Shown here piece after piece: positions 1-64,000 of a stretch of DNA of 64,000 nt (its first letter is position 1; each line of letters begins with the position of its first letter). The translations under genes and the position numbers were made by a program. Source of the stretch: Methylobacterium platani (GTDB lineage Bacteria; Pseudomonadota; Alphaproteobacteria; Rhizobiales; Beijerinckiaceae); contig NZ_LWHQ01000002.1 of the NCBI RefSeq assembly GCF_001653715.1, positions 1 to 64,000 on the forward strand, in the 5' to 3' direction. The notes under the pieces were generated by a model that saw only the letters and a list, made by a program, of their open reading frames with translations, searched no databases and had not been told where the DNA came from.

Positions 1-47
1 CACAACCACACACGATGACGAATGCTTGCCGGACGAACGTGCTTGGC

Positions 48-167
48 CGGTCTGGTGGTCTGAGCGGGGTGATCAGAACTCGATCCCATCTCGAACTCGG
101 CCGTTAACCGCCCCAGCGCCTATGGTACTGTGTCTCAAGACACGGGAGAGTCGGTCACCGCCAGACC
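48..167 (+). rRNA. rrf: 5S ribosomal RNA
   Basis: The stretch has the 5S layout: the ends (GGTCTGGTGG near 50 and CCGCCAGACC near 160) pair to form helix I. The interior carries the conserved loop with the GATCAGAACTCGATCCCATC-type sequence and the later TGGTACTGTGTCTC segment. Length is about 120 bases. It lies just upstream of an initiator tRNA, the usual distal end of an alphaproteobacterial rRNA operon; the 23S gene must lie to the left of the window. Ends are estimated from helix I pairing and may be off by a few bases. Confidence 0.93.
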
Positions 168-208
168 TGCCAAGCACGTCACCTTCCCTCATCGCGACAA
201 CACCCTGG

Positions 209-285
<77 letters not shown>

Positions 286-291
286 ACCACA

Positions 292-329
292 CGAAAACCC
301 CCGCCGGGCGCGCCCGGCGGGGGTTTTCG
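292..329. terminator. rRNA operon terminator, bidirectional
   Basis: A perfect 19-bp inverted repeat without a loop spacer (arms 292-310 and 311-329). The outer part is CGAAAA/TTTTCG, so a GC-rich stem is followed by T-rich sequence on both strands. It sits between the tRNA and the convergent tautomerase gene and can stop both transcripts. Confidence 0.88.
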
Positions 330-332
330 CGC

Positions 333-563
333 TTACGCCGGTGCGTAGCCGGGCTTCTTGAAGATCGTCTCGGCCTTGGCGGCGATGTCGGGTTCGTAGA
401 CGGTCGACGTCCAGGCGCTCGGCTCGACATCCTCGATCCCGACCGAGATCGAGCCTTCCGAGGATCCCGCGGCACTCATCAGGGCCTTGGTGACCTCGTC
501 GGCGATGCGCTGCTTCTGCTCGTCGCTGCGGCCGGCATAGAGCTTGACGATGACGTGCGGCAT
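333..563 (-). CDS. 4-oxalocrotonate tautomerase-family protein
   Basis: This is a 76-residue protein beginning Met-Pro, as required for the catalytic N-terminal proline of the tautomerase superfamily. The opening residues [17 protein letters not shown] match the family pattern of a beta strand followed by a helix rich in charged residues. Length agrees with the usual 60-80 residue subunits, which form hexamers or trimers. It lies 10 bases downstream of a cupin gene on the same strand and is probably co-transcribed with it. The substrate cannot be told from the sequence; keto-enol tautomerisation of a 2-hydroxy-dienoate-type compound is the family role. Confidence 0.85.
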
Positions 564-573
564 GGCGGGTCCT

Positions 574-972
574 TTATCGCGCGCCGTATTCGGCGTCGGT
601 CACGGGTTCGAGCCAGGTCACGGCGCTGCCGTCCTGCTTCTCCTGGATGGCGATGTGGCTCATGCCGGTGGCGGCGCTCGCGCCGTGCCAGTGCCGCACC
701 CCGGGCGGGAACCACACCACGTCGCCGGGGCGGATCTCCTCGATCGCACCGCCCTCTTCCTGAGCCCAGCCGAGACCGGCGGTGACGATCAGGGTCTGGC
801 CGAGGGGGTGGGTGTGCCAGGCCGTCCGCGCGCCCGGCTCGAAGGTGACGTGGGCGCCGGCGACGCGGGCCGGGTCCGGCGGGCTCATCAGCGGGTCGAT
901 CCGCACGCGGCCGGTGAAGTACTCGGCGGAGCCCGTCTGCGACGGACGGGATCCGCTCCGGTGAATCTCCAT
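574..972 (-). CDS. cupin-domain protein, (R)-mandelonitrile lyase-like
   Basis: A single-domain cupin of 132 residues. Motif 1 contains the metal ligands in HTHPLGQ, and motif 2 contains [16 protein letters not shown] with the fourth ligand His. Both belong to the compact group that includes the manganese-dependent cupin hydroxynitrile lyases, but many members have unknown substrates, so the lyase name is only a similarity label. The chosen ATG gives the family-typical start MEIHRSGS; no credible start lies further upstream. It is followed after 10 bases by the tautomerase gene, suggesting a two-gene unit for modifying a small carbonyl or aromatic compound. Confidence 0.82.
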
Positions 973-1055
973 GACATGACCTCCTGGCGCGTGCCGCGCG
1001 GGATCGGACTGCCTTAACCCAGTCCCGGGCCGCGTCGCCAGGGGGAGGGGAGTGG

Positions 1056-2528
1056 TCAGCGCGCCGCCTCGCGGCCGACGCGGCTGTGGCGCCGGCCGTA
1101 GCCGAAATAGATCGCGAGCCCGATCGCCAGCCAGACCACCAGCCGCAGCCAGGTCTCGCCGTCGAGGGAGAGCATCATCGCGAGGCAGACCAGGATGCCG
1201 GCCGCCGGCACGAACGGCACCAGCGGCGCGCGGTAGCCGCGCGGCTCGTCCGGGTGGGTGCGCCGCATGATGACGACGCCGGCGCAGACGATGATGAAGG
1301 CGAGCAGCGTGCCGATGCTGGTCATGTGGCCGAGCGTGCTGATCGGCGTGAGCCCGCCGAGGAGCGCCGCGAACACCATGAAGAACAGGTTCGAGCGGTA
1401 CGGCGTGCGCCAGGTCGGGTGGACCGCGGCGAAGAATTTCGGCAGCAGCCGGTCGTTCGCCATGGCGTAGAATACCCGCGACTGGCCGTAGAGCAGCACC
1501 AGCATCACGGTGGTGAAGCCGGCGATGACCCCGAGCGTCACCAGGCTCTGGAGCCAGGGGAACGGCGTCTGCTTGATGGCGGTGGCGACAGGCGCCGCAT
1601 CGCCCTTCATCTGGGCGTAGGGGACGAGGCCGGTCAGCACCGCCGCGAAGGCGATGTAGAGCACGGTGCAGATCGCGAGCGAGCCGAGGATGCCGACCAT
1701 CATCGTGCGCTGCGGGTTCTTGACCTCCTGCGCCGCCGTCGAGACCGCGTCGAAGCCGATATAGGCGAAGAACACCACGCCGGCGGCCCGCATGATGCCG
1801 CTCCAGCCGTACTCGCCGAAGGTGCCGGTGTTCTCGGGGATGAACGGCACGTAGTTCTGCGCCTTGACGTAGAACAGGCCGACGCCGACGACGGCGAGCA
1901 CCACCGCGACCTTCACGACCACGATCACGCCGTTGACCCGGGTCGATTCGCGCACGCCCCGCATCAGCAGCAGCGAGATCAGGCACAGGATCAGCACCGC
2001 CGGCAGGTTGACGAGACCGTGGACGCTCGAGCCGTCGGCGAGCTGCACCGTCTCGAACGGCGAGTGGAGCAGGCGCGGCGGCAGGGTGATGCCCCAGTCC
2101 TGCAGCAGCGTCGCGACGTATTTCGACCAGCTCACCGACACCGTGGCGGCGCCGACCGCGTATTCGAGCACCAGGTCCCAGCCGATGATCCAGGCGACGA
2201 ACTCGCCCATCGTGGCGTAGGCATAGGTGTAGGCGCTGCCCGAGACCGGGATCATGCTGGCGAGCTCGCTGTAGCACATGCCGGCGAGCGCGCAGCCGAT
2301 CGCCGCGATGGCGAAGGAGATCACCACCGCGGGGCCGGCATTCTCCGCCGCGGCGATACCGGTCAGCGAGAACAGGCCGGCGCCGATGATCGCCCCAATG
2401 CCGAGCCCGACCAGGCTCCACGGGCCCATCGTCCGCTCGAGGCCGTGACCACCGCCTTCGGCGTCCTGCCGCAGGCGGTCGATCGGTTTCGTCCGCATCA
2501 GCCCCTCGGACAATGTCTCCTGCGCCAT
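1056..2528 (-). CDS. APC-family amino acid permease
   Basis: This is a 490-residue integral membrane protein with about 12-13 hydrophobic segments. Near the N-terminus (about residues 30-55) is the APC-superfamily signature [13 protein letters not shown], the unwound substrate-binding helix 1. The family is proton-coupled uptake of amino acids, the cationic amino acid transporter group being the closest by eye. The start MAQETLSEG was chosen because GGGAGGA lies 6 bases upstream; the open frame runs 45 codons further but those residues are not membrane-protein-like. It is a single gene, convergent to nothing and about 80 bases upstream of the cupin gene, so it could read into that unit. Confidence 0.88.
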
Positions 2529-2728
2529 CGCGTCCTCCCGGATCTTCGGGATTAAACGCAGCGTCACCGCCAAGGCTGCACGGACGATGCGCGTTTGTCG
2601 CGGATACGCACCGTGGTCGTGCGGGGAAAATACTGCACCGCGATCGTCTCGCCCGCGACGCATCGGCCGCTTGCCGATCGGCGCCGGACTTCAATATTCT
2701 TCGCGCAACAGCCAGGGAGGAGCCCCCA

Positions 2729-3019
2729 ATGTGCCGGATTTTCGCCGAGCAGACGCCGGAGCGCTATGCCTACGAGACGCGCTCGCTGCGGATCGGCGGG
2801 CACTGCACCTCCCTGCGCCTCGAGACCGCGTTCTGGGGCATCCTGGAGGAGATCGCCCGCCAGGAGGGATTGAGCGTGGCGAAGTTCGCCACCAAGCTGC
2901 ATGACGAGGTGTTGGAGCGCCACGGCGAGGTGCGCAACTTCGCCTCGCTCCTGCGCTGTTCCTGCCTGATCTACCTGTCGCAGGGCCAGCGGGCGCCGGT
3001 GCTGATGGCCGCGGAGTAG
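2729..3019 (+). CDS. ribbon-helix-helix domain protein
   Basis: A 96-residue protein. Residues about 22-60 ([17 protein letters not shown] then a second helix [14 protein letters not shown]) fit the RHH_4 type ribbon-helix-helix fold: a beta strand with alternating Ser/Arg side chains, then two helices. Proteins of this group are small DNA-binding or scaffold proteins widespread in alphaproteobacteria. The start is fixed by GGGAGG at 2715-2720, 8 bases upstream. It is monocistronic and ends one base before the convergent GMC oxidoreductase gene. No target operator can be named. Confidence 0.75.
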
Positions 3020-3020
3020 C

Positions 3021-4658
3021 TCACCGCGCGTCCTCCAGGATCATCGCGGCGCCCTTCTCGGCGAGCATGATCGTCGGCGAGTTGGTGTTGCCCGAGGTGA
3101 TGCGCGGCATCGCCGAGGCGTCGGCGACCCTCAAGCCCCGGATCCCGCGCACCCGCAGGCGCGCGTCGAGCACCGCGCCGGCATCGTGGTCGGCCCCCAT
3201 CCGGGCGGTGCCGACGGGATGGAAGATCGTGGTGCCGAGGTCGCCGGCGGCCTTGAGCAGCTCGGCATCGCTCGCGATGCCCGGCCCCGGCAGGTGCTCC
3301 TCGGGCCGGTAGCGGGCGAGCGGCGCCTGGGCGACGATGCGGCGGGTCAGCTTCAGCGAATCCACCGCCACCCGGCGGTCCTCCTCGGTCGAGAGGTAGT
3401 TCGGGCGGATCTCCGGGGGCGCGAGCGGGTCGGGGCTCGCGGCGTGCACGCTGCCGCGGCTCGACGGGCGCAGGTTGCAGACGCTCGCCGTGAAGGCCCC
3501 GAACGGGTGCAGGCCCTCGCCCCACTTGTCGAGCGAGAGCGGCTGGAAGTGGTATTCGAGGTTGGCGGTGGCGTAATCGGGCGAGGAGCGGGTGAACACC
3601 CCGACCTGGCTCGGCGCCATGGTGAGCGGTCCGGTGCGGAACAGCGCGTATTCGACGCCCATCCAGCCGCGCTTGACGAGGTTGGCGTAGGTCAGGTTGA
3701 GGGTCGGTACGCCGGTCACCTTGTAGACCGGGCGGATCTGCAGGTGGTCCTGGAGGTTCTCGCCCACACCCGGCGCGTGGTGCGCGACGTCGATCCCGAG
3801 GTCCCGGAGCCGCGCCCCGTCGCCGATGCCGGAGAGTTCCAGGAGCTTCGGCGTCGCGACGGCGCCGGCCGACAGCACGACCTCGCCGGTCGCCCGGGCG
3901 AGGAAGCGCTGCCCGCCGCGCGCGAACACCACGCCGGCGGCGCGGCCGTCCTCGATCAGCACCCGCTCGACGTGGATCCCGGTCTCGAGCCGCAGGTTCG
4001 GGCGGGCCAGCGCGGGTTTCAGGAAGCCGCGGGCCGCGCTCCAGCGCCGGCCCCTGCGCTGGTTGACCTGGAAATAGGACGAGCCCTCGTTGTCGCCGGT
4101 GTTGAAGTCCGGGATCTTCGGGATCCCGGCGGCCTCCGCCGCGTCGCGGATCGCGTCGAGGATCGCCCAGCGGATCCGCGGCGGCTCGACGCGCCACTCG
4201 CCGCCGGAGCGGTGGAAGCCGTTGGGCGGCGCGATGTGGTCCTCGTGCCTGAGGAAATGTGGCAGCACGTCGTCCCAGCCCCAGCCCTCGAGGCCGAGCT
4301 GGCGCCAGCCGTCGTAATCGGCGGCCTGGCCGCGCATGTAGATCATCGCGTTGATGGCCGACGAGCCGCCGATGACCTTGCCGCGCGGATAGGCGAGCTG
4401 GCGCCCGTTCAGGCCGGCTTCGGCCTGCGTGGTGAACAGCCAGTCGGCCCGCTTGTTGCCGATGGCGAAGAGGTAGCCGGCCGGGATGTGGAACCAGATC
4501 CAGTTGTCGCGCCCGCCCGCCTCCAGCACCAGGACCCGCCGGCGGTGATCGGCCGAGAGCCGGTTGGCCAGCACGCAGCCCGCCGAACCCGCCCCGACCA
4601 CGATGTAGTCGTAGGTGCCGAAATCCTCGAACCCGTCGCCGGCCGTGGTGCCTGCCAT
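3021..4658 (-). CDS. GMC-family FAD-dependent oxidoreductase (choline/alcohol dehydrogenase type)
   Basis: A 545-residue flavoprotein. The dinucleotide fold GAGSAG is at residues 23-28. The second GMC signature region (PRGKVIGGSSAINAMIYMRG) follows around residue 90, and the C-terminal catalytic histidine motif is FHPVGTARMG. The family oxidises primary alcohols such as choline, aryl or polyethylene-glycol alcohols to aldehydes; the substrate here is unresolved. The start MAGTTAG was selected because the upstream extension of the frame is proline/arginine rich and has no family likeness. It is divergent from a tannase-type esterase gene across about 100 bases, which hints at shared use of plant-derived esters and the alcohols they release. 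Confidence 0.88.
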   Translation of the reverse strand: MAGTTAGDGFEDFGTYDYIVVGAGSAGCVLANRLSADHRRRVLVLEAGGRDNWIWFHIPAGYLFAIGNKRADWLFTTQAEAGLNGRQLAYPRGKVIGGSSAINAMIYMRGQAADYDGWRQLGLEGWGWDDVLPHFLRHEDHIAPPNGFHRSGGEWRVEPPRIRWAILDAIRDAAEAAGIPKIPDFNTGDNEGSSYFQVNQRRGRRWSAARGFLKPALARPNLRLETGIHVERVLIEDGRAAGVVFARGGQRFLARATGEVVLSAGAVATPKLLELSGIGDGARLRDLGIDVAHHAPGVGENLQDHLQIRPVYKVTGVPTLNLTYANLVKRGWMGVEYALFRTGPLTMAPSQVGVFTRSSPDYATANLEYHFQPLSLDKWGEGLHPFGAFTASVCNLRPSSRGSVHAASPDPLAPPEIRPNYLSTEEDRRVAVDSLKLTRRIVAQAPLARYRPEEHLPGPGIASDAELLKAAGDLGTTIFHPVGTARMGADHDAGAVLDARLRVRGIRGLRVADASAMPRITSGNTNSPTIMLAEKGAAMILEDAR

Positions 4659-4761
4659 CGCGCGTCCCGCCCTGATCTCTCGTTCCGGCGGGTTTAGCGC
4701 ATTCCGCTGGCGACGGCGCAAGGGGTTGCGGCTAAGCTCCTCGAAAAGCCGGGAGGGGACG

Positions 4762-6336
4762 ATGCGACGGAGAGTGGGGATCGCGGTCGGCATGGCCGCC
4801 GGCCTGTTGGCGGCACCGGCGCTCGCTGGCGAGTGCGGGGCGCTCGCCAACCTCAGGATCGAGGCGGTGAACCTCCACTCCGCCGCGGAAGTGCCGGCCG
4901 CGGGCGACCTGCCGGCCTATTGCCGGGTGCTCGGCACGGTGCGGCCGGCGATCAGCTTCGAGGTGCGCCTGCCGCTGCAGAACTGGAACGGCAAGTATTA
5001 CGGCACCGGCTGCGGCGGGTTCTGCGGCGGCCTGAATTCCGACGCGCCCGGCTTCACCAACGCGATGAATTACGGCCTGCGCCGGGGCTACGCCGCCTCG
5101 ACGATGGATTCGGGCCATTGGGGCACCGGCTCGGTCGACGGGCGCTGGGCCGCCGGCGATCTCGTCGCCCGGATGGACTGGGGCCAGCGCGCGGTGACCG
5201 AGACCGCCCGGGTCAGCAAGGTGCTGGTGCGCGCCTTCTACGACCGGCCGCAACAGAAATCCTACTTCGCCGGCTGCTCCACCGGCGGCCGCATGGCGGC
5301 GATGGAGGCGCTGAAATACCCGAAGGACTTCGACGGGATCGTCAGCGGGGCGCCGGCCCTCGACTATACCGGCCTCGTCGCCACCACCTTCGCCTGGGTC
5401 ACGAAGGCGAATACCGGCGCCGACGGCAAGCCGATCCTGACGACGCCCCGGGTCAAGCTGGTGGCGGACGCGGTGGCTGCGGCCTGCGGAACCAAGGAGA
5501 GCGCGGGTCTCGTCGCCGATCCGCGGCAATGCGGCTTCACGCCGTCGTCGCTCCGCTGCACCGGCGTCACCTCGGACACGTGCCTGAGCGAGGCCGAACT
5601 CGGGGTGGTGGAGAAGTGGTATGCCGGTCCGACGGACGGCGCCGGCCGCCAGCTCTATCCGGGCGGCATCCCGCTCGGCTCGGAGGCGCATTGGCCGCGC
5701 TGGCTCACCGGGCTCGGCAACGCGCCGGCGATCCTGCCGCTCTTCTCCGCCGACTTCCTGCGCTACATGGCGTTCTGGCCCTCGCCCGGGCCGGCCTACC
5801 GCGTGACGGATTTCGATTTCGCCGCCGATCCGGCCCGGATGGCGGCGCAGGCGCAGGTCTACAACGCCGCCACCTACGACCCGGCGGCCGGGACGGTGCG
5901 GCCTGCGGCCGATCTCGCGCCCTTTCGCGATGCCGGCGGCAAGCTCCTGATCTACCACGGCTGGGCCGACCCGCTGGTGACGCCGTTCATGAGCGTCGCG
6001 TTCTACGAGGCGCTGGCCAAGGGGATGGCCCCCAAGGGGATGGCCCCCAAGGGTGCGGCGGCCGGCGGCCTCGACGCGCTCAGGGACACCGCGCGCCTGT
6101 TCATGGTGCCGGGCATGGACCATTGCGGCATCGGCACCGAGGGGCCGGGCATCGCCGATACCGGCATCGATCCGCTGACCGCGCTCGAGCGCTGGGTCGA
6201 GGCCGGCGAGGCGCCGCGCGAGCTCGTGGCGACGAAGCGCGATGCCGGAGGGGCGGTCCTGTGGTCGCGGCCGGTCTGCGCCTACCCGCAGGTCGCGCGC
6301 GCCGAGGGGGGCGGCCTTACCTGCGCGGCGCCGTGA
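4762..6336 (+). CDS. tannase/feruloyl esterase-family protein, secreted
   Basis: A 524-residue exported hydrolase. A signal peptide covers about residues 1-21 (hydrophobic core GMAAGLLAAPALA ending before GECG). The nucleophile motif GCSTGG and the late PGMDHCG form the CS-D-HC arrangement typical of tannases and feruloyl esterases, with an intermediate Asp in the WADPLVTP segment. The start ATG follows GGGAGGGG by 4-5 bases. An exact 15-bp tandem duplication at 6021-6050 gives GMAPK twice within a surface-like segment. Family members cut gallate or ferulate esters in the periplasm or outside the cell. It is divergent from the GMC oxidoreductase. Confidence 0.88.
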   Translation: MRRRVGIAVGMAAGLLAAPALAGECGALANLRIEAVNLHSAAEVPAAGDLPAYCRVLGTVRPAISFEVRLPLQNWNGKYYGTGCGGFCGGLNSDAPGFTNAMNYGLRRGYAASTMDSGHWGTGSVDGRWAAGDLVARMDWGQRAVTETARVSKVLVRAFYDRPQQKSYFAGCSTGGRMAAMEALKYPKDFDGIVSGAPALDYTGLVATTFAWVTKANTGADGKPILTTPRVKLVADAVAAACGTKESAGLVADPRQCGFTPSSLRCTGVTSDTCLSEAELGVVEKWYAGPTDGAGRQLYPGGIPLGSEAHWPRWLTGLGNAPAILPLFSADFLRYMAFWPSPGPAYRVTDFDFAADPARMAAQAQVYNAATYDPAAGTVRPAADLAPFRDAGGKLLIYHGWADPLVTPFMSVAFYEALAKGMAPKGMAPKGAAAGGLDALRDTARLFMVPGMDHCGIGTEGPGIADTGIDPLTALERWVEAGEAPRELVATKRDAGGAVLWSRPVCAYPQVARAEGGGLTCAAP

Positions 6337-6370
6337 GGCGAGCGGCCGCGGCCGCCCCCGGCCGGCGGCA

Positions 6371-6393
6371 CCGACCGGCCCCTGGCCGGTCGG
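6371..6393 (+). terminator. possible terminator of the esterase gene
   Basis: A 10-bp perfect inverted repeat with a 3-base loop (arms 6371-6380 and 6384-6393) lies 35 bases after the stop codon. No T-run follows, so it may be a 3'-end stabilising hairpin rather than an intrinsic terminator. Confidence 0.4.
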
Positions 6394-6502
6394 CCTAGGG
6401 CGACCGTCTCGGCACAGCGGTCGAATTCCTTCCCGTTCGCATCATGTTAGGATTTGTGCGTGGCTGCTGTCATGGCATCTGTGCCGCAGGAGAGTGGCAG
6501 GC

Positions 6503-6742
6503 ATGACCGACGACGCGCGACCCAGGGTTCTCTCGATCACCAGCATCACCGCCGTCAGCACCATCGACGGCGGCGACACCCTGGCGGCCGAGGTGAGCGG
6601 GCCGGATGGCGGCACGGTCTTCCTGCTGATCCCCCTCGGCACCGCCGGCGCCCTCATCACCCACCTCACCGACGCCGCCGAGCGCGGGGCGCGGGAGCGC
6701 CGCCTCCACAGCCAGGGCCGCCGCCCGGCCGCCGAGGATTAG
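6503..6742 (+). CDS. hypothetical protein, 79 residues
   Basis: An unrecognised small protein. It has a beta-rich first half (repeated Ser/Ile/Thr strands and a GPDGGTVFLLIPLG segment) and an Arg-rich C-terminal tail. It contains no cysteine, signal peptide or membrane segment. The start ATG is preceded by CAGGAGAG at a good distance. It ends 110 bases upstream of the diguanylate cyclase gene on the same strand, so co-transcription is possible. Codon usage looks like its neighbours. Function is unknown. Confidence 0.7.
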   Translation: MTDDARPRVLSITSITAVSTIDGGDTLAAEVSGPDGGTVFLLIPLGTAGALITHLTDAAERGARERRLHSQGRRPAAED

Positions 6743-6851
6743 GAAACTTTCCTCAAGGAGACGGTGCGATCGGTCGAATGCGAGCGATCGCCTGAACCGA
6801 TCGTTACGGGAGAGGCGGGAGAACGGCCCTTCGTTCGCGCGGAGGGGCGTC

Positions 6852-8573
6852 GTGGCGTTCAGGAATCGGCTTCGGTTCGAGCACCAGCTCGCCGCGCTGG
6901 TCGGCCTGCTCTGCCTCGCCCTGGTGGGGGCGACGGTGGGCGGCGCCGTGTGGCTCGAACGCCGGAGCGCCCTCCGGCTGGCCGAGGCGCGCCTCGCCCG
7001 CCTCGCCGGCGGCATGGCCGAGAGCCTCGACACCACCCTGCGCGAGCGCTTCCGCGAGATCCAGGTCGTCGCCGGCCTCGACCCCCTGCGCGAGCGCTGG
7101 GGGGCCGACGCGACGACGATCCGCGGCGTCCTCACGGCCATGCGCACCACGGCGCCGGACTATGCCTGGCTCGGCTTCGTCGCGCCGGACGGGCGGGTGC
7201 GGGTCGGCACGCAGGGCATGCTCGAGGGCCTGGCGATGAGCGGGCGGGCCTGGTTCGAGACCGGGCTGACGAGGCCCAATGTCGGCGACGTGCACGAGGC
7301 GGCGCTGCTGAACGGCCTCCTCGTGCGGTCCGAGCCCGAGCCGCTGCGCCTCGTCGACCTCGCGGTGCCGGTGCGCGATGCCGGCGGCCGCGTCATCGGG
7401 GTGCTCGGCGGCCACCTGAGCTGGGACTGGGCCATCCGGGCGCGCCGCCGCCTCCTCGACGAGGGCCGGCCCGGCACCGACCTGTGGGTGCTCGACCGGC
7501 AGGGCCGCGTGATCCTGGGGCCGCATCTCGGCACCACGCCGTTCGGGCCGGCGCGCATCGGCGCCATGGTCGAGCAGGGGCGCGGCCGCTTCGCCGCGGT
7601 GATCGGGGACGAGACGGTGCTGGCCGGCTTCGCCTCGGCGGCGACGGGCGAGGGCAGCGGGATCGCGGCCGGCGATCCCGGCCTCGGCTGGATCGTCGTG
7701 GCGGCCCTTCCGGAGGCGCAGGCCCTGGCGCCGGTGCAGCGCTCGGTCCAGGCGCTGCTCGGCCTCGGCGCCGGGATCGCGCTCGTCGGCGTCGCCCTCG
7801 CCTGGGGGCTCGGCCGCCGCGCCGCGGCGCCGCTGCGGCGGATGACGGCGGCCGCGGACCGGTTCGGCCGCGAGGCCGACGCCACGACGCTGCCGCGCCT
7901 CGACGGGGCACGGGAATTCGTCGCGCTCTCGGCGGCCCTGCGCTCGCTGCTGCGCCGGATCGGCGCCGCGGAGCGCGAGCTCAGCGACGCCGCCCTCCGC
8001 TCGACCCGGGCCGCGGCGTTCTACCGGCGCCAGATCGAGGACCTGCGCCAGGTCGCCGGCACCGACGTGCTCACCGGGCTGCGCAACCGCCGCGGCTTCG
8101 CGGCCCCCGCCGAGGACGCCTTCGCGCAGGCGCGCGGCGGCCGCTGCCGGGTCGCGGTGCTCGTCGTCGACATCGACCACTTCAAGCGCGTCAACGACCA
8201 GCACGGGCACGATGCCGGCGACGCGGTGATCCGCCATGTCGGCGCCCTGCTGGCGGACGCCGTGCGCGAGGCCGATACCGTCGCGCGCTTCGGCGGCGAG
8301 GAATTCGTGGTGCTGCTCGTCGGCCTCGGCGCGAGCGAGGCGGTGCAGATCGCCGAGCGCCTCTGCGCCGCCGCGCGGGCGGCGGAGATCGCCCCGGCGG
8401 GCAGCGCCATCCCGGTCACCGTCAGCATAGGCGTCGCGACCGTCGCGCGGTGCGATCCCGACATCCAGGCGGCGATCGCCCGCGCCGACGCGGCGCTCTA
8501 CGAGGCCAAGGCGTGCGGGCGCGACCGGGTCAGCGTTGCGGCCGGGACCGGGGCGGTCGAGCGGGCGGCGTGA
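6852..8573 (+). CDS. membrane diguanylate cyclase with periplasmic Cache-type sensor
   Basis: A 573-residue protein. TM1 is at about residues 13-34, an extracytoplasmic dCache-like sensor region lies at about 35-290, TM2 at about 296-318, then a HAMP-like linker and a C-terminal GGDEF domain. The active-site motif is GGEEF (481-485), and the product-inhibition I-site RxxD (472-475) sits exactly five residues before it. It is predicted to make cyclic-di-GMP from two GTP in response to a periplasmic ligand. The GTG start is chosen because GGAGGGG at 6841-6847 lies just upstream. The 79-residue gene upstream may be in the same transcript. Confidence 0.9.
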   Translation: MAFRNRLRFEHQLAALVGLLCLALVGATVGGAVWLERRSALRLAEARLARLAGGMAESLDTTLRERFREIQVVAGLDPLRERWGADATTIRGVLTAMRTTAPDYAWLGFVAPDGRVRVGTQGMLEGLAMSGRAWFETGLTRPNVGDVHEAALLNGLLVRSEPEPLRLVDLAVPVRDAGGRVIGVLGGHLSWDWAIRARRRLLDEGRPGTDLWVLDRQGRVILGPHLGTTPFGPARIGAMVEQGRGRFAAVIGDETVLAGFASAATGEGSGIAAGDPGLGWIVVAALPEAQALAPVQRSVQALLGLGAGIALVGVALAWGLGRRAAAPLRRMTAAADRFGREADATTLPRLDGAREFVALSAALRSLLRRIGAAERELSDAALRSTRAAAFYRRQIEDLRQVAGTDVLTGLRNRRGFAAPAEDAFAQARGGRCRVAVLVVDIDHFKRVNDQHGHDAGDAVIRHVGALLADAVREADTVARFGGEEFVVLLVGLGASEAVQIAERLCAAARAAEIAPAGSAIPVTVSIGVATVARCDPDIQAAIARADAALYEAKACGRDRVSVAAGTGAVERAA

Positions 8574-8628
8574 GCGGGTCGGACGCGCCGGCCCCGCACC
8601 GTCCGCGGGTCCCGCCGTCACGATGGCA

Positions 8629-8653
8629 GGAACCGAAGGCGCTACGCTCCGTT
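8629..8653 (+). promoter_or_regulatory. sigma-EcfG (general stress) promoter
   Basis: GGAAC at 8629-8633, 16 bases, then CGTT at 8650-8653: an exact match to the general stress response promoter of alphaproteobacteria (GGAAC-N16/17-CGTT). The expected start of transcription is about 40 bases upstream of the microprotein ribosome binding site. The surrounding sequence is unusually AT-rich for this genome. Confidence 0.75.
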
Positions 8654-8693
8654 TATGATCTTACAGAGTATTCATGGAGTTATGGAGGCATCG

Positions 8694-8777
8694 ATGATGA
8701 AAGGTGGGTTGCTGTGGTTGATCGGCATACCGATTCCGATCATCCTGATCCTGTTATTCCTGGGTTACCTGCACTGA
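8694..8777 (+). CDS. single-span membrane microprotein, 27 residues
   Basis: The reading frame begins with two adjacent ATG codons (8694 and 8697) followed by KGGLLWLIGIPIPIILILLF and GYLH, then TGA. GGAGG at 8684-8688 lies 8 bases before the second ATG, so the product is probably 26 residues. Almost all of it is one hydrophobic helix broken by a Pro-Ile-Pro motif. A consensus sigma-EcfG promoter lies upstream and a hairpin followed by TTT lies downstream, giving it a complete stand-alone transcription unit. Similar tiny hydrophobic proteins occur in many proteobacteria, but I cannot name a function. Too short for routine gene callers. Confidence 0.75.
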   Translation: MMKGGLLWLIGIPIPIILILLFLGYLH

Positions 8778-8825
8778 TGGGGGCGATGCGCAGCTTTGCG
8801 CGACTGGCCCATGCGTGAGCGTGCG

Positions 8826-8862
8826 GCGGCTTCCACGCGGCATCCGGCTGCGTGGGGGCCGC
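8826..8862 (+). terminator. probable terminator after the microprotein
   Basis: Stem GCGGC-tt-CCACGC (8826-8838) pairs with GCGTGG-gg-GCCGC (8850-8862) with a two-base internal loop, and is followed by TTTGATT. It isolates the microprotein unit from the SDR gene. Confidence 0.5.
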
Positions 8863-9019
8863 TTTGATTCGGATTGTCGTCCTATCCCGAACGAATCGCC
8901 TTCTTCCCCCTCGACGACCTTCCCGGCGGGCTTGCGCCCCGCCGCCCTGCCTTGGCAGACAGGCATGACGGCCGCGCGGCGGAAGGTCGGCGGCCGGCAA
9001 GAACGGGGAGGAGACGACC

Positions 9020-9796
9020 ATGACCGAGACCCTGGCCGGAAAGGTCGCCTGGGTGACGGGCGCGGGCAGCGGCATCGGCGAGGCGGCGGCCCTGGCCCTC
9101 GCCGGGGCGGGGGCCCGCGTGGTGCTCACCGGGCGCCGGGAGGAGCCGCTGCGCACGCTGGCCGGTCGCATCGCGGCCTCCGGCGGCGAGGCCGCGGTCG
9201 CGCCCGGCGACGTCACCGATGCCGGCCGCATCCAGGGCATCGTCGCGGAGATCGCCGCGCGCTTCGGCCGGCTCGACGTGCTGGTGAGCAATGCCGGCAG
9301 CAACGTGCGCGAGCGGCGCTGGGACGCCCTGTCGCCGGAGGGCGCGCAAGGGGTGATCGAGGCCAACCTGTCGAGCGCCTTCTACGCCTCGCTGGCGGTG
9401 CTGCCGCTGATGCGGGCGCAGGGCGACGGCGTGCTGATCCACACCGCGTCGTGGGCCGGGCGGTACGTCAGCCCGGTGAGCGGCCCGGCCTATACCGCGG
9501 CCAAGCACGCCGTGGTGGCGATGAGCCACAGCATCAACATGGAGGAGTGCGTCAACGGGATCCGCTCGACGGTCCTGTGCCCGGCCGAGGTGGCGACGCC
9601 GATCCTCGACAAGCGCCCGGTGCCGGTGAGCGCCGAGGACCGCGCCCGCATGCTCCAGCCCGACGACATGGCGGCGCTGATCCTGTTCGTGGCGACGCGC
9701 CCGAAGCACGTCTGCCTCAACGAGGTGGTGATCAGCCCGGCGTGGAATCGCGGCTACGTGCCGGATGCCCGCCTGGGATCGCGGCTGGGTGCGTGA
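9020..9796 (+). CDS. short-chain dehydrogenase/reductase (SDR)
   Basis: A classical SDR of 258 residues. Cofactor motif TGAGSGIG is at 13-20, structural NAG at 91-93, and the catalytic Ser144, Tyr158 and Lys162 (YTAAK) are all present. The residue after the second strand is TGRRE, and the Arg pair suggests NADP(H) preference. The ATG follows GGGGAGGAG at a normal distance. The substrate is not predictable; the family reduces or oxidises alcohols and carbonyls. It is separated from the microprotein by a likely terminator and from the convergent 78-residue gene by a strong hairpin. Confidence 0.9.
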   Translation: MTETLAGKVAWVTGAGSGIGEAAALALAGAGARVVLTGRREEPLRTLAGRIAASGGEAAVAPGDVTDAGRIQGIVAEIAARFGRLDVLVSNAGSNVRERRWDALSPEGAQGVIEANLSSAFYASLAVLPLMRAQGDGVLIHTASWAGRYVSPVSGPAYTAAKHAVVAMSHSINMEECVNGIRSTVLCPAEVATPILDKRPVPVSAEDRARMLQPDDMAALILFVATRPKHVCLNEVVISPAWNRGYVPDARLGSRLGA

Positions 9797-9839
9797 CGTC
9801 CGGAAGGCGCGGAACGCGAGGGGCGATCCCGGTGATCGG

Positions 9840-9876
9840 GTGCCCCGGATGATCGGCCGGCGACCATCCGGGGCAC
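9840..9876. terminator. convergent terminator hairpin
   Basis: A perfect 12-bp inverted repeat (9840-9851 and 9865-9876) with a 13-base loop lies between the SDR gene and the opposing 78-residue gene. There is no T-run on either side. Confidence 0.55.
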
Positions 9877-9894
9877 GGGTGAGGCCCGGTCGGT

Positions 9895-10131
9895 TCAGGC
9901 GCCCTGCGGTTCCGCGGCGGCGTCGGCCTCGGCCTTCAGCCGCAGCTCGCTCCGGTGGAGCCGGCTGAGCAGCATGAGCATGCGGCCCGGCAGGGCCGTA
10001 TCCTCGGCGGTGAGCGGCGCCGCGCGGCGCCAAGTCGTGGCATCCCTGAGCGCGGGGAGTTCCCGCACGGGAGTCAGAGCGGGGGCGGCGGACTCGTCCG
10101 GCCGAACCTGCTCGCGAACTCGGGTACGCAT
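9895..10131 (-). CDS. small hypothetical protein, 78 residues, stress-promoter driven
   Basis: Unrecognised. The protein is Arg/Glu/Ala-rich with a probable amphipathic helix near residues 50-72 (RMLMLLSRLHRSELRLKAEA) and no Cys, signal or membrane span. The start ATG follows AAGGA by 7 bases. An exact GGAAC-N16-CGTT sigma-EcfG promoter lies on this strand about 50 bases upstream, so it should be induced in the general stress response. It is divergent from prmA. Helix-rich, charged small proteins of this kind could be regulators or chaperone-like factors, but nothing in the sequence proves it. Confidence 0.7.
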   Translation of the reverse strand: MRTRVREQVRPDESAAPALTPVRELPALRDATTWRRAAPLTAEDTALPGRMLMLLSRLHRSELRLKAEADAAAEPQGA

Positions 10132-10177
10132 CGTTCGATCCTTCAACGGCCGGCTTCTGGCGACCGGCGCCGCTATG

Positions 10178-10202
10178 AACGCCGACCCGGTGCGCCGGTT
10201 CC
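10178..10202 (-). promoter_or_regulatory. sigma-EcfG (general stress) promoter
   Basis: Read on the minus strand: GGAAC (10202-10198), 16 bases, CGTT (10181-10178). This is an exact consensus. It lies about 47 bases upstream of the 78-residue gene start, leaving a leader of about 40 bases. Confidence 0.75.
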
Positions 10203-10366
10203 CCGACGACATGCGGTGCTGTCCCGGCGCCGGAGCCACCGTGTCGCCGGTGCCACACCGTCGGGCGGGGCCGGCGCGGGCCGCGGAGCGCGCCGCGCCG
10301 CGAGAGATGCCGCGTCGGCGTGACGGGGCGGTGACGGCGGGCGGCGCGGATGCTATGGCGCCAGGC

Positions 10367-11284
10367 ATGCTCGAAGGCCTGCCGCCCCATCGCCCGACCC
10401 ACGTGCTGCGTCTCGATACCAACGAGCGCGCGGCCCGCGCCATGACGGACCTCATCGGCGAGGTCTTCGACCCGACCGAGACGGCGGTCGCCGCCTTCGA
10501 GGCCGAGGACGGCCGGACCTGGCACCTCGAAGCCTACTTCTCGCAGGAGCCCGACGAGGAGGTGGTGCGCGAGCTGATCCGCCCGATCGTCGGCGACGCG
10601 GCCGACGAGGCGGTCTTCGCGGCGATCGACCAGCAGGACTGGGTGCGCGCCTCGCTCGAGGGCCTCAAGCCCGTCCGGGCCGGCCGCATCCTGGTCCACG
10701 GCTCGCACGACCGCGAGCGGGTGCAGCCGAACGACCTGCCGATCGAGATCGAGGCGGCCCTCGCCTTCGGTACCGGGCACCACGGCACCACGCTCGGCTG
10801 CCTCCGGGCCCTCGTCGACGAGGTGAAGCGGCGCCGGCCGCAGCGCGTCCTCGACGTCGGCACCGGCACCGGCATCCTCGGCCTCGCCGCCGCGCGGCTG
10901 CTGCACACGAAGGTCATCGCCGGCGACCTCGACCCGGAGGCGGTCGCGACCGCCCGCACCAACGCCGCCTTCAACGGGCTCGCCAACCTGATGGCGTTCT
11001 ACGAGGCGCCGGGCCTGCGCCATCCGCTCGCCCGCGTCGCCCGCGGCTACGACCTCGTCTTCGCCAACATCCTGGCCCGGCCGCTGATGCGGCTCGCCCC
11101 CAGCCTCGCCCGCGCGGTGGCGACGGACGGCACCCTCGTCCTCTCCGGCCTGATCCCCCGCGACGTGCCGGGCGTGCTCTCGGCCTACGCCGCGCAAGGC
11201 TTCCGCCTGCGCCGCCGCCGGCTGATCGAGGGCTGGGCGACCCTGGAGCTGCGCCGCGGCGGCGCGGCGCCCCGCCCGCGCTGA
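10367..11284 (+). CDS. prmA: ribosomal protein L11 methyltransferase
   Basis: About 305 residues. It has an N-terminal alpha/beta region that in PrmA binds L11, and a class I SAM-dependent methyltransferase domain with motif I VLDVGTGTGILGLAAA. The motif FGTGHHGTT just before it is the PrmA family mark, and FANILARPL matches the active-site NPPF-like position of this family (here AN-I-L). It trimethylates L11 on the ribosome. The start MLEGLPPHRPTH is chosen by family likeness; an ATG four codons upstream (10355) is also possible. It is monocistronic and divergent from the stress-driven 78-residue gene. Confidence 0.9.
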   Translation: MLEGLPPHRPTHVLRLDTNERAARAMTDLIGEVFDPTETAVAAFEAEDGRTWHLEAYFSQEPDEEVVRELIRPIVGDAADEAVFAAIDQQDWVRASLEGLKPVRAGRILVHGSHDRERVQPNDLPIEIEAALAFGTGHHGTTLGCLRALVDEVKRRRPQRVLDVGTGTGILGLAAARLLHTKVIAGDLDPEAVATARTNAAFNGLANLMAFYEAPGLRHPLARVARGYDLVFANILARPLMRLAPSLARAVATDGTLVLSGLIPRDVPGVLSAYAAQGFRLRRRRLIEGWATLELRRGGAAPRPR

Positions 11285-11300
11285 GGGCATCGGGCGTCAA

Positions 11301-11325
11301 GGAACAGGCCCAACGCTGATCGGTT
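11301..11325 (+). promoter_or_regulatory. possible sigma-EcfG promoter upstream of the zinc alcohol dehydrogenase
   Basis: GGAAC at 11301-11305, 16 bases, then GGTT at 11322-11325: eight of nine consensus positions, with GTT kept. It lies about 120 bases before the dehydrogenase start. Confidence 0.4.
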
Positions 11326-11446
11326 GTCCCGGCATCGCCGCCTACCGGTGGGGAGTATATGCATCCCTGCCGGCGGCCGGCCCGTGCGCGCGAGAAGGCC
11401 AATCCCGGTCCGTCCGCGGCACGAAGAGCCCGGAGACGGATCAGCG

Positions 11447-12619
11447 ATGAAAGCCCTCGTCTGGCACGGCACGGCGGATATCCGCTGCGACACGGTTCCC
11501 GATCCGACGATCGAGGACGGGCGCGACGCGATCATCAAGGTGACCTCCTGCGCCATCTGCGGCTCCGACCTGCACCTCTACGACCACTTCATGCCGGGCA
11601 TGAAGTCGGGCGACATCATGGGCCACGAGACCATGGGCGAGGTGGTCGAGGTCGGACGCGACAACAAGGCGTTGAAGGTCGGCGACCGGATCGTGGTGCC
11701 GTTCACCATCATCTGCGGCCAGTGCGAGCAGTGCCGGCGCGGCAACTTCTCGGTCTGCGAGCGCACCAACCGCAACGCCAAGCTTGCCGAGACCGCCTTC
11801 GGCCACACCACCGCGGGCCTGTTCGGCTACACCCACCTCACCGGCGGCTATGCCGGCGGCCAGGCCGAGTACCTGCGGGTGCCGTATGCCGATGCCACCC
11901 ACATCAAGGTGCCCAACGGCATCCCGGACGAGAAGCTGCTCTTCCTCTCCGACATCTTCCCGACCGGCTGGCAGGCGGCGGTGCAGTGCGACATCCAGCC
12001 GGAGGACACGGTGGCGATCTGGGGCTGCGGCCCCGTCGGCCAGATGGCGATCCGCTCGGCGATCCTGCTCGGCGCCAGGCGCGTCATCGCCATCGACCGG
12101 GTGCCCGAGCGCCTGACCATGGCCCGGGCCGGCGGCGCCGAGACGATCGACCTCGACGCGGAATCGAACGTCGTGGCCAAGCTCAACGACATGACCGACG
12201 GCAAGGGGCCGGAGAAGTGCATCGACTCGGTCGGGATGGAGGCGCACGCCACCACCTCGCTCGACGCGATCTACGACCGCGCCAAGCAGGCGGTGATGCT
12301 GGAGAGCGACCGGCCGCACGTGCTGCGCCAGATGATCATGGCCTGCCGCCCGGCCGGCGTCCTGTCGATCCCCGGCGTCTATGGCGGGCTGATCGACAAG
12401 GTGCCGTTCGGCGCGGCGATGAACAAGGGCCTGACCTTCCGGATGGGCCAGACCCACGTCAACCGCTGGTCCGACGACCTGCTGCGGCGGATCGAGGAGG
12501 GGCAGATCGACCCGTCCTTCGTCATCACCCACACGGTGGGGCTGGAGCAGGGGCCGGAGATGTACCGCACGTTCCGCGACAAGCAGGACGGCTGCATCAA
12601 GGTGATGATCCGGCCGTGA
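11447..12619 (+). CDS. zinc-dependent alcohol dehydrogenase, formaldehyde-dehydrogenase-like
   Basis: A 390-residue MDR-superfamily enzyme. The catalytic zinc set is Cys38 in CAICGSD, His60 and Glu61 in GHETMG. The structural zinc set is Cys90, Cys93, Cys96 and Cys104. The cofactor fold is marked by [12 protein letters not shown]. This subgroup, with a long insertion and the FPTGWQAA segment, includes glutathione-independent formaldehyde dehydrogenases and many stress-induced dehydrogenases of unknown substrate. NAD is the likely cofactor. A small membrane-protein gene starts 22 bases after it, so the two form an operon, possibly under the upstream sigma-EcfG-like promoter. Confidence 0.88.
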
Positions 12620-12641
12620 GGGGGGAGCCAGGAATCCAGTC

Positions 12642-13184
12642 ATGACCAGAACCGTGAATCCCCGCTCCCGCTCCGCGCACGATGCCCTCGCCCGCGGCCT
12701 CGGCTGGTTCTCGATCGGGCTCGGCCTCGCCGAGATCCTGGCGCCGCGCGCCCTCTGCCGCGCGCTCGGGCTCGAGGGCCGCGAGGCCCTGGTCCAGGCC
12801 TACGGCGCCCGCGAGGTCGCCACCGGCGCGGCGATCCTGATGAGCCACGACCCGACGCCGTGGATCTGGGGACGGGTCGCGGGCGACGCCCTCGACCTCG
12901 CCACCCTGGCGACCGGCTTCGAGGGCGACAACCCCCGCGCCGGCAGCCTCGCGCTCGCCACCGCCGCGGTGGCGGGCGTGACGCTGGCCGACATCGTCTG
13001 CGTCCAGGGCCTCACGGCCGACAAGCGCCTGCCGCCGCCGGGGCGGTACGAGTACCATCACCGCAGCGGCTTCCCGGGCGGCCTCGCGGCCGCCCACGGC
13101 GCCGCCCGCGATTTCGCGGTGCCGCGCGACTTCCGCATCCCGGACGCCTTGCGCCCCTGGCGCGACGGGCGTCCGGCGGCCTGA
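12642..13184 (+). CDS. conserved hypothetical protein with hydrophobic helices
   Basis: This is a 180-residue protein with three or four hydrophobic or amphipathic segments between residues 15 and 130 (for example LGWFSIGLGLAEILAP and LALATAAVAGVTLADIV), followed by a polar C-terminal part with HHRSGFPGG. The layout resembles the N-terminal membrane part found in front of cyclase/dehydrase (SRPBCC) domains in related bacteria, but that domain is absent here. AGGAA lies upstream of the ATG. It directly follows the alcohol dehydrogenase and is probably co-expressed. Function is unknown. Confidence 0.75.
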   Translation: MTRTVNPRSRSAHDALARGLGWFSIGLGLAEILAPRALCRALGLEGREALVQAYGAREVATGAAILMSHDPTPWIWGRVAGDALDLATLATGFEGDNPRAGSLALATAAVAGVTLADIVCVQGLTADKRLPPPGRYEYHHRSGFPGGLAAAHGAARDFAVPRDFRIPDALRPWRDGRPAA

Positions 13185-13209
13185 GGACGTCGGGAGCCTT
13201 CGGGGCTCG

Positions 13210-13362
13210 CGACGTCGTCCCGGGGCTCGTCGAGGACGAGGACCCGGGATCATGACCGCCGGCCTTGGAGAACGAGGCGGTGCCCGCCCCGCCCCGCTTC
13301 GTCCTGGATCGTCAGCGGTCATCGATCCCGGGCTCCGCTTGCGCGGCCCCGGGACGATGTCG
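13210..13362. repeat. REP-like inverted pair
   Basis: Two copies of a roughly 48-base unit in opposite orientation (13210-13259 and 13315-13362) share CGTCCCGGGG at one end and CCCGGGATC..ATGACCGC at the other, with differing hairpin loops in between. About 55 bases separate them. The unit is itself near-palindromic, as in REP/BIME elements. It fills the gap after the hypothetical membrane protein gene. Confidence 0.6.
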
Positions 13363-13393
13363 AGGGGTTCGGCATCGTCGAGGCCAAAGAAAA

Positions 13394-13413
13394 GGGCCGC
13401 CTCGCGGCGGCCC
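13394..13413 (-). terminator. intrinsic terminator of the 53-residue gene
   Basis: An 8-bp GC-only stem (13394-13401 with 13406-13413) has a 4-base loop; on the minus strand it is followed by TTTCTTTGG. It lies 25 bases beyond the stop codon. Confidence 0.75.
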
Positions 13414-13438
13414 TCTCGTCCCGGCTCGCGCCCGGATC

Positions 13439-13600
13439 CTACTCCTTGTCGCCGCGATGGATGCCCTTGTCGCGGTTCTCCTTCAGCCGGCCGTCATCCG
13501 AATGCTGCACGGTGCCCTGGTTCGGCGTCTCGGGATTCTTGTGATTGTGGCGGGTATGATCAGTATTGGTCGATTGAGACTGCTGCTTCTTGTCCGCCAT
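13439..13600 (-). CDS. small hydrophilic protein, 53 residues, stress-promoter driven
   Basis: A highly polar protein rich in Lys, Gln, Asn, His, Asp and Thr, without any hydrophobic core (for example KKQQSQSTNTDHTRHNHKN). It is therefore likely disordered, in the manner of hydrophilin-type stress proteins. The ATG follows GGGAGA. A GGAAC-N16-TGTT promoter lies 48 bases upstream and an intrinsic terminator follows, so the gene is a complete unit. It has lower GC than its surroundings. I do not recognise a named family; a role in desiccation or osmotic protection is inference from composition and promoter only. Confidence 0.78.
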   Translation of the reverse strand: MADKKQQSQSTNTDHTRHNHKNPETPNQGTVQHSDDGRLKENRDKGIHRGDKE

Positions 13601-13647
13601 TCTCGTATCTCCCGTGATCTGCGGTACGCCGCGGTGAGTGATCTGAT

Positions 13648-13672
13648 AACATATGATCGGAAGGTGGGTTCC
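13648..13672 (-). promoter_or_regulatory. sigma-EcfG (general stress) promoter
   Basis: On the minus strand: GGAAC (13672-13668), 16 bases, TGTT (13651-13648). Eight of nine consensus positions match. The region is AT-rich (CATATGTTATCAGATC). Confidence 0.65.
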
Positions 13673-14118
13673 TGGGCGAACCGCACGACTGAGCGGCGTA
13701 GGGCGCGACATTCCGTCGAGGCCCGAGCGACGTCGCATGGGATTGAAAAAGGTCTGTCGGCGACCATCGCGTCGATCATGCAGCTCGAGGCCGGTGCGGT
13801 CGTCCGGGCTCCAGGGATGGTGGATCCGAAGGCTCGGCGCGTATCCGTTGCCGCCGTGGACAATCCGCTCTAGCTTCCCCGCATGAGCCCGACCCGCCCG
13901 ACGATGACCGTCCGAGGCCGACGCCGCGTCCGACGCGGTCGGCGGGACGGGGGCGTGTAGCGCCTCGCCAGCTTGAGCGGCCCCCGCGCCGCTCGCTTGC
14001 ACCCAGACCGGATCGCGTCCTCCCGAGCCTCGCGGCCGTGGGCGCGGCGGGGCGTCACCTGCCCCGTGCGGTTGGAGCCCGATCCCTCGGGGCCGGGGCG
14101 CAAGCAAGGCGAACGACC
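13673..14118. other. intergenic region without a supported gene
   Basis: Between the stress promoter and the RidA-GNAT gene I see no credible coding frame. An Arg-rich 25-codon frame at 13883-13960 lacks a ribosome binding site. GC rises from left to right. The promoter of the RidA-GNAT gene should lie here but no clear box stands out. Confidence 0.5.
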
Positions 14119-14967
14119 GTGACGAGCATCAACCCGCCGACCGTCTGGACCGTGCCGGAGGCGTTCCGCCCGATCTACACCCATGCCCGCGAGGCGCCGG
14201 CCGGCCGCACCCTGTTCGTCTCCGGCCAGTTCGGCGTCGCGCCGGACGGCCTGATGCGCGAGGACTTTTCCCGCCAGCTCGGGCAGGCGATGGACAACGT
14301 CGAGGCGCTGCTCGCTGCCTCCGGCCTGGGGCTGGCGCAGGTCGCCAAGGCGACGTTCTTCCTGACACGCCCCGCCGACCTTCCGGAACTCGGGCAGGTG
14401 CGCCGGGCGCGCTGGGCGTCCGACAGGCCCGCCGCCGTCACAGTGATCATCGTGGCGGGGCTGGCACGGCCGGATGCGCTGGTCGAGGTCGAGGTGACGG
14501 CGGTTGCGGCCGCATCGGATGTCGAGGCCGTCCGCCCCGCGACGAAGGCGGACGTCCCGGCGATCCGGGCCCTGGTGCGGGCAGCCTACGCGAAGTGGGT
14601 GCCGGTGATCGGCCGGGAGCCCGTACCGATGACGGCGGACTACGCACGGGCGGTGCGCCTTCACCGCTTCGACCTCATGGAGCGGGACGGCGCGCTCGCG
14701 GCGCTCGTCGAGACGATCCCGCGGGCCGATCATCTCTGGGTCGAGAACCTGGCCGTGTCCCCGGACCATCACGGCCGGGGACTCGGCCGGGCGATGCTGC
14801 GGCGGGCCGAGGCGGTCGCGCGCGAACTCGGTCACACCGCGATCAAGCTCGGAACGAACCAGGCATTCGCCGGCAACGTCGAGTTCTACCGGCGGGCCGG
14901 CTTCGTCATCGAGCGCGAGGAGCCGTTCCGGGGCGGGGTCGGGGTCTACTTCACCAAGGCGCTCTGA
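14119..14967 (+). CDS. RidA-like domain fused to a GNAT acetyltransferase
   Basis: A 282-residue protein of two domains. Residues 1-130 match the RidA/YjgF fold (FVSGQFG near 34-39, then a helix with VEALLAASGL and the C-terminal strand LVEVEVTAVA). The arginine that binds the carboxylate in true RidA is replaced by Ala106 in RPAAVTVI, so imine deaminase activity is doubtful. Residues 138-282 form a GNAT domain with the acetyl-CoA loop HHGRGLGRA and a late FYRRAGF motif. The GTG start is chosen because AAGG precedes it and the upstream codons are not RidA-like. The fusion suggests the RidA part is now a ligand-binding or trimerising module for the acetyltransferase. Confidence 0.85.
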   Translation: MTSINPPTVWTVPEAFRPIYTHAREAPAGRTLFVSGQFGVAPDGLMREDFSRQLGQAMDNVEALLAASGLGLAQVAKATFFLTRPADLPELGQVRRARWASDRPAAVTVIIVAGLARPDALVEVEVTAVAAASDVEAVRPATKADVPAIRALVRAAYAKWVPVIGREPVPMTADYARAVRLHRFDLMERDGALAALVETIPRADHLWVENLAVSPDHHGRGLGRAMLRRAEAVARELGHTAIKLGTNQAFAGNVEFYRRAGFVIEREEPFRGGVGVYFTKAL

Positions 14968-15004
14968 ACGGAGGCGGGGCGACAGCCCGGGCCCGCCCCG
15001 CCCG

Positions 15005-16627
15005 CTACCCCACCCCCGTCGGCCCGTCGAGGGTCAGCCGCACCCGGCGGGCCAGCTCCATCCGGCGGTAGGGCTTGTTGAGGATCTCGAACTCGCTGCC
15101 GCCGGCATCGGTCCGCTCGATCGAGGCCTCGGCGTAGCCGGTGGTGAGCAGCACCTTGATCCGCGGCTGGCGCTCGCGGGCGGCGCGGGCGAGCAGCACG
15201 CCGTTCATGCCGCCGGGCATGATGAGGTCGGAGAACAGGAGGTCGACCTTGCCGCCGGTGTCGAGCATGTCCAGCGCCTCCCGGGGGCCGTGGGCGACGA
15301 GCACGGTGTAGCCGAAATCGTCCAGGATCACCCGGGCGGTCTCGGCGACGTCCGGGCGGTCGTCGACCACCAGGATCGTCTCGGTGCCGCTCCGGTCGAC
15401 GGAGCGCGGGGCGGGACGGCGCTCGGCGACCACTGCCTGGTCGGTGGCGGGAAACAGCAGGCGCACGGTGGTGCCGTGCCCGATCTCGGAGGTGATCCGC
15501 ACCGTGCCGCCCGATTGCCTGGCGAAGCCGTACACCATCGCGAGGCCGAGGCCCGTGCCGCGCCCCTCCTCCTTGGTGGTGAAGAACGGCTCCATCACCC
15601 GCGCCAGGATCTCCGGCGGCATGCCGAGGCCGGTATCCTGCATCTGCACCACCGCGTAAGCGCCCGGCCGCACCATCAGCAGCAGGGCCATCTCGTCGTC
15701 GATGGTCACGTTCTCGGTCCGGATCGTCACCGTGCCGCCGCCCGGCATCGCGTCGCGGGCGTTGAGGAGCACGTTGAGCAGGGCCACCTCGGCCTGGGTC
15801 GGGTCGATGCGGCAGTTCCACAATTCGGGCGCGAGGTCCGTCTCGACGACGATGTGGTCGCCGAGCGTGCGCCCGGTGATCTCGTTCATGCCGCGCACGA
15901 GGGTGTTGAGGTTGAGCGCCCGACCGTCGAGGCGCTGCTTGCGGGCGAAGGCGAGGAGCTGGTGGGTCAGCCGCGCCGCCCGGTCGGTCGCGGCGCGGAT
16001 CGCCTGGCCGGCGCCCAGCAGCCGGGTCGCGTCGATCCGCGGATGCTCGGCGAGCGCCAGCACCACGTCGGTGTAGCCGCTGATGACCTGGAGCAGGTTG
16101 TTGAAGTCGTGCGCGATGCCGCCGGTGAGCTGGCCCAGCGCCTCCATCTTCTGGGCCTGGTGCAGGGCCTGCTCGGCGTCGCGCCGTCGCGACACGTCGA
16201 GCTGCGAGCCGAAGAAATAGACCAGGGCGCCCTTCTTGTCGTAGACCGGGGAGACGAACAGCGCGTTCCAGAAGGTCGAGCCGTCCTTGCGGTAGTTCAG
16301 GATCTCGGTCGCGATCTCCTTGCGCTCGGCGATGGCGCGACGTACCTCCGACACCGTCTCGCGGTCGGTCTCGGGACCCTGCAGGAAGCGGCAATTGGTG
16401 CCGACCAGCTCCTCCGGCGTGTAGCCGGTCATGCGCAGGAAGGCCTGGTTGGCGAAGACGATCGGGTTGTCCGGCTGGTGCGGATCGGTGACGATCATCG
16501 GCATCCGCGTCGTCTCGACCGCGGCGAAGAAGATGTCCGAATGGGTGTCGGTGACGTCGACCGGCCCGCGCGCGGTGACGGCCGGCCCGAGGCCGCCGAG
16601 ATCCGGCTTCTCCGATATGTCCACCAT
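15005..16627 (-). CDS. LOV-domain blue-light hybrid histidine kinase
   Basis: A 540-residue soluble protein. The LOV domain spans about 30-145 with the canonical GTNCRFLQG motif, whose Cys79 would form the photo-adduct with FMN. A HisKA domain follows with phosphoacceptor His173 in [11 protein letters not shown]. The HATPase domain has an N-box [15 protein letters not shown]1 DTGLGMP and G2 [15 protein letters not shown]-terminal receiver (about 415-535) carries LVVDDRPD and the phosphoacceptor Asp in [10 protein letters not shown]. It should autophosphorylate in a light-dependent way and pass phosphate to its own receiver. No separate response regulator lies nearby. The start MVDISEK is preceded by a GGGGG-type site. 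Confidence 0.92.
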
Positions 16628-17001
16628 CCGAAAGCCCCCGTGCCGCTGGCTGAACCACACGGCAACGCGGTCCGGCTCTCTTCCGGCCAGGAGATAGGCA
16701 CGAGGAAAAAATATCAATCTGGGCGAATAGATGGTGTGCGATTTTTTAGTTGCGCGACTATGCCGCGTTGTTGTCGCGGAACGATCCGGGTGCGGCCGGG
16801 GCACGCGGAGCGGCCCCCGGACGATTACGGGAGATCGGTCCCGATGCGGTCCCGGCCGGGCGGCGTTGCTTCGTCGGCGCCACGCCGCGGGCCGGCGCCG
16901 CCGCACCGTCTGCCGACCGGCCCCGGTGATTTTCCCCGTGGCGGCCGCCCTGCCCGGAAGGTAGGTTCGTGGCGCCCGTTTCGCTCGCCCGCGAGGTTTC
17001 C
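16628..17001. other. divergent promoter region of the LOV kinase and peroxiredoxin genes
   Basis: A 374-base gap with a marked AT-rich island at about 16700-16760 (AAAAAATATCAATC and GATTTTTTAGTTG), likely holding the kinase promoter. The right part is GC-rich without a clear gene. No sigma-EcfG match was found. Confidence 0.45.
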
Positions 17002-17529
17002 ATGCAGCCCGCCACCGTTCCGGACGTGACCTTCCACACCCGCGTCAGGAACGACGCCCTCGCTGGACCCAACCCGTTCGAGTGGAAGGACCTCACCTCG
17101 GCGGAGGTGTTCGGCGGCCGCAACATCGTGCTGTTCGCGCTCCCCGGCGCCTTCACGCCGGCCTGCTCCGACGACCACCTGCCGGGCTACGAGCAGCATG
17201 CCGACGACTTCGCCGCCCTCGGCATCGATCAGGTGATCTGCCTGTCGGTCAACGACGCCTTCGTGATGTTCCAGTGGGCCCGCTCCAAGAGCATCGAGCG
17301 GGTGTTCATGCTGCCCGACGGCAATGCCGACTTCACGCGCCAGATGGGCATGCTGGTCAGGCGCGGCCGGCAGGGAATGGGGATGCGCAGCTGGCGCTAT
17401 TCCATGCATGTCGTGGACGGCACGATCGCCAAGATGTTCATCGAGCCCGGCTTTCGCGACGACCCGCCCGGGGTCGGCCTCGCGGTCTCGGATGCCGGGA
17501 CGATGCTCGCCTATCTCAAGGCGCGGTGA
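17002..17529 (+). CDS. peroxiredoxin, Prx5/hybrid type
   Basis: A 175-residue peroxiredoxin. Peroxidatic Cys55 is in [15 protein letters not shown], matching the Prx5 subfamily rather than typical 2-Cys AhpC. A candidate resolving cysteine is in QVICLSV. It reduces hydrogen peroxide and alkyl peroxides with thioredoxin or glutaredoxin/glutathione. The ATG at 17002 is favoured over an upstream GTG (16969) because GAGG is six bases before it. It overlaps the convergent lpxB gene by 14 bases at the 3' ends. Confidence 0.9.
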
Positions 17530-18697
17530 CGGCGCGCCGTCCGGCCGCGGCCAGCACGATCCGGGCGGCGCTGCGGCTCGGATCGTCGCCGTCGGGCAGC
17601 CGCATCGTCGCGTCGAGGCGGGCGAGCGCCGCCTCCTGCGCCGCCCGGGCCGGCCCGTCGGGCAGGAGGGGCCCGAGCGCCGCGGCGAGCCGCTCCGGGG
17701 TGCACTCGGCCTGGATCAGCTCGGGGATGGCGTTCTCGCCGAGGATCAGGTTCGGCAGCACGATCGTCGGCACCTGGATCAGGCGGCGCACGATCACCTC
17801 CTCGATCTTCGGCACCTGGTAGGCCACCGCCATCGGCACGCCGGAAAGCGCCAGTTCGAGCGTCACGGTGCCCGACGCCGCGAGCGCGGCGCGCGCGCGC
17901 CGGAAGGTCGCGAGCTTGTCCGCCTCGCCGTCGACCAGGCGTGCGGGCACCGTCCAGGCGGCGGCGAGACGCGCGACCAGGGCGCGGTGGCGGGCGACCG
18001 CCGGCAGCTCGACCGTGAAGGCGTGGCCCTGCGCCCGCAGGGCGGCGAGGGTGGCGCCGAAGATCGGCATCAGGCGCTCGATCTCGGTGCGGCGCGAGCC
18101 CGGCAGCACCGCGAGCACCGGTTCGGGGGCCTGGCGCGCCGCGATCTCGGCCGGGCCGGGGCGCAATTCGCCCAGGCGCTCGATCAGCGGGTGGCCGACA
18201 TAGGTGCAGGCCGGCCCGCCGAGGCGGCGATGGGCGTCGGGCTCGAACGGCAGCAGGGCGAGCACGTGGTCGATGTAGCCGCGCATGGTCTTCGCCCGCC
18301 ACGGCCGCCAGGCCCAGACGCTCGGGCTGACGTAATCGACCACGGCGAGGTCCGGCAGCTGCCGGCGCACCCGGCTCGCCACCGCGTGGGTGAAGCCCGG
18401 GCTGTCGATGATGACGAGCACGTCGGGCCGGGCCGCCACGCAGGCCCGCACGGTCTGGCGGATGCGCCGCATCAGGAGGCGGATGCGGGCGGCCACCGCG
18501 AGGTAGCCGATCACCGCCACGTCCTCGAGCGGGAACAGCGAAGCCATGCCCTCCGCCGCCATCGCGTCGCCGCCGACGCCGGAGAGGGCGAGCGGGCTGC
18601 CCGAGACGGCGCGCAGGGAGCGGATCAGCTTGGCGCCGAGCTGGTCGCCGGATTCCTCGCCCGCGACGAGCCAGATCGTGAGGGGACGCTCGCTCAA
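17516..18697 (-). CDS. lpxB: lipid-A-disaccharide synthase
   Basis: A 393-residue GT-B glycosyltransferase of family GT19. The N-terminus carries the family mark VAGEESGDQLGAKL, and the mid-protein has the VDYVSPSVWAWR segment typical of LpxB; the late AASGTVTLELAL lies in the nucleotide-sugar region. It joins UDP-2,3-diacylglucosamine with 2,3-diacylglucosamine-1-phosphate to make the lipid A disaccharide at the inner membrane. It is last in the lpxD-fabZ-lpxA-lpxI-lpxB run; its start overlaps the lpxI stop by four bases, implying translational coupling. Confidence 0.95.
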   Translation of the reverse strand: MSERPLTIWLVAGEESGDQLGAKLIRSLRAVSGSPLALSGVGGDAMAAEGMASLFPLEDVAVIGYLAVAARIRLLMRRIRQTVRACVAARPDVLVIIDSPGFTHAVASRVRRQLPDLAVVDYVSPSVWAWRPWRAKTMRGYIDHVLALLPFEPDAHRRLGGPACTYVGHPLIERLGELRPGPAEIAARQAPEPVLAVLPGSRRTEIERLMPIFGATLAALRAQGHAFTVELPAVARHRALVARLAAAWTVPARLVDGEADKLATFRRARAALAASGTVTLELALSGVPMAVAYQVPKIEEVIVRRLIQVPTIVLPNLILGENAIPELIQAECTPERLAAALGPLLPDGPARAAQEAALARLDATMRLPDGDDPSRSAARIVLAAAGRRAVTAP

Positions 18698-19596
18698 CGA
18701 GGGGACTCCGGGTCGGGCGGCAACGAATCAGCAGGCAAGCCGAGGAGGAAGAGGCCGAGGCGATCGGCGAGGGCCACCGTCTCGGGCCGGTCGAGCACCA
18801 GGGTGTCGCCGGCCCCGACCGCGATGCCGAGGCAGCCGGCCTGCGCCGCCCGCTTCACCGTGCGCGGGCCGATCGCCGGCAGATCGACCCGCAGGTCCTG
18901 GCCGTCCTTCGCGCGCTTGACCAGCACCATCGCGGCGGGCGGGCGGCCGAGGCCGAGCGGGCGGCGGGCGAGCGCCCGGGCCCGGGCCAGCATCCGGTCG
19001 GTGCCCTCCGGCCCCTCGACCGCCAGCACCCGCCGGCTCGCCACCACGGCGGCTTGTCCCACGTCGTGCGGCGACAGGCCGGCGAGCAGCGCCCGGCCGG
19101 ACGCGACCGAGGCCTCCGCCGCCTCGTCGGGGCTCACGCGCCCGAAGCGGCCGGCCGGCGCCATCAGGTCGGGGGCGAGGTCGCGCACGCCGAGCACCTG
19201 CAGGCCGTGCTCCTCCAGGAGCGCCAGCACGCCGCGCAGCAGGTGGTCGTCGCCGCCCGAGGCCAGCGAGCGCAGCGCCTCGCGGTTGCGGTAGGCGGCC
19301 ATCGTGTTGAGGAGGGCGGCCGGGCTCGGCCGCGCCACGGCGCCGGCGAGCGTCACGCCGGCGGGCGCCCAGGCGCACAAGGTCTCGAGGGCGCCGCGCA
19401 CGTCGAGGAGGTCGACCGTGGCATCGGCCCGCCGCCGCGTCGCCGGATCGGCGAAGCCGCGGATCGCCAGCACCCGGCAGGCGCGCCCGGCGCGATCGAG
19501 GGACGCGGCGATGAGGAGCGGCAGCCGGCCGGCCCCGGCGACGATCGCGACCGGGCCGGTACCGGTCTCGGCGCGCGCCGCCGCTTCGGCCATCAC
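18694..19596 (-). CDS. lpxI: UDP-2,3-diacylglucosamine diphosphatase, LpxI type
   Basis: A 300-residue LpxI (formerly DUF1009) protein. The N-terminal domain starts VAIVAGAGRLPLLIA, and the C-terminal domain contains the conserved KDGQDLRVDLPAIGPRTV-type block and AAQAGCLGIAVGAGDTLVLD. It hydrolyses UDP-2,3-diacylglucosamine to lipid X. Alphaproteobacteria use LpxI in place of the enterobacterial LpxH, and no lpxH-like gene is seen here. Two adjacent ATG codons (19596 and 19593) could serve as start. It begins 11 bases after lpxA and overlaps lpxB. Confidence 0.93.
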   Translation of the reverse strand: MMAEAAARAETGTGPVAIVAGAGRLPLLIAASLDRAGRACRVLAIRGFADPATRRRADATVDLLDVRGALETLCAWAPAGVTLAGAVARPSPAALLNTMAAYRNREALRSLASGGDDHLLRGVLALLEEHGLQVLGVRDLAPDLMAPAGRFGRVSPDEAAEASVASGRALLAGLSPHDVGQAAVVASRRVLAVEGPEGTDRMLARARALARRPLGLGRPPAAMVLVKRAKDGQDLRVDLPAIGPRTVKRAAQAGCLGIAVGAGDTLVLDRPETVALADRLGLFLLGLPADSLPPDPESPR

Positions 19597-19606
19597 GCGG
19601 GCCCCG

Positions 19607-20425
19607 TCACGCGGGACCCGGGGCCTCGCGCGGGGTGCAGACCGAGCGCTTGCCGCCCTCGCGGATGAAGGCCAGGATCTCCTGCACGATCGGGTGCTGG
19701 TCGAATTCCGCCGCCACGTCCTCGACCCGCTCCATCAGGGTGCCTTCGAGGGCGAACAGCAGGCGGTAGGCGCGGCGCAGCGCGTGGATCTCCTCGCGGG
19801 AGAAGCCGCGGCGCTGCAGCCCGATGATGTTGAGCCCCGACAGGTGGGCGCGGTTGCCGACCGCCATGCCGTAGGGGATCAGGTCGTTCTCGAGGCCCGA
19901 CAGGCCGCCGACGAAGGAATGCGCGCCGACCCGGGCGAACTGGATCACCGCGGCGCCGCCGCCGAGGATCGCGTAGTCGCCGACCTGGCAATGGCCGGCC
20001 AGCATCACGTTGTTGGAGAACACCACGTGGTTGCCGATGCGGCAATCGTGGCCGACATGGCTGTTGGCGAGGAAGGCGCAGGCATCGCCCACCACCGTCG
20101 CCAGCCCGCCGCCGGCGGTGCCGGGATTCATCGTCACGCCCTCGCGGATCTGGCAATCGGCCCCGATCGTCAGGGTCGAGTCCTCGCCGCGGAACTTCAG
20201 GTCCTGCGGCGGGTGGCCGATCGACGCGAAGGGGTAGATCCGGGTGCGCGGGCCGACCGTGGTGCGGCCGGCCACGACGACGTGGCTGACGAGCCTGACG
20301 CCGTCGCCGAGCTCAGCCTGCGGTCCGACATGGCAGAACGGCCCGATCTCGACGCCGGCGCCGAGGACCGCGCCGTCCTCGACCACCGCGCTCGGGTGGA
20401 TGCGGGTCTCGAGAGGATCGCTCAT
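19607..20425 (-). CDS. lpxA: UDP-N-acetylglucosamine O-acyltransferase
   Basis: A 272-residue left-handed beta-helix protein: rows of hexapeptide repeats run from residue 8 to about 190, followed by an alpha-helical C-terminal domain. The [18 protein letters not shown] segment includes the catalytic His. It transfers a 3-hydroxyacyl chain from acyl carrier protein to UDP-GlcNAc, the first step of lipid A synthesis. Its start overlaps the fabZ stop by four bases. The gene shares substrate pools with FabZ, which explains the pairing. Confidence 0.96.
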
Positions 20426-20886
20426 TCCGTCACCAGCATCGCGCCGATCTCGGCCTCGGCCACCAGCACGCCGTTCACCTTGGCCTCGCCCTTGAACCAC
20501 CACATGAAGCGGCGGTTGCTGGTCTTGCGCATGTGGTACTCGACCACGTCGCCCGGCACGACCGGCTTGCGGAACTTCGCCTTGTCGATGGTCATGAAGA
20601 AGACCTTGCTCGGCTTGGCGTCGCCCTTGAGCTTGTGGGCGCAACAGATCGCGCCGGCGGTCTGGGCCATGCCCTCGATCAGCAGCACGCCCGGGAAGAC
20701 CGGGGCTGCCGGGAAGTGGCCGGTGAAGTGCGGCTCGTTGATCGTGACGTTCTTGATGCCGATGCAGCTCTCGTCCCGGTCGATCTGCACGATCTTGTCG
20801 ATCATCAGGAACGGGTAGCGGTGGGGCAGGAGCTCCATCACCCGCAGGATGTCGGCCGTACCCAGCTCGGCAGGCATCTCGGTCAT
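20422..20886 (-). CDS. fabZ: 3-hydroxyacyl-ACP dehydratase
   Basis: A 154-residue hot-dog-fold protein. [11 protein letters not shown] opens the domain; the active-site His is in [15 protein letters not shown] and the Glu in LLIEGMAQ. It dehydrates 3-hydroxyacyl-ACP in fatty acid elongation and so competes with LpxA and LpxD for the same acyl donors. The length is typical. It overlaps lpxA by four bases and lies about 106 bases downstream of lpxD. Confidence 0.96.
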
Positions 20887-20992
20887 GGTGTCAGGCTCCC
20901 TCGTGGCTGCCCCGGATACGCGCCGGTCGTCGGTGCGCCGTCTTTGGCGAGAAGCGCGGCGGATGCAAGCCTTTTGCGGCGGGAACGGGGCG

Positions 20993-22057
20993 TCAGCCCT
21001 CGCTGCCCTCGTCGCGGGCGCGCGCCGCGAGGTTCTTGAGCGTCGTCATCTCGCGGAACCACTCGCGCACGGGCTTCGCCGGGGTGCCGCCCCAGCGGGC
21101 GCCGGCCGGCACGTCCTTGTTGATGTTGCTCGATCCGGCGATCTGCGCGCCCATGCCGATACGCAGGTGGCCCACCACCCCGACCTGCCCGCCGAGCACG
21201 ACGTAATCCTCGAGCGTCGTCGAGCCCGAGATGCCGACCTGGGCGACGATCACGCAGTGGCGGCCGATGACGACGTTGTGGGCGATCTGCACCAGGTTGT
21301 CGATCTTGGTGCCCTCGCCCACCACGGTGTCGCGGCTGGCGCCGCGGTCGATGGTGGTGTTGGCGCCGATCTCGACGTCGTCCTGGATGATGACCCGGCC
21401 GACCTGCGGCACCTTGAGGTGGCCTCCCGGACCCATGGCGAAGCCGAACCCGTCCTGGCCGATGCGGGCGCCGCCATGCACGATCACCCGATTCCCCAGG
21501 AAGGCGTGCAGCACCGAGGCGTTCGCCCCGATGGCGCAACCGCGCCCGATCCGCACGCCCGGGCCGATGACGCAGCCCGCCGCCAGCACCGTCTCGGCGC
21601 CGATCTCGGCCTCCGGCCCGATCACCACGCCGGGATCGACGATCACGCCGGGCTCGAGCCGGGCGGTCGGATGGACGAAGGAGCCGGGCGAGACCCCGGT
21701 GGCGGCAAACAGCGAGGTCGGGCGGGCGGCGCTCGGGAACAGGCGCGCCAGGACCTTCGCGAAGCCCCGGTAGGGCTGCGGCGTGACGAGCGCGATCGTG
21801 CCGGCCGGCACCCGGGCGGCGAAGCGCGGCGAGACCAGGCAGGCGCGGGCCCGGGTCGTCCCGAGGGCTTCGGTGTACTTGGCGTTGTCCATGTAGGCCA
21901 GCTCGTCCGGGCCGGCGCTCTCGAGCGGCGCCGCCGCGCGGATCACCGCCTCGCCGTCGGCCTCGGGCGGCAGGGCGGCGCCGGAGAGCGCCGCGACCTC
22001 GCGCAGGGGGACGGGGCCCGCGAGGGGGAAGAAGACCGGTTCCGACATCGCCTGCAT
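20993..22057 (-). CDS. lpxD: UDP-3-O-(3-hydroxyacyl)glucosamine N-acyltransferase
   Basis: A 354-residue enzyme with an N-terminal uridine-binding domain (about 1-110) and a left-handed beta-helix of hexapeptide repeats (about 115-320). The [18 protein letters not shown] segment is the LpxD signature, and a C-terminal helix follows. It adds the N-linked acyl chain in lipid A synthesis. The start could be this ATG or the one three codons later (22048, MSEPVFF), which matches the family better. A terminator-like hairpin separates it from bamA upstream, so a promoter of its own is likely. Confidence 0.94.
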
Positions 22058-22133
22058 CCGCTGGGGCCTGGCGGGCCGGACCGGCCCGCCGAGGGGAGGG
22101 CGCCCGGACTAGCGGCTCGCGCCGGAGGGCACA

Positions 22134-22167
22134 AACGAAAACGGCCGCGGGAGCGCCCCGCGGCCGT
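22134..22167 (-). terminator. intrinsic terminator after bamA
   Basis: A 10-bp perfect stem (22141-22150 with 22158-22167), extended by a G:C pair, is followed on the minus strand by TTTCGTTTG. It lies 45 bases beyond the bamA stop and upstream of lpxD, so it may terminate or attenuate transcription into the lpx genes. Confidence 0.72.
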
Positions 22168-22177
22168 CGATTCGGTG

Positions 22178-22200
22178 GGCGGGCGCCGTCGGCGCCCGCC
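22178..22200. repeat. GC-only inverted repeat next to the bamA stop
   Basis: Two perfect 11-bp arms (22178-22188 and 22190-22200) around a single central T. It lies just 11 bases from the bamA stop codon and ahead of the T-tract terminator. It probably protects the 3' end of the bamA transcript. Confidence 0.55.
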
Positions 22201-22211
22201 GGGAGAAGTCC

Positions 22212-24752
22212 TTAGAAGCGCGAGCCGCCCGAGAAGCGGAACGCCTGCGTCTGGTCCTTGCCGACCCGACCGTAATAGGTGCCGTCTGCGCCGAAGACCT
22301 TCTGGCCCTCGTCCTTCGAGAGGGCGTAGGCGTAGTCGAAGCGGATCGGGCCGAGCGGCGAGTTCCACAGGATCGACGCACCGACCGACGAGCGGATCGT
22401 CTGCTTGTCGCGGACGTTCACGCATTCCGGCTCGACGCCGATGTTGAGCGCGTTGAAGTTGCAGCCGCCGGTCGGGCTGAAGCCGTTGATGAAGCCGTCG
22501 CCGTTGACGTCGAAGGTGCGGCGGCCCTTGTAGCCGAACAGCGTACCGGCATCGGCGAAGACCGCGCCCTTCAGGCCGAGGTCGCGGGGCAGGCCCCAGA
22601 TCGGGAACTGCACCTCGACCGAGGCGCCGACATAGGTCGTGCCGCCGATCGCGTTCGAGCGGGCGTCGGCCGAACCGACGTCGCGCGGGCCGATGCCGTT
22701 CGGCGCGAAGCCGCGGACCAGCGACGGGCCGAGGAAGAACTGGTCGGTGACGCGGAGCGAGTTGCCCTCGGTCGGCAGGACGTGGCCGCCCTGGAACTTC
22801 ACGAAGCCGACGACGTCCTCGTACAGCTCCTTGTAGTAGCGGGCCTCGCCGGTGACGCGGAAGAACTTCGAGTCGCCGCCGATGCCGGCATATTCGGGCT
22901 TCAACTCGCCGTAGAAGCCGTTGCGCGGCAGCTGCAGGTTGTCGAGGGTCGAGTAGGCGAGCGTCACGCCGGCGAGCGAGGTCAGCGTCGAGCCGACCGC
23001 CTCCTTGAGCGCGATCGAGGCCTCGCCGTCATAGGCGCAGCGCGGGTACTGGGCCAGGCCGCCGACGTTCTGGCCGTTGAGGATCGTGCCCGGATCGTAG
23101 ACCTGGGTGTAGCCCGGGATCGGCACCGAGCAGTCGTTGTACGGCCGCTTGAGCGTGTTCGGGATCTTCAGGTCGGTGTTGTAGATCGAGTAGCGCAGCG
23201 TGATGCCGAACTCCTCGGTGATCGGCAGGCCGAGGCGGAGCTGGCCGCCGACCACGTCGGTCACGTAGCGCGAGTAGCGGGTCTGGTCGCTGTACTTGTT
23301 GAAGACGTCGAAGCCGGCCGCGAGGCGGTAGCCGAGGAAATACGGCTCGGTGAACGAGAAGTCGACGCCGCGGGTGTACTGGCCGGCGGTGCCGGCGAGG
23401 CGGACGTACTGGCCGCGACCGAGGAAGTTCGACTCCGAGACCGAGACCTCGCCGATGATCCCGTCCGCCGTCGAGTAGCCGCCGGCGACCGAGAACGAGC
23501 CGGTCGGTTGATCCTCGACGTCGATGTTCACGACGACGCGGTCGGGGGCGGAGCCGGGCTCGTTGGAGAACCGCACCTTCTTGAAGAAGCCGAGGCCGTT
23601 CAGCCGGCGCTCGGCCCGGTCGACCAGCACGCGGTTGTAGGCGTCGCCCTCGGTGAGGTCGAGCTCGCGCCGCACGACGTAGTCGCGGGTGCGGGTGTTG
23701 CCGCGCACGTTGATGCGCTCGATGTAGACCTTCGGCCCGTCCTCGACGATGTAGCCGAGGGCGACGGTGCCGGTGGCGCGGTCGCGCTCGCCGGTCGGGC
23801 GGACCTGGGCGAAGGGATGCCCGTTGCGCGCCACCGTGGTGGTGACGCCGGTCAGGGTCTTCTCGACGTCCTCGGCGTTGTAGACGTCGCCGACGCCGGT
23901 GCGCAGCTCGTCGCGCAGCACGGTGCCGTCGACGCCCGGGATGCGGGAATCGACCGAGACCGCGCCGACGCGGTACTGCTGGCCTTCCTCGACCGTGATG
24001 GTGATGATCCAGCCGCCGGCGGCGTCGTCGAAGCGCGAATCGGCCGAGGCGATCCGGAAGTCGGCGTAGCCGTTCTTCAGGTAGTAGCGCCGGATCAGGT
24101 CGAGGTCGTTGGCGAGCCGGTCGGGATCGTAGACGTCCGAGGTCTTGACGAAGCTGAGGAGGTTCATCTCCGACAGCGTCATCAGGTCCTTGAGCCGGCC
24201 GTCCGAGTAGACCTGGTTGCCGACGAACTTGATTTCCTTGACGCCGGTCTTGTCGCCCTCGTCGATGGTGTAGACCACGTCGACGCGGCCGTTCGGCAGG
24301 TCGACGGTGCGCACCGACACCTTGGCCAGGCCGCGGCCGGCGCGGCGGTAGACCTCGCGGATGCGCTCGAGGTCGGAGTTCACGGTCGCCTGGCTGTAGG
24401 GGCCGCGCGACTTCGACTCGACGATGCCCTCGAGCGTCCCCTTCTCGACCTTCTTGTTGCCCTCGAAGAAGACGCGGTTGATCGTGTTGTTCTCGCGCAC
24501 CGACACCACGATGCGGCCGCCGCTATGCGACACGCGCACGTCGGAGAACATGCCGCTGGCGATCAGGTTGCGGCGGCCCTCCTCGGGCGACACGCCGACC
24601 ACGTAGGAACGGACCGTATCCGGGTCGATCCGGGAGTTACCCTGAACGACGATCTGCTGCGCGAAGGCGCTGCCGCTGGCGGCGATGGTGGCGGCCATGA
24701 CAATGGCGCCCTTCGCCGACGCACGCCGGCGCTTACCCGTCATCGACATCAT
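22212..24752 (-). CDS. bamA: outer membrane protein assembly factor
   Basis: An 846-residue Omp85 protein. The signal peptide (cleavage after SGSAFA, near residue 30) is followed by five POTRA domains to about residue 420 (repeats such as VFFEGNKKV, KFVGNQVY, NVRGNTRT) and a 16-strand C-terminal barrel ending in the required aromatic residue (SRF). It is the central pore of the BAM complex that folds outer-membrane proteins. The start is MMSMTGKRR; a third in-frame ATG three codons on is possible. It lies between rseP and lpxD, the classic envelope-biogenesis order. Confidence 0.95.
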   Translation of the reverse strand: MMSMTGKRRRASAKGAIVMAATIAASGSAFAQQIVVQGNSRIDPDTVRSYVVGVSPEEGRRNLIASGMFSDVRVSHSGGRIVVSVRENNTINRVFFEGNKKVEKGTLEGIVESKSRGPYSQATVNSDLERIREVYRRAGRGLAKVSVRTVDLPNGRVDVVYTIDEGDKTGVKEIKFVGNQVYSDGRLKDLMTLSEMNLLSFVKTSDVYDPDRLANDLDLIRRYYLKNGYADFRIASADSRFDDAAGGWIITITVEEGQQYRVGAVSVDSRIPGVDGTVLRDELRTGVGDVYNAEDVEKTLTGVTTTVARNGHPFAQVRPTGERDRATGTVALGYIVEDGPKVYIERINVRGNTRTRDYVVRRELDLTEGDAYNRVLVDRAERRLNGLGFFKKVRFSNEPGSAPDRVVVNIDVEDQPTGSFSVAGGYSTADGIIGEVSVSESNFLGRGQYVRLAGTAGQYTRGVDFSFTEPYFLGYRLAAGFDVFNKYSDQTRYSRYVTDVVGGQLRLGLPITEEFGITLRYSIYNTDLKIPNTLKRPYNDCSVPIPGYTQVYDPGTILNGQNVGGLAQYPRCAYDGEASIALKEAVGSTLTSLAGVTLAYSTLDNLQLPRNGFYGELKPEYAGIGGDSKFFRVTGEARYYKELYEDVVGFVKFQGGHVLPTEGNSLRVTDQFFLGPSLVRGFAPNGIGPRDVGSADARSNAIGGTTYVGASVEVQFPIWGLPRDLGLKGAVFADAGTLFGYKGRRTFDVNGDGFINGFSPTGGCNFNALNIGVEPECVNVRDKQTIRSSVGASILWNSPLGPIRFDYAYALSKDEGQKVFGADGTYYGRVGKDQTQAFRFSGGSRF

Positions 24753-25137
24753 CAAATGGCCCGTCTCATTTTTTGTCGGTACGGGTTTGCACCCGTAGGC
24801 GATCGCCTTCTCGCGAAGGCGAAGGCCCCTGGTCCTAAGCCCCGCTTCTATCGGGAATCCCTGGCGAAGCAAACGCCACGCTCCCAGCAGACCGGGATTT
24901 TGCCCAGACGTTGCCTTCCTGTCACGGGCTGCGGCCACGCTTTTCACACCGTAAGGTCAGCGTGCGGTGAAGGGCGGGCGGGAGCGAACGCCCCGGAATG
25001 GCACGCATTTTAAGAAAATTGCACCGATCGACCGGGCGATCGGCCGGGGTGGAATCGCGCGAAGAGCCGCCCGCTTCATGCGCGGGCGGCTCTTCGTGAT
25101 CCAGGAATCCGGTGGCCCGGGAGGGCGTGCCCGGCCG
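24753..25137. other. bamA leader and rseP-bamA spacer
   Basis: A 385-base gap holding the bamA promoter region and, at its right end, the rseP terminator hairpin. Low-GC patches occur at 24763-24775 and 25005-25020. There is no credible reading frame on the minus strand with a ribosome binding site. BamA is therefore probably transcribed separately from rseP. Confidence 0.5.
25060..25096 (-). terminator. terminator hairpin after rseP
   Basis: A perfect 15-bp stem (25060-25074 with 25082-25096) and a 7-base loop, 42 bases beyond the rseP stop. There is no strong T-run, but the stem is very stable. Confidence 0.65.
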
Positions 25138-26298
25138 TCAGGTGCCGCGGTTGAACGAGGCGCCGATATGCAGGATGTCGTTCCAGGTCGCGAACAGCAT
25201 CAGCATCAGCACCAGGGCGAGGCCGATGCGGAAGCCGATCTCCTGCGCCCGCTCGCTCAGGGGGCGGCCGCGCACGATCTCGACGGCGTAGAACATCAGG
25301 TGGCCGCCATCGAGCATCGGGACCGGGAACAGGTTGATGAGCCCGATCGAGACCGACAGCACCGCGATCAGCCCGACGAGGGCGCCGATGCCGCCGACCT
25401 TGGCGGCCTGCCCCGAGACCCGGGCGATGCCCATCGGGCCGGAGAGCTGGTCGGCGGATTCGCGGCCGGTGATCAGCTTGCCGATGTAGCTGAAGGTGCG
25501 GTCGACGACGAAGTAGGTCTCGGTGACGCCGATCTTGAGCGAGTCGAGGGCGCCGTAGCGCACCAGCTTGACCTCGGCGGCGTCGCGCGGGCCCTGGATG
25601 CCGAGGCGCCCGATGCGCTGGGTCCCGAACGGGGTCTTCTCCTCGTAGGCGTCCGGCGTCGCGGTGAGCGGCGTGGTGACGCCGCCGCGCTCGACCGTGA
25701 AGGCGAGGCGGTCGCCCGCGGCGCCCGAGACGGTGCGCTGCATGTCGGCGAAGTTGTGGATGGCGCTGCCGTTGATCGTCAGCACCACGTCGCCGGGCTG
25801 GAAGCCGGCCCGCTCCGCCGCGCTGCCCGGCTGCACCGCCGAGACCCGGGGCGCCACCTCGTAGCGGCCGGTGGCGTAGACCGCGCCGGCGAAGACCGCG
25901 ATGGCGAGGAGGAAGTTCGCGACCGGCCCCGCCGCCACGATGGCGACCCGCTTCCAGACGTTCTGGGCGTGGAAGCTCACCGCCCGCTCGGCGGGATCCA
26001 TGCGCGCGGCCGCGTCCGTGTCGGGCACGCTGGCGCCGTTCATGTCGCCGACGAACTTGACGTAGCCGCCGAGCGGGATCGCCGAGAGCTTCCAGCGGGT
26101 GCCGCGGCGGTCGTTGAAGCCGACGAGCTCGGGTCCGAAGCCGATCGAGAAGCTGGTCACCCCGACGCCGCACCAGCGCCCGACCAGGAAGTGGCCGAGC
26201 TCGTGGATGAACACCACGACGGTGAGGACGAACAGGAACGGCACGATGTAGCCGAGCAGGTTCGTCGTCGCACCGCCGACGACGTTGAGCAGATCCAT
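25138..26298 (-). CDS. rseP: site-2 intramembrane zinc metalloprotease
   Basis: A 386-residue membrane protease. The zinc motif HELGH is at 32-36 in the first membrane helix, the PDZ domain is at about 115-200, and the third ligand lies in the PVPMLDGGHL motif. Three or four transmembrane segments match the family. RseP cleaves anti-sigma factors and leftover signal peptides in the membrane. The ATG at 26298 has GAGG five bases upstream and is preferred over a GTG two codons earlier. It lies downstream of dxr and upstream of bamA on the same strand. Confidence 0.94.
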   Translation of the reverse strand: MDLLNVVGGATTNLLGYIVPFLFVLTVVVFIHELGHFLVGRWCGVGVTSFSIGFGPELVGFNDRRGTRWKLSAIPLGGYVKFVGDMNGASVPDTDAAARMDPAERAVSFHAQNVWKRVAIVAAGPVANFLLAIAVFAGAVYATGRYEVAPRVSAVQPGSAAERAGFQPGDVVLTINGSAIHNFADMQRTVSGAAGDRLAFTVERGGVTTPLTATPDAYEEKTPFGTQRIGRLGIQGPRDAAEVKLVRYGALDSLKIGVTETYFVVDRTFSYIGKLITGRESADQLSGPMGIARVSGQAAKVGGIGALVGLIAVLSVSIGLINLFPVPMLDGGHLMFYAVEIVRGRPLSERAQEIGFRIGLALVLMLMLFATWNDILHIGASFNRGT

Positions 26299-26439
26299 GG
26301 TCACCTCGATGCGGCGCGGCGGGATCTCACCTCACCCGGCGCGGCCGCCTATCCGACCCCTCCTCATACAGGCTCGGAGCGCCTGCGAACAGGGCGTCGA
26401 ACGGCCGAGGGTTAACTTAACGGAAGCTGAAGGCGGCGG

Positions 26440-27603
26440 TCAGGCGGCGAGCGCGTCTTGGCTCCAGCGGCGTACCTCGGCGTCGATGGCGAGCGCCTCC
26501 TCGACGTCGGCGGGCGCCGTGGGGAAGCGGGCCGCGAAGTGCTCGCAGGCCCGCTCGACCAGGGCGGCGATGTCGTAGAAGCGGATCTTCTCGGCGATGA
26601 AGGCCGCGACCGCGATCTCGTTCGCCGCGTTCATCACCGTCGGCTGCGCCGCCCCGGCGGCGAGCGCGGCCTTGGCGATGCGCAGGCAGGGGAAGCGCTC
26701 CTCGTCCGGGCGCTCGAAGGTGAGGCTGCCGATGCCTGCGAGGTCGAGGGGCTTGCCGCGGGCGATCGACAGGCGGTCGCCGAGGCCGAGGCAGTGGGAG
26801 ATCGGCACCCGCATGTCGGGGACGTAGAGCCCGGCCGTCACCGCGCCGTCGCGCCAGGTGACGAGGGCGTGGACGATCGATTGCGGGTGCACCACGGCGT
26901 CGAGGCGCTCGGCCTCGATGCCGAACAGGTGGTGGGCCTCGATCAGCTCCAGCCCCTTGTTCATCAGGGTGGCCGAATCGATGTTGATCTTCATGCCCAT
27001 CGACCAGGTCGGGTGGGCGGCGGCGTCCGCGGCGCTCGCCGCGGCGATCCGCTCGCGGCTCGCGGTCCGGAACGGTCCCCCTGAGGCGGTGATGGTCATC
27101 CGGGTGACGTCGTCGATCCGGCCGGTGCCGATCGACTGCTCGAGCGCGTTGTGCTCGGAATCCATCGGCAGCAGGCGGGCGCCGAACTTCCTGGCGTCGC
27201 GCATGAAGGCGTCGCCGGCGCAGACCAGGCTCTCCTTGTTGGCGAGCGCCACGGTGCGGCCCTGGCGGATCGCCGCGCAGGTGGGCGCGAGGCCCGCCGC
27301 CCCGCTCACCGCCGCCACCACGATGTCGGCGTCCCGGGTCGCCGCCTCGATCACCGCGGACGGGCCGGCGCCGCAGGCGATGCCGGAGCCCGACAGCGCG
27401 TCGCGAAGCGCCGGCAGCCCGTCGGGATCGGCGATCGCCGCGAACTCGGCCTTCAGCGCGCGGGCGACGCGGGCGAGCGCCGCCGCGTCGCGACCGCCCG
27501 CCACCGCGCCGACCCGGAAGCGGTCCCGGTGCTGGTCGAGCAGGTCGGCGGTCGAGCGCCCGATCGAGCCGGTCGCGCCCAGGACGGAGACGGTGAGGGT
27601 CAT
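26440..27603 (-). CDS. dxr: 1-deoxy-D-xylulose 5-phosphate reductoisomerase
   Basis: A 387-residue enzyme. The NADPH motif is GATGSIGRST at 9-18, the ALANKESLV segment and the metal-site LLPMDSEHNAL (Asp, Glu) follow, and the substrate loop MGMKINIDSATLMNKGLE is intact. It makes methylerythritol 4-phosphate in the non-mevalonate isoprenoid pathway; ispG of the same pathway is also in the window. The start overlaps the cdsA stop (four bases), so the genes are translationally coupled. Confidence 0.95.
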   Translation of the reverse strand: MTLTVSVLGATGSIGRSTADLLDQHRDRFRVGAVAGGRDAAALARVARALKAEFAAIADPDGLPALRDALSGSGIACGAGPSAVIEAATRDADIVVAAVSGAAGLAPTCAAIRQGRTVALANKESLVCAGDAFMRDARKFGARLLPMDSEHNALEQSIGTGRIDDVTRMTITASGGPFRTASRERIAAASAADAAAHPTWSMGMKINIDSATLMNKGLELIEAHHLFGIEAERLDAVVHPQSIVHALVTWRDGAVTAGLYVPDMRVPISHCLGLGDRLSIARGKPLDLAGIGSLTFERPDEERFPCLRIAKAALAAGAAQPTVMNAANEIAVAAFIAEKIRFYDIAALVERACEHFAARFPTAPADVEEALAIDAEVRRWSQDALAA

Positions 27604-28478
27604 GGATGTCCCGTGAGAGTGAGGCCGACGAGCAGGAGGCCGGCGAGGAGGGCCACGGCGAAGAAGCCGTCGAGACGGTCCATCACGCCGCCATGGCCCG
27701 GGATCAGGCGGCCGGAATCCTTGGCGCCGTAGGCGCGCTTGAGGGCCGATTCGGCGAGGTCGCCGCCCTGGCTCATCACCGAGGCGAGAGCCGACAAGGC
27801 GCAGGCGAGCGGCAGCGACAGCGCCTCGGTGGCGCCGAGATGCCGCGCGCCGGCCGCCACCGCGCCGCCGACGATCGTCGCCCCGAGGAGGCCGCCGCAG
27901 AAGCCCGACCAGGTCTTCTTCGGGCTCACCGCCGGCCACAGCTTCGGGCCGCCGAGCGACCGGCCGGTGAAGTAGGCGGCGATGTCGGTGGTCCAGACCA
28001 CGCCGAACAGCCAGAGCGGCCCGGCGAGCCCGATGCGCGGATCGTCGCGCAACAGCACCGGCACCAGGGCGACCACGAGGGCGCAGGCGAGGGCCGCCGG
28101 CGCCCAGATCCGGCCCGCGGCCGGCCGGGCGAGGAGCGTCAGGGCGCCAAGGCCGAGCGCGACGGTGCCGACGAGCCAGGGGAGGGCGATCGGCAGCCGC
28201 GCGCCCGCCACCGCCCCTGCCAGCACGAGGCCGGCGATGGCGAGCAGCGGCCGGTGCGGCGCGGTCCGGGTGATGGCGAGCCACTCGCCCACCACTGCGA
28301 GCCCGGCGAGGAACCAGACCACCGCGAAGATCCAGCCGCCGTTGAGGGTGGCGCCGAGCACCAGGAGGCCGAGCACGACGGCCGACACGGTGCGCGCGCC
28401 GAGTTCCGTCGCGGGCCAGGCCGGCCGGCCGGTCGGCTTCTCGGTTCCCCGGAGGTTCGTTCCGTTCGAGCCCGCCAT
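27600..28478 (-). CDS. cdsA: phosphatidate cytidylyltransferase
   Basis: A 292-residue polytopic membrane protein with about seven or eight helices. The C-terminal CDS signature is complete: SALKRAYGAKDSGRLIPGHG followed by GVMDRLDG, with the catalytic Lys-Asp and the terminal Asp pair. It converts phosphatidic acid and CTP to CDP-diacylglycerol for phospholipid synthesis. Its start codon shares one base with the uppS stop (TGATG), and its end overlaps dxr, so uppS-cdsA-dxr are tightly coupled. Confidence 0.94.
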   Translation of the reverse strand: MAGSNGTNLRGTEKPTGRPAWPATELGARTVSAVVLGLLVLGATLNGGWIFAVVWFLAGLAVVGEWLAITRTAPHRPLLAIAGLVLAGAVAGARLPIALPWLVGTVALGLGALTLLARPAAGRIWAPAALACALVVALVPVLLRDDPRIGLAGPLWLFGVVWTTDIAAYFTGRSLGGPKLWPAVSPKKTWSGFCGGLLGATIVGGAVAAGARHLGATEALSLPLACALSALASVMSQGGDLAESALKRAYGAKDSGRLIPGHGGVMDRLDGFFAVALLAGLLLVGLTLTGHP

Positions 28479-29275
28479 CAGCCCGCCCGGGCGCTGAGGC
28501 CGCCGAAGCGGCGGTCGCGGCTCTGGAACTCGCCGATCGCCGCGAGGAAGGCGGCGTGGTCGAAGTCCGGCCAGAAATCCGGCACGAACACGAACTCGGA
28601 ATAGGCGGTTTGCCAGGTGAGGAAGTTCGAGACTCGCTGCTCGCCGGAGGTGCGGATGACGAGGTCGGGATCGGGGATGCCGTCGGTGTCGAGCGCCCCC
28701 GTCATCGCCGCGGCGTCGATCGCCTCCGGGGCGAGCCGCCCGTCGGCGACCGCCGCGGCGAGCGTGCGCACCGCGCGCAGGATCTCCTGGCGCCCGCCGT
28801 AATTGAACGCCACCACCAGGGTCAGCCTGGTGTTGCGGGCGGTGCGCTCCTCGGCCTCGCGCAGCAGGCCGGCGATGTCGCCGGGCAGGCCGTCGCGCTC
28901 GCCGATGATCCGCACCCGCACGCCGTTGGCGTGCAGGTCGGCGAGGTCGCGGCGCACGAACAGCTTGAGCAGGCCCATCAGGTCCGCCACCTCGGCGGCG
29001 GGCCGGCGCCAGTTCTCCGACGAGAAGCTGTAGATCGTGAGATAGGGGATCCGCAGGTCGATCGCCGAGCGCACGGCGCGACGCACCGCCTCGACCCCGC
29101 GGCGATGGCCCTCGACCCGGGGCAGCCCGCGCCGGGCGGCCCAGCGGCCGTTGCCGTCCATGATGATGGCGACGTGGGTCGGCATCGTGCCGGGCGGCGG
29201 CCCGGAGCACGCCGCCTGCTGGGCCTCGGCCTGGCCTGCCTCCAGCAGGGTCACCGTCTCGCTGTCGCCTGCCAT
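28478..29275 (-). CDS. uppS: undecaprenyl diphosphate synthase (isoprenyl transferase)
   Basis: A 265-residue cis-prenyltransferase. The diphosphate-binding Asp lies in [23 protein letters not shown] follows, and the C-terminal [19 protein letters not shown] signature is complete. It extends farnesyl diphosphate with isopentenyl diphosphate to the C55 carrier for peptidoglycan and LPS. The start MAGDSETV is chosen; the frame also allows a start 16 codons further upstream. It is the first of a coupled uppS-cdsA-dxr set. Confidence 0.94.
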
Positions 29276-29365
29276 GCTGGCCCTGACCCCGGCGGAGCCG
29301 CGTTCCGGCTCCGCGCTCCCCACGCGCTCGTTCCAACTATCCTAGAACAGTCATGCCGGTCCGTG

Positions 29366-29929
29366 TCAGACCTGCATGATCTCCTTTTCCTTCGACGCCA
29401 GGGTCTGGTCGACCTCGGCGATGTGCTGGTCGGTCGCCTTCTGCACCTGGTCGGCCTGGCGCTTCTCGTCGTCCTGGCTGATGGCGCCGTCCTTCTCGAG
29501 CTTCTTCAGCAGGTCGAGACCGTCGCGGCGCACGTGGCGGACCGCGACGCGGGCCTCCTCGGCATACTTGTGCGCGACCTTGACCATCTCCTTGCGGCGC
29601 TGCTCGTTCATCTCGGGGATGCGCAGGCGGATGGTCTGGCCTTCCGTCATCGGGTTGAGGCCGAGATCGGATTCGCGGATCGCCTTCTCGACCGCCGCCA
29701 CCATGCCGCGGTCCCAGACCGAGACGCTGAGGAGGCGCGGCTCCGGCACGCTGATCGTCGCGACCTGCGCCATCGACATCGCGGCGCCGTAGGCGTCGAC
29801 CTGGATCGGGTCGAGGAGCGAGGGGGTGGCACGCCCGGTGCGCAGCGAGCCGAGGTCGTGCTTGAGCGAGTTGATCGCGCCCTGCATGCGCCGCTTGATG
29901 TCGTTGAGGTCGAAGGAGGGGGTAGGCAT
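29366..29929 (-). CDS. frr: ribosome recycling factor
   Basis: A 187-residue protein of standard length. It has the long helical N-terminus ([29 protein letters not shown]) with the conserved RTGRA motif and the C-terminal coiled segment ending KEKEIMQV. It splits post-termination ribosomes together with EF-G. It lies 131 bases downstream of pyrH and about 90 bases upstream of uppS in the minus-strand block. A GGAGG-like stretch precedes the ATG. Confidence 0.96.
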
Positions 29930-30060
29930 TCCTGCGCGTCCCGAGGCATCGTGAGAAGAGGGGGAGGAGGCGGGACCCTGGCGGGCCCGCCCCGGTCGGG
30001 CTTCAATGAACCAAAACCCGACCTGCCGCAAATCGTCGGGGCCGGCGTCCGTTCCGGTTT

Positions 30061-30819
30061 TTACGGTGCCACCAGGGTCGAGGGCGCGGCGCCGGTGAGG
30101 ATCGCCGTCACCGAGCTCGGCGCGTGGACCGAGCCGACGATCAGCGGCAGCCCGCCGTCGCGGGCGAGCGCGAAGGCGGCGGTGTCCATCACCTTGAGGT
30201 CGCGGGCGATCGCCTCGTCGTGGCTCAGGCGCTCGTAGCGCACCGCGTCCGGGTTGGTCTTCGGGTCGGCGGAGTAGACGCCGTCGACCTGGGTCGCCTT
30301 CAGCACCGCGTCGCATTTCAGCTCGGCGGCGCGCAGGACCGCGGCGGTGTCGGTGGTGAAGTACGGGTTGCCGGTGCCGCCGGCCAGCACCACGACCTGG
30401 CCCTTGTCGAGGTGGTGCAGGGCCGGCTGGCGGGCATAGGTCTCGCAGATCGTCGGCATCGACACCGCCGACATGGTGCGGGCGGTGACGCCGGCGGCGT
30501 TGAGCGCGGTCTCGAGCGCGAGCGAGTTCATCACCGTCGCCATCATGCCGAGGGAATCGCCCGTGGCGCGGTCGATCCAGCCCGCCGCCGAGACCCGGGC
30601 GCCGCGGATCACGTTGCCGCCGCCGACCACCAGGGCGATCTGGAATCCCTTGTCCACCGCCCGGGCGATGTCGTCGGCGAGCGCCGCGAGTGTCGGCGGG
30701 TGCAGCCAGTAGCCGTCCGGCGCGGCGAGCGCCTCGCCGGAGAGCTTCACCAGCACCCGGCGGATGGACGGCGATCCCCGATCCGGCGAGGCAGGGTCCG
30801 ACACGGGATGTTGCGGCAT
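30061..30819 (-). CDS. pyrH: UMP kinase
   Basis: A 252-residue amino-acid-kinase-fold protein. [10 protein letters not shown] opens the domain, GGGNVIRG and the [18 protein letters not shown] block bind UMP, and [13 protein letters not shown] is the bacterial UMPK mark. It phosphorylates UMP to UDP. The start MPQHPVSD has GAGGAG five bases upstream; the frame's earlier ATG is disfavoured. It follows tsf, from which it is separated by an intrinsic terminator, so it probably has its own promoter. Confidence 0.95.
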
Positions 30820-30970
30820 GGGCGCTCCTCTGGCCGCCCATGGGGCGGCCGCTGTCGGCGTCAAGGGTCGTTACGAGTCGGCCGGGTTCTAGCCTGTCGA
30901 TCCCGGCCCGTCGAGGCGCCGTCAGGCCTGAATCGATACCCTCGAAGGACGGGGGGCGGACAACGAAAAA

Positions 30971-30995
30971 GGGGGGCCGCGCAAGGCGGCCCCCC
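30971..30995 (-). terminator. intrinsic terminator after tsf
   Basis: A perfect 10-bp GC stem (30971-30980 with 30986-30995), a five-base loop, and on the minus strand an immediate TTTTTCG tract. It is a textbook terminator 36 bases beyond the tsf stop. Confidence 0.88.
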
Positions 30996-31030
30996 TCCTC
31001 GACCGTCGCGCGATGCGCCGGTCGTGCGGT

Positions 31031-31954
31031 TCAGCCCTTGGCCGCGGCCGCGACCTCGGCGGCGAAGTCCGGGGCCTCTTCCTTCTCGATGCCCTCGCCG
31101 AGCGCGTAGCGGACGAAGCCGGTGAGCTTCACCGGGCCGCCGGCCTTGCCCTCGGCCTCCTTGAGCACCTGGGAGACGGTCTTCGACGAGTCGTGGACGA
31201 AGGGCTGATCGAGGAGGGTGACCTCCTTGTAGTAGCTCTTCAGGCCGCTCTCGACGATCTTGGCCAGCACGTGGTCCGGCTTGCCGGCGTTCTTCTCGCG
31301 CAGGATGTTGCTCTCGCGCTCGACCGTGCCGGCGTCGACGCCCGAGGCGTCCAGCGCCACCGGGTTGGTCGCCGCGACGTGCATGGCGATCTGGCGGCCG
31401 AGCTGGCTCAGCACCGTCACGTCGCCGGCCGACTCGAGGGCGACGAGCACGCCGATCTTGCCGAGACCCTCGGAGACCTGGCCGTGCACGTAGGAGGCGA
31501 TGACGCCCTTCTCGACCGACAGCTTGGCGACGCGGCGAAGCGTCATGTTCTCGCCGATGGTGGCGATCAGCTCCTGCAGCTTGTCCTTCACCGTGGTCTC
31601 GGCGCCCGGGAACTTGGCGGCCTCGAGGGTCTCGATGCTGTCGCCGGCGGTGAGCGCGAGCTTGGCGGCCTCGCGGACGAAGGCCTGGAAGCCGTCGTTG
31701 CGGGCGACGAAGTCGGTCTCGGAGTTCACCTCGAGCACCGCGGCGTGGTGGCCGGCGGACTCGACCGCGACCAGGCCCTCGGCGGCGACGCGGCCGGCCT
31801 TCTTGGCGGCCTTGGCGAGGCCCTTCTTGCGCAGCCAGTCCACGGCCGCCTCGAGGTCGCCGGCGGTCTCGTTGAGGGCCGACTTGCAGTCCATCATGCC
31901 CGCGCCGGTCTTCTCGCGCAGCTCCTTGACCATCGCTGCCGTGATGTTGGCCAT
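31031..31954 (-). CDS. tsf: elongation factor Ts
   Basis: A 307-residue protein. The N-terminal UBA-like module [18 protein letters not shown] is followed by the EF-Tu-contacting [12 protein letters not shown] motif and two core subdomains. It exchanges GDP for GTP on EF-Tu. It lies 143 bases downstream of rpsB, as in most bacteria, with two hairpins in the spacer, and is followed by a strong terminator. Confidence 0.97.
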
Positions 31955-32018
31955 CGTGGGATCCTCTCGATTGGCGCCCCGGCGCTCGCTGAGGGCGCCG
32001 GTCGGCGGATAAAGGGAA

Positions 32019-32080
32019 CCCGGCGCCGTGGCGGCGCCGGGCTTTGAAGCGTCAGGTCCGCGGGGACCAACGTCCCCGCG
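32019..32080 (-). promoter_or_regulatory. two hairpins in the rpsB-tsf spacer
   Basis: Hairpin 1 has 9-bp arms 32019-32027 and 32033-32041 with a five-base loop. Hairpin 2 has 9-bp arms 32059-32067 and 32072-32080 with a four-base loop. Neither is followed by a T-run. They could adjust the S2 to EF-Ts ratio by attenuation or mRNA processing. Confidence 0.45.
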
Positions 32081-32097
32081 TGGGAGGCGTGCCGGCG

Positions 32098-33147
32098 TTA
32101 CGCCGCGGCGGCGGCCTCGACGAAGCCGCGGGCCTGGTTCACCCAGCCGTCGCGCTCGAAGCGGCCGTTGAGCTTCAGCTCGCCGTCGACCTTGGCGATG
32201 TCCTCGGGGGTCATCGCGGCGATCTGCCAGTAGTGGTAGATGCCGGCGTCGTTGAGCTTCTGCACCAGCTGCGGGCCGACGCCCGTGAGCTTGGTCAGGT
32301 CGTCCGGGGCGCCGCGCGGGGCGGCCAGCAGCTCGAAGGGCTCGCCGACATACGGCTCGGTGACGTCGACCGGCACCACCTCGGGCTCGTTGGCCAGCGC
32401 CGGCAGCTCCTCGGCCATCGGCTCCTCGGACTCGCCGAGATCGATGCCGAGCGCACCCTGGCCGCGGGAGATGCCGTCGATCGCCGCGCGGGCGACGAGG
32501 TCGCAGTAGAGCGCGATGGCGCGGCCGGCGTCGTCGTTGGCCGGGACCACGTAGGTGATGCCGTCCGGGTTGCAGTTGGTGTCGACGATGGCCGCCACCG
32601 GGATCTTGAGGCGGTTCGCCTCCTTGATCGCCAGCTGCTCCTTGTTGGTGTCGATCACGAACAGCAGGTCGGGCACGCCGCCCATGTCCTTGATGCCGCC
32701 GAGCGCCTTCTCGAGCTTGTCCTTCTCGCGGGACAGCATCAGGCGCTCCTTCTTGGTGAGGCCCTGGCCGCCGCCGGCGAGGGTCTCGTCGACCTTGCGC
32801 AGGCGCTGGATCGAGCCCGAGATGGTCTTCCAGTTGGTCAGCGTGCCGCCGAGCCAGCGCGAGTTCACGTAGTACTGGGCCGAGCGCTTGGCTGCGTCCG
32901 CGATGGTGTCGGCCGCCTGGCGCTTGGTGCCGACGAACAGCACGCGGCCGCCCTTGGCGACGGTGTCGCTCACCGCCTGCAGCGCCTGGGCGAGCGCCGG
33001 CACGGTCTGGGCGAGGTCGATGATGTGGATGTTGTTGCGGGTGCCGAAGATGTACGACTGCATCTTCGGGTTCCAGCGGTGCGCCTGGTGGCCGAAGTGC
33101 GAGCCGGCCTCGAGCAGCTGGCGCATGGAGAAGTCGGGAAGGGCCAT
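32098..33147 (-). CDS. rpsB: 30S ribosomal protein S2 with C-terminal helix-hairpin-helix extension
   Basis: A 349-residue S2. The core (1-240) contains [31 protein letters not shown] and the AIVDTNCNP segment. Beyond it is an acidic linker and a helix-hairpin-helix-like module ([31 protein letters not shown]) of about 75 residues, absent from enterobacterial S2 (about 241 residues) but frequent in Rhizobiales. It is the first gene of the long minus-strand block. The 278 bases upstream hold its promoter and end at the IS element. Confidence 0.96.
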
Positions 33148-33414
33148 GGTCTTTGTTCTCTCCGGTTGTCACCGCCGCGGAGGAAGCGACCGGGCCGACG
33201 AGGGACTTGCCGAGAGACAGGAACCAAGGAGGCGACCGGCCACCGGAAACGCCTCATTCAGGCATGAGGCCGGCTCCGCGTGTGGGATGGGCGGGCCTTT
33301 ATCCGATCGGGGGTGGGATGGCAAGGCGCCGCCGGCTCCGGCCGCCCGCGCCGCCCGCTCCGTTCCGGCCGCGACCGGGTGCCCGCCTGCCGCCGCGGGC
33401 GGGCGATCCTACGG

Positions 33415-33425
33415 CTCCTTGAAGC
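33415..33425. repeat. target-site duplication, left copy
   Basis: CTCCTTGAAGC directly abuts the left inverted repeat of the IS; the same 11 bases recur at 34867-34877 beyond the right end. Confidence 0.85.
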
Positions 33426-34866
33426 CATGCCTTTTAAGGTGCTTTCTTGGCCATTAGCTTAGCCTTTTCGAGCACCCTGGCGGTGGATACGTGCTCCCGG
33501 GCCACGGTCGCGGCCACGTAGGGCTTGTCGACCTTGCGCTTGGGACCACGCGGGCTGGTTGCAATCCGCCCAACGTCGACCCGCTCCGCCAACGCCAGCA
33601 AGCGGGCTGCGACGCCGGCTGCATCCTCCCGCCCCGTCAACACGGCGCCGTGACCCAGCGCTACCATCAGGCCCTCGTAGCCGGCACCGATCTGGCGGCC
33701 CAGGTGGAACACCGAGACCCGCGGCTCGGACCCGTGCACCTGCTCGATGCAGGCGCTCAACAGGCTCAGCACGTTGTGAGCCAGAACCGCAGACGCAAAT
33801 CCCAGAAGCGCCGCCCGCGGCCGACCCAGGCGGCCGGCCTCGCTGTGCAGCACCCGCTCCAGGCGCAGGAACAGTCCCTCGACCCGCCAGCGTCGCCGAT
33901 ACACCTGCGCGATCTGTGCCGCACTGACGCTCGCGGGCAGGTTGCTCCACAGCCAGATCGTCCGATCGCCCTCCGTGGTCGGCTCCGTCAGGCTGAGCGC
34001 GATGCGTCGCCAGGGGATCTGGCTCCCCTCCAGGGTGATGCTCTGCTCGCGCAGCAAGCCGGTCTCGCAGGCCCCGCTCTCCTGCCATTCCCCTTGTTCG
34101 CCCAGGCGGGGATGGTTGCCGTGCTGGCGCACCACGAAGTGGCTGCGCGCCGCGACCAGACCCTCCAGCCACGGCCGGACGCAGAAGTGCCGGTCGGCGA
34201 CCCAGACCTGACCGGGCGCGGCGCCGTCCAGGAGGGCCCGAGCCAGCGCTCGCTCGTCGGCATAGGCATCTTCGGCTGCCACCAGGTCGACGGCCAGGCC
34301 GGTATCGGGATCGTAGACCACCAGGGTCAGCCCTGGCAGGGCGGCGCCGCGAAGCGCCCGCAATGGCTTCAGACGCTTCTCGCTGCCGGGCAGATGGTTG
34401 CCGTCCAGCACGCGCATCGCAAACCCCGGCAGGCTCGGATGGCCGGTGCCCGCCGCGGCCATGACCGGCGCCAGTCGAGCCGCGCTGCCGCGCACGAGGG
34501 CGCGCAGTAGCGCGGGTTCGGTCCGGTTGACCTTGTCATAGAGGGCGGGAAGCGAGACGGTCAGGTCTTCGGCTTCGCGGGCCGCCGCATGCAGGGACGA
34601 GCGCAAGCCGAGCGCCACGAGCATCATCAGCCTGACGACGGTCGAGAACAGCAACTCCCGCGTGTATTGCCAGTGTCGGTTCTGCTCGAACACCTCGTCG
34701 ATCCAGCCAGCGGGCAGCGCGTGTTCCAGGGCCGTGCGGGCCATCAGGCTCGTCGGCGCATACTTCTCGAACCGTTCGATGACGGCAGACCAGACCGGAT
34801 CGGAGCCTTGCAATGCTTCAGACATTGCAAGGATATAATTACGGTATTCGTACCTTAAAAGGCATG
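33426..34866 (-). mobile_element. IS4-family insertion sequence, complete, 1441 bp
   Basis: The element is bounded by perfect 15-bp terminal inverted repeats beginning CATGCC (33426-33440 and 34852-34866) and flanked by 11-bp direct repeats. It carries one transposase gene that ends inside the left repeat. Size, the CAT-type ends and the 11-bp duplication fit the IS4 family. Identical ends and duplications imply a fairly recent insertion. It lies in the final codons of the cyanase gene. Confidence 0.9.
33434..34825 (-). CDS. IS4-family transposase
   Basis: A 463-residue DDE transposase. Catalytic residues: Asp141 in RVLDGNHLPG, Asp211 in VWVADRHF, and Glu316 in the signature Y309-(2)-R312-(3)-E316. 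The lysine usually found seven residues after the Glu is a Glu here. The frame is intact from ATG to a TAA that lies in the left inverted repeat. The ATG follows an AAGGATAT-rich AT segment that may hold its promoter. Nothing suggests a frameshift, so the element may be active. Confidence 0.92.
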   Translation of the reverse strand: MSEALQGSDPVWSAVIERFEKYAPTSLMARTALEHALPAGWIDEVFEQNRHWQYTRELLFSTVVRLMMLVALGLRSSLHAAAREAEDLTVSLPALYDKVNRTEPALLRALVRGSAARLAPVMAAAGTGHPSLPGFAMRVLDGNHLPGSEKRLKPLRALRGAALPGLTLVVYDPDTGLAVDLVAAEDAYADERALARALLDGAAPGQVWVADRHFCVRPWLEGLVAARSHFVVRQHGNHPRLGEQGEWQESGACETGLLREQSITLEGSQIPWRRIALSLTEPTTEGDRTIWLWSNLPASVSAAQIAQVYRRRWRVEGLFLRLERVLHSEAGRLGRPRAALLGFASAVLAHNVLSLLSACIEQVHGSEPRVSVFHLGRQIGAGYEGLMVALGHGAVLTGREDAAGVAARLLALAERVDVGRIATSPRGPKRKVDKPYVAATVAREHVSTARVLEKAKLMAKKAP

Positions 34867-35349
34867 CTCCTTGAAGCCGTATTCCGGCACGCCCTCCTCG
34901 TTGCCGTAGTACTTGTAGGGCAGGAACTTGCCCGACATCTGCATCTTCACCCGGTCGCCCTTGTTGTTGGGCTCGCGCTCCATCGTCATGTTGAAGTCGA
35001 TCGCCGACATGATCCCGTCGCCGAACTCCTCCTGGATCAGCTCCTTCCAGGTGGTGCCGTAGACCATCACCAGCTCGTAGAAGCGGTAGATCAGCGGATC
35101 GGTCGGCGGCATGTGCGGGATCGAGCCGCGATAGGGCGCCTCGTTGAGCATCCGCTCCTCGGCCGCCGAGAGGCCGAACAGGGCGGCGGCCTTCGCGGCC
35201 TGCGCCTTGGGCAGCTTCATCTGGCCCATGCAGGCGGCGGTGATCAGGATCGGCGAGAGGCCGCCGATCTCGTCCTGGATGTGCTTCCAGGTCCAGCCCT
35301 TCTCGCGCTTGATGTCGAGAAGCTTTTCCGTAAGGTCGTCGCGCTTCAT
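34855..35349 (-). CDS. cynS: cyanase (cyanate hydratase), C-terminus altered by IS insertion
   Basis: A 164-residue protein with an N-terminal helical DNA-binding-like domain (1-80) and the C-terminal catalytic domain. The three catalytic residues are present: Arg89 and Glu92 in YRFYELVMVYGTT, and Ser115 in DGIMSAIDF. It converts cyanate and bicarbonate to ammonia and CO2. The IS entered the last sense codon: without it the protein would end YGFKEP, and with it the end is YGFKEHAF, the last three residues and TAA coming from the IS inverted repeat. The catalytic core is untouched, so activity is likely kept. The mRNA 3' end is changed. Confidence 0.92.
   Translation of the reverse strand: MKRDDLTEKLLDIKREKGWTWKHIQDEIGGLSPILITAACMGQMKLPKAQAAKAAALFGLSAAEERMLNEAPYRGSIPHMPPTDPLIYRFYELVMVYGTTWKELIQEEFGDGIMSAIDFNMTMEREPNNKGDRVKMQMSGKFLPYKYYGNEEGVPEYGFKEHAF
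34867..34877. repeat. target-site duplication, right copy
   Basis: CTCCTTGAAGC, identical to 33415-33425, lies just outside the right inverted repeat and within the cynS coding region. Confidence 0.85.
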
Positions 35350-35460
35350 GGCTCTCTCCCTTGGCGAGGACGCGCCGACCGGCCGGGACCGGTGCGGGGT
35401 CGGGCACGGTGGGCAATGCGCGTGCCAGTGGGAGAGGTGGGCGGGCCGGAGCCGTGTGGC

Positions 35461-35667
35461 CTAGCGCCGCTGCTCGCACAGTGTCTTGACGTAGGTGCCG
35501 GCCTCGGTGCCGCGGCCCGAACCGGCCGCGATGGCGGGCCCGAGCAGCATGCATTCCTGCGGCGAGTGGGCCGGGTGGGTGATGACGTCCTGGGCGGTGT
35601 CGCGGGTGCAGTCCTTCGCCGCCAGGGACGAGGCGCAGATCAGCGTGACGACGAGGATGGTGGGCAA
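35461..35667 (-). CDS. small exported cysteine-containing protein, 68 residues
   Basis: Unrecognised. It has a short signal peptide (TILVVTLICASSLAA) and then a polar mature part with three cysteines (20, 39, 64). The start appears to be TTG, with GGGAGG six bases upstream; no ATG fits. The mature part could be disulfide-bonded in the periplasm. It lies about 110 bases upstream of cynS on the same strand and downstream of coaBC. Function is unknown. Confidence 0.65.
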   Translation of the reverse strand: MPTILVVTLICASSLAAKDCTRDTAQDVITHPAHSPQECMLLGPAIAAGSGRGTEAGTYVKTLCEQRR

Positions 35668-35739
35668 GGCGGCCTCCCGGTCGGGGAGGGGATCTCCCGG
35701 TGGGGAGGCGGAGAGATAATGCCGGATCCGCGGGTGCCC

Positions 35740-35756
35740 ACCGCCGGACCGGCGGT
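35740..35756. repeat. 17-bp palindrome between coaBC and the small exported protein
   Basis: Perfect 8-bp arms around a central A (35740-35747 and 35749-35756), eight bases beyond the coaBC stop. It could be a terminator stem without a T-run. Confidence 0.4.
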
Positions 35757-35764
35757 ATCTTGCC

Positions 35765-36985
35765 TCAGGGCGAGGCGGCGTGTTGCCCGAGCCGCGCGAC
35801 GAGGCGGCGCGCCACCTCGTCCTTGCCCATCGTCGGCCAGGTCTCGAGGCTGCCGTCGCGGCCGATCAGGTGGACGCTGTTGCGGTCGCCCCCCATCACG
35901 CCGGTCGCCGCCGAGACGTCGTTGGCGACGATGAGGTCGCAACCCTTGCGGGCGATCTTGGCCCGGGCATGGGCGATCACGTCGGTGGTCTCGGCGGCGA
36001 AGCCCACCACCAGGGGCGGCCGTCCCTCGGTCCGGCGCGCGATCGTCGCCAGGATGTCGGGGTTCTCGGTCAGCGCGAGGGGAGGGGGCCCCTCCGGCCC
36101 CTTCTTGATCTTCTGGTCGCCGAAGGCGGCCGGGCGCCAGTCGGCGACGGCGGCGGCGAAGACCGCGATGTCGGCGGGCAACGCCGCCTCGACCGCCTCC
36201 AGCATCTCGCGGGCGGTCTCGACCCGCACCACCGCGACGCCGGGGGGATCGGGCAGGGTGACGGGCCCCGAGACCAGGGTCACCCGGGCGCCCGCGGCGG
36301 CGGCCGCCGCCGCGATCGCGTGGCCCTGCTTGCCCGAGGAACGGTTGGCGAGGTAGCGCACCGGGTCGATCGGCTCGTGGGTCGGCCCGGAGGTGACGAG
36401 GAGGTGGCGGCCCGAGAGGGGCTTCTCCTCGGGCGCTCCCCCCAGCAGGGCCTCCACCGCGTCGGCGATCTCGTCGGGCTCGGCCATCCGGCCGGGACCG
36501 GTCTCGGCCTCGGCCATCCGGCCCACGTTGGGGCCGACCACCGCGACGCCGTCGCCCTTGAGCAGGGCGAGGTTGCGCTGCGTCGCCGGGTGCAGCCACA
36601 TCCGCACGTTCATCGCCGGCGCGATCAGGATCGGCAGGGTGGTGGCGAGCAGCACCGTCGAGGCGAGGTCCGGCGCGTGGCCGCCGGCCATGCGGGCGAG
36701 CGTGTTGGCGGTGGCCGGCGCCACCACCACGGCGTCGGCGTCGCGGGCGAGCTTGATGTGGCCGATATCGGCCTCGTCGGCCCGGTCGAACAGGTCGGTA
36801 TGGGCGCGCTGCCCGCTGAGCGCCGCGGCGGCGAGCGGGGTCACGAATTCCTGCGCGCCCTTGGTGAGCACGCAGCGCACCGCGGCGCCGCGCTCGCGCA
36901 GGCGCCGGATCAGATCCAGCGCCTTGTAGGCCGCGATGCCGCCCCCGATGACGAGGAGCACCCGTCTGCCGTCGAGGGCGCCCAT
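35765..36985 (-). CDS. coaBC: bifunctional phosphopantothenoylcysteine decarboxylase/synthetase
   Basis: A 406-residue fusion. The N-terminal flavoprotein CoaC (about 1-185) has GGGIAAYKALDLIRRL, ATANTLARMAGG and the PAMNVRMW substrate motif. The C-terminal CoaB (about 190-406) has LVTSGPTHEPIDPVRYLANRSSG-like nucleotide and substrate sites. It makes 4'-phosphopantetheine from phosphopantothenate and cysteine for coenzyme A. A 30-bp period repeat at 36479-36523 duplicates the GRMAE segment in the linker. It starts four bases after kup ends, so both are probably co-transcribed. Confidence 0.95.
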   Translation of the reverse strand: MGALDGRRVLLVIGGGIAAYKALDLIRRLRERGAAVRCVLTKGAQEFVTPLAAAALSGQRAHTDLFDRADEADIGHIKLARDADAVVVAPATANTLARMAGGHAPDLASTVLLATTLPILIAPAMNVRMWLHPATQRNLALLKGDGVAVVGPNVGRMAEAETGPGRMAEPDEIADAVEALLGGAPEEKPLSGRHLLVTSGPTHEPIDPVRYLANRSSGKQGHAIAAAAAAAGARVTLVSGPVTLPDPPGVAVVRVETAREMLEAVEAALPADIAVFAAAVADWRPAAFGDQKIKKGPEGPPPLALTENPDILATIARRTEGRPPLVVGFAAETTDVIAHARAKIARKGCDLIVANDVSAATGVMGGDRNSVHLIGRDGSLETWPTMGKDEVARRLVARLGQHAASP

Positions 36986-36989
36986 CCGC

Positions 36990-38963
36990 CTACACCGTCA
37001 CCTGGGTGCCGACCTCGACCACCCGCCCGGTCGGGATCTGGAAGAAGTCCGTCGCGTCGTTGGCGTTGCGGGCGAGCGTGATGAACACCCGGTCCTGCCA
37101 CAGCGGCATGCCGGATTGCGCCGCCGGGCGGATCGAGCGCCGCGACAGGAAGAACGACGTCGCCATGATGTCGAACTTGAAGCCCTGCTTGCGCAGGAGC
37201 GCCAGGCCCCTCGGGATGTTCGGCGATTCCATGTAGCCGAACTTCATCACGACCTTCCAGAAATGCGGGCCCATCGGCTCGATCCGGACCCGGTCGGCGT
37301 CGTTGAGGCGCGGCAGGTCGATGGTCTTGACGGTGAGCACGACGTTCTTCTCGTGCAGCACCTTGTTGTGCTTCAGGTTGTGCAGGAGCGCCGCCGGCGC
37401 AGTCTCGGGATCGCTGGTGAGGAACACCGCCGTGCCGCGGACGTGGTGCGGCGGGCTCTTCTCCAGCATGGCGACGAGCTCGGTCAGCGGCACGTCGGTC
37501 TTGCGGGTCTTGTTGAACAGGATGGTGACGCCGCGCACCCAGGTCCACATCAGCAGCACGAGGCAGCCGGCGAGCAGCAGGGGCATGTAGCCGCCCTCGA
37601 AGACCTTGAGCAGGTTCGAGGCCAGGAACAGCAGCTCGACGGCGATGAACGGCACCATCGCGGCGCCGGCGGCCAGCGGCGACCATTGCCACACCCGCCA
37701 CAGCACCAGGAAGGCGAGGCCGGCGGTGATCAGCATCGTGCCGGTGACGGCGATGCCGTAGGCCGAGGCGAGCGCCGAGGAGGAGCGGAACAGCACTACC
37801 AGGATCACCACGCCGAGCATCAGCAGCGTGTTGATCTGCGGCAGGTAGATCTGCCCCGAATGCGCCTCCGAGGTGTGGCGGATCTCGAGCCGCGGCAGCA
37901 GGCCGAGCTGCACCGCCTGGCGCGAGAGCGAGAAGGCGCCGGTGATCACCGCCTGGCTGGCGATGACGGTGGCGGCCGTCGCGAGCAGCACCATCGGCAG
38001 CAGGCCCCATTCGGGGACGAGCTGGAAGAACGGGTCGGTGACGTCGGGGTTGGCCAGCACCAGGGCGGCCTGGCCGAGGTAGTTGATGGCGAGCGACGGG
38101 CCGACGAGGGCGATCCAGGCGGTCTGGATCGGCCGGCGGCCGAAATGGCCGAGATCGGCGAACAGGGCCTCGGCCCCGGTCACCGCCAGGAACACCGCGC
38201 CGAGCGCGACCAGCGCCCCGGTGCCGTGGCCGAGCAGGTAATGCACCGCGTGCCAGGGATTGAGCGCCCACAGGACCTGCGGCGTGCGGGCGATGTGCGG
38301 CAGGGCCGCGAGCATCAGTACCGAGAACCACACCAGCATGATCGGGCCGAAGAACGTCGCCATCCGGGCGGTGCCGCGGCTCTGGACCAGGAACAGCGGC
38401 AGGATGATCGCGATGGTGATCGGCAGCACGTAATGGTCGAGGGCCGGGGTGACGAGCTTCAGGCCCTCCACCGCCGACAGGACCGAGATCGCCGGGGTGA
38501 TGATCGCGTCGCCGTAGAACAGGGCGGCGCCGAACAGGCCCAGCATGAACACGATGTGCGAGCCGCCGAGCGCCTTGCGGGCGAGCGCCATCAGCGAGAG
38601 GATGCCGCCCTCGCCCTTGTTGTCCATCTGCAGCAGCAGGAGGACGTACTTGATGGTGACGATGAGCACGAGGGCCCAGAGCAGCAGCGAGACGGTGCCC
38701 AGCACCTCCTCGCCGGTGAGCACGCCGTCGGCGCGGCCGGGGCTGAGCGCCTCGCGGAAGGCGTAGAGCGGGCTGGTGCCGATATCGCCGTAGACGACGC
38801 CGACGGAGCCGAGGAACAGGGTCCAGAAGCTCGCCTTGGCGTGGCCGTGGCCTCCCTCGGCCTCGTCGACGCTGCCCGCCTTGGTCGGCGGGCCGCCGCT
38901 CTGCGGGGTGAGGGATTCGGGCGGCGCGACGGGTCCGCCCGTGGGTGCGGTCGACTGTGTCAT
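36990..38963 (-). CDS. kup: potassium uptake protein, KUP family
   Basis: A 657-residue transporter. After a polar 45-residue N-terminus comes the family mark [18 protein letters not shown], then about 12 transmembrane helices to residue 480 and a cytoplasmic C-terminal domain containing [14 protein letters not shown]. It imports K+ with protons, mainly at low K+ or low pH. The length is typical. It lies directly upstream of coaBC and 163 bases downstream of ispG on the same strand. Confidence 0.95.
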
Positions 38964-39126
38964 GTCTGTTCGGGGATGCGCCCGCGGGCGGCCGGGATTG
39001 CCGCCAAGCGCGCTGATGGGCCGGGTGGCGGGCCCGATTGTGGCGAGATTGTAGCACGAGCCCGGGGGGGCGCAAGGCGGCGTGCGCCTGCCCCGCCGGC
39101 AACCGGCCCCGGCTACGTGCCGTGCC

Positions 39127-40428
39127 TTACTCCGCGGCGCTGCGGCGTCCTTGGCCGAAGCGGCGCTCGATGTAGTCGACGACGATGCCCTCGAAGTCCT
39201 TGGCCAGCGTCGGGCCGCGCAGGGTCATCGCCTTCTTGCCGTCGATGAAGACCGGGGCGGTCGGGGTCTCGCCGGTGCCGGGGAGCGAGATGCCGATGTC
39301 GGCGTGCTTCGACTCGCCCGGACCGTTGACGATGCAGCCCATCACGGCGACGTTCAGCCCCTCGACCCCCGGATAGGTCTTGCGCCATTCCGGCATCGAG
39401 GTGGTGATCCAGTTCTGGATGTCGCGGGCGAGCTCCTGGAACACCGTCGAGGTGGTGCGGCCGCAGCCCGGGCAGGCGGCCACCAGCGGCACGAAGGTGC
39501 GGAAGCCCATCGTCTGGAGCAGCTCCTGGGCCACCTTCACCTCGACGGTGCGGTCGCCGCCCGGCTCCGGGGTCAGGGAGTAGCGGATCGTGTCGCCGAT
39601 GCCCTCCTGGAGCAGCACCCCGATCGCCGCGGAGGCCGCCACGATGCCCTTGGTGCCCATGCCGGCCTCGGTCAGGCCGAGATGGATGGCGTAGTCGGAG
39701 CGGCGCGCCACCTCGCGGTAGACCGCGATCAGGTCCTGCACCGCCGAGACCTTGGCCGAGAGCACGATGCGCTCCTTCGGCAGGCCGATCTCCACCGCCC
39801 GGTCGGCGGAGAGGAGGGCGGACTGCACCATCGCCTCGCGCATCACCGCGCGGGCGTCGCGCGGCTTCGCCGAGTTGGCGTTCTCGTCCATCATGTGGGT
39901 GAGGAGCGCCTCGTCGAGGGAGCCCCAGTTGGCGCCGATGCGCACCGCCTTGCCGTAGCGGGCGGCCTGCTCGACGATGGTGCCGAACTGCAGGTCCTTC
40001 TTCTCCTTGAAGCCGACGTTGCCCGGGTTGATCCGGTACTTGGCCAGCGCCTCGGCGCAGGCCGGATGGTCGGTCAGGAGCTTGTGGCCGATATAGTGGA
40101 AGTCGCCGACGAGCGGGACGTGGACGCCGATGCGGTCGAGGCGCTCGCGGATCTTCGGCACGGCGGACGCCGCCTCGTCGCGGTCGACGGTGATGCGTAC
40201 GACCTCGGAGCCGGCCCGGGCGAGCGCCGCGACCTGCGCCACGGTGGCGTCGATGTCGGCGGTGTCGGTGTTGGTCATCGACTGCACGACGATCGGGGCG
40301 CCGCCGCCCATCACCACCGCGCCCTCGCCCTCGCCGATCCGGACGCCGACGGTGCGGTGCCGGGGGCTCGGGCCGGCGATCTCGGGGGCGGTGTTGTCCG
40401 CCGGGGCGAGGGCTTCCATGGCTTCCAT
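39127..40428 (-). CDS. ispG: (E)-4-hydroxy-3-methylbut-2-enyl-diphosphate synthase
   Basis: A 433-residue GcpE-type enzyme: an N-terminal TIM-barrel ([28 protein letters not shown]) and a C-terminal [4Fe-4S] domain with cysteines in AACPGCGRT and [11 protein letters not shown]. It converts the cyclic MEP intermediate to HMBPP, the penultimate step of the non-mevalonate route that Dxr starts. The start MEAMEAL is supported only moderately; a second ATG three codons later is possible. It is preceded by a 357-base gap. Confidence 0.95.
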
Positions 40429-40785
40429 CGGATACCTTCAGGGGGTCGTTCGCAGGAGACGTGTGGCGCGTGCGAGGGTCTAAGGTCGGGTCGCGGCGAG
40501 CGCGGCGTGCCCCCCGTCTAGAGCATTTCCGGGCGCGGTGGAAATCGTCTGCCGTGCATGAAAGCCCGGCGCGATCAACGGAGTAGAGCCGTCCCGTGCG
40601 GAGTGCCGCGACATCGTTTCCGAAACCTTGGCCGGATCCTCGTCCCCGCCTCGCCGGGGCGTTGCCTTAGCTGAGGATGCCGGCCCCGCGCGTCAAGCGC
40701 GTGACGCCGGTGCCCCGAAGGCCGAACCACGCGACGTTGCATCGCACCATTTGGCTTTTGCGGTGCAGCGCACCACATCTCCGGC
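40429..40785. other. intergenic region with possible dispersed repeat (40517-40590)
   Basis: A 357-base gap between divergent ispG and the patatin gene. At 40517-40590 it contains TCTAGAGCATTTCC, a GGTGGAAA block, GCGATCAA and TAGAGC, an arrangement I associate from memory with dispersed intergenic repeats of Rhizobiales. The patatin-side promoter zone near 40735-40775 is less GC-rich and has GCACC/GGTGC arms. No gene is seen. Confidence 0.4.
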
Positions 40786-41979
40786 ATGACGGATTCAGCC
40801 TCTCTCCACGAACCGGACCGGAGCGCGGGCGACCGCGAGCCCCTCCCGTCCTTGCCGCCGCAAGCCGCCGATGGCCCCCAGGCCGCCGCAGGCCCCAAGG
40901 CCGCCGCAGGCCTACAGGCCGCCGCAGGCCCCCAGGCCGCGTCCGGTCCTCTCGGCCGCGGCCTCGTCGGCCCCCGGGCCGAGAAGCCGATCGCGCTCGC
41001 ACTGCAGGGCGGCGGCGCCCACGGCGCCTTCACCTGGGGCGTGCTCGACGCCCTGATCGAGGACGGGCGCCTCGCCTTCGAGGCGATCACCGGGGCCAGC
41101 GCCGGCGCCATGAACGCCGTCGTGATGGTCGACGGCTGGCTGCGCGGCGGCCCCGACGGCGCCCGCGCCCGCCTGGAGGCGTTCTGGCGCGAGGTCAGCC
41201 TCGACGCCGACCTGCCGCGGGCGCAGCAGACCTTCGTCGACGGGGTGATGGGCTTCTGGAAGAAGACGCCGGTCGGCGCGTTCTGGAACGCCGTCGCCAG
41301 CCCCTACGTGACCAATCCGCTCAACATCAACCCGCTGAAGCGGGCACTCTCCGACACGGTCGATTTCGAGGCGTTGCGCCGGGACGGACCGGCCGACCTG
41401 TTCATCTCCGCGACCAACGTGTGGACCGGCAAGATGGCGGTGTTCGAGCGGCCGGACCTCACGGTCGACCACCTGATGGCCTCGGCCTGCCTGCCGACGG
41501 TGTTCCAGGCGGTCGAGATCGACGGCGTGCCGCACTGGGACGGCGGCTATCTCGGCAACCCGCCGCTCTATCCGCTCTATCACGGCGCCCGCTCCCCCGA
41601 CATCCTGCTGGTCCAGATCAACCCGGTCGAGCGCCGCGAGACCCCGCGCAGCCCGGCCGAGATCCGCGACCGGCTCAACGAGATCACCTTCAACGCCAAC
41701 CTGCTGCGCGAATTGCGGGCGATCGACTTCGTCGACGACCTGATCGAGGACGGCGTGCTCGGGCGCTCGAACGCCTACAAGCAGGTGCTGCTCCACCGCA
41801 TCGACGGCAGCGGCGGCGCCCTCGACGACGCCTCGGCCTCCTCGCGGCTCAGGGCGCAATGGCCGTTCTTCCTCCACCTGCGCGATGCCGGGCGGGAGGC
41901 GGCCAAGGCCTGGCTCGCCGAGAACTACGACGCGATCGGGCGCGAGAGCACGCTCGATCTCAAGGCGATGTACACGTGA
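40786..41979 (+). CDS. patatin-like phospholipase
   Basis: A 397-residue protein. After a low-complexity N-terminus with five hexapeptide repeats of the type PQAAAG (residues 25-54, an 18-bp DNA unit at 40858-40947), the patatin domain starts with the oxyanion loop GGGAHG (75-80). The nucleophile elbow GASAG has Ser105 and the dyad Asp lies in HWDGGYLGN. It is predicted to hydrolyse acyl esters of lipids, such as phospholipids. No signal peptide or TM segment is seen, so it is probably cytosolic or secreted by another route. It is a single gene, convergent to an HTH regulator. Confidence 0.9.
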   Translation: MTDSASLHEPDRSAGDREPLPSLPPQAADGPQAAAGPKAAAGLQAAAGPQAASGPLGRGLVGPRAEKPIALALQGGGAHGAFTWGVLDALIEDGRLAFEAITGASAGAMNAVVMVDGWLRGGPDGARARLEAFWREVSLDADLPRAQQTFVDGVMGFWKKTPVGAFWNAVASPYVTNPLNINPLKRALSDTVDFEALRRDGPADLFISATNVWTGKMAVFERPDLTVDHLMASACLPTVFQAVEIDGVPHWDGGYLGNPPLYPLYHGARSPDILLVQINPVERRETPRSPAEIRDRLNEITFNANLLRELRAIDFVDDLIEDGVLGRSNAYKQVLLHRIDGSGGALDDASASSRLRAQWPFFLHLRDAGREAAKAWLAENYDAIGRESTLDLKAMYT

Positions 41980-42007
41980 GGCGGAACCGCCTCGTCCCGG
42001 CTGCCCC

Positions 42008-42072
42008 CGACCTGATCCTGGCGCGGGCCGGGTGATACCGCCGCGCCTTCGGACGGGTCCGTTCGAAGGCGC
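42008..42072. repeat. REP-like unit with hairpin, copy A
   Basis: The 21-base block 42008-42028 (CGACCTGATCCTGGCGCGGG plus C) recurs exactly, inverted, at 55406-55426. In both places it is followed by a CTTCG..CGAAG hairpin: here 9-bp arms 42043-42051 and 42064-42072. It also serves as the convergent terminator between the patatin gene and the regulator. Confidence 0.55.
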
Positions 42073-42114
42073 TGGCCGAGCCCGCAAGGTCTCGTTTTTT
42101 CCGGCGTCGGCGCA

Positions 42115-42894
42115 TCAGGATTCGGCCGGTCCGTAGATCGCGAGCTTGAGGGCGGGGTCGCCGGTCGCCAGGAAGGTCGCGTAGTCGAAGGCGAGCCGGC
42201 CGCGCCGGGGGTGGTGCAGCACCTTGCGGCCGGATCCCCCGCCGCGCACCTCGTGCGCCTGCCACCACGCGGCGAAGAGCGGGCAGCCGGCGCTCAGGCG
42301 ATCGAGGAGATCGACGAAGGCCGGGTCCGCCGCCGAGAGGTCGTGGACGGCGCGGAACTGCGCCACCATGCGCTGCGCCTCCTCGGCCCAGGCCGGCCCG
42401 AACAGGGCCTGCGCCCGCGGATCGGTAAGGACGAAGAGCAGGATGTTGCGCTCCTCGTCGAGCAGGGCGTCGAAGCCGAAGAGGTCGGCGGCGGCCTCGT
42501 TCCAGGCCAGCAGGTCCCAGCGCCGGCCTGTGACGTAGGCCGGTTGCGCCAGCCCCGCGACGAGGCGCCGGATCGTCGGCGGCACCGCCTCGCGGACGAA
42601 GGCGCGCGGCCGGCCGTCGCCTGCGAGGGCGCGCAGATGCGCGTGCTCGGCCTCGCCGAGGCACAGGGCGCGGGCCAGGGCATCGACGGTGGTGGCCGAG
42701 GGGCTGACGTCGCGCCCCTGCTCCAGGCGCACGTACCAGTCGATGCCGATGCCGGCGCGCTCGGCGACCTCCTCGCGGCGCAGGCCCGGCGTGCGGCGGC
42801 GGCGCATCGACGGAAGCGCCAGGGCGGCCGGATCGAGCTGGGCCCGGCGCGCCCGCAGGAAATCGCCGAAGGCCTTCTGCCGGGAATCGCTCAC
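42115..42894 (-). CDS. XRE-type HTH regulator with MmyB-like ligand domain
   Basis: A 259-residue protein. The N-terminal helix-turn-helix (about 5-85) contains LRREEVAERAGIGIDWYVRLEQGRD, and a C-terminal domain of about 150 residues has the AYVTGRRWDLLAWNEAAADLFG motif of the MmyB-like group, which binds fatty-acid-like ligands. The GTG start follows AGAGG by five bases. It is divergent from an MDR oxidoreductase with a 108-base spacer, so that gene is the likely target. A 12-bp palindrome lies in the middle of the spacer. Confidence 0.88.
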   Translation of the reverse strand: MSDSRQKAFGDFLRARRAQLDPAALALPSMRRRRTPGLRREEVAERAGIGIDWYVRLEQGRDVSPSATTVDALARALCLGEAEHAHLRALAGDGRPRAFVREAVPPTIRRLVAGLAQPAYVTGRRWDLLAWNEAAADLFGFDALLDEERNILLFVLTDPRAQALFGPAWAEEAQRMVAQFRAVHDLSAADPAFVDLLDRLSAGCPLFAAWWQAHEVRGGGSGRKVLHHPRRGRLAFDYATFLATGDPALKLAIYGPAES

Positions 42895-42924
42895 GGGAGC
42901 CTCTTGCGCGAGGGTGGGCCGCCT

Positions 42925-42936
42925 GATCCCAGGATC
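42925..42936. promoter_or_regulatory. possible operator of the MmyB-type regulator
   Basis: The palindrome GATCC-CA-GGATC lies inside the 108-base space between the divergent regulator and oxidoreductase genes, 31 bases from the regulator start. It is only one short dyad, hence low confidence. Confidence 0.3.
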
Positions 42937-43002
42937 GTACCAGTCCTTCCCGCGCGCCGCACGGGCGTCATCCTGCCCTCGTCCTGTCCGGAGACGAGAG
43001 AG

Positions 43003-44109
43003 ATGAAAGCTGCTGTGCTCACGGCGTTCGGATCGCCGCTGGTCGTCGACACGGTGCCCGATCCGGTGATCGGGACCGGCGAGGCGATCGTCGACGTCGT
43101 CGCCGCCCCGGTCCTGGCCTACGCCGACGAGGTCTTCTCCGGCGCCCGCCGGTACCTCCTGCCGCCGCCGGTCATCCCCGGTTGCGGGGCGATCGGCCGG
43201 GTGCGGACGGTCGGGCCCGACGCGACGGTGCTGCGCGCCGGCGACTGGGTGTTCTGCGATCCCACCGTACGCGCACGCGACGACGCCGTCATGCCCGACA
43301 TCGTGCTTCAGGGCTGGAGCGCGCGGGGCGAGGGCGGGCAGAGGCTCCAGGATCATCACCGGCACGGCGCCTTCGCCGAGCGGGTGCGGGTGCCGACCGA
43401 GAACGCGATCCGGATCGGCCCGATCGCCGAGGCGCAGGCCGGGCACTGGTGTGCGCTCACCACCCTGCTGGTCCCCTATGGCGGCCTGCTGGCGGCGGAT
43501 CTGCGGGCGGGCGAGACCCTGCTGGTGAGCGGCGCGACCGGTCATTTCGGCAGCGCCGCCGTCGCGGTCGGCCTCGCCATGGGGGCGGCCTGCATCGTCG
43601 CCCCGGGCCGCAACGCGGCCGTCCTCGAGGATCTCGTCCGGCGCTTCGGCGACCGGATCCGCCCCGTGGCGCTGACCGGCGACGAGGCGACCGACCGCGC
43701 CCGCATGACGGCGGCCGCCCCCGGCCCGATCGACTGCGTCCTCGACATCCTGCCGCCCTCGGTCGACGCCCGGGTCGTGCGCGCCGCCGTGATGACCGTG
43801 CGGCCCGGCGGGCGGGCGGTGCTGATGGGCGGCGTCGGCATGCTCGGCGGCGACGACCTGGCGCTGCCCTATCCGTGGATCATGCGCAACGACGTCACGG
43901 TGCGGGGGAAGTGGATGTACCCGCCGGACGCGGTGGGCCGCCTGGCCGCCCTCGTCCGCTCGGGCCTGCTGCGGCTCGAGGAGTATGCCGTGACGGACTT
44001 CCCGCTCAATGCGGCGAACGAGGCCGTCGCGCATGCGGCCGCGACCGGCGGGCCGTTCCGCCTGACCGTGCTGCGGCCCGGGTCGGGGCGGGAGAACGGT
44101 ACCGGCTGA
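43003..44109 (+). CDS. MDR-superfamily zinc-less alcohol dehydrogenase/quinone reductase-like
   Basis: A 368-residue enzyme with the GroES-like N-terminal domain and a Rossmann domain marked by VSGATGHFGSAAVAVGLAMGA. The structural-zinc cysteine cluster is missing, and the N-terminal catalytic Cys-Gly pattern is only partly kept (VIPGCGAIG), so it may act without zinc, like quinone oxidoreductases. NAD(P)H use is expected; the substrate is unknown. It is divergent from the MmyB-type regulator, which probably controls it. Confidence 0.82.
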   Translation: MKAAVLTAFGSPLVVDTVPDPVIGTGEAIVDVVAAPVLAYADEVFSGARRYLLPPPVIPGCGAIGRVRTVGPDATVLRAGDWVFCDPTVRARDDAVMPDIVLQGWSARGEGGQRLQDHHRHGAFAERVRVPTENAIRIGPIAEAQAGHWCALTTLLVPYGGLLAADLRAGETLLVSGATGHFGSAAVAVGLAMGAACIVAPGRNAAVLEDLVRRFGDRIRPVALTGDEATDRARMTAAAPGPIDCVLDILPPSVDARVVRAAVMTVRPGGRAVLMGGVGMLGGDDLALPYPWIMRNDVTVRGKWMYPPDAVGRLAALVRSGLLRLEEYAVTDFPLNAANEAVAHAAATGGPFRLTVLRPGSGRENGTG

Positions 44110-44206
44110 CGCACCATCGGGTCGCGGCGCCCTCCGGCCACCCTCGCGCGCGGCCGACGCATTTTTCCGATTGCCACGCGATCGGACGATGCTTCAGGCT
44201 CGATCG

Positions 44207-44674
44207 ATGACGGCAGCCGCGATCATCGAGGTGGAAACGCCCCTGCAGGAGGACGTGACGGCCCTGCTGGCCGAGGCGGAGGCCGTCGCGGCGCGGCTCT
44301 ATCCGGCCGCACCGCGCCGGCCGGTCACCGCCGACAGCCTGGCGGGATCGGGCATCCATCTCCTGGTCGCACGGATCGACGGAGCGGCGCTCGGCCTCTG
44401 CGCGGTCATCGAGCGCGGCGGCGGCGAGGTCGAGCTGAAACGGCTGATCGTCGCCGCGCGGGCCCGGGGACGGGGCGTCGGCACGGCGCTGGTGCGAGGC
44501 GCCGAGGCGCAGGCTCGCCGCCTCGGCGCCGGGAGGATCGTTCTTGAGGTCGGCGTCGGCAACGTCGAGGCCCGGGCGCTCTACCGTCGGGCGGGCTTCG
44601 CGCCGCGCGGGCCGTTCCCGCCCTACCGCGCCCTGCCGGTCAGCCTGTTCCTGGAACGCGCCGTCGCCGCCTGA
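44207..44674 (+). CDS. GNAT-family N-acetyltransferase
   Basis: A 155-residue single-domain acetyltransferase. The core strand VELKRLIVAARARGRGVGTAL carries the acetyl-CoA loop RGRGVG, and the C-terminal part has NVEARALYRRAGFAPRGPF. The ATG at 44207 has CAGG eight bases upstream; ATG at 44189 is an alternative. It belongs to the PhnO/YafP-like small GNATs that acetylate amines, but the substrate is unknown. It lies about 100 bases after the oxidoreductase and could be part of the same unit. Confidence 0.85.
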   Translation: MTAAAIIEVETPLQEDVTALLAEAEAVAARLYPAAPRRPVTADSLAGSGIHLLVARIDGAALGLCAVIERGGGEVELKRLIVAARARGRGVGTALVRGAEAQARRLGAGRIVLEVGVGNVEARALYRRAGFAPRGPFPPYRALPVSLFLERAVAA

Positions 44675-44942
44675 CCCAATGCGGGAAATTACCGAGGCCC
44701 GCGTTCCAAACTGGTTCGGGCGGGCGGGCCGCTTCATCCGGGCCGCGCGGCGCACGAAGCCCCTCAGCCGCGACATCCCGCCGCGGAGTCGGTCTACCTA
44801 GGCATTCTTCCCCTCGGGCGCACTGCCGCCGCGCCCCGCATCGGGGGCGAAGCCGCCCCGCATCGACCGAGGTGGAACGGAGCTTGTTCGGACTCCTCCA
44901 TGGGCACCGCGCCTGTATCGCGCTGGGACGGAGGCAAGCGGC

Positions 44943-45602
44943 ATGAGTGACGCCGTCAGGGTTCTGATCATCAACGAGCCGTCGGATCTCGGCGCCGCCT
45001 TCCGGGCGACGCTGGAACACGCCCCGGCCCTGCTGACCGTGGGCGAGGAGGAGCTGGAGGATCCGGGCCGTCCGTGCGTCGTCCTGGCCTTCGCGCCGGC
45101 GATCGGCCCGGCCGCCATCGCGTCCCTGCGCGAGCGGGCGCCGGAGGCCCGCATCCTGGTGGCGTTCCAGGCCGCCGACGCGGCGGAGATCGGCCGGCTC
45201 GCAGTGGCCGGCGCCGACGCCTTCGTGGCCCGCTGCGCGCCCCCGCGCGAGATCTGCGCGACGATCCTGGCGCTCGCCCGCGGCCTGCCGCTGCACGAGG
45301 GCGAGCCGGACGGCCCGGCCCCCGAGGCGGCGGCCGAGAGCCTGGGCCTCACCCCGCGGGAGGCCGAGGTGCTGCGCTTCCTCAGCGCCGGCTTCAGCAA
45401 CAAGGAGGTCGCCCGCCGCCTCACGGTCAGCGTGCGCACGGTCGAGACCCACCGGCTCAACCTGCGCCGCAAGACCAAGACCGGCCGGCTCAAGGACCTG
45501 GTGCAGCTCGCCCGCCAGATCGGCCTCGCGCCGGTGCTCGAGGGCGAGGCGCGGCCGCTGCGGCGCGTCGGTCACGAGGCTCACCGCGCCGTTCCGCACT
45601 GA
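44943..45602 (+). CDS. LuxR/NarL-type regulator with degenerate receiver
   Basis: A 219-residue protein. The C-terminal LuxR helix-turn-helix is clear (residues 138-195: LTPREAEVLRFLSAGFSNKEVARRL then VRTVETH). The N-terminal 120 residues fold like a receiver (VLIINEPSD, later ARILVAFQAAD and ADAFVARC), but the phosphoacceptor position is AFAPA with no Asp and the acidic pair is reduced. It should therefore bind DNA without phosphorylation, or respond by another signal. No kinase gene is adjacent. It is convergent to the topoisomerase gene. Confidence 0.85.
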   Translation: MSDAVRVLIINEPSDLGAAFRATLEHAPALLTVGEEELEDPGRPCVVLAFAPAIGPAAIASLRERAPEARILVAFQAADAAEIGRLAVAGADAFVARCAPPREICATILALARGLPLHEGEPDGPAPEAAAESLGLTPREAEVLRFLSAGFSNKEVARRLTVSVRTVETHRLNLRRKTKTGRLKDLVQLARQIGLAPVLEGEARPLRRVGHEAHRAVPH

Positions 45603-45612
45603 AGCGCGAGAT

Positions 45613-45634
45613 CGGCGGTCCCGGGGGACCGCCG
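45613..45634. terminator. convergent terminator hairpin
   Basis: A 9-bp perfect stem (45613-45621 with 45626-45634) with a four-base loop, between the LuxR-type gene and topoisomerase IB. Confidence 0.55.
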
Positions 45635-45657
45635 GAATATCGGGCCGGGATACGCGA

Positions 45658-46929
45658 TCAGGCGGCCTTGCGGGCCGCCGTCCTGCCGGCCCGGGTGCCG
45701 CCCTTGACCGAGCGTCCTGTCGCGGGACCCTTCTCGGCGGGACTCGGCCTCTTCTTGGCGGGACTCGTCTTGTCCTTGGCAGGACCCGTCTTGGCCGATG
45801 CTGCCTCGGCGCGCGTCGCCCGGCCTTTGCCCTTCGCCTCGATCCGGGCGAGGCGCCCCTGGAGCAGGGCGAGCACCGCCGTCTCCTCGGGCCGCAGGCG
45901 GGCGATGTCCTCGCGCAGCGCCGCCTCGACCTCGTCCTTGACCTGGAGCAGCAGCTCGCCCTCGAGGTAGCAGCCCAGGATCTCCGGGTGGACGTAGCAC
46001 TTGCGGCAGATCGTCGGCGTGTTGCCGAGCCGCTCCGCCACCCGCTCGATCGCCTCCCGCACGTTGCGCTTGGCCACCGCCTGGGTGTCGAAGGACGCGA
46101 ACTCGCGCAGGGCCATCGCGGCGAGCACGGTGCCGGACCAGGTGCGGAAATCCTTGGCGGTGATGTCGCGGCCGGTGATCTCGCGCAGGTAGGCGTTCAC
46201 GTCGGCCGAGGTCACGTCGCGCTGCACTCCGTCCTCGTCGAGGTACTGGAACAGCTCCTGGCCGGGCAGGTCCTGGCAGGCCTTGACGATCTTCGCCACC
46301 CGCCGGTCGTGGACCGCGAGTTCCCAGACCTTGTTGCTCTTGCCCTTGAAGCGGAACCTCAGCTCCCTGCCCTCGATCCGGACATGCGGGTCGCGCAGGG
46401 TGGTGAGGCCGTAGCTCTTGTTCTGCTTGGCGTAATCGTCGTTGCCGACGCGGATCAGGGTGGTCTCGAGCAGGTGCACGACGGTGGCCAGCACCTTCTC
46501 GCGCGGCAGCCCGCGCCGGGCCATGTGCTCCTGCACGGTGGCGCGCAGGCCCGGCAGCACCTCCGCGAAGCTCATCATGTGGGCGAACTTGGTGCTCTCG
46601 CGCGCCTGGCGGAACTCGGGATGGTAGCGGTACTGCTTGCGGCCGCGGGCATCGCGCCCGGTCGCCTGGATGTGGCCGTTGGCGTGGCGGCAGATCCACA
46701 CGTCGGTATAGGCCGGCGGGATCGCCAGCGCCTTGACCCGCGCGAGGGTCCGCTCGTCCCGCACCTTCGCCCCGTTCGCATCGACGTAGGCGAAGCCGCG
46801 CCCGTTGCGCTTGCGGCGCAGGCCCGGCTCCTCGTCGCTGACGTAAGCCAGGCCCGCCTCGCGGGCGGCGTCGCGGGTGTCGACGCGATCCTCGGCGGCC
46901 GATTCCGCCATCTCGGGATCCGACAGCAT
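45658..46929 (-). CDS. DNA topoisomerase IB (poxvirus-like)
   Basis: A 423-residue enzyme. The N-terminal domain has NGRGFAYVDANGAKV and IPPAYTDVWICRHANGHIQATGRDARGRKQYRYH split over two motifs. The catalytic domain carries Arg in LIRVGND, Lys in FKGKSNKVWEL, Arg in DFRTWSGTVL, and the nucleophile Tyr in CRKCYVHPEIL. It relaxes supercoils by a transient 3'-phosphotyrosine. The last 60 residues are a Lys/Ala/Pro-rich tail resembling histone H1, probably for DNA binding. The ATG at 46929 is preferred; a GTG six codons earlier is possible. Confidence 0.93.
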   Translation of the reverse strand: MLSDPEMAESAAEDRVDTRDAAREAGLAYVSDEEPGLRRKRNGRGFAYVDANGAKVRDERTLARVKALAIPPAYTDVWICRHANGHIQATGRDARGRKQYRYHPEFRQARESTKFAHMMSFAEVLPGLRATVQEHMARRGLPREKVLATVVHLLETTLIRVGNDDYAKQNKSYGLTTLRDPHVRIEGRELRFRFKGKSNKVWELAVHDRRVAKIVKACQDLPGQELFQYLDEDGVQRDVTSADVNAYLREITGRDITAKDFRTWSGTVLAAMALREFASFDTQAVAKRNVREAIERVAERLGNTPTICRKCYVHPEILGCYLEGELLLQVKDEVEAALREDIARLRPEETAVLALLQGRLARIEAKGKGRATRAEAASAKTGPAKDKTSPAKKRPSPAEKGPATGRSVKGGTRAGRTAARKAA

Positions 46930-47071
46930 GGGCGTTTCCAACCTCACGGGGTTCCGGTCGGGGTCAACCGGCGCCCGGCCGCGCCGGTTCCTGCGGCGGC
47001 GGGGTATCGGGCCGGTATCCCCGGGCGACGCTGCGGGTTAGGGAGGGGGCGACGAAGCGGGAGACGGATCG

Positions 47072-48238
47072 GTGCAGCCACAGGACGCGGCGCGGGACGG
47101 CAAGCGGGCGCAGGTCGTCAAGGCCCACGTCGCCTTCGTGGTCACCGAGGATTGGTTCTTCGCCTCGCACTTCCTGCCGATGGCCCGCGCCGCGGTGGCG
47201 GCCGGCCACCCGGTCTCGGTCGTCACCCGCGTGCGGGCGCACCGGGACGCGATCGCCGCGACCGGCGCCCGGGTGGTGGCGCTGGAGGCCGAGCGGTCGA
47301 GCCTCAACCCGATGGCGGCGGGCTACGCCGCCGGCCAGCTCGCGGCGATCCTCAAGGCCCTGAAGGCCGACATCGTCCACTGCATCGCCCTGCGCGGCAT
47401 CCTGGTCGGCGGCGCGGCGGCGATGCTCGCCGGCATCCCGTCCCGGGTCTACGCGCTCACCGGCCTCGGTCTGATCGGCGCCCGGCAGGACCGGGCCGGG
47501 CGCCTCGCCCGCACCGGCCTGCGCCTGCTGATCCGCGGCCCCCTGGAGACCGCGCGCACCCGCTACCTGTTCGAGAACCCGGACGACGCCCGGCTGCTCG
47601 GCCTCGATCCGGCGGGGCCGCGGGTCACGGTGGTCGGCGGCGCCGGCATCGACCCGGAGGCCTGGGAGCCGGCGCCCCTGCCGCCCGGGCCGCCGCTGCG
47701 GATCGCGCTGACCGCCCGCATGCTGTGGTCGAAGGGGGTCGATACCGCCGTGGAGGCGGCGCGGCGCGCGGAAGGCCAGGGTGCGAGCCTGGAGCTCGGG
47801 CTCTACGGCGCCCCCGATCCCTCGAATCGCCGGGCGATCCCGGAATCCACCCTGCGCGACTGGTCGCGGGACGGCGTGGTCTGGCACGGCTCGACCGGGG
47901 ACGTCGCCGGGGCCCTCGCCCGGGCCCACGTCGCCTGCCTGCCCTCGCGCGGCGGCGAGGGATTGCCGCGCGCCCTGCTCGAAGCCGCGGCGAGCGGCCG
48001 GGCGATCCTCACCACCGACGTGCCGGGCTGCCGGACCCTGGTGCGGGACGGGATCGAGGGCCTGGTCGTGCCGCCGGACGATCCCGCCGCGCTCGCCGCC
48101 GCGATGGTGCGGCTCGCCGCCGATCCGGCCCTCGTCGCCCGGATGGGCGCGGCGGCCCGGGCCCGCATCGTCGAGGGCGGCTTCACCGAGGCGGCGGTGA
48201 CGGACGAGGTGCTCCGGCTCTACGCGGAGCTCGCCTGA
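47072..48238 (+). CDS. GT4-family glycosyltransferase
   Basis: A 388-residue GT-B enzyme. The C-terminal half has LRIALTARMLWSKGVDTAVEA and the SRGGEGLPRALLEAAASGR motif with the two conserved glutamates; the late part has TDVPGCRTLVRDGIEGLVVPP. This matches exopolysaccharide or lipopolysaccharide GT4 enzymes that retain the anomeric configuration. The GTG start follows GGGAG. Its stop overlaps the start of a methyltransferase gene (TGATG), so the two are coupled. No other polysaccharide genes are adjacent. Confidence 0.88.
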   Translation: MQPQDAARDGKRAQVVKAHVAFVVTEDWFFASHFLPMARAAVAAGHPVSVVTRVRAHRDAIAATGARVVALEAERSSLNPMAAGYAAGQLAAILKALKADIVHCIALRGILVGGAAAMLAGIPSRVYALTGLGLIGARQDRAGRLARTGLRLLIRGPLETARTRYLFENPDDARLLGLDPAGPRVTVVGGAGIDPEAWEPAPLPPGPPLRIALTARMLWSKGVDTAVEAARRAEGQGASLELGLYGAPDPSNRRAIPESTLRDWSRDGVVWHGSTGDVAGALARAHVACLPSRGGEGLPRALLEAAASGRAILTTDVPGCRTLVRDGIEGLVVPPDDPAALAAAMVRLAADPALVARMGAAARARIVEGGFTEAAVTDEVLRLYAELA

Positions 48239-48885
48239 TGGACCCGGTCGCCTTCATCCGCACCCACACCGCGCTCCGCCCGGTGCCCCACGCCCCCGCG
48301 ATCCGCCTGCACGTCGCCGACGAGGCGACGGACCTGTGGGGCCGCACCGAGGAGGAACTGGGCGAGATCGGCCTGCCGCCGCCGTTCTGGGCCTTCGCCT
48401 GGGCCGGCGGGCAGGCGCTCGCGGCCTACGTGCTGGAGAACCCCGAGACCGTCGCGGGCGCCCGCGTCCTCGACTTCGCCTCCGGCTCGGGCCTCGTCGC
48501 CATCGCGGCGGCGATGGCCGGGGCGGCGTCGGTCGAGGCGAGCGACCTCGATCCCTTCGCGCTCGCGGCGATCGGCCTCAACGCGGCCGAGAACGGCGTC
48601 GCCGACCGCATCGCCGCGAAGGGCGCCGACCTGATCGGCCGCGACGAGGGCTGGGACTGCGTGCTCGCCGCCGACATCTTCTACGAGCGCGACCTCGCCG
48701 CGAAGGTCGGCGACTGGCTGGCGGGCCTCCACGCCCGCGGCACCCGGGTGCTGCTGGGCGACCCCGGCCGGGCCTACCTGCCGAAGGAGAAGCTGGAGAC
48801 CCTCGCGACCTACGCGGTGCCGGTGACCCGGGCGCTGGAGGATTCCGAGATCAAGCGGACGGGGGTGTGGCGGTTCCGGGGGTGA
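48238..48885 (+). CDS. class I SAM methyltransferase, COG3897 / ETFB-lysine methyltransferase type
   Basis: A 215-residue protein. N-terminal signature FIRTHTALRPVPHAPAIRLH, then PPPFWAFAWAGGQALAAYVL and SAM motif I VLDFASGSGLVAIAAA; the acidic ASDLDPFA binds ribose and CVLAADIFYE is motif IV. This layout is that of lysine methyltransferases of electron-transfer flavoprotein beta and of relatives annotated as nicotinamide N-methylases. The substrate here is likely a protein lysine, by family. It is translated coupled to the glycosyltransferase, although the two activities have no evident link. Confidence 0.85.
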   Translation: MDPVAFIRTHTALRPVPHAPAIRLHVADEATDLWGRTEEELGEIGLPPPFWAFAWAGGQALAAYVLENPETVAGARVLDFASGSGLVAIAAAMAGAASVEASDLDPFALAAIGLNAAENGVADRIAAKGADLIGRDEGWDCVLAADIFYERDLAAKVGDWLAGLHARGTRVLLGDPGRAYLPKEKLETLATYAVPVTRALEDSEIKRTGVWRFRG

Positions 48886-49155
48886 CGGCGTCGCCCGCTC
48901 GGAGCGGAGCCCGACCGGCGCGATCGTCTGGGAGCCTGTTCGCCTCGAACCGAGGGTTCATCGCGAAGCGGTAGTCAAGCGCTCGCCGGCACCGGCAGAC
49001 ATGCCGCCCGCAACTGTCGAGATCGTCGAACCCTCGCTGTTGCAGAATTGCCATTCAGGTTGAGATAAGCACCCGTCGACGGGGATGTGTCTTGTTTCCG
49101 ATATTTTCCAAGGTCTGACTGCGCAGGACGGCGCCGCGTGCGCACCACCTGCGAA

Positions 49156-50784
49156 ATGCCAGCGATGTCCATCGGCCTCAACCGGGATCTCCCCGGCATC
49201 GTCACGGTTACGCCTCGCGACGCATCGGTGGCGGCCGCGCCGTCGCCCGCGGGCATCGCGCGGGCGGGCGGAGAGCTCACGAACCTCCAGCTCCTGCGCG
49301 CCCTCGCGGCGAGCCTCGTCCTCATCCACCACGTCGCGGTCTACGGGCAGACCCTGCGCGGCGCCGAGAGGCCCTTCGCCGCCCTGGACGGGCTGATGGG
49401 GGTGTGGGGCGTCGCGATCTTCTTCGCCCTGTCCGGGTTCCTGATGGCCCGGATGATCGCCCGCGATCCGCCCCTGGTCTTCCTGGCGCATCGGGTGAGC
49501 CGCATCTTCCCGACCTACTTCGCGGTGATCGCCCTGTTCGCCGGCCTGTTCGCGGCCCTGGGCCTCGACCTCGGCGGCATCTCGGTGCTGGCCCTGTCGC
49601 TGGCGCCCGCAGGGCAGCGCAGCTCCCCGCTCAACGTGGAATGGACCCTCGTCCTCGAGCTGACCTTCTATATCGGGCTGTTCGTGCTCGCCGCGACGGG
49701 CCGGGCACGGCGCCTCGTGCCGGTCGCGGCGGCCTGGCTCGTCCTGCTCGCGGTCGCATTCCCGCTGCTGCCGCCCGACAGCCGCAACATGATGCCGCCG
49801 CCACTCTACCTCGTGCCGGTCACGGCGGCCTGCGCGCCGTTCGCCGGCGGGCTGCTGCTGCCGCGGCTGATCGCGACGGGCTGGATCCGTCCCGCGACGG
49901 CGATCCTCGCCCTGCCCTTCGCGGCCGCCTGCTTCTTCGTCGATACCGCCGCCGCGCGCTGGCTCGGCGGCATCGCCGCCGTGCTGATCGTGGGCGCCGC
50001 CGTCACGGCGGCGCCGGTCCGCCGGCGAGGTGCCGCGGCACGCGGGCTGATCGCGCTCGGCGATGCGAGCTACGTGCTCTACCTCATCCATCCGCCGGTG
50101 CTGATGCTGGCGAACTGGGCTTGCCCGCCGCACTGGTCGGGCGCCGCCTACGCGGTCGTCTCTCTTGCGGGAGCCCTCACGGCCGCGGCCCTCCTCGGCC
50201 CCGTCGACGTGGCGCTGTACCGGCGCCTGCGGCGGCGGATCGACGTCCTGACGCCGGCCGCGCTGAAGCGGGCCCTGGCCGCCTTCCTGGTCGTCTTCGG
50301 GGGCTGCGCCCTCTGGGGCAGCATCGAGACGGCGCGCAACGACTGGGCCGAGAGCCGGGCCCGCCGCGCCGTCGCCCAAGGATCGTGGGACTCCGTCGCG
50401 GCGGCCGACGCCTCGATCGCCCGGGGCGGCCTTGCGCCTTCCCCGACCCTGCGGGCCGGCGTGGAGGCGATGGAGCGCATCTCCGCGAGCGAGTACCTGA
50501 TGACGGCCCACGCATTCGACGCGGCGGCCGGTCCGGGGATGCATCTCGCGCTCTTCTGCGGCGGGCGCCTCGTCGTCCTCGACAGGCCGCGCCGCCTGCG
50601 CCGGGACCTCGCCGGGCAGCCGGGCTACGAGGCCCTGGGGACGCAGCGCGTCGGCTACCGCCTCCGCTTACCCGCGGACGTCTGCAGCGTGGAGAACACC
50701 GTCGCCGTCGTCGTCGGCCCCTCCGGTGCGATGGCGTCCCTCCCCGTCCCGCGGGCGGCTCTACGACGCCCGGATGATCGTTGA
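49156..50784 (+). CDS. acyltransferase 3 (OafA/YrhL-type) membrane protein
   Basis: A protein of about 542 residues. After a polar N-terminus, NLQLLRALAASLVLIHH is the acyltransferase-3 opening with the proposed catalytic His; GVWGVAIFFALSGFLMARM and RVSRIFPTYF follow, with about ten transmembrane helices to residue 370. The last 150 residues are soluble and unlike the usual SGNH domain. It would O-acetylate (or otherwise acylate) a surface glycan. The start is uncertain: 49156, 49165 or an upstream GTG at 49087. It stands alone 270 bases after the methyltransferase. Confidence 0.82.
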   Translation: MPAMSIGLNRDLPGIVTVTPRDASVAAAPSPAGIARAGGELTNLQLLRALAASLVLIHHVAVYGQTLRGAERPFAALDGLMGVWGVAIFFALSGFLMARMIARDPPLVFLAHRVSRIFPTYFAVIALFAGLFAALGLDLGGISVLALSLAPAGQRSSPLNVEWTLVLELTFYIGLFVLAATGRARRLVPVAAAWLVLLAVAFPLLPPDSRNMMPPPLYLVPVTAACAPFAGGLLLPRLIATGWIRPATAILALPFAAACFFVDTAAARWLGGIAAVLIVGAAVTAAPVRRRGAAARGLIALGDASYVLYLIHPPVLMLANWACPPHWSGAAYAVVSLAGALTAAALLGPVDVALYRRLRRRIDVLTPAALKRALAAFLVVFGGCALWGSIETARNDWAESRARRAVAQGSWDSVAAADASIARGGLAPSPTLRAGVEAMERISASEYLMTAHAFDAAAGPGMHLALFCGGRLVVLDRPRRLRRDLAGQPGYEALGTQRVGYRLRLPADVCSVENTVAVVVGPSGAMASLPVPRAALRRPDDR

Positions 50785-50908
50785 GAAACGAGACCACGGG
50801 GCCGGCGGGCGACACCGCGGGCCAGGCCGGGCCGGGCCAAGGCCCATGACGACAACCGGCATCGGCGGCCCGGAATGCCGATGCCCCGCTCGTCCCGTCG
50901 CCCGCGGC

Positions 50909-51751
50909 TCAATGCGCCGCCGGCTGCTTCGCCCTGGCCACGATCTGCGTCGGGTTGACGAAGCGCAGCGCGACGACGAGCCAGACCAGCGTCAGCGCCA
51001 TGTAGACCACCGCCATCGCGTCGATCGACTGCCCGGCCCGGACGCCGGCGGCGAAGACCGCGTAGTAGAGCGCCACCACCAGGGTCTGGCTCGTCGGCCC
51101 GGCGACCAGGAAGGTCAGCTCGAACATCGCGATGGTGCGCACCAGCACCAGGAGCAGGGCGGCCAGGATGCCGGGGATCAGCAGCGGCAGGAGCACCCGC
51201 AGGAAGAGCTGGCGCGTGCCGGCGCCGAAGACCCGGGCGGCCGCCTCGATGCGGGGGTCGATCTGCTCGATGAACGGGATCATCACCAGCACCACGAAGG
51301 GCACGCTCGGCACGAGGTTGGCCAGCACCACGCCCCACAGCGTACCGGCCAGGCCCGCCTGGTACAGCACGGTGGCGAGCGGGATGCCGTAGGTGATCGG
51401 GGGCACGAGCAGCGGCAGCAGGAAGACCAGCATCACCAGCCGCTTGCCCGGAAAGTCGCGCCGCGCCAGGGCGTAGGCCGCCGTGACCCCGAGGGCGCCG
51501 GAGAGCAGCACGACCAGGAACACCACCTGGAGGGTCACCACCAGCACGTCGCCGAGCTGGAACTCGTCCCAGGCCGAGGCGTACCAGCGGGTGGTGAAGC
51601 CGAGCGGCAGCCAGGTGCCGAGCCAGCGCGTGGCGAAGGAGTTGAGCACCACCGCGGCGATCATCGCCAGCAGGTTGAGGCAGAACAGCAGCGTGACGGC
51701 CCAGACCGCCATCCGCCACAGGCGCGAGGAGAGGCCGGTGTCGCGGATCAT
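50909..51751 (-). CDS. ABC transporter permease, PotC/FbpB type
   Basis: A 280-residue membrane protein with six helices. The EAA loop that docks the ATPase is EAARVFGAGTRQLFLRVLLPLLIPG. It belongs to the permease pairs of spermidine/putrescine, iron(III), thiamine and phosphonate importers. It is last in the operon substrate-binding protein, ATPase, permease 1, permease 2, and overlaps permease 1 by four bases. Confidence 0.88.
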   Translation of the reverse strand: MIRDTGLSSRLWRMAVWAVTLLFCLNLLAMIAAVVLNSFATRWLGTWLPLGFTTRWYASAWDEFQLGDVLVVTLQVVFLVVLLSGALGVTAAYALARRDFPGKRLVMLVFLLPLLVPPITYGIPLATVLYQAGLAGTLWGVVLANLVPSVPFVVLVMIPFIEQIDPRIEAAARVFGAGTRQLFLRVLLPLLIPGILAALLLVLVRTIAMFELTFLVAGPTSQTLVVALYYAVFAAGVRAGQSIDAMAVVYMALTLVWLVVALRFVNPTQIVARAKQPAAH

Positions 51752-52671
51752 CCCTTGGTGCCTCCGACCGGGCCCGTGTAGAGCAGCGTGCGCGCCCAGA
51801 GCAGGGCCGCCACGATCGCGAGCTGCACCGCGCCCATGATCATCGCGATCGCCGAGGCGAGCGAGTAGTCGTAGTCTTCGAACGCCGCCTGGTAGGCCGC
51901 GATCGAGATCACCCGCGTCGCGCCCGCCGGCGCCCCGAGCAGCACCGCCGAGGGGAAGACCGAGAAGGCCTGGACGAAGGACAGGCAGAAGGTGACGGCG
52001 AGCCCCGGCAGGATCAGCGGCAGGATCACCCGCGTGAAGCGCTGCCAGGCATTGGCGCCGTGGGTCGCCGCCGCCTGTTCCAGCGCCGGATCGATGCCGG
52101 TGACCGAGGACAGGGTGAGCAGGAAGGCGAACGGGAAGCCGGTGATGAGGAGCGAGGCGAAGACGCCCCAGTAGTTGTTGGTGAGCTTGAGCGGGCCGGC
52201 GATCACCCCGAGCCAGATCAGCGAGCGGTTGAACCAGCCCTGCGGCCCGAGGAAGTTGAGCAGGCCCTCCGCCACCAGCACGGTGCCGAGCGTGATCGGC
52301 AGGACCAGGATCGTGGTGAGCAGGCGCTGATGCCGCATCAGCCGCACCCGGAGCGCGATCGGCACCGCGAGCGCGAGGTTGAGCACGGTCACGGGCAGCG
52401 CGAGGCGCAAGGTGGCGCCGATCGTGTCGTACAGGAACGGGTCGGAGAAGAAGCGGGCGTAGTTCGCCCAGAAGGCGCCGGCCTTCGGCTGCAGCGACAG
52501 GACGAGGCCGTAGGCGAAGGGATAGACGAACAGGCCGAGGATCGCCAGGAGGGCCGGCAGCACCAGGAGCGTGGTGCCGTCGAGGCCGCGGGCCGCGAGG
52601 CGCACGGAGAGCGGCGGCCGCTCGCTCCGGGGCGCGGCCGGCGCGGAGGCGGGGAGCGAGGCCGAGCTCAC
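51748..52671 (-). CDS. ABC transporter permease, PotB type
   Basis: A 307-residue membrane protein with a polar N-terminus of about 30 residues and six helices. The EAA-type loop QAAATHGANAWQRFTRVILPLILPG is present. It pairs with the downstream permease to form the membrane channel. It overlaps both neighbours by four bases, a sign of translational coupling throughout the operon. Confidence 0.88.
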   Translation of the reverse strand: MSSASLPASAPAAPRSERPPLSVRLAARGLDGTTLLVLPALLAILGLFVYPFAYGLVLSLQPKAGAFWANYARFFSDPFLYDTIGATLRLALPVTVLNLALAVPIALRVRLMRHQRLLTTILVLPITLGTVLVAEGLLNFLGPQGWFNRSLIWLGVIAGPLKLTNNYWGVFASLLITGFPFAFLLTLSSVTGIDPALEQAAATHGANAWQRFTRVILPLILPGLAVTFCLSFVQAFSVFPSAVLLGAPAGATRVISIAAYQAAFEDYDYSLASAIAMIMGAVQLAIVAALLWARTLLYTGPVGGTKG

Positions 52672-53735
52672 GCGGCCTCCCCGGGGAAGACCAGCACCCG
52701 GGGCGAGGCGGCGGCGAGGCGCAGGGTCTCGTCCTGCGCCACCGCGCGGTCGGAGCGGAAGAACAGCTCGGTTCCGTCCTGCGCCACGGCGGTGCCGAAG
52801 AAGGCCCGGCCGCGATACTCGACGCTGGCGACCCGGGCCGGCAGGCCCTCGGCGGCCGGCACCAGGTCCTCCGGGCGGATCGCCGCGACCGCGGGGGCGC
52901 CGGGGGTCAGGCTCTCGCGCAGGGTGCCGGCGAGGCGGGTGCCGCAGATCTCGACCTCGGCCCGGTCGCCGCTGACCGCGAGGGCCCGGCCGCGCAGGCG
53001 GTTGCGGAAGCCCATGAAGTCGGCGACGTCCGGATGGGCCGGCCGCTCGTAGAGGTCCTCCGGCGTGCCGACCTGGCGGATGCGCCCGTCGCGCATCACC
53101 ACGATGCGGTCGGCCATCGACAGGGCCTCGTCCTGGTCGTGGGTGACGTAGATCGTGGTCGAGCCGATGGCGTCGTGGATGCGGCGGATCTCGGCCCGCA
53201 TCTCGAGCCGCAGCTTGGCGTCGAGGTTCGACAGGGGCTCGTCCATCAGCACGACCGGCGGCTCGATCACGATCGCCCGGGCGATGGCGACCCGCTGCTG
53301 CTGGCCGCCGGACATCTGGCCCGGGAGCTTCGCGGCCTGCGATTGCAGCCGCACCAGCGCCAGCGCGTCGTCGACCCGGCGGGCGGCGTCCGCCCCCTTG
53401 ATGCCCCGCATGGCGAGGCCGAAGCCGACGTTCTTCGCCACGGTCATGTGGGGAAAGAGCGCGTAGCTCTGGAACACCATGCCGAAGCCGCGCTCCTCGG
53501 GCTTCAGCCGGTCGATGCGGCGCTCGCCGAGATGGATCGACCCGCCGGTGAGCGGCAGGAGCCCGGCGATGCAGTTGAGCGCCGTCGACTTGCCGCAGCC
53601 CGACGGCCCGAGCAGGGCGACGAACTCGCCCCCCTTGATCGTCAGGTCGAGCCCGTCGAGCGCGGTCATCGCGCCGAACCGGCGGCTCAGGCCGCTCAAG
53701 CGCAGATCCTGCGGCGCCTCGTGATGGCCTGGCAT
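52668..53735 (-). CDS. ABC transporter ATP-binding protein, PotA/FbpC type
   Basis: A 355-residue ATPase. Walker A GPSGCGKST, Q-loop VFQSYALFPHMTVAKNVGFGL, signature MSGGQQQRVAIARA and Walker B VVLMDEPLSNLD are all intact, followed by a C-terminal TOBE-type domain (about 270-355). This architecture is that of CUT1/PotA/FbpC importers. It energises uptake by the two permeases downstream. It lies about 50 bases after the substrate-binding gene. Confidence 0.92.
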   Translation of the reverse strand: MPGHHEAPQDLRLSGLSRRFGAMTALDGLDLTIKGGEFVALLGPSGCGKSTALNCIAGLLPLTGGSIHLGERRIDRLKPEERGFGMVFQSYALFPHMTVAKNVGFGLAMRGIKGADAARRVDDALALVRLQSQAAKLPGQMSGGQQQRVAIARAIVIEPPVVLMDEPLSNLDAKLRLEMRAEIRRIHDAIGSTTIYVTHDQDEALSMADRIVVMRDGRIRQVGTPEDLYERPAHPDVADFMGFRNRLRGRALAVSGDRAEVEICGTRLAGTLRESLTPGAPAVAAIRPEDLVPAAEGLPARVASVEYRGRAFFGTAVAQDGTELFFRSDRAVAQDETLRLAAASPRVLVFPGEAA

Positions 53736-53784
53736 TCCCTCGTCTCCCCTGCCCCCGGGCCTCTTTGCGGGCTCCGGCCGGCTG

Positions 53785-54960
53785 CTACCGCTTCTTGCCG
53801 GAACCGACCTGCTCGTCCCAGCGCCGGAACGCCACCACCAGCTTGTCGGCGTCGAGCGGCATCTCGATCGGGTGGTCGGCGATCATCGTGTCGTATTCCG
53901 GCCGGCCGAACTCCTTGAGCGCCGCGCGGCTCTCCGGCGGGGCCATGTCGAGGGTGACGCCCTTCACGGCCGGGCCGGGATAGAAGTAGCCCTCGTCGTA
54001 GGTGTAGGCCTGCTGCGCCGGCTGGAGCAGGAAGGCCATCAGGTCGAGGATGACCGCGAGCTTCTCCTCGGGCACGCCCTTCGGCACCGCCATGTAGTGG
54101 GCGTCGGCGACCCAGCGGAAGTTCTTCAGGGCGCCGACCTTGGCCTCCGCCGGCACGACGCCGAGCACGCGGGGATTGATGTCCCAGCCGGTGGTCGAGA
54201 CGACGATGTCGCGGCTGCCCTCGCCGAGCTCCTTCATCGTCTGCGAGGTGCCGCCCGGGTAGTAGTCGACCGTCTCGCCGATCGCCTTGAGATACTCCCA
54301 GGTCTTGTCCCAGCCCTTGTCCGGGTCGGCCGGGTTCGTGTCGCCGAGGATGTAGGGCAGGCCCATGATCCAGGTGCGGCCGGGGCCGGAATTGGCCGGG
54401 CGGGCATACATGAACTTGCCCTTGTTCTGGCGCGCCCAGGCCAGGAGCTCCTCGGCGCTGGTCGGCACCGTCTTCACCCGGTCGGGCATGTACTCGATCA
54501 GGGGCCCCGACGGGTACCAGGCGACGCACAGGCCCTGGTCCTGCGCCAGGCCGTTCAGCCGGAGCGCCGCCGGCTGGTAGATGTCGGCGGGCTTCGGCAG
54601 CTGGCCGGCATAGGGCTTCAGGTCGACCCAGAGCTTCTGCTCGATGCCGGCCGCGATGCCGTCGGTCCCGGTGAGGACGAGGTCGATGTCGACCCGGCCG
54701 GCGGCCTGCTGCGCCTTGAGCTTCGAGGGCAGCTCCGGCGCCGGGGCCTTGGTGAAGGCGAAGCGCGAGACGATCCCGGGCTTCGCCCGGCGATAGGCTT
54801 CGATCGCCTTCTGGGTCAGGGCGAGGTTGCCGGCGACGTCGACCACCGTGACGACGACGGGGGATTTCGGCAGGGGAAGCTGCGCGAAGGCCCGCCCGGA
54901 GAGGGCGAGACCGGTCCCGGCCGCGAGACCCGCGACCGCGCTGCGGCGTGTGATCGTCAT
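53785..54960 (-). CDS. ABC transporter substrate-binding protein, PotD/FbpA-like
   Basis: A 391-residue periplasmic protein. The N-terminus MTITRRSAVAGLAAGTGLAL with cleavage after GRAFA is a Tat-like or Sec signal (twin Arg at 5-6). The mature part is a cluster-D type two-lobed binding protein (VVVTVVDVAGNLAL start, PANSGPGRTWIMGLPYILGD in the hinge). The ligand could be a polyamine, metal chelate or organic compound. A -35-like TTGACG is present on the minus strand near 55057-55062. It heads the operon. Confidence 0.87.
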   Translation of the reverse strand: MTITRRSAVAGLAAGTGLALSGRAFAQLPLPKSPVVVTVVDVAGNLALTQKAIEAYRRAKPGIVSRFAFTKAPAPELPSKLKAQQAAGRVDIDLVLTGTDGIAAGIEQKLWVDLKPYAGQLPKPADIYQPAALRLNGLAQDQGLCVAWYPSGPLIEYMPDRVKTVPTSAEELLAWARQNKGKFMYARPANSGPGRTWIMGLPYILGDTNPADPDKGWDKTWEYLKAIGETVDYYPGGTSQTMKELGEGSRDIVVSTTGWDINPRVLGVVPAEAKVGALKNFRWVADAHYMAVPKGVPEEKLAVILDLMAFLLQPAQQAYTYDEGYFYPGPAVKGVTLDMAPPESRAALKEFGRPEYDTMIADHPIEMPLDADKLVVAFRRWDEQVGSGKKR

Positions 54961-55398
54961 GTTTCCCCCGGTTCCTGGCGCGCAGGCTCTGCCGGCCCGC
55001 GTTCGGCGACGCTCCGCGCCGCGCTCGCCATCCATTGGTGCACTAATATTTCAGCGCGTCAAGCCTGATGGAGCGCCGGGCCGAGGGAGGCGGACGCCGG
55101 GCTGAGGGAGGCGGACCTGGCCGCCGATCCGGGGGCGGCCGGCTCGACGACGCCCGCTGCTCCGCGCCCGCATGCGGAGGATGCGATCCGGGCGATCTCG
55201 CGACGTCGCCGGCGGCGCCTGCCGGCTTCGCCTCGCGTCCCGCTCGGAACGGTGCGTCCGCCGATCCAGCGGCGCCCGTCTTGCGTGGGCCGGGCGGTCG
55301 CAGGGGCGCGGGACCGGTTGCGCGACCCGGGCAGGGGCTGGTGCTCGATCGACCGTCGCGAGCAGGGCCGCCTTCGCCCGATCGGGCGAAGCGCCGCC
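54961..55398. other. intergenic region with tandem repeat and hairpins
   Basis: A 438-base gap. At 55075-55116 there are two 21-bp tandem copies differing at one base. A 7-bp hairpin is at 55119-55140 and a 20-bp perfect palindrome at 55372-55391. The binding-protein promoter lies at the left end, where an AT-rich patch (CACTAATATTTCAG) occurs. No gene is supported. Confidence 0.5.
55372..55391 (-). terminator. terminator/REP hairpin after the REC-GGDEF gene
   Basis: A perfect 20-bp palindrome (CTTCGCCCGA and its complement) eight bases beyond the stop codon. It is part of the repeat unit shared with 42008-42072. No T-run follows. Confidence 0.55.
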
Positions 55399-56301
55399 TT
55401 ACCCCGCCCGCGCCAGGATCAGGTCGGTGGCGGCCGAGACGACGCGGTTGCGGCCCGTCGTCTTGGCCTCGTAGAGCGCGATGTCGGCGCGCTTGAGCAG
55501 GCCGCCCACGGTCTCGCCTTCCGACCAGGTGCTGACGCCGAAGCTCGCGGTGAGCTGGACCGGTCCGCGCTGGCCCTTGAAGCGCAGCTGCGTGCAGCGC
55601 AGCCGCAGGCGGCCGGCGGCGGCCTCGGCCTCCTCCAGGCTGCGCCCGGGAAGCGCCAGGGCGAATTCCTCGCCGCCGAGGCGCCCGGCGATGCCGCCGG
55701 CTTCCGTCAGCAGTTCCTGCGCGACGCCGCGGATCGCCGTGTCGCCGACATCGTGGCCGTGCTGGTCGTTGACGGCCTTGAAGTGATCGATGTCGACGAG
55801 GATCATCGACAGCCGGCCGTGGGCGCCGGCCCGGTCGGCCGCCTCGCCGGCCCGTTGCAGGAAGGCGCGGCGGTTGAGGAGCCCGGTGAGCGCGTCGGTC
55901 TCGGCGAGCCGGATCAGCTCGCGCTGCATCCCGGTCATCCGCTCGGCGGCGCGCAGGCGGGCGTAGAGCTCCTCCGGGCCCGGGGGCTTGTCGATGAAGT
56001 CGTCCGAGCCGCTGTCGAGCGCCTCCGCCAGGTTGCGGGCGTTGCGGGCCGACGACATCGTGATGATGTAGAGCGGCCGGTGCGCATCCGCGAGCAGGCG
56101 CGCCGACCAGCACAGTTCGAGGCCGCCGAGGGGCCGGACCTCGAGGCTGGTGATCAGCGCCGTGACCGAGGCGTTGTCGGTGACGAAATCGAGCGCCTCG
56201 CGCGAATCCGTGAACGTGTCCACGGTATGGCCGCGGGGCGTCAGGAGACCGCTGATGACCTTGAGCACCACCCGGCTCGGATCGACGACGACGATGTGCA
56301 T
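55399..56301 (-). CDS. receiver-GGDEF protein (diguanylate cyclase) with non-canonical receiver
   Basis: A 300-residue cytosolic protein. The receiver-like domain (1-120) keeps Asp7 and Lys105 (DFIDKPPGPEEL), but the phosphoacceptor position is ALITSLEV with Ser52 in place of Asp. The GGDEF domain (135-295) has GGEEF at 209-213 and lacks the RxxD inhibition site. It should synthesise cyclic-di-GMP without classical phosphorylation control. The last residues DLILARAG are encoded within a repeat block also found at 42008-42028. A second ORF upstream on the other strand may share the promoter zone. Confidence 0.88.
   Translation of the reverse strand: MHIVVVDPSRVVLKVISGLLTPRGHTVDTFTDSREALDFVTDNASVTALITSLEVRPLGGLELCWSARLLADAHRPLYIITMSSARNARNLAEALDSGSDDFIDKPPGPEELYARLRAAERMTGMQRELIRLAETDALTGLLNRRAFLQRAGEAADRAGAHGRLSMILVDIDHFKAVNDQHGHDVGDTAIRGVAQELLTEAGGIAGRLGGEEFALALPGRSLEEAEAAAGRLRLRCTQLRFKGQRGPVQLTASFGVSTWSEGETVGGLLKRADIALYEAKTTGRNRVVSAATDLILARAG
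55406..55426. repeat. REP-like block, copy B (inside coding 3' end)
   Basis: Exact inverted match of 21 bases to 42008-42028. Here it overlaps codons for the last residues of the REC-GGDEF protein and is followed by the palindrome at 55372-55391. Confidence 0.55.
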
Positions 56302-56418
56302 GACGCCCCCAGGCAGGAGGACGGGCCCCCGCTTCCCCCGGGAAAAGGTTGCGCTCGAAGGATTAACGTCGCCTCAAGCCGGCGCGCGCAAGTGCAGGGA
56401 TAAGTGCGGAGGTCGACG

Positions 56419-56790
56419 GTGACGCGGACGAAGACGGCGGGCGGGGAGGCGGACCCGGGGACGGCCGTGCCGGTCACGCCGGACGGACGCTACATCGTGG
56501 TGCGCGGGCGGCTGTGGCGGCGCAGCGACCCGGGCCTGGCGCCGGAGCGCCGCGAGGCGCTGGTGCACGACCTGATGCAGGCCCGCCGTGCGGTGCGCGA
56601 GGCCAAGCGGGAGGACGGCGCGGCCGGGGGCGAGGCCCTCGCCGCGGCCCGCGCGGCGGTCGACGCGGCCAAGCACGGCCTGGGCGAGCGCGGACCGCCC
56701 TGGTGGACGGACGGGGCGCCGGACTACAACCGCCACCTCGCCCGCAACACGCCCTACGCGGCGTGGTTCGCGGGGCTGGGGGAGGGGTGA
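56419..56790 (+). CDS. conserved hypothetical protein, 123 residues
   Basis: A small soluble protein with an N-terminal TPDGRYIVVRGRLWRRSDPGL segment, a helical middle (LVHDLMQARRAVREAKRE) and a C-terminal GPPWWTDGAPDYNRHLARNTPYAAWF. Proteins with this arrangement occur widely in proteobacteria without known function. GGAGG at 56408-56412 places the GTG at 56419 as start; a GTG at 56404 is less likely. It is divergent from the REC-GGDEF gene and convergent to the IclR regulator gene. Confidence 0.78.
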   Translation: MTRTKTAGGEADPGTAVPVTPDGRYIVVRGRLWRRSDPGLAPERREALVHDLMQARRAVREAKREDGAAGGEALAAARAAVDAAKHGLGERGPPWWTDGAPDYNRHLARNTPYAAWFAGLGEG

Positions 56791-56803
56791 GCGGGGCGCG
56801 CCC

Positions 56804-57643
56804 TCAATCGACGATCCCGAGCGCGCGCATCCGCCCGATCGTCTCCATCAGCTTCGGTCCGGTGTCGCGGCGCAGGACCTCCTCGGTGAGGAGGAAGGCG
56901 GGGCCGCTGATATTGACCGCGAAGTGGCCCCGCCCGCCCGGCGCGTGGATCGGGGCCGCGACGGCGTTGATGTCCTGGTGCCAGATGCCGACGCCGACGC
57001 AGAAGCCGTCCCGGGCGATCTCGCCGGCGCAGCGGCGGTAGGTCTGCTCCAGCCGGCCGGCATCGGCGCCCTCGCGGCGCAGGCGGGTGAGGATGGCGGC
57101 GCGCTCCCCCTCGTCGAGGCTCGCCAGCGTCGCCATGCCCATGGCGCTGCGGGCCAGCGGCAGGTGGAACCCGACCTCGCTCGACAGGACGATGCGCTGG
57201 CCCTGGCCGCGCCAGAGCTGGACGTAGACGCTCGACAGCCCGTCGAGCAGGCCGAGGGCGACGTGGGCCTGCACCGCCGTGGCGAGGTCCTGCAGGAACG
57301 GCTTGACCATCTGTGGGAACGAGTTCTGGCGCAGGAAGGCCGAGCTGAGCGCCAGCACCGCGGGGCCGAGGCCGTAGCGCTCGCCCTCCGGCTCGTGCAC
57401 CAGGTAGCCCAGCGAGAGAAGCGTGTGGGTCAGGCGCGAGACCGTGGGCTTGGGCAGGCCGGTGCGGGCGGCGATCTCGCGGTTGCCCAGCATCTCGGCG
57501 GCGTCCCGGAAGACGCGCAGCACCTGGAGGCCGCGGGCGAGCGCCGTGACGAACTGCCGGTCGCCGTCCTCGCTCTCCGCCGGGCCGTCCGCCATCGGGT
57601 TCCGCGTGGTCGCGTCGATGCGCGCCGCCATCGCCTGTGCCAT
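56804..57643 (-). CDS. IclR-family transcriptional regulator
   Basis: A 279-residue regulator. The winged helix-turn-helix (about 30-92) contains NREIAARTGLPKPTVSRLTHTL, and the effector domain (about 105-270) has the VGFHLPLARSAMGMA and GFCVGVGIWHQDINAVAAPI motifs. GGGGGAGG lies seven bases before the ATG. It is divergent from the five-gene importer operon, which it probably controls with a small acid as effector. Confidence 0.9.
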   Translation of the reverse strand: MAQAMAARIDATTRNPMADGPAESEDGDRQFVTALARGLQVLRVFRDAAEMLGNREIAARTGLPKPTVSRLTHTLLSLGYLVHEPEGERYGLGPAVLALSSAFLRQNSFPQMVKPFLQDLATAVQAHVALGLLDGLSSVYVQLWRGQGQRIVLSSEVGFHLPLARSAMGMATLASLDEGERAAILTRLRREGADAGRLEQTYRRCAGEIARDGFCVGVGIWHQDINAVAAPIHAPGGRGHFAVNISGPAFLLTEEVLRRDTGPKLMETIGRMRALGIVD

Positions 57644-57780
57644 GCTGCCGCCTCCCCCGATCCGGCCGTGCTTCTGGTCCGTGCGCTTGGGTCCGCGCAC
57701 TTGGTCCCGCGGTCCCCGACCGCCTCGCCCCGGGCCGTCCTAAGGTGACGATGCCGCGCCGCCTCGGCAACATGTTTCGC

Positions 57781-57803
57781 GATGCGGATCGGAATTTCGC
57801 ATC
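57781..57803. promoter_or_regulatory. possible IclR operator
   Basis: GATGCG (57781-57786), 11 bases, CGCATC (57798-57803), in the 272-base divergent region. TTTCGC occurs at 57775-57780 and again at 57795-57800, giving a direct repeat with 20-base period. A -35-like TTGACC follows at 57804-57809, so binding could block the importer promoter. Confidence 0.35.
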
Positions 57804-57915
57804 TTGACCAGCCCAGGACCGGGAGGCAGTGTTCGCCCGAGGCGGGGCAACCCGCCGGCGACGCCGAATACGGCGCGCCCATAAGAATTCGGGAACGCCA
57901 TTCCAGGAGGACGCC

Positions 57916-59154
57916 TTGGTCAAGACCCTCGCGCGCATCACGGCCGCCGGCCTCGTCGCCTTGGCAGCCTCGACTGCGCTCGCCGCGCCGATGAGCCTGA
58001 AGATCGCCTTCGTCGATCCGCTCTCCGGCGGCGGGGCCAGCACCGGCGAGGCCGGGCTGAAGACCTTCCAGTTCATGGCCGACCAGCTCAACGCCAAGAA
58101 CCCCGACCTGAAGCTCGAGGTGACCGGCTACGACAACAAGCTCAATCCGCAGGAGAGCCTGGTCCAGCTCCAGAAGGCGATCGATTCCGGCGCGCGCATC
58201 GTGGTGCAGGGCAACGGCTCCTCGGTCGGTGCCGCGCTGATCGACTTCGTCGGCAAGTACAACGACCGCAATCCCGGCAAGGAGATCATCTATCTCAACT
58301 ACGCCGCGGTCGATCCGTCGCTGACGAACGCCAAGTGCAATTACTGGCACTTCCGGTTCGATGCCAATTCCGACATCAAGATGGCGGCCCTGACCAACTA
58401 CATCAAGGGCAAGCCTGAGATCAAGAAAGTCTACCTGATCAATCAGGATTACTCGCACGGCCAGGCGGTGCGCGCCGCCGCCCGGGCGATGCTGAAGGAG
58501 AAGCGGCCCGACATCCAGATCGTCGGCGACGAGGTGGCGCCGCTGCAGAAGGTCAACGACTTCTCGCCCTACATCGCCAAGATCAAGGCCTCGGGCGCCG
58601 ACACGGTGATCACCGGCAACTGGGCGCAGGACATGTCGTTGCTGCTCAAGGCGGCGGGCGATGCCGGATTGCAGGCCAAGTTCTACACCTATTACGGCGG
58701 CGGCAGCGGCGGGCCGACGGCGATCAAGCAGGCGAACCTGCCCGATCACGTCTACCAGATCTCCGAGGGCTACGCGAATATCGACTACAAGCCCGCGCAC
58801 GACTTCGAGACCGCCTTCCGCGCCAAGACCGGCCAGGAGCTCACCTACGCGCGCATCGTCAACCTGATGAACGTGCTGTCGAAGGCGACGCTCACCGCCA
58901 AGTCGACCGACCCGAAGGCGATCGCCAAGGCGATGGACTCGATCCACAACGACACGCTCTACGGCAAGGACAGCTTCATCCGGCCGGACGACCACCAGAT
59001 CTTCCAGCCGATCTACATCTCGCGCTTCGGCCCGGTCGACACCTCGAAGGTGCTCGACAGCGAGAATACCGGCTGGGGCTGGACCGGCGACGGCGTGGTC
59101 GAGGCGAAGGACACCCTGCTGCCGACCACCTGCAAGATGGACCGCCCGAGCTGA
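57916..59154 (+). CDS. ABC transporter substrate-binding protein, branched-chain amino acid type
   Basis: A 412-residue periplasmic protein of the type I LivK/LivJ fold. Signal peptide residues 1-22 (TLARITAAGLVALAASTALA). The mature start LKIAFVDPLSGGGASTGEAGLKTFQF is the family pattern. A TTG start is used: AGGAGG lies six bases upstream and the next codons make a perfect signal peptide. The ligand may be an amino acid or an aromatic/aliphatic acid, since IclR-linked systems often import aromatic acids. It is first in the operon with the livHMGF-like genes, separated by a REP-containing gap. Confidence 0.9.
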   Translation: MVKTLARITAAGLVALAASTALAAPMSLKIAFVDPLSGGGASTGEAGLKTFQFMADQLNAKNPDLKLEVTGYDNKLNPQESLVQLQKAIDSGARIVVQGNGSSVGAALIDFVGKYNDRNPGKEIIYLNYAAVDPSLTNAKCNYWHFRFDANSDIKMAALTNYIKGKPEIKKVYLINQDYSHGQAVRAAARAMLKEKRPDIQIVGDEVAPLQKVNDFSPYIAKIKASGADTVITGNWAQDMSLLLKAAGDAGLQAKFYTYYGGGSGGPTAIKQANLPDHVYQISEGYANIDYKPAHDFETAFRAKTGQELTYARIVNLMNVLSKATLTAKSTDPKAIAKAMDSIHNDTLYGKDSFIRPDDHQIFQPIYISRFGPVDTSKVLDSENTGWGWTGDGVVEAKDTLLPTTCKMDRPS

Positions 59155-59224
59155 GGCGAGGGGAGGGGCGGCGTTCCGGGTGCCGGGGCGCCGCTTCGGT
59201 TCGCTTCCGGAACGCAACGGCCCC

Positions 59225-59386
59225 GTCCCGGGCGCATGCGGCGTCGGCGGAAATGCGACCCGGGATCCGGCATGACGAGTCGCGAAGCGTCTGTACGACT
59301 GCGACGCTGCAAAGGTTGAGCCGCTTCGCGGCACTTCCTGTGCTGGATCCCGGATCTCCTTCCACGTCGTTCCAGTCGTCCGGGAC
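59225..59386. repeat. REP-like inverted pair between binding protein and permease genes
   Basis: Unit 1 at 59225-59268 and unit 2 at 59345-59386, in opposite orientation, share GTCCCGG at one end and CCGGGATCC at the other with diverged centres. They form a large imperfect hairpin in the 320-base space between the first and second genes of the operon. This may lower expression of the permeases relative to the binding protein. The gap holds no gene. Confidence 0.5.
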
Positions 59387-59474
59387 AGGGTGGAGCTGAT
59401 ACAGTCCAAACCGGCGGGTGCCTCCGCCGATCGCCCGCTACTCCGAGACACCGCACCGGCAGGAGACCCCCCGC

Positions 59475-60428
59475 GTGCTCGAACTCGTCATCATCTCGAC
59501 GCTGAACGGCGTGCTCTACGGGATGCTGCTCTTCCTGATGGCGAGCGGCCTGACCCTGATCTTCAGCATGATGGGCGTGCTGAACTTCGCGCATGCCAGC
59601 TTCTACATGCTGGGGGCGTTCTTCGGCTATCAGATCAGCAAGTTCACCGGGTTCTGGATCGGCCTCGTCGCCGCCCCGGTCGTCGTCGGCGGCATCGGGG
59701 CACTCGTCGAGCGCTACGGCCTGCGCAACGTCCACCGCCACGGCCACGTGCCCGAGCTGCTCTTCACCTTCGGCCTCGCCTACGTGATCGAGGAGGTGGT
59801 GCAGATGGTCTGGGGCAAGCTGCCAGTGGATTACCGGGTCCCGGCGGTGCTCGACTTCCCGGCCTTCACGGTGTTCGGCACCAACTACCCGGCCTACAAG
59901 CTGTTCATGCTGGCGATCTCGGTGGCGATCTTCCTCGCGCTCCTCGCCGTGCTGACCCGGACCCGGGTCGGGCTGATCATCCAGGCGGCGCTGACCCATC
60001 CCAACATGGTGGCGATGCTCGGCCACGACGTGCCGAAGGTGTTCATGCTGGTCTTCGGCGTCGGCACCGGGCTTGCCGCCGTGGCGGGCGTCATCGCCGG
60101 GCCGGCGCTGGTCACCCAGGCCAACATGGCGGGCCTGCTCGGGCCGATCCTGTTCGTGGTCGTGGTGGTGGGGGGCCTCGGCTCGCTCACCGGGGCCTTC
60201 GCGGCCTCGCTGCTGATCGGTCTCGTCCAGACCTTCGCGATCTCGCTCGACGTCTCCGTCGCCAGCGTGTTCCGGGCGGTCGGCATCGACGCCACCCCGT
60301 CGGAGGGCGTGCTCGGCGACCTGTGGAACGTGACGATCGCCCAGGTCGGGCCGATCATCCCCTACCTCCTGCTGGTCCTCGTGCTGATCGCGCGGCCGAC
60401 CGGCCTGCTCGGGAACCGCGAAGCATGA
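59475..60428 (+). CDS. livH: branched-chain amino acid ABC transporter permease, LivH type
   Basis: A 317-residue protein with about eight membrane helices. LNGVLYGMLLFLMASGLTLIFSMMGVLNFAHA is the LivH opening, and the EAA-like ALTHPNMVAMLGHDV loop follows. The GTG start has AGGAG nine bases upstream. It forms the membrane channel with LivM and overlaps it by four bases. Confidence 0.9.
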   Translation: MLELVIISTLNGVLYGMLLFLMASGLTLIFSMMGVLNFAHASFYMLGAFFGYQISKFTGFWIGLVAAPVVVGGIGALVERYGLRNVHRHGHVPELLFTFGLAYVIEEVVQMVWGKLPVDYRVPAVLDFPAFTVFGTNYPAYKLFMLAISVAIFLALLAVLTRTRVGLIIQAALTHPNMVAMLGHDVPKVFMLVFGVGTGLAAVAGVIAGPALVTQANMAGLLGPILFVVVVVGGLGSLTGAFAASLLIGLVQTFAISLDVSVASVFRAVGIDATPSEGVLGDLWNVTIAQVGPIIPYLLLVLVLIARPTGLLGNREA

Positions 60429-61756
60429 GCGACCTCGCCGACATCGCGCCGTCCGGGACGCTCGCGCAGCAGGCAGGCAGCCGCCCGTCGATCCGCCCGC
60501 GCGGCGCAGGGATCGTCGCCCAGGTCCTGCCCTGGCTGCTGGCCGCCGCCATCCTGGTCGCGGCGCCCCTCGTCTTCACCAGCGGCACCGCGCTGACCAT
60601 GATGAGCCTGATGGGCATCATGGTGGTGTTCGCCCTGTCCTACAACATGCTGCTCGGCCAGACCGGGCTCCTGTCCTTCGGCCACGCGGTCTATTACGGC
60701 CTGGGCGCCTTCTTCACCGTCCACGCGATGAACGTGGTGGCCCTCAACCGCCTGCCGCTGCCGCTGCCGCTGATGCCGGTGGTCGGCGGCCTCGCCGGCC
60801 TCGCCTTCGGCATCGTGTTCGGGGCGATCTCGACGAGGCGCGCCGGCACCGTCTTCGCGATGATCTCGCTCGGCATCGCCGAGCTGGTCTCGTCCGGCTC
60901 GAACATCCTGCGCAGCTTCTTCGGCGGCGAGGAGGGCATCACCGCCAACCGCACCAAGATGCTGCGGCTGTTCGACCTCAGCTTCGGCCCGCAGATCCAG
61001 GTCTACTACCTGATCGCCGCCTGGTGCCTGATCTGCGCCGTGGCGATGTACGCCATCACCCGCACGCCGCTCGGGCGGCTGTGCAACGCCGTGCGCGAGA
61101 ACCCGGAGCGGGTCGAGTTCCTGGGCTACGAGCCGCAGGCGATCCGCATCGCCGCCTTCTGCCTCTCGGCCCTGTTCGCCGGGGTCGCCGGCTCGCTCGC
61201 GGCGATCAACTTCGAGATCGCGAACTCGGCCTATCTCGGCGTGCACCAGTCCGGCGTGGTGCTGCTCGCGGCCTTCATCGGCGGCATCGGCACCTTCGTC
61301 GGGCCGGTGGTCGGCGCCGTGGTGGTGACGCTGCTGCAGGTCTCCCTCAGCGATCTCACGGAGGTCTGGCAGCTCTATTTCGGGCTCCTGTTCATCGCCA
61401 TCGTGATGTTCGCCCCCGGCGGCATCGCCGGCCTCGCCCTGATGCACGGCCCGCTCATCCGGGCCGGCACCGCCCACCGGCTGCTCCCGGCCTACCTCCT
61501 GGCCCTCGGGCCGCTCCTCGTCATGCTCGCCGGCGCGATCGCGCTGATCGAGATGGCGTTCCGGATGCTGGTGAGGGCGGGCGACGGGACCGAGATGAGC
61601 CTGATCGGCATCCCCCTCGACGCCGCCCACATCCTGCCCTGGATCGTCGCCGGTGCGATGGCCGTCGGCGGCGGGCTCGCCTTGCGGGCCGTGCTCCCGC
61701 GGGTGACCGCCGCCTGGCACGAGGCCTCCGCCGCCGCCAAGGAGAAGCTGGCATGA
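60425..61756 (+). CDS. livM: branched-chain amino acid ABC transporter permease, LivM type, with C-terminal extension
   Basis: A 443-residue permease. After a polar 30-residue N-terminus the LivM core spans about 35-350 (LSYNMLLGQTGLLSFGHAVYYGLGA, ENPERVEFLGYEPQAIRIAAF). Beyond it lie about 90 residues with two more hydrophobic helices and a charged tail. Typical LivM proteins are shorter by roughly that amount. It overlaps livH and livG by four bases each. Confidence 0.88.
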   Translation: MSDLADIAPSGTLAQQAGSRPSIRPRGAGIVAQVLPWLLAAAILVAAPLVFTSGTALTMMSLMGIMVVFALSYNMLLGQTGLLSFGHAVYYGLGAFFTVHAMNVVALNRLPLPLPLMPVVGGLAGLAFGIVFGAISTRRAGTVFAMISLGIAELVSSGSNILRSFFGGEEGITANRTKMLRLFDLSFGPQIQVYYLIAAWCLICAVAMYAITRTPLGRLCNAVRENPERVEFLGYEPQAIRIAAFCLSALFAGVAGSLAAINFEIANSAYLGVHQSGVVLLAAFIGGIGTFVGPVVGAVVVTLLQVSLSDLTEVWQLYFGLLFIAIVMFAPGGIAGLALMHGPLIRAGTAHRLLPAYLLALGPLLVMLAGAIALIEMAFRMLVRAGDGTEMSLIGIPLDAAHILPWIVAGAMAVGGGLALRAVLPRVTAAWHEASAAAKEKLA

Positions 61757-62532
61757 GCCCCGCGAGCCTGAGCGCCCCCGCGATCGAATTGTCCGGCGTC
61801 CACAAGAGCTTCGGCCCGGCCAAGATCATCAACGGCGTCGACCTGTCGGTGCCGGCGGGCGAGCGCCACGCCATCATCGGGCCGAACGGGGCCGGCAAGT
61901 CGACCCTGTTCCACCTGATCAGCGGCCGTTTCGCGCCGACGAGCGGCACGATCCGGCTCGAGGGCCAGGACATCACCGGCTGGCGCCCGGCGGCGATCAA
62001 CCGGGCCGGCCTCGCCCGCAGCTTCCAGGTCACCAACATCTTCCCCAAGCTCAGCGTGTGGGAGAACGTGCGCTGCGCGGTGCTGCGCGCGATGGGCCAC
62101 GGCCCGTCCTTCTGGCGTGGGGTCGAGGGGCTGCCCGGCGTGGCCGAGCGCACGGAGGAGATCCTCACCCGCATCCGCCTCGGCCACCGCGCCGGGATCG
62201 CCGCGGGGCTCCTCGCCTATGCCGAGCAGCGGGCGCTCGAGATCGGCATCGCCATCGCCAGCGACGCCAAGGTCATCCTCCTCGACGAGCCGATGGCCGG
62301 CATGAGCCACAGCGAGAGCGAGCACGCGACCCAGCTGATCCGCGAGGTCACCACCGGCCGCACGCTCCTGATGGTCGAGCACGACATGGCGGTGGTGTTC
62401 GGGCTCGCCGACCGCATCTCGGTGCTGGTCTACGGCCGCATCATCGCCACCGACACGCCAGCCCGCATCCGGGAGAACCGCGCCGTGCAGGAAGCCTATC
62501 TGGGCGTCGCCACCGGGGAGGAGGCCGCGTGA
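61753..62532 (+). CDS. livG: branched-chain amino acid ABC transporter ATPase, LivG type
   Basis: A 259-residue ATPase. Walker A GPNGAGKST, Q-loop segment ARSFQVTNIFPKLSVWENV, Walker B VILLDEPMAGMS and H-loop VEHDM are intact. The signature is LAYAEQRALEIGIAI, a variant typical of LivG. Overlaps with both neighbours show tight coupling. It partners LivF. Confidence 0.9.
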   Translation: MSPASLSAPAIELSGVHKSFGPAKIINGVDLSVPAGERHAIIGPNGAGKSTLFHLISGRFAPTSGTIRLEGQDITGWRPAAINRAGLARSFQVTNIFPKLSVWENVRCAVLRAMGHGPSFWRGVEGLPGVAERTEEILTRIRLGHRAGIAAGLLAYAEQRALEIGIAIASDAKVILLDEPMAGMSHSESEHATQLIREVTTGRTLLMVEHDMAVVFGLADRISVLVYGRIIATDTPARIRENRAVQEAYLGVATGEEAA

Positions 62533-63275
62533 GCGCCGCCCTGGCGATGCCGGCGGCGGCGGCCGCCACCGCTCCCGCGCTCCTCGAGGTCGAGGACCTG
62601 CACGCCTATTACGGCAAGAGCCACATCCTGCAGGGGGTGAGCTTCCGGGTCGGGGCCGGCGAGATCGTGTCGATCCTCGGCCGCAACGGGGTCGGGCGCT
62701 CCACCACCCTGAAGGCGATCATGGGCGACGTGCCGCCCCGCGGGCAGATCCGCTTCAAGGGCCAGGCCATCGCGGGCCTGAAGCCCTACGCGGTCGCCCG
62801 CCGGGGCCTCGGCTACGTGCCGGAGGAGCGGGCGATCTTCCCCAAGCTCACCGTGCGGCAGAACCTGGCGCTCGGCGAGAAGGGGGGGAGGCGCGGCGGG
62901 CGCTGGTCCTACGCCGACATCTTCCGCCTGTTCCCGCGGCTGGAGGAGCGGATCGACACGCCCGGCGGCGTGCTCTCGGGCGGCGAGCAGCAGATGCTCA
63001 CGATCTGCCGCACCCTGATGGGCGACCCCGACCTCATCATGATCGACGAACCGACCGAGGGCCTCTCACCCCAGATGGTCGCCCGCGTCGCCGAGATGAT
63101 CGGCGAGATCGCGGCCCGCGGGGTGTCGGTGCTGCTGGTCGAGCAGAAGCTGACCATCGCCCTCAAGCTGTCGCAGCGCCTCTACGTGATGGGGCACGGC
63201 CAGGTGGTGTTCGAAGGCACGCCCGCCGCGCTGTCCGCCGACGAGGCGGTGCGGCGGGAGTGGCTGGAGGTGTAG
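62529..63275 (+). CDS. livF: branched-chain amino acid ABC transporter ATPase, LivF type, with Arg in Walker A
   Basis: A 248-residue ATPase. The Walker A motif reads GRNGVGRST: the invariant Lys is Arg. Other motifs are intact: signature LSGGEQQMLTICRTLM, Walker B LIMIDEPTEGLS, and Q-loop YVPEERAIFPKLTV. The GTG start overlaps livG by four bases. If the Arg cannot bind phosphate, this subunit would hold a degenerate site and LivG would do the hydrolysis; some LivF-like proteins seem to tolerate Arg here. Confidence 0.88.
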   Translation: MSAALAMPAAAAATAPALLEVEDLHAYYGKSHILQGVSFRVGAGEIVSILGRNGVGRSTTLKAIMGDVPPRGQIRFKGQAIAGLKPYAVARRGLGYVPEERAIFPKLTVRQNLALGEKGGRRGGRWSYADIFRLFPRLEERIDTPGGVLSGGEQQMLTICRTLMGDPDLIMIDEPTEGLSPQMVARVAEMIGEIAARGVSVLLVEQKLTIALKLSQRLYVMGHGQVVFEGTPAALSADEAVRREWLEV

Positions 63276-63279
63276 GAAA

Positions 63280-63304
63280 GCCCGGGCGCGGGACGCGCCC
63301 GGGC
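63280..63304. terminator. convergent terminator of livF and the FKBP gene
   Basis: A 10-bp GC-only stem (63280-63289 with 63295-63304) and a five-base loop, in the 35-base space between the two stop codons. Confidence 0.65.
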
Positions 63305-63310
63305 CTTGCC

Positions 63311-63733
63311 TCAGCGCACGCCGAGCAGCTCGACGTCGAACATCAGCGTGGCGTTCGGCGGGATCACGCCGCCGGCGCCGCGGGGGCCGTAGCCGAGCTC
63401 CGGCGGGATGATCAGGGTGCGCTTGCCGCCGACCTTCATGGTCGACAGGCCCTCGTCCCAGCCCTTGATGACCTGGCCGGTGCCGACCGCGAAGTTGAGC
63501 GGCTGCTTGCGGTCGAGCGAGCTGTCGAACTTCGCGCCCTTCTTGCCGTCCTGGTAGAGCCAGCCGGTATAATGGACGCTGACGGTCTGGCCGGGCTTCG
63601 GCTGCGGGCCGGTGCCGACCACGTCGTCCTTGTACTGGAGGCCGGACGGGGCGGTGGTGAAGGAGGCGGCGGAGGCTGAGGCGGTCATGGCGATCGTGAG
63701 GGCTCCGGCAAGGAAGAGGGGCGAACGGCGCAT
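63311..63733 (-). CDS. FKBP-type peptidyl-prolyl isomerase, exported
   Basis: A 140-residue protein. Signal peptide 1-22 ([17 protein letters not shown]) and one FKBP domain: [37 protein letters not shown] and the final [18 protein letters not shown]. It accelerates proline isomerisation of periplasmic proteins. It is a single gene, convergent with the importer operon. Confidence 0.93.
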
Positions 63734-63801
63734 CGACGGGATCGTTCCTGTGCGTGACGTCCGGACGGAGTTAGGGCATCGCCGCGCCGCCGGACAGGCC
63801 G

Positions 63802-64000
63802 TCAGGCCGGCGGAAGCGATCCGGGATCGATCGCGCCGCCCTCGGCCCAGCCCATCAGCAGCGCCCGCACCGCCGCCGGATCGGCGAGGCGGTGGCGGGC
63901 CGCCGTCTCGCCGGGCCCGACCCGGATCGTGATCCCGCCATCCTCGTTCACCGGCACGAAGGCCTTCTCGTCGGTCAGGTCGTCGCCGACGAAGATCGCC
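63802..64000 (-). CDS. otsB: trehalose-6-phosphate phosphatase, C-terminal 65 residues only
   Basis: The frame enters at the right edge of the window and ends at TGA 63802-63804. It reads [21 protein letters not shown], with the HAD motif IV Asp pair GDDLTDE, then [20 protein letters not shown]. This matches the end of OtsB. Most of the gene lies outside the window. Trehalose synthesis would fit the osmotic/desiccation lifestyle suggested by the stress promoters. Confidence 0.85.

Follow-up and report, generated by a model that had tools for sequence, protein, structure and literature searches.

The window analysed here is a stretch of 64,000 nucleotides from the 7.02 Mb genome of Methylobacterium platani, and the features of interest all lie on its + strand. 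A sigma-EcfG type promoter is formed by a -35 element, GGAAC, at 8629..8633, which is also found in all 5 relatives of the window subfamily and agrees with the published consensus, and a -10 element, CGTT, at 8650..8653, whose columns are invariant in a six-sequence alignment; the spacer between the two elements is 16 nt and a further 40 nt separate CGTT from the ATG. A Shine-Dalgarno sequence, GGAGG, follows at 8684..8688, where the GGAGGC columns are again invariant among the six sequences, and then a gene of 27 codons plus stop, at 8694..8777, predicted to encode a single-helix membrane microprotein, MMKGGLLWLIGIPIPIILILLFLGYLH. Promoter (GGAAC-N16-CGTT, 8629-8653) and ribosome site (GGAGG, 8684-8688) are read directly where an earlier, sequence-only reading of this DNA had placed them, and the frame of 26-27 codons with one hydrophobic helix that it described is confirmed, at 27 codons counted from 8694. 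The gene is flanked on the same strand by a diguanylate-cyclase-like frame upstream (6852-8573) and an SDR-like frame downstream (9020-9796), both named by reading of the frame.

Beyond the gene, at 8825..8863, a hairpin with a long stem (fold z -1.96) is followed by TTT, and a consensus terminator scan returned one terminator-like site, at 8845-8861, where 0.2 were expected. The alignment of the six window-subfamily loci breaks down directly 3' of the stop codon, so the hairpin is not conserved and is a possible terminator of the window copy only. The complete transcription unit envisaged by the sequence-only reading thus stands as regards the promoter, ribosome site and frame, which are conserved; its hairpin plus TTT is present after the frame, but the relatives diverge after the stop and it is not conserved as a terminator.

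In-frame ATG codons are read directly at 8694 and 8697, and the TGA ends at 8777. Since the two Met codons correspond to ATG CTG in two relatives (L013 and L014), 8694 is the likelier start. Two further in-frame ATG codons lie upstream. That at 8655, which would open a 40-aa ORF, is ATG in 3/6 subfamily loci and probably falls at or before the transcript start, being only 2 nt beyond the -10 box; that at 8682 overlaps GGAGG and is ATG in 5/6 of the loci. N-terminal extensions from either codon are not general, because L016-L018 have an in-frame stop shortly upstream.

The pattern of substitution argues that this frame is, almost certainly, a real gene under purifying selection. In all 15 pairs within the window subfamily, comprising the window's own copy and five relatives, pS is 0.25-0.61 against a pN of 0.00-0.08, and in a sister subfamily of 16 loci (120 pairs) the pN/pS ratio is 0.115. 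Conservation in the six-locus alignment forms one block that spans promoter, ribosome site and frame and runs through the stop codon. The sequence-only reading had staked its proposal on conservation of the frame, with a bias towards synonymous change, among relatives, and this is what the pairwise values give. A high-GC genome contains many spurious ORFs and this frame is short, and an SDR-similar frame also lies downstream at two further subfamily loci (L010 and L011), so that the frame might have arisen by chance or might encode a leader peptide of the SDR-like gene at 9020; with a pN/pS of ~0.1, divergence that begins right after the stop and neighbours that vary between subfamilies, we regard either as extremely improbable.

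The peptide belongs to a family. A six-frame search of 61 genomes gave peptide matches in 47 at E<=10, and the search among relatives that the sequence-only reading had proposed was rewarded in 34 of the 36 other same-genus genomes (E<=2e-4); of the remaining two, G013 has a doubtful match only (E 3.57) and G029 has none by six-frame search. For wider searches we used a profile of a 16-peptide alignment (A1), against which the window peptide scores E 1.8e-10, being itself one of the 16 rows, and the window peptide shows the W-x-x-G-x-P core, the uncharged helix and the length of ~25 aa. This profile finds no match in two further same-genus genomes (G348 and G421) and no microprotein in 9/11 same-family genomes of other genera. 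It matches 183/397 genomes of the order, from 66/141 genera (E<=0.1), 57/385 genomes in a sample of the class (E<=0.001) and 48/349 in a sample of the phylum (E<=1e-4), 14 of these last lying outside the class. Named members among the matches listed include Rhizobium, Bradyrhizobium, Sphingomonas, Roseomonas and Reyranella within the class and Achromobacter, Pigmentiphaga and a Verrucomicrobium contig outside it. The distribution of the family is patchy, and three genomes (G025, G026 and G033) each carry three clear copies.

In total 193 genes were recognised, an uneven sample drawn from the relatives, the listed matches of one scan and the class and phylum samples. They specify 155 distinct peptides, and 188/193 have a length of 23-28 residues, which depends on the start rule chosen for the analysis. 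The core of the family reads W-[LI]-[IL]-G-[IV]-P-x-P and lies in an uncharged helix that follows an N-terminal Lys/Arg; W, G and P are invariant in alignment A1, Pro-x-Pro is kept in 182/193 peptides and a charged residue occurs in the core segment of 1/193. The near-absence of charge from the core, together with Pro-x-Pro, fits a putative membrane helix with a conserved bend. Neither the window peptide nor five of its homologues match a Pfam or NCBIfam model over the cut-off, and two homologues gave PEF-CTERM matches below it. Literature searches, with supplements and most subscription papers outside their scope, found no published description of the family, and a text search of the same scope for family peptide strings found none. 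An RpoE2 transcriptome mentions unannotated ORFs (PMC6180224) and novel SEPs have been reported (PMC10117765), and either set could include a member of the family.

The promoter can be set against two published consensus sequences. Microarrays in M. extorquens AM1 yielded an EcfG consensus of GAAC-N16,17-C/GGTT (PMC4814048) and a looser one, GGAAC-N17-20-GTT, is given for S. melonis (PMC6599016); the window promoter, as GAAC-N16-CGTT, satisfies the M. extorquens consensus and is suitably spaced from the start codon. The motif with N15-18 occurs 156 times in the window's genome, compared with 91 occurrences of the reversed pattern, and is therefore common enough that one site alone is weak evidence; it is conservation at a fixed place that constitutes the evidence. 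The strict motif stands upstream of the peptide in 19/29 relatives' loci (L010-L038), including all 5 window-subfamily relatives, and at 31/71 loci among the matches listed in a contig scan. Across the family, the published motif is present in the 95-nt upstream stretch of 92/192 genes compared with 125/16,298 control windows, which are equal-length stretches from the same loci, and the stricter GGAAC..CGTT in 69/192 compared with 45/16,298; the reversed motif was found upstream of 0/192. For these counts each stretch was kept once only, and the total is 192 since one gene among the 193 has <110 nt upstream. A further 27 loci, in which the regular expression recognised no gene or which were skipped, were left out of the promoter count: the NepR loci L069-L071, three loci with no convincing peptide (L063, L065 and L066), a true member missed by the expression (L056), 8/14 non-alphaproteobacterial loci and 12 other alphaproteobacterial loci.

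The window's genome has five NepR matches, four of them over the cut-off, and PhyR- and EcfG-like frames, so named by reading, adjoin them and, used as queries, find phyR-ecfG loci elsewhere. The match to the consensus, a genome that encodes EcfG, NepR and PhyR, and the enrichment across the family all bear out the sigma-EcfG promoter proposed by the sequence-only reading, and we consider it very probable that the window gene is driven by EcfG. The published motif is nevertheless missing at that place from 100/192 family genes, was found upstream of 0/10 members outside the Alphaproteobacteria and is present in 3/15 genes from alphaproteobacterial genomes with no NepR match, while six Methylobacterium genes have a different element in common, so that EcfG control belongs to many members, the window's included, and not to the whole family.

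These six are paralogues ending GVFH/GVFQ (L019, L021, L032, L033, L041 and L043). They are without the EcfG motif and share a pair of elements, one ATCGCTTT-like and one GTGCGTT-like, separated by N10 and placed at one and the same distance, ~90 nt, ahead of the GG of the peptide. The pair was looked for and not seen in L042 and L067, and it is possibly the promoter of another sigma factor. Copies ending WFFGVF/WFFNVF (L030, L031, L036 and L040) have kept GGAAC with a drifted -10 element (GGTC, CGTA or GGTA by eye), which suggests that EcfG control of these genes may be weakened or altered.

The family is also associated with the PhyR-NepR-EcfG core. In the class sample NepR is found in 37/57 peptide genomes compared with 29/328 others (37 with both, 20 with the peptide only, 29 with NepR only and 299 with neither; Fisher 1.7e-19, uncorrected for descent). 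Among the 20 peptide genomes with no NepR match, a PhyR match at E<=1e-10 was found in 8, and in three of these it covers most of the PhyR length. As read off the match lists, about 4.2 kb or less separates the microprotein gene from nepR in 6/37 of the co-occurrence genomes; five of these six regions show PhyR and EcfG by tblastn, unlike the sixth, which is close to the end of a contig. The published motif is present in 3/6 of these microprotein genes linked to the general stress response (GSR). At two loci of one genus (L176 and L177) the microprotein gene lies between ecfG and phyR and has its own EcfG-type motif, and in a Beijerinckiaceae MAG (L132) phyR is 2.6 kb from it. Between microprotein and phyR, L177:5174-5393 holds a small lipoprotein-like frame with glycine-rich repeats, as judged by eye.

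Such a location would suit a feedback of the kind exerted by MgrB, in which the EcfG-induced peptide would bind membrane HWE/HisKA2 kinases and tune the phosphorylation of PhyR; besides the arrangement at L176 and L177, seven loci have kinase-like frames, read as HWE/HisKA2, no more than 4 kb from the gene. However, these nearby kinases differ in architecture and several look soluble by reading, such kinases are common, with 24 HisKA_2 matches in the window's own genome, and the family extends outside the Alphaproteobacteria, where none of the 10 members carries the EcfG motif. On this balance we think kinase feedback unlikely.

Clustering of the neighbouring frames revealed one recurrent family directly after the microprotein, which we refer to as the partner. 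By tblastn with two of its members, a partner lies near 37/193 microprotein genes. Adjacency on the same strand accounts for 33/193, with the order microprotein-partner in 24 and partner-microprotein in 9; the other four rows are a divergent pair (L119), two microproteins near one partner (L103) and a partner 3 kb off (L131). The two at L103, near 3055 and 3207, are different family microproteins standing in tandem after one partner gene. Of 11 named loci with the microprotein-partner order, 10 have a gap of 2-14 nt and the remaining one a gap of 56 nt, and in 4/11 loci checked a TAGGAGG junction runs the microprotein stop codon into the partner's ribosome site. Six of the 10 members outside the Alphaproteobacteria have the partner-microprotein order and Pigmentiphaga the microprotein-partner order, while the remaining three (Achromobacter, Rhodocyclaceae and Verrucomicrobium) have no partner nearby. 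That the pair is kept though the gene order is swapped speaks for a common function. Among genomes of the class sample, 35/57 with the microprotein have the partner compared with 12/328 others, these co-occurrence counts, like those of adjacency, not being corrected for phylogeny; it adjoins the microprotein in 14/35 (13 on the same strand and 1 divergent, read off the match lists). No partner match at E<=1e-10 was found in 22/57 microprotein genomes, and 12 genomes have the partner with no microprotein. The pairing, as it is read from gene order, is new here.

The partner is a membrane protein of ~300 residues (L136:4088-5005, for example) with the motif SPW..GGYxxGRLR..FFRDTAHG and 33 invariant columns in its alignment (A3), and it matches no Pfam or NCBIfam family. 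A structure model with a mean pLDDT of 73.9 has helices at 24-52, 63-92, 101-148 and 233-305, which may be read as about four stretches that span the membrane and a soluble middle part. Foldseek returned no match to this model at E<=0.001, and a comparison with PDB sequences gave three weak matches only (best E 0.087). By VIA-align, too, it matches no solved fold clearly, the best Z of 6.6 lying in the range of common helical arrangements. Proteins like the partner presumably go under the label 'PhnA-like protein', a term absent from the papers that our literature search listed.

Plasmids carry the pair too. In five annotated records, of 62 with a partner match, the partner is labelled 'hypothetical protein' and is preceded by an intact microprotein frame that is missing from all five gene tables, themselves incomplete. 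A tblastn search of plasmids with the 28-aa peptide gave no match, perhaps owing to the low-complexity filter, and is no evidence of absence since these five records contain the peptide. A gene for a ferritin-like domain follows the microprotein-partner pair on Rhizobium and Shinella plasmids (L247, L249 and L251). None of the Methylobacterium loci examined has a partner beside the microprotein and the window copy stands alone. The window's genome has two distant partner homologues (C28 and C51, 29 and 30% identity), and the 500 nt upstream of each contain no EcfG motif; that on C51 is ~6.5 kb from a nepR match.

A short hydrophobic peptide, present in several copies in some genomes, also recalls the toxins of type I systems, and an Ibs- or TisB-like peptide held off by an antisense RNA would share its size. 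A scan of 8560-9030 for sigma-70-like promoters, the one type it covers, found none on either strand, and 8500-9100 has no Rfam match; what is conserved instead is the stress promoter and, in other genomes, the adjoining partner gene. We judge a type I toxin very unlikely.

The sequences establish a gene, the selection upon it, the conservation of its promoter and, in other genera, an operon-like pairing, and the reading that we favour, to which we give slightly better than an even chance, is of an EcfG-induced inner-membrane microprotein acting as a small subunit or modulator of the ~300-residue partner. Under stress, PhyR would free EcfG from NepR and the freed EcfG would transcribe the microprotein gene. 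The product would insert in the inner membrane as one helix, bent at Pro-x-Pro, and would most likely act on a larger membrane protein, docking into its transmembrane part as a small subunit or modulator. The best candidate for this target is the ~300-residue partner, which forms tight operons with the microprotein in other genera; in the window's genome its action would have to be in trans, through the two distant homologues. From EcfG-dependent transcription onwards, through membrane insertion and physical binding to the effect itself, these steps are what we infer from the arrangement of the sequences, and pairing in an operon is not proof of binding. We have given the partner slightly less weight because 3/10 members outside the class are without it and half of the GSR-linked genes are without the motif, and whether the microprotein acts through the partner family seems to us about evenly balanced.

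The main rival to this reading, followed by the kinase feedback considered above, dispenses with a partner. Made abundantly under stress, the peptide could itself alter the bilayer, changing its fluidity and lowering the proton-motive force, and so damp metabolism in the manner of YohP, a protein of the same size with a single helix for which changes in the membrane and its potential and protection against stress are reported (PMC12719787). The three copies in G025, G026 and G033 and the stand-alone genes of Methylobacterium would suit an effect of dose. The invariant W, G and P of alignment A1, however, represent more constraint than a bulk effect on the bilayer needs, and the two-way pairing with one membrane protein is left unexplained; we see an action on the bilayer as possible but rather doubtful.

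Extending the partner reading, we suggest, at somewhat less than even odds, that microprotein and partner may make up an as yet undescribed membrane stress complex of two parts that occurs widely in the Proteobacteria. In the Alphaproteobacteria this complex would have come under the general stress response, in some lineages by a place within the phyR-ecfG locus, and the microprotein would be its regulatory subunit, able to detach and to act in trans as well. Single-helix membrane proteins induced by stress are already known, few of them with a known target, and here the adjoining partner gene offers a concrete candidate. With this family, the general stress response of the Alphaproteobacteria would gain a membrane effector. 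The genes of the family are too short for most annotation, and an EcfG-type promoter beside a short conserved frame could be used for the systematic discovery of such genes.

Three known systems invite comparison. With the targets of sigma-EcfG in the general stress regulon the window gene shares a promoter that fits both GAAC-N16,17-C/GGTT (PMC4814048) and GGAAC-N17-20-GTT (PMC6599016), and members of the family sometimes lie in the phyR-nepR-ecfG locus; in contrast to that regulon, no Pfam or NCBIfam model exists for the family, whose members include genes that do without the EcfG motif. YohP of E. coli is a 27-aa membrane protein made in starvation and stationary phase (PMC12719787) and has, like the window microprotein, 27 residues and a single helix, though the two are likened by function alone and the microprotein family differs in its W..G(I/V)PxP core, its often EcfG-type promoter and, in many genera, its adjoining partner. 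MgrB is a 47-aa feedback inhibitor of PhoQ (PMC2789325, PMC8404706). As with MgrB, the microprotein would be a small membrane protein controlled by the regulon that it may tune. MgrB has a periplasmic part with a cysteine pair, whereas the window microprotein is shorter, lies almost wholly within its helix, with few residues after it, and has no cysteine.
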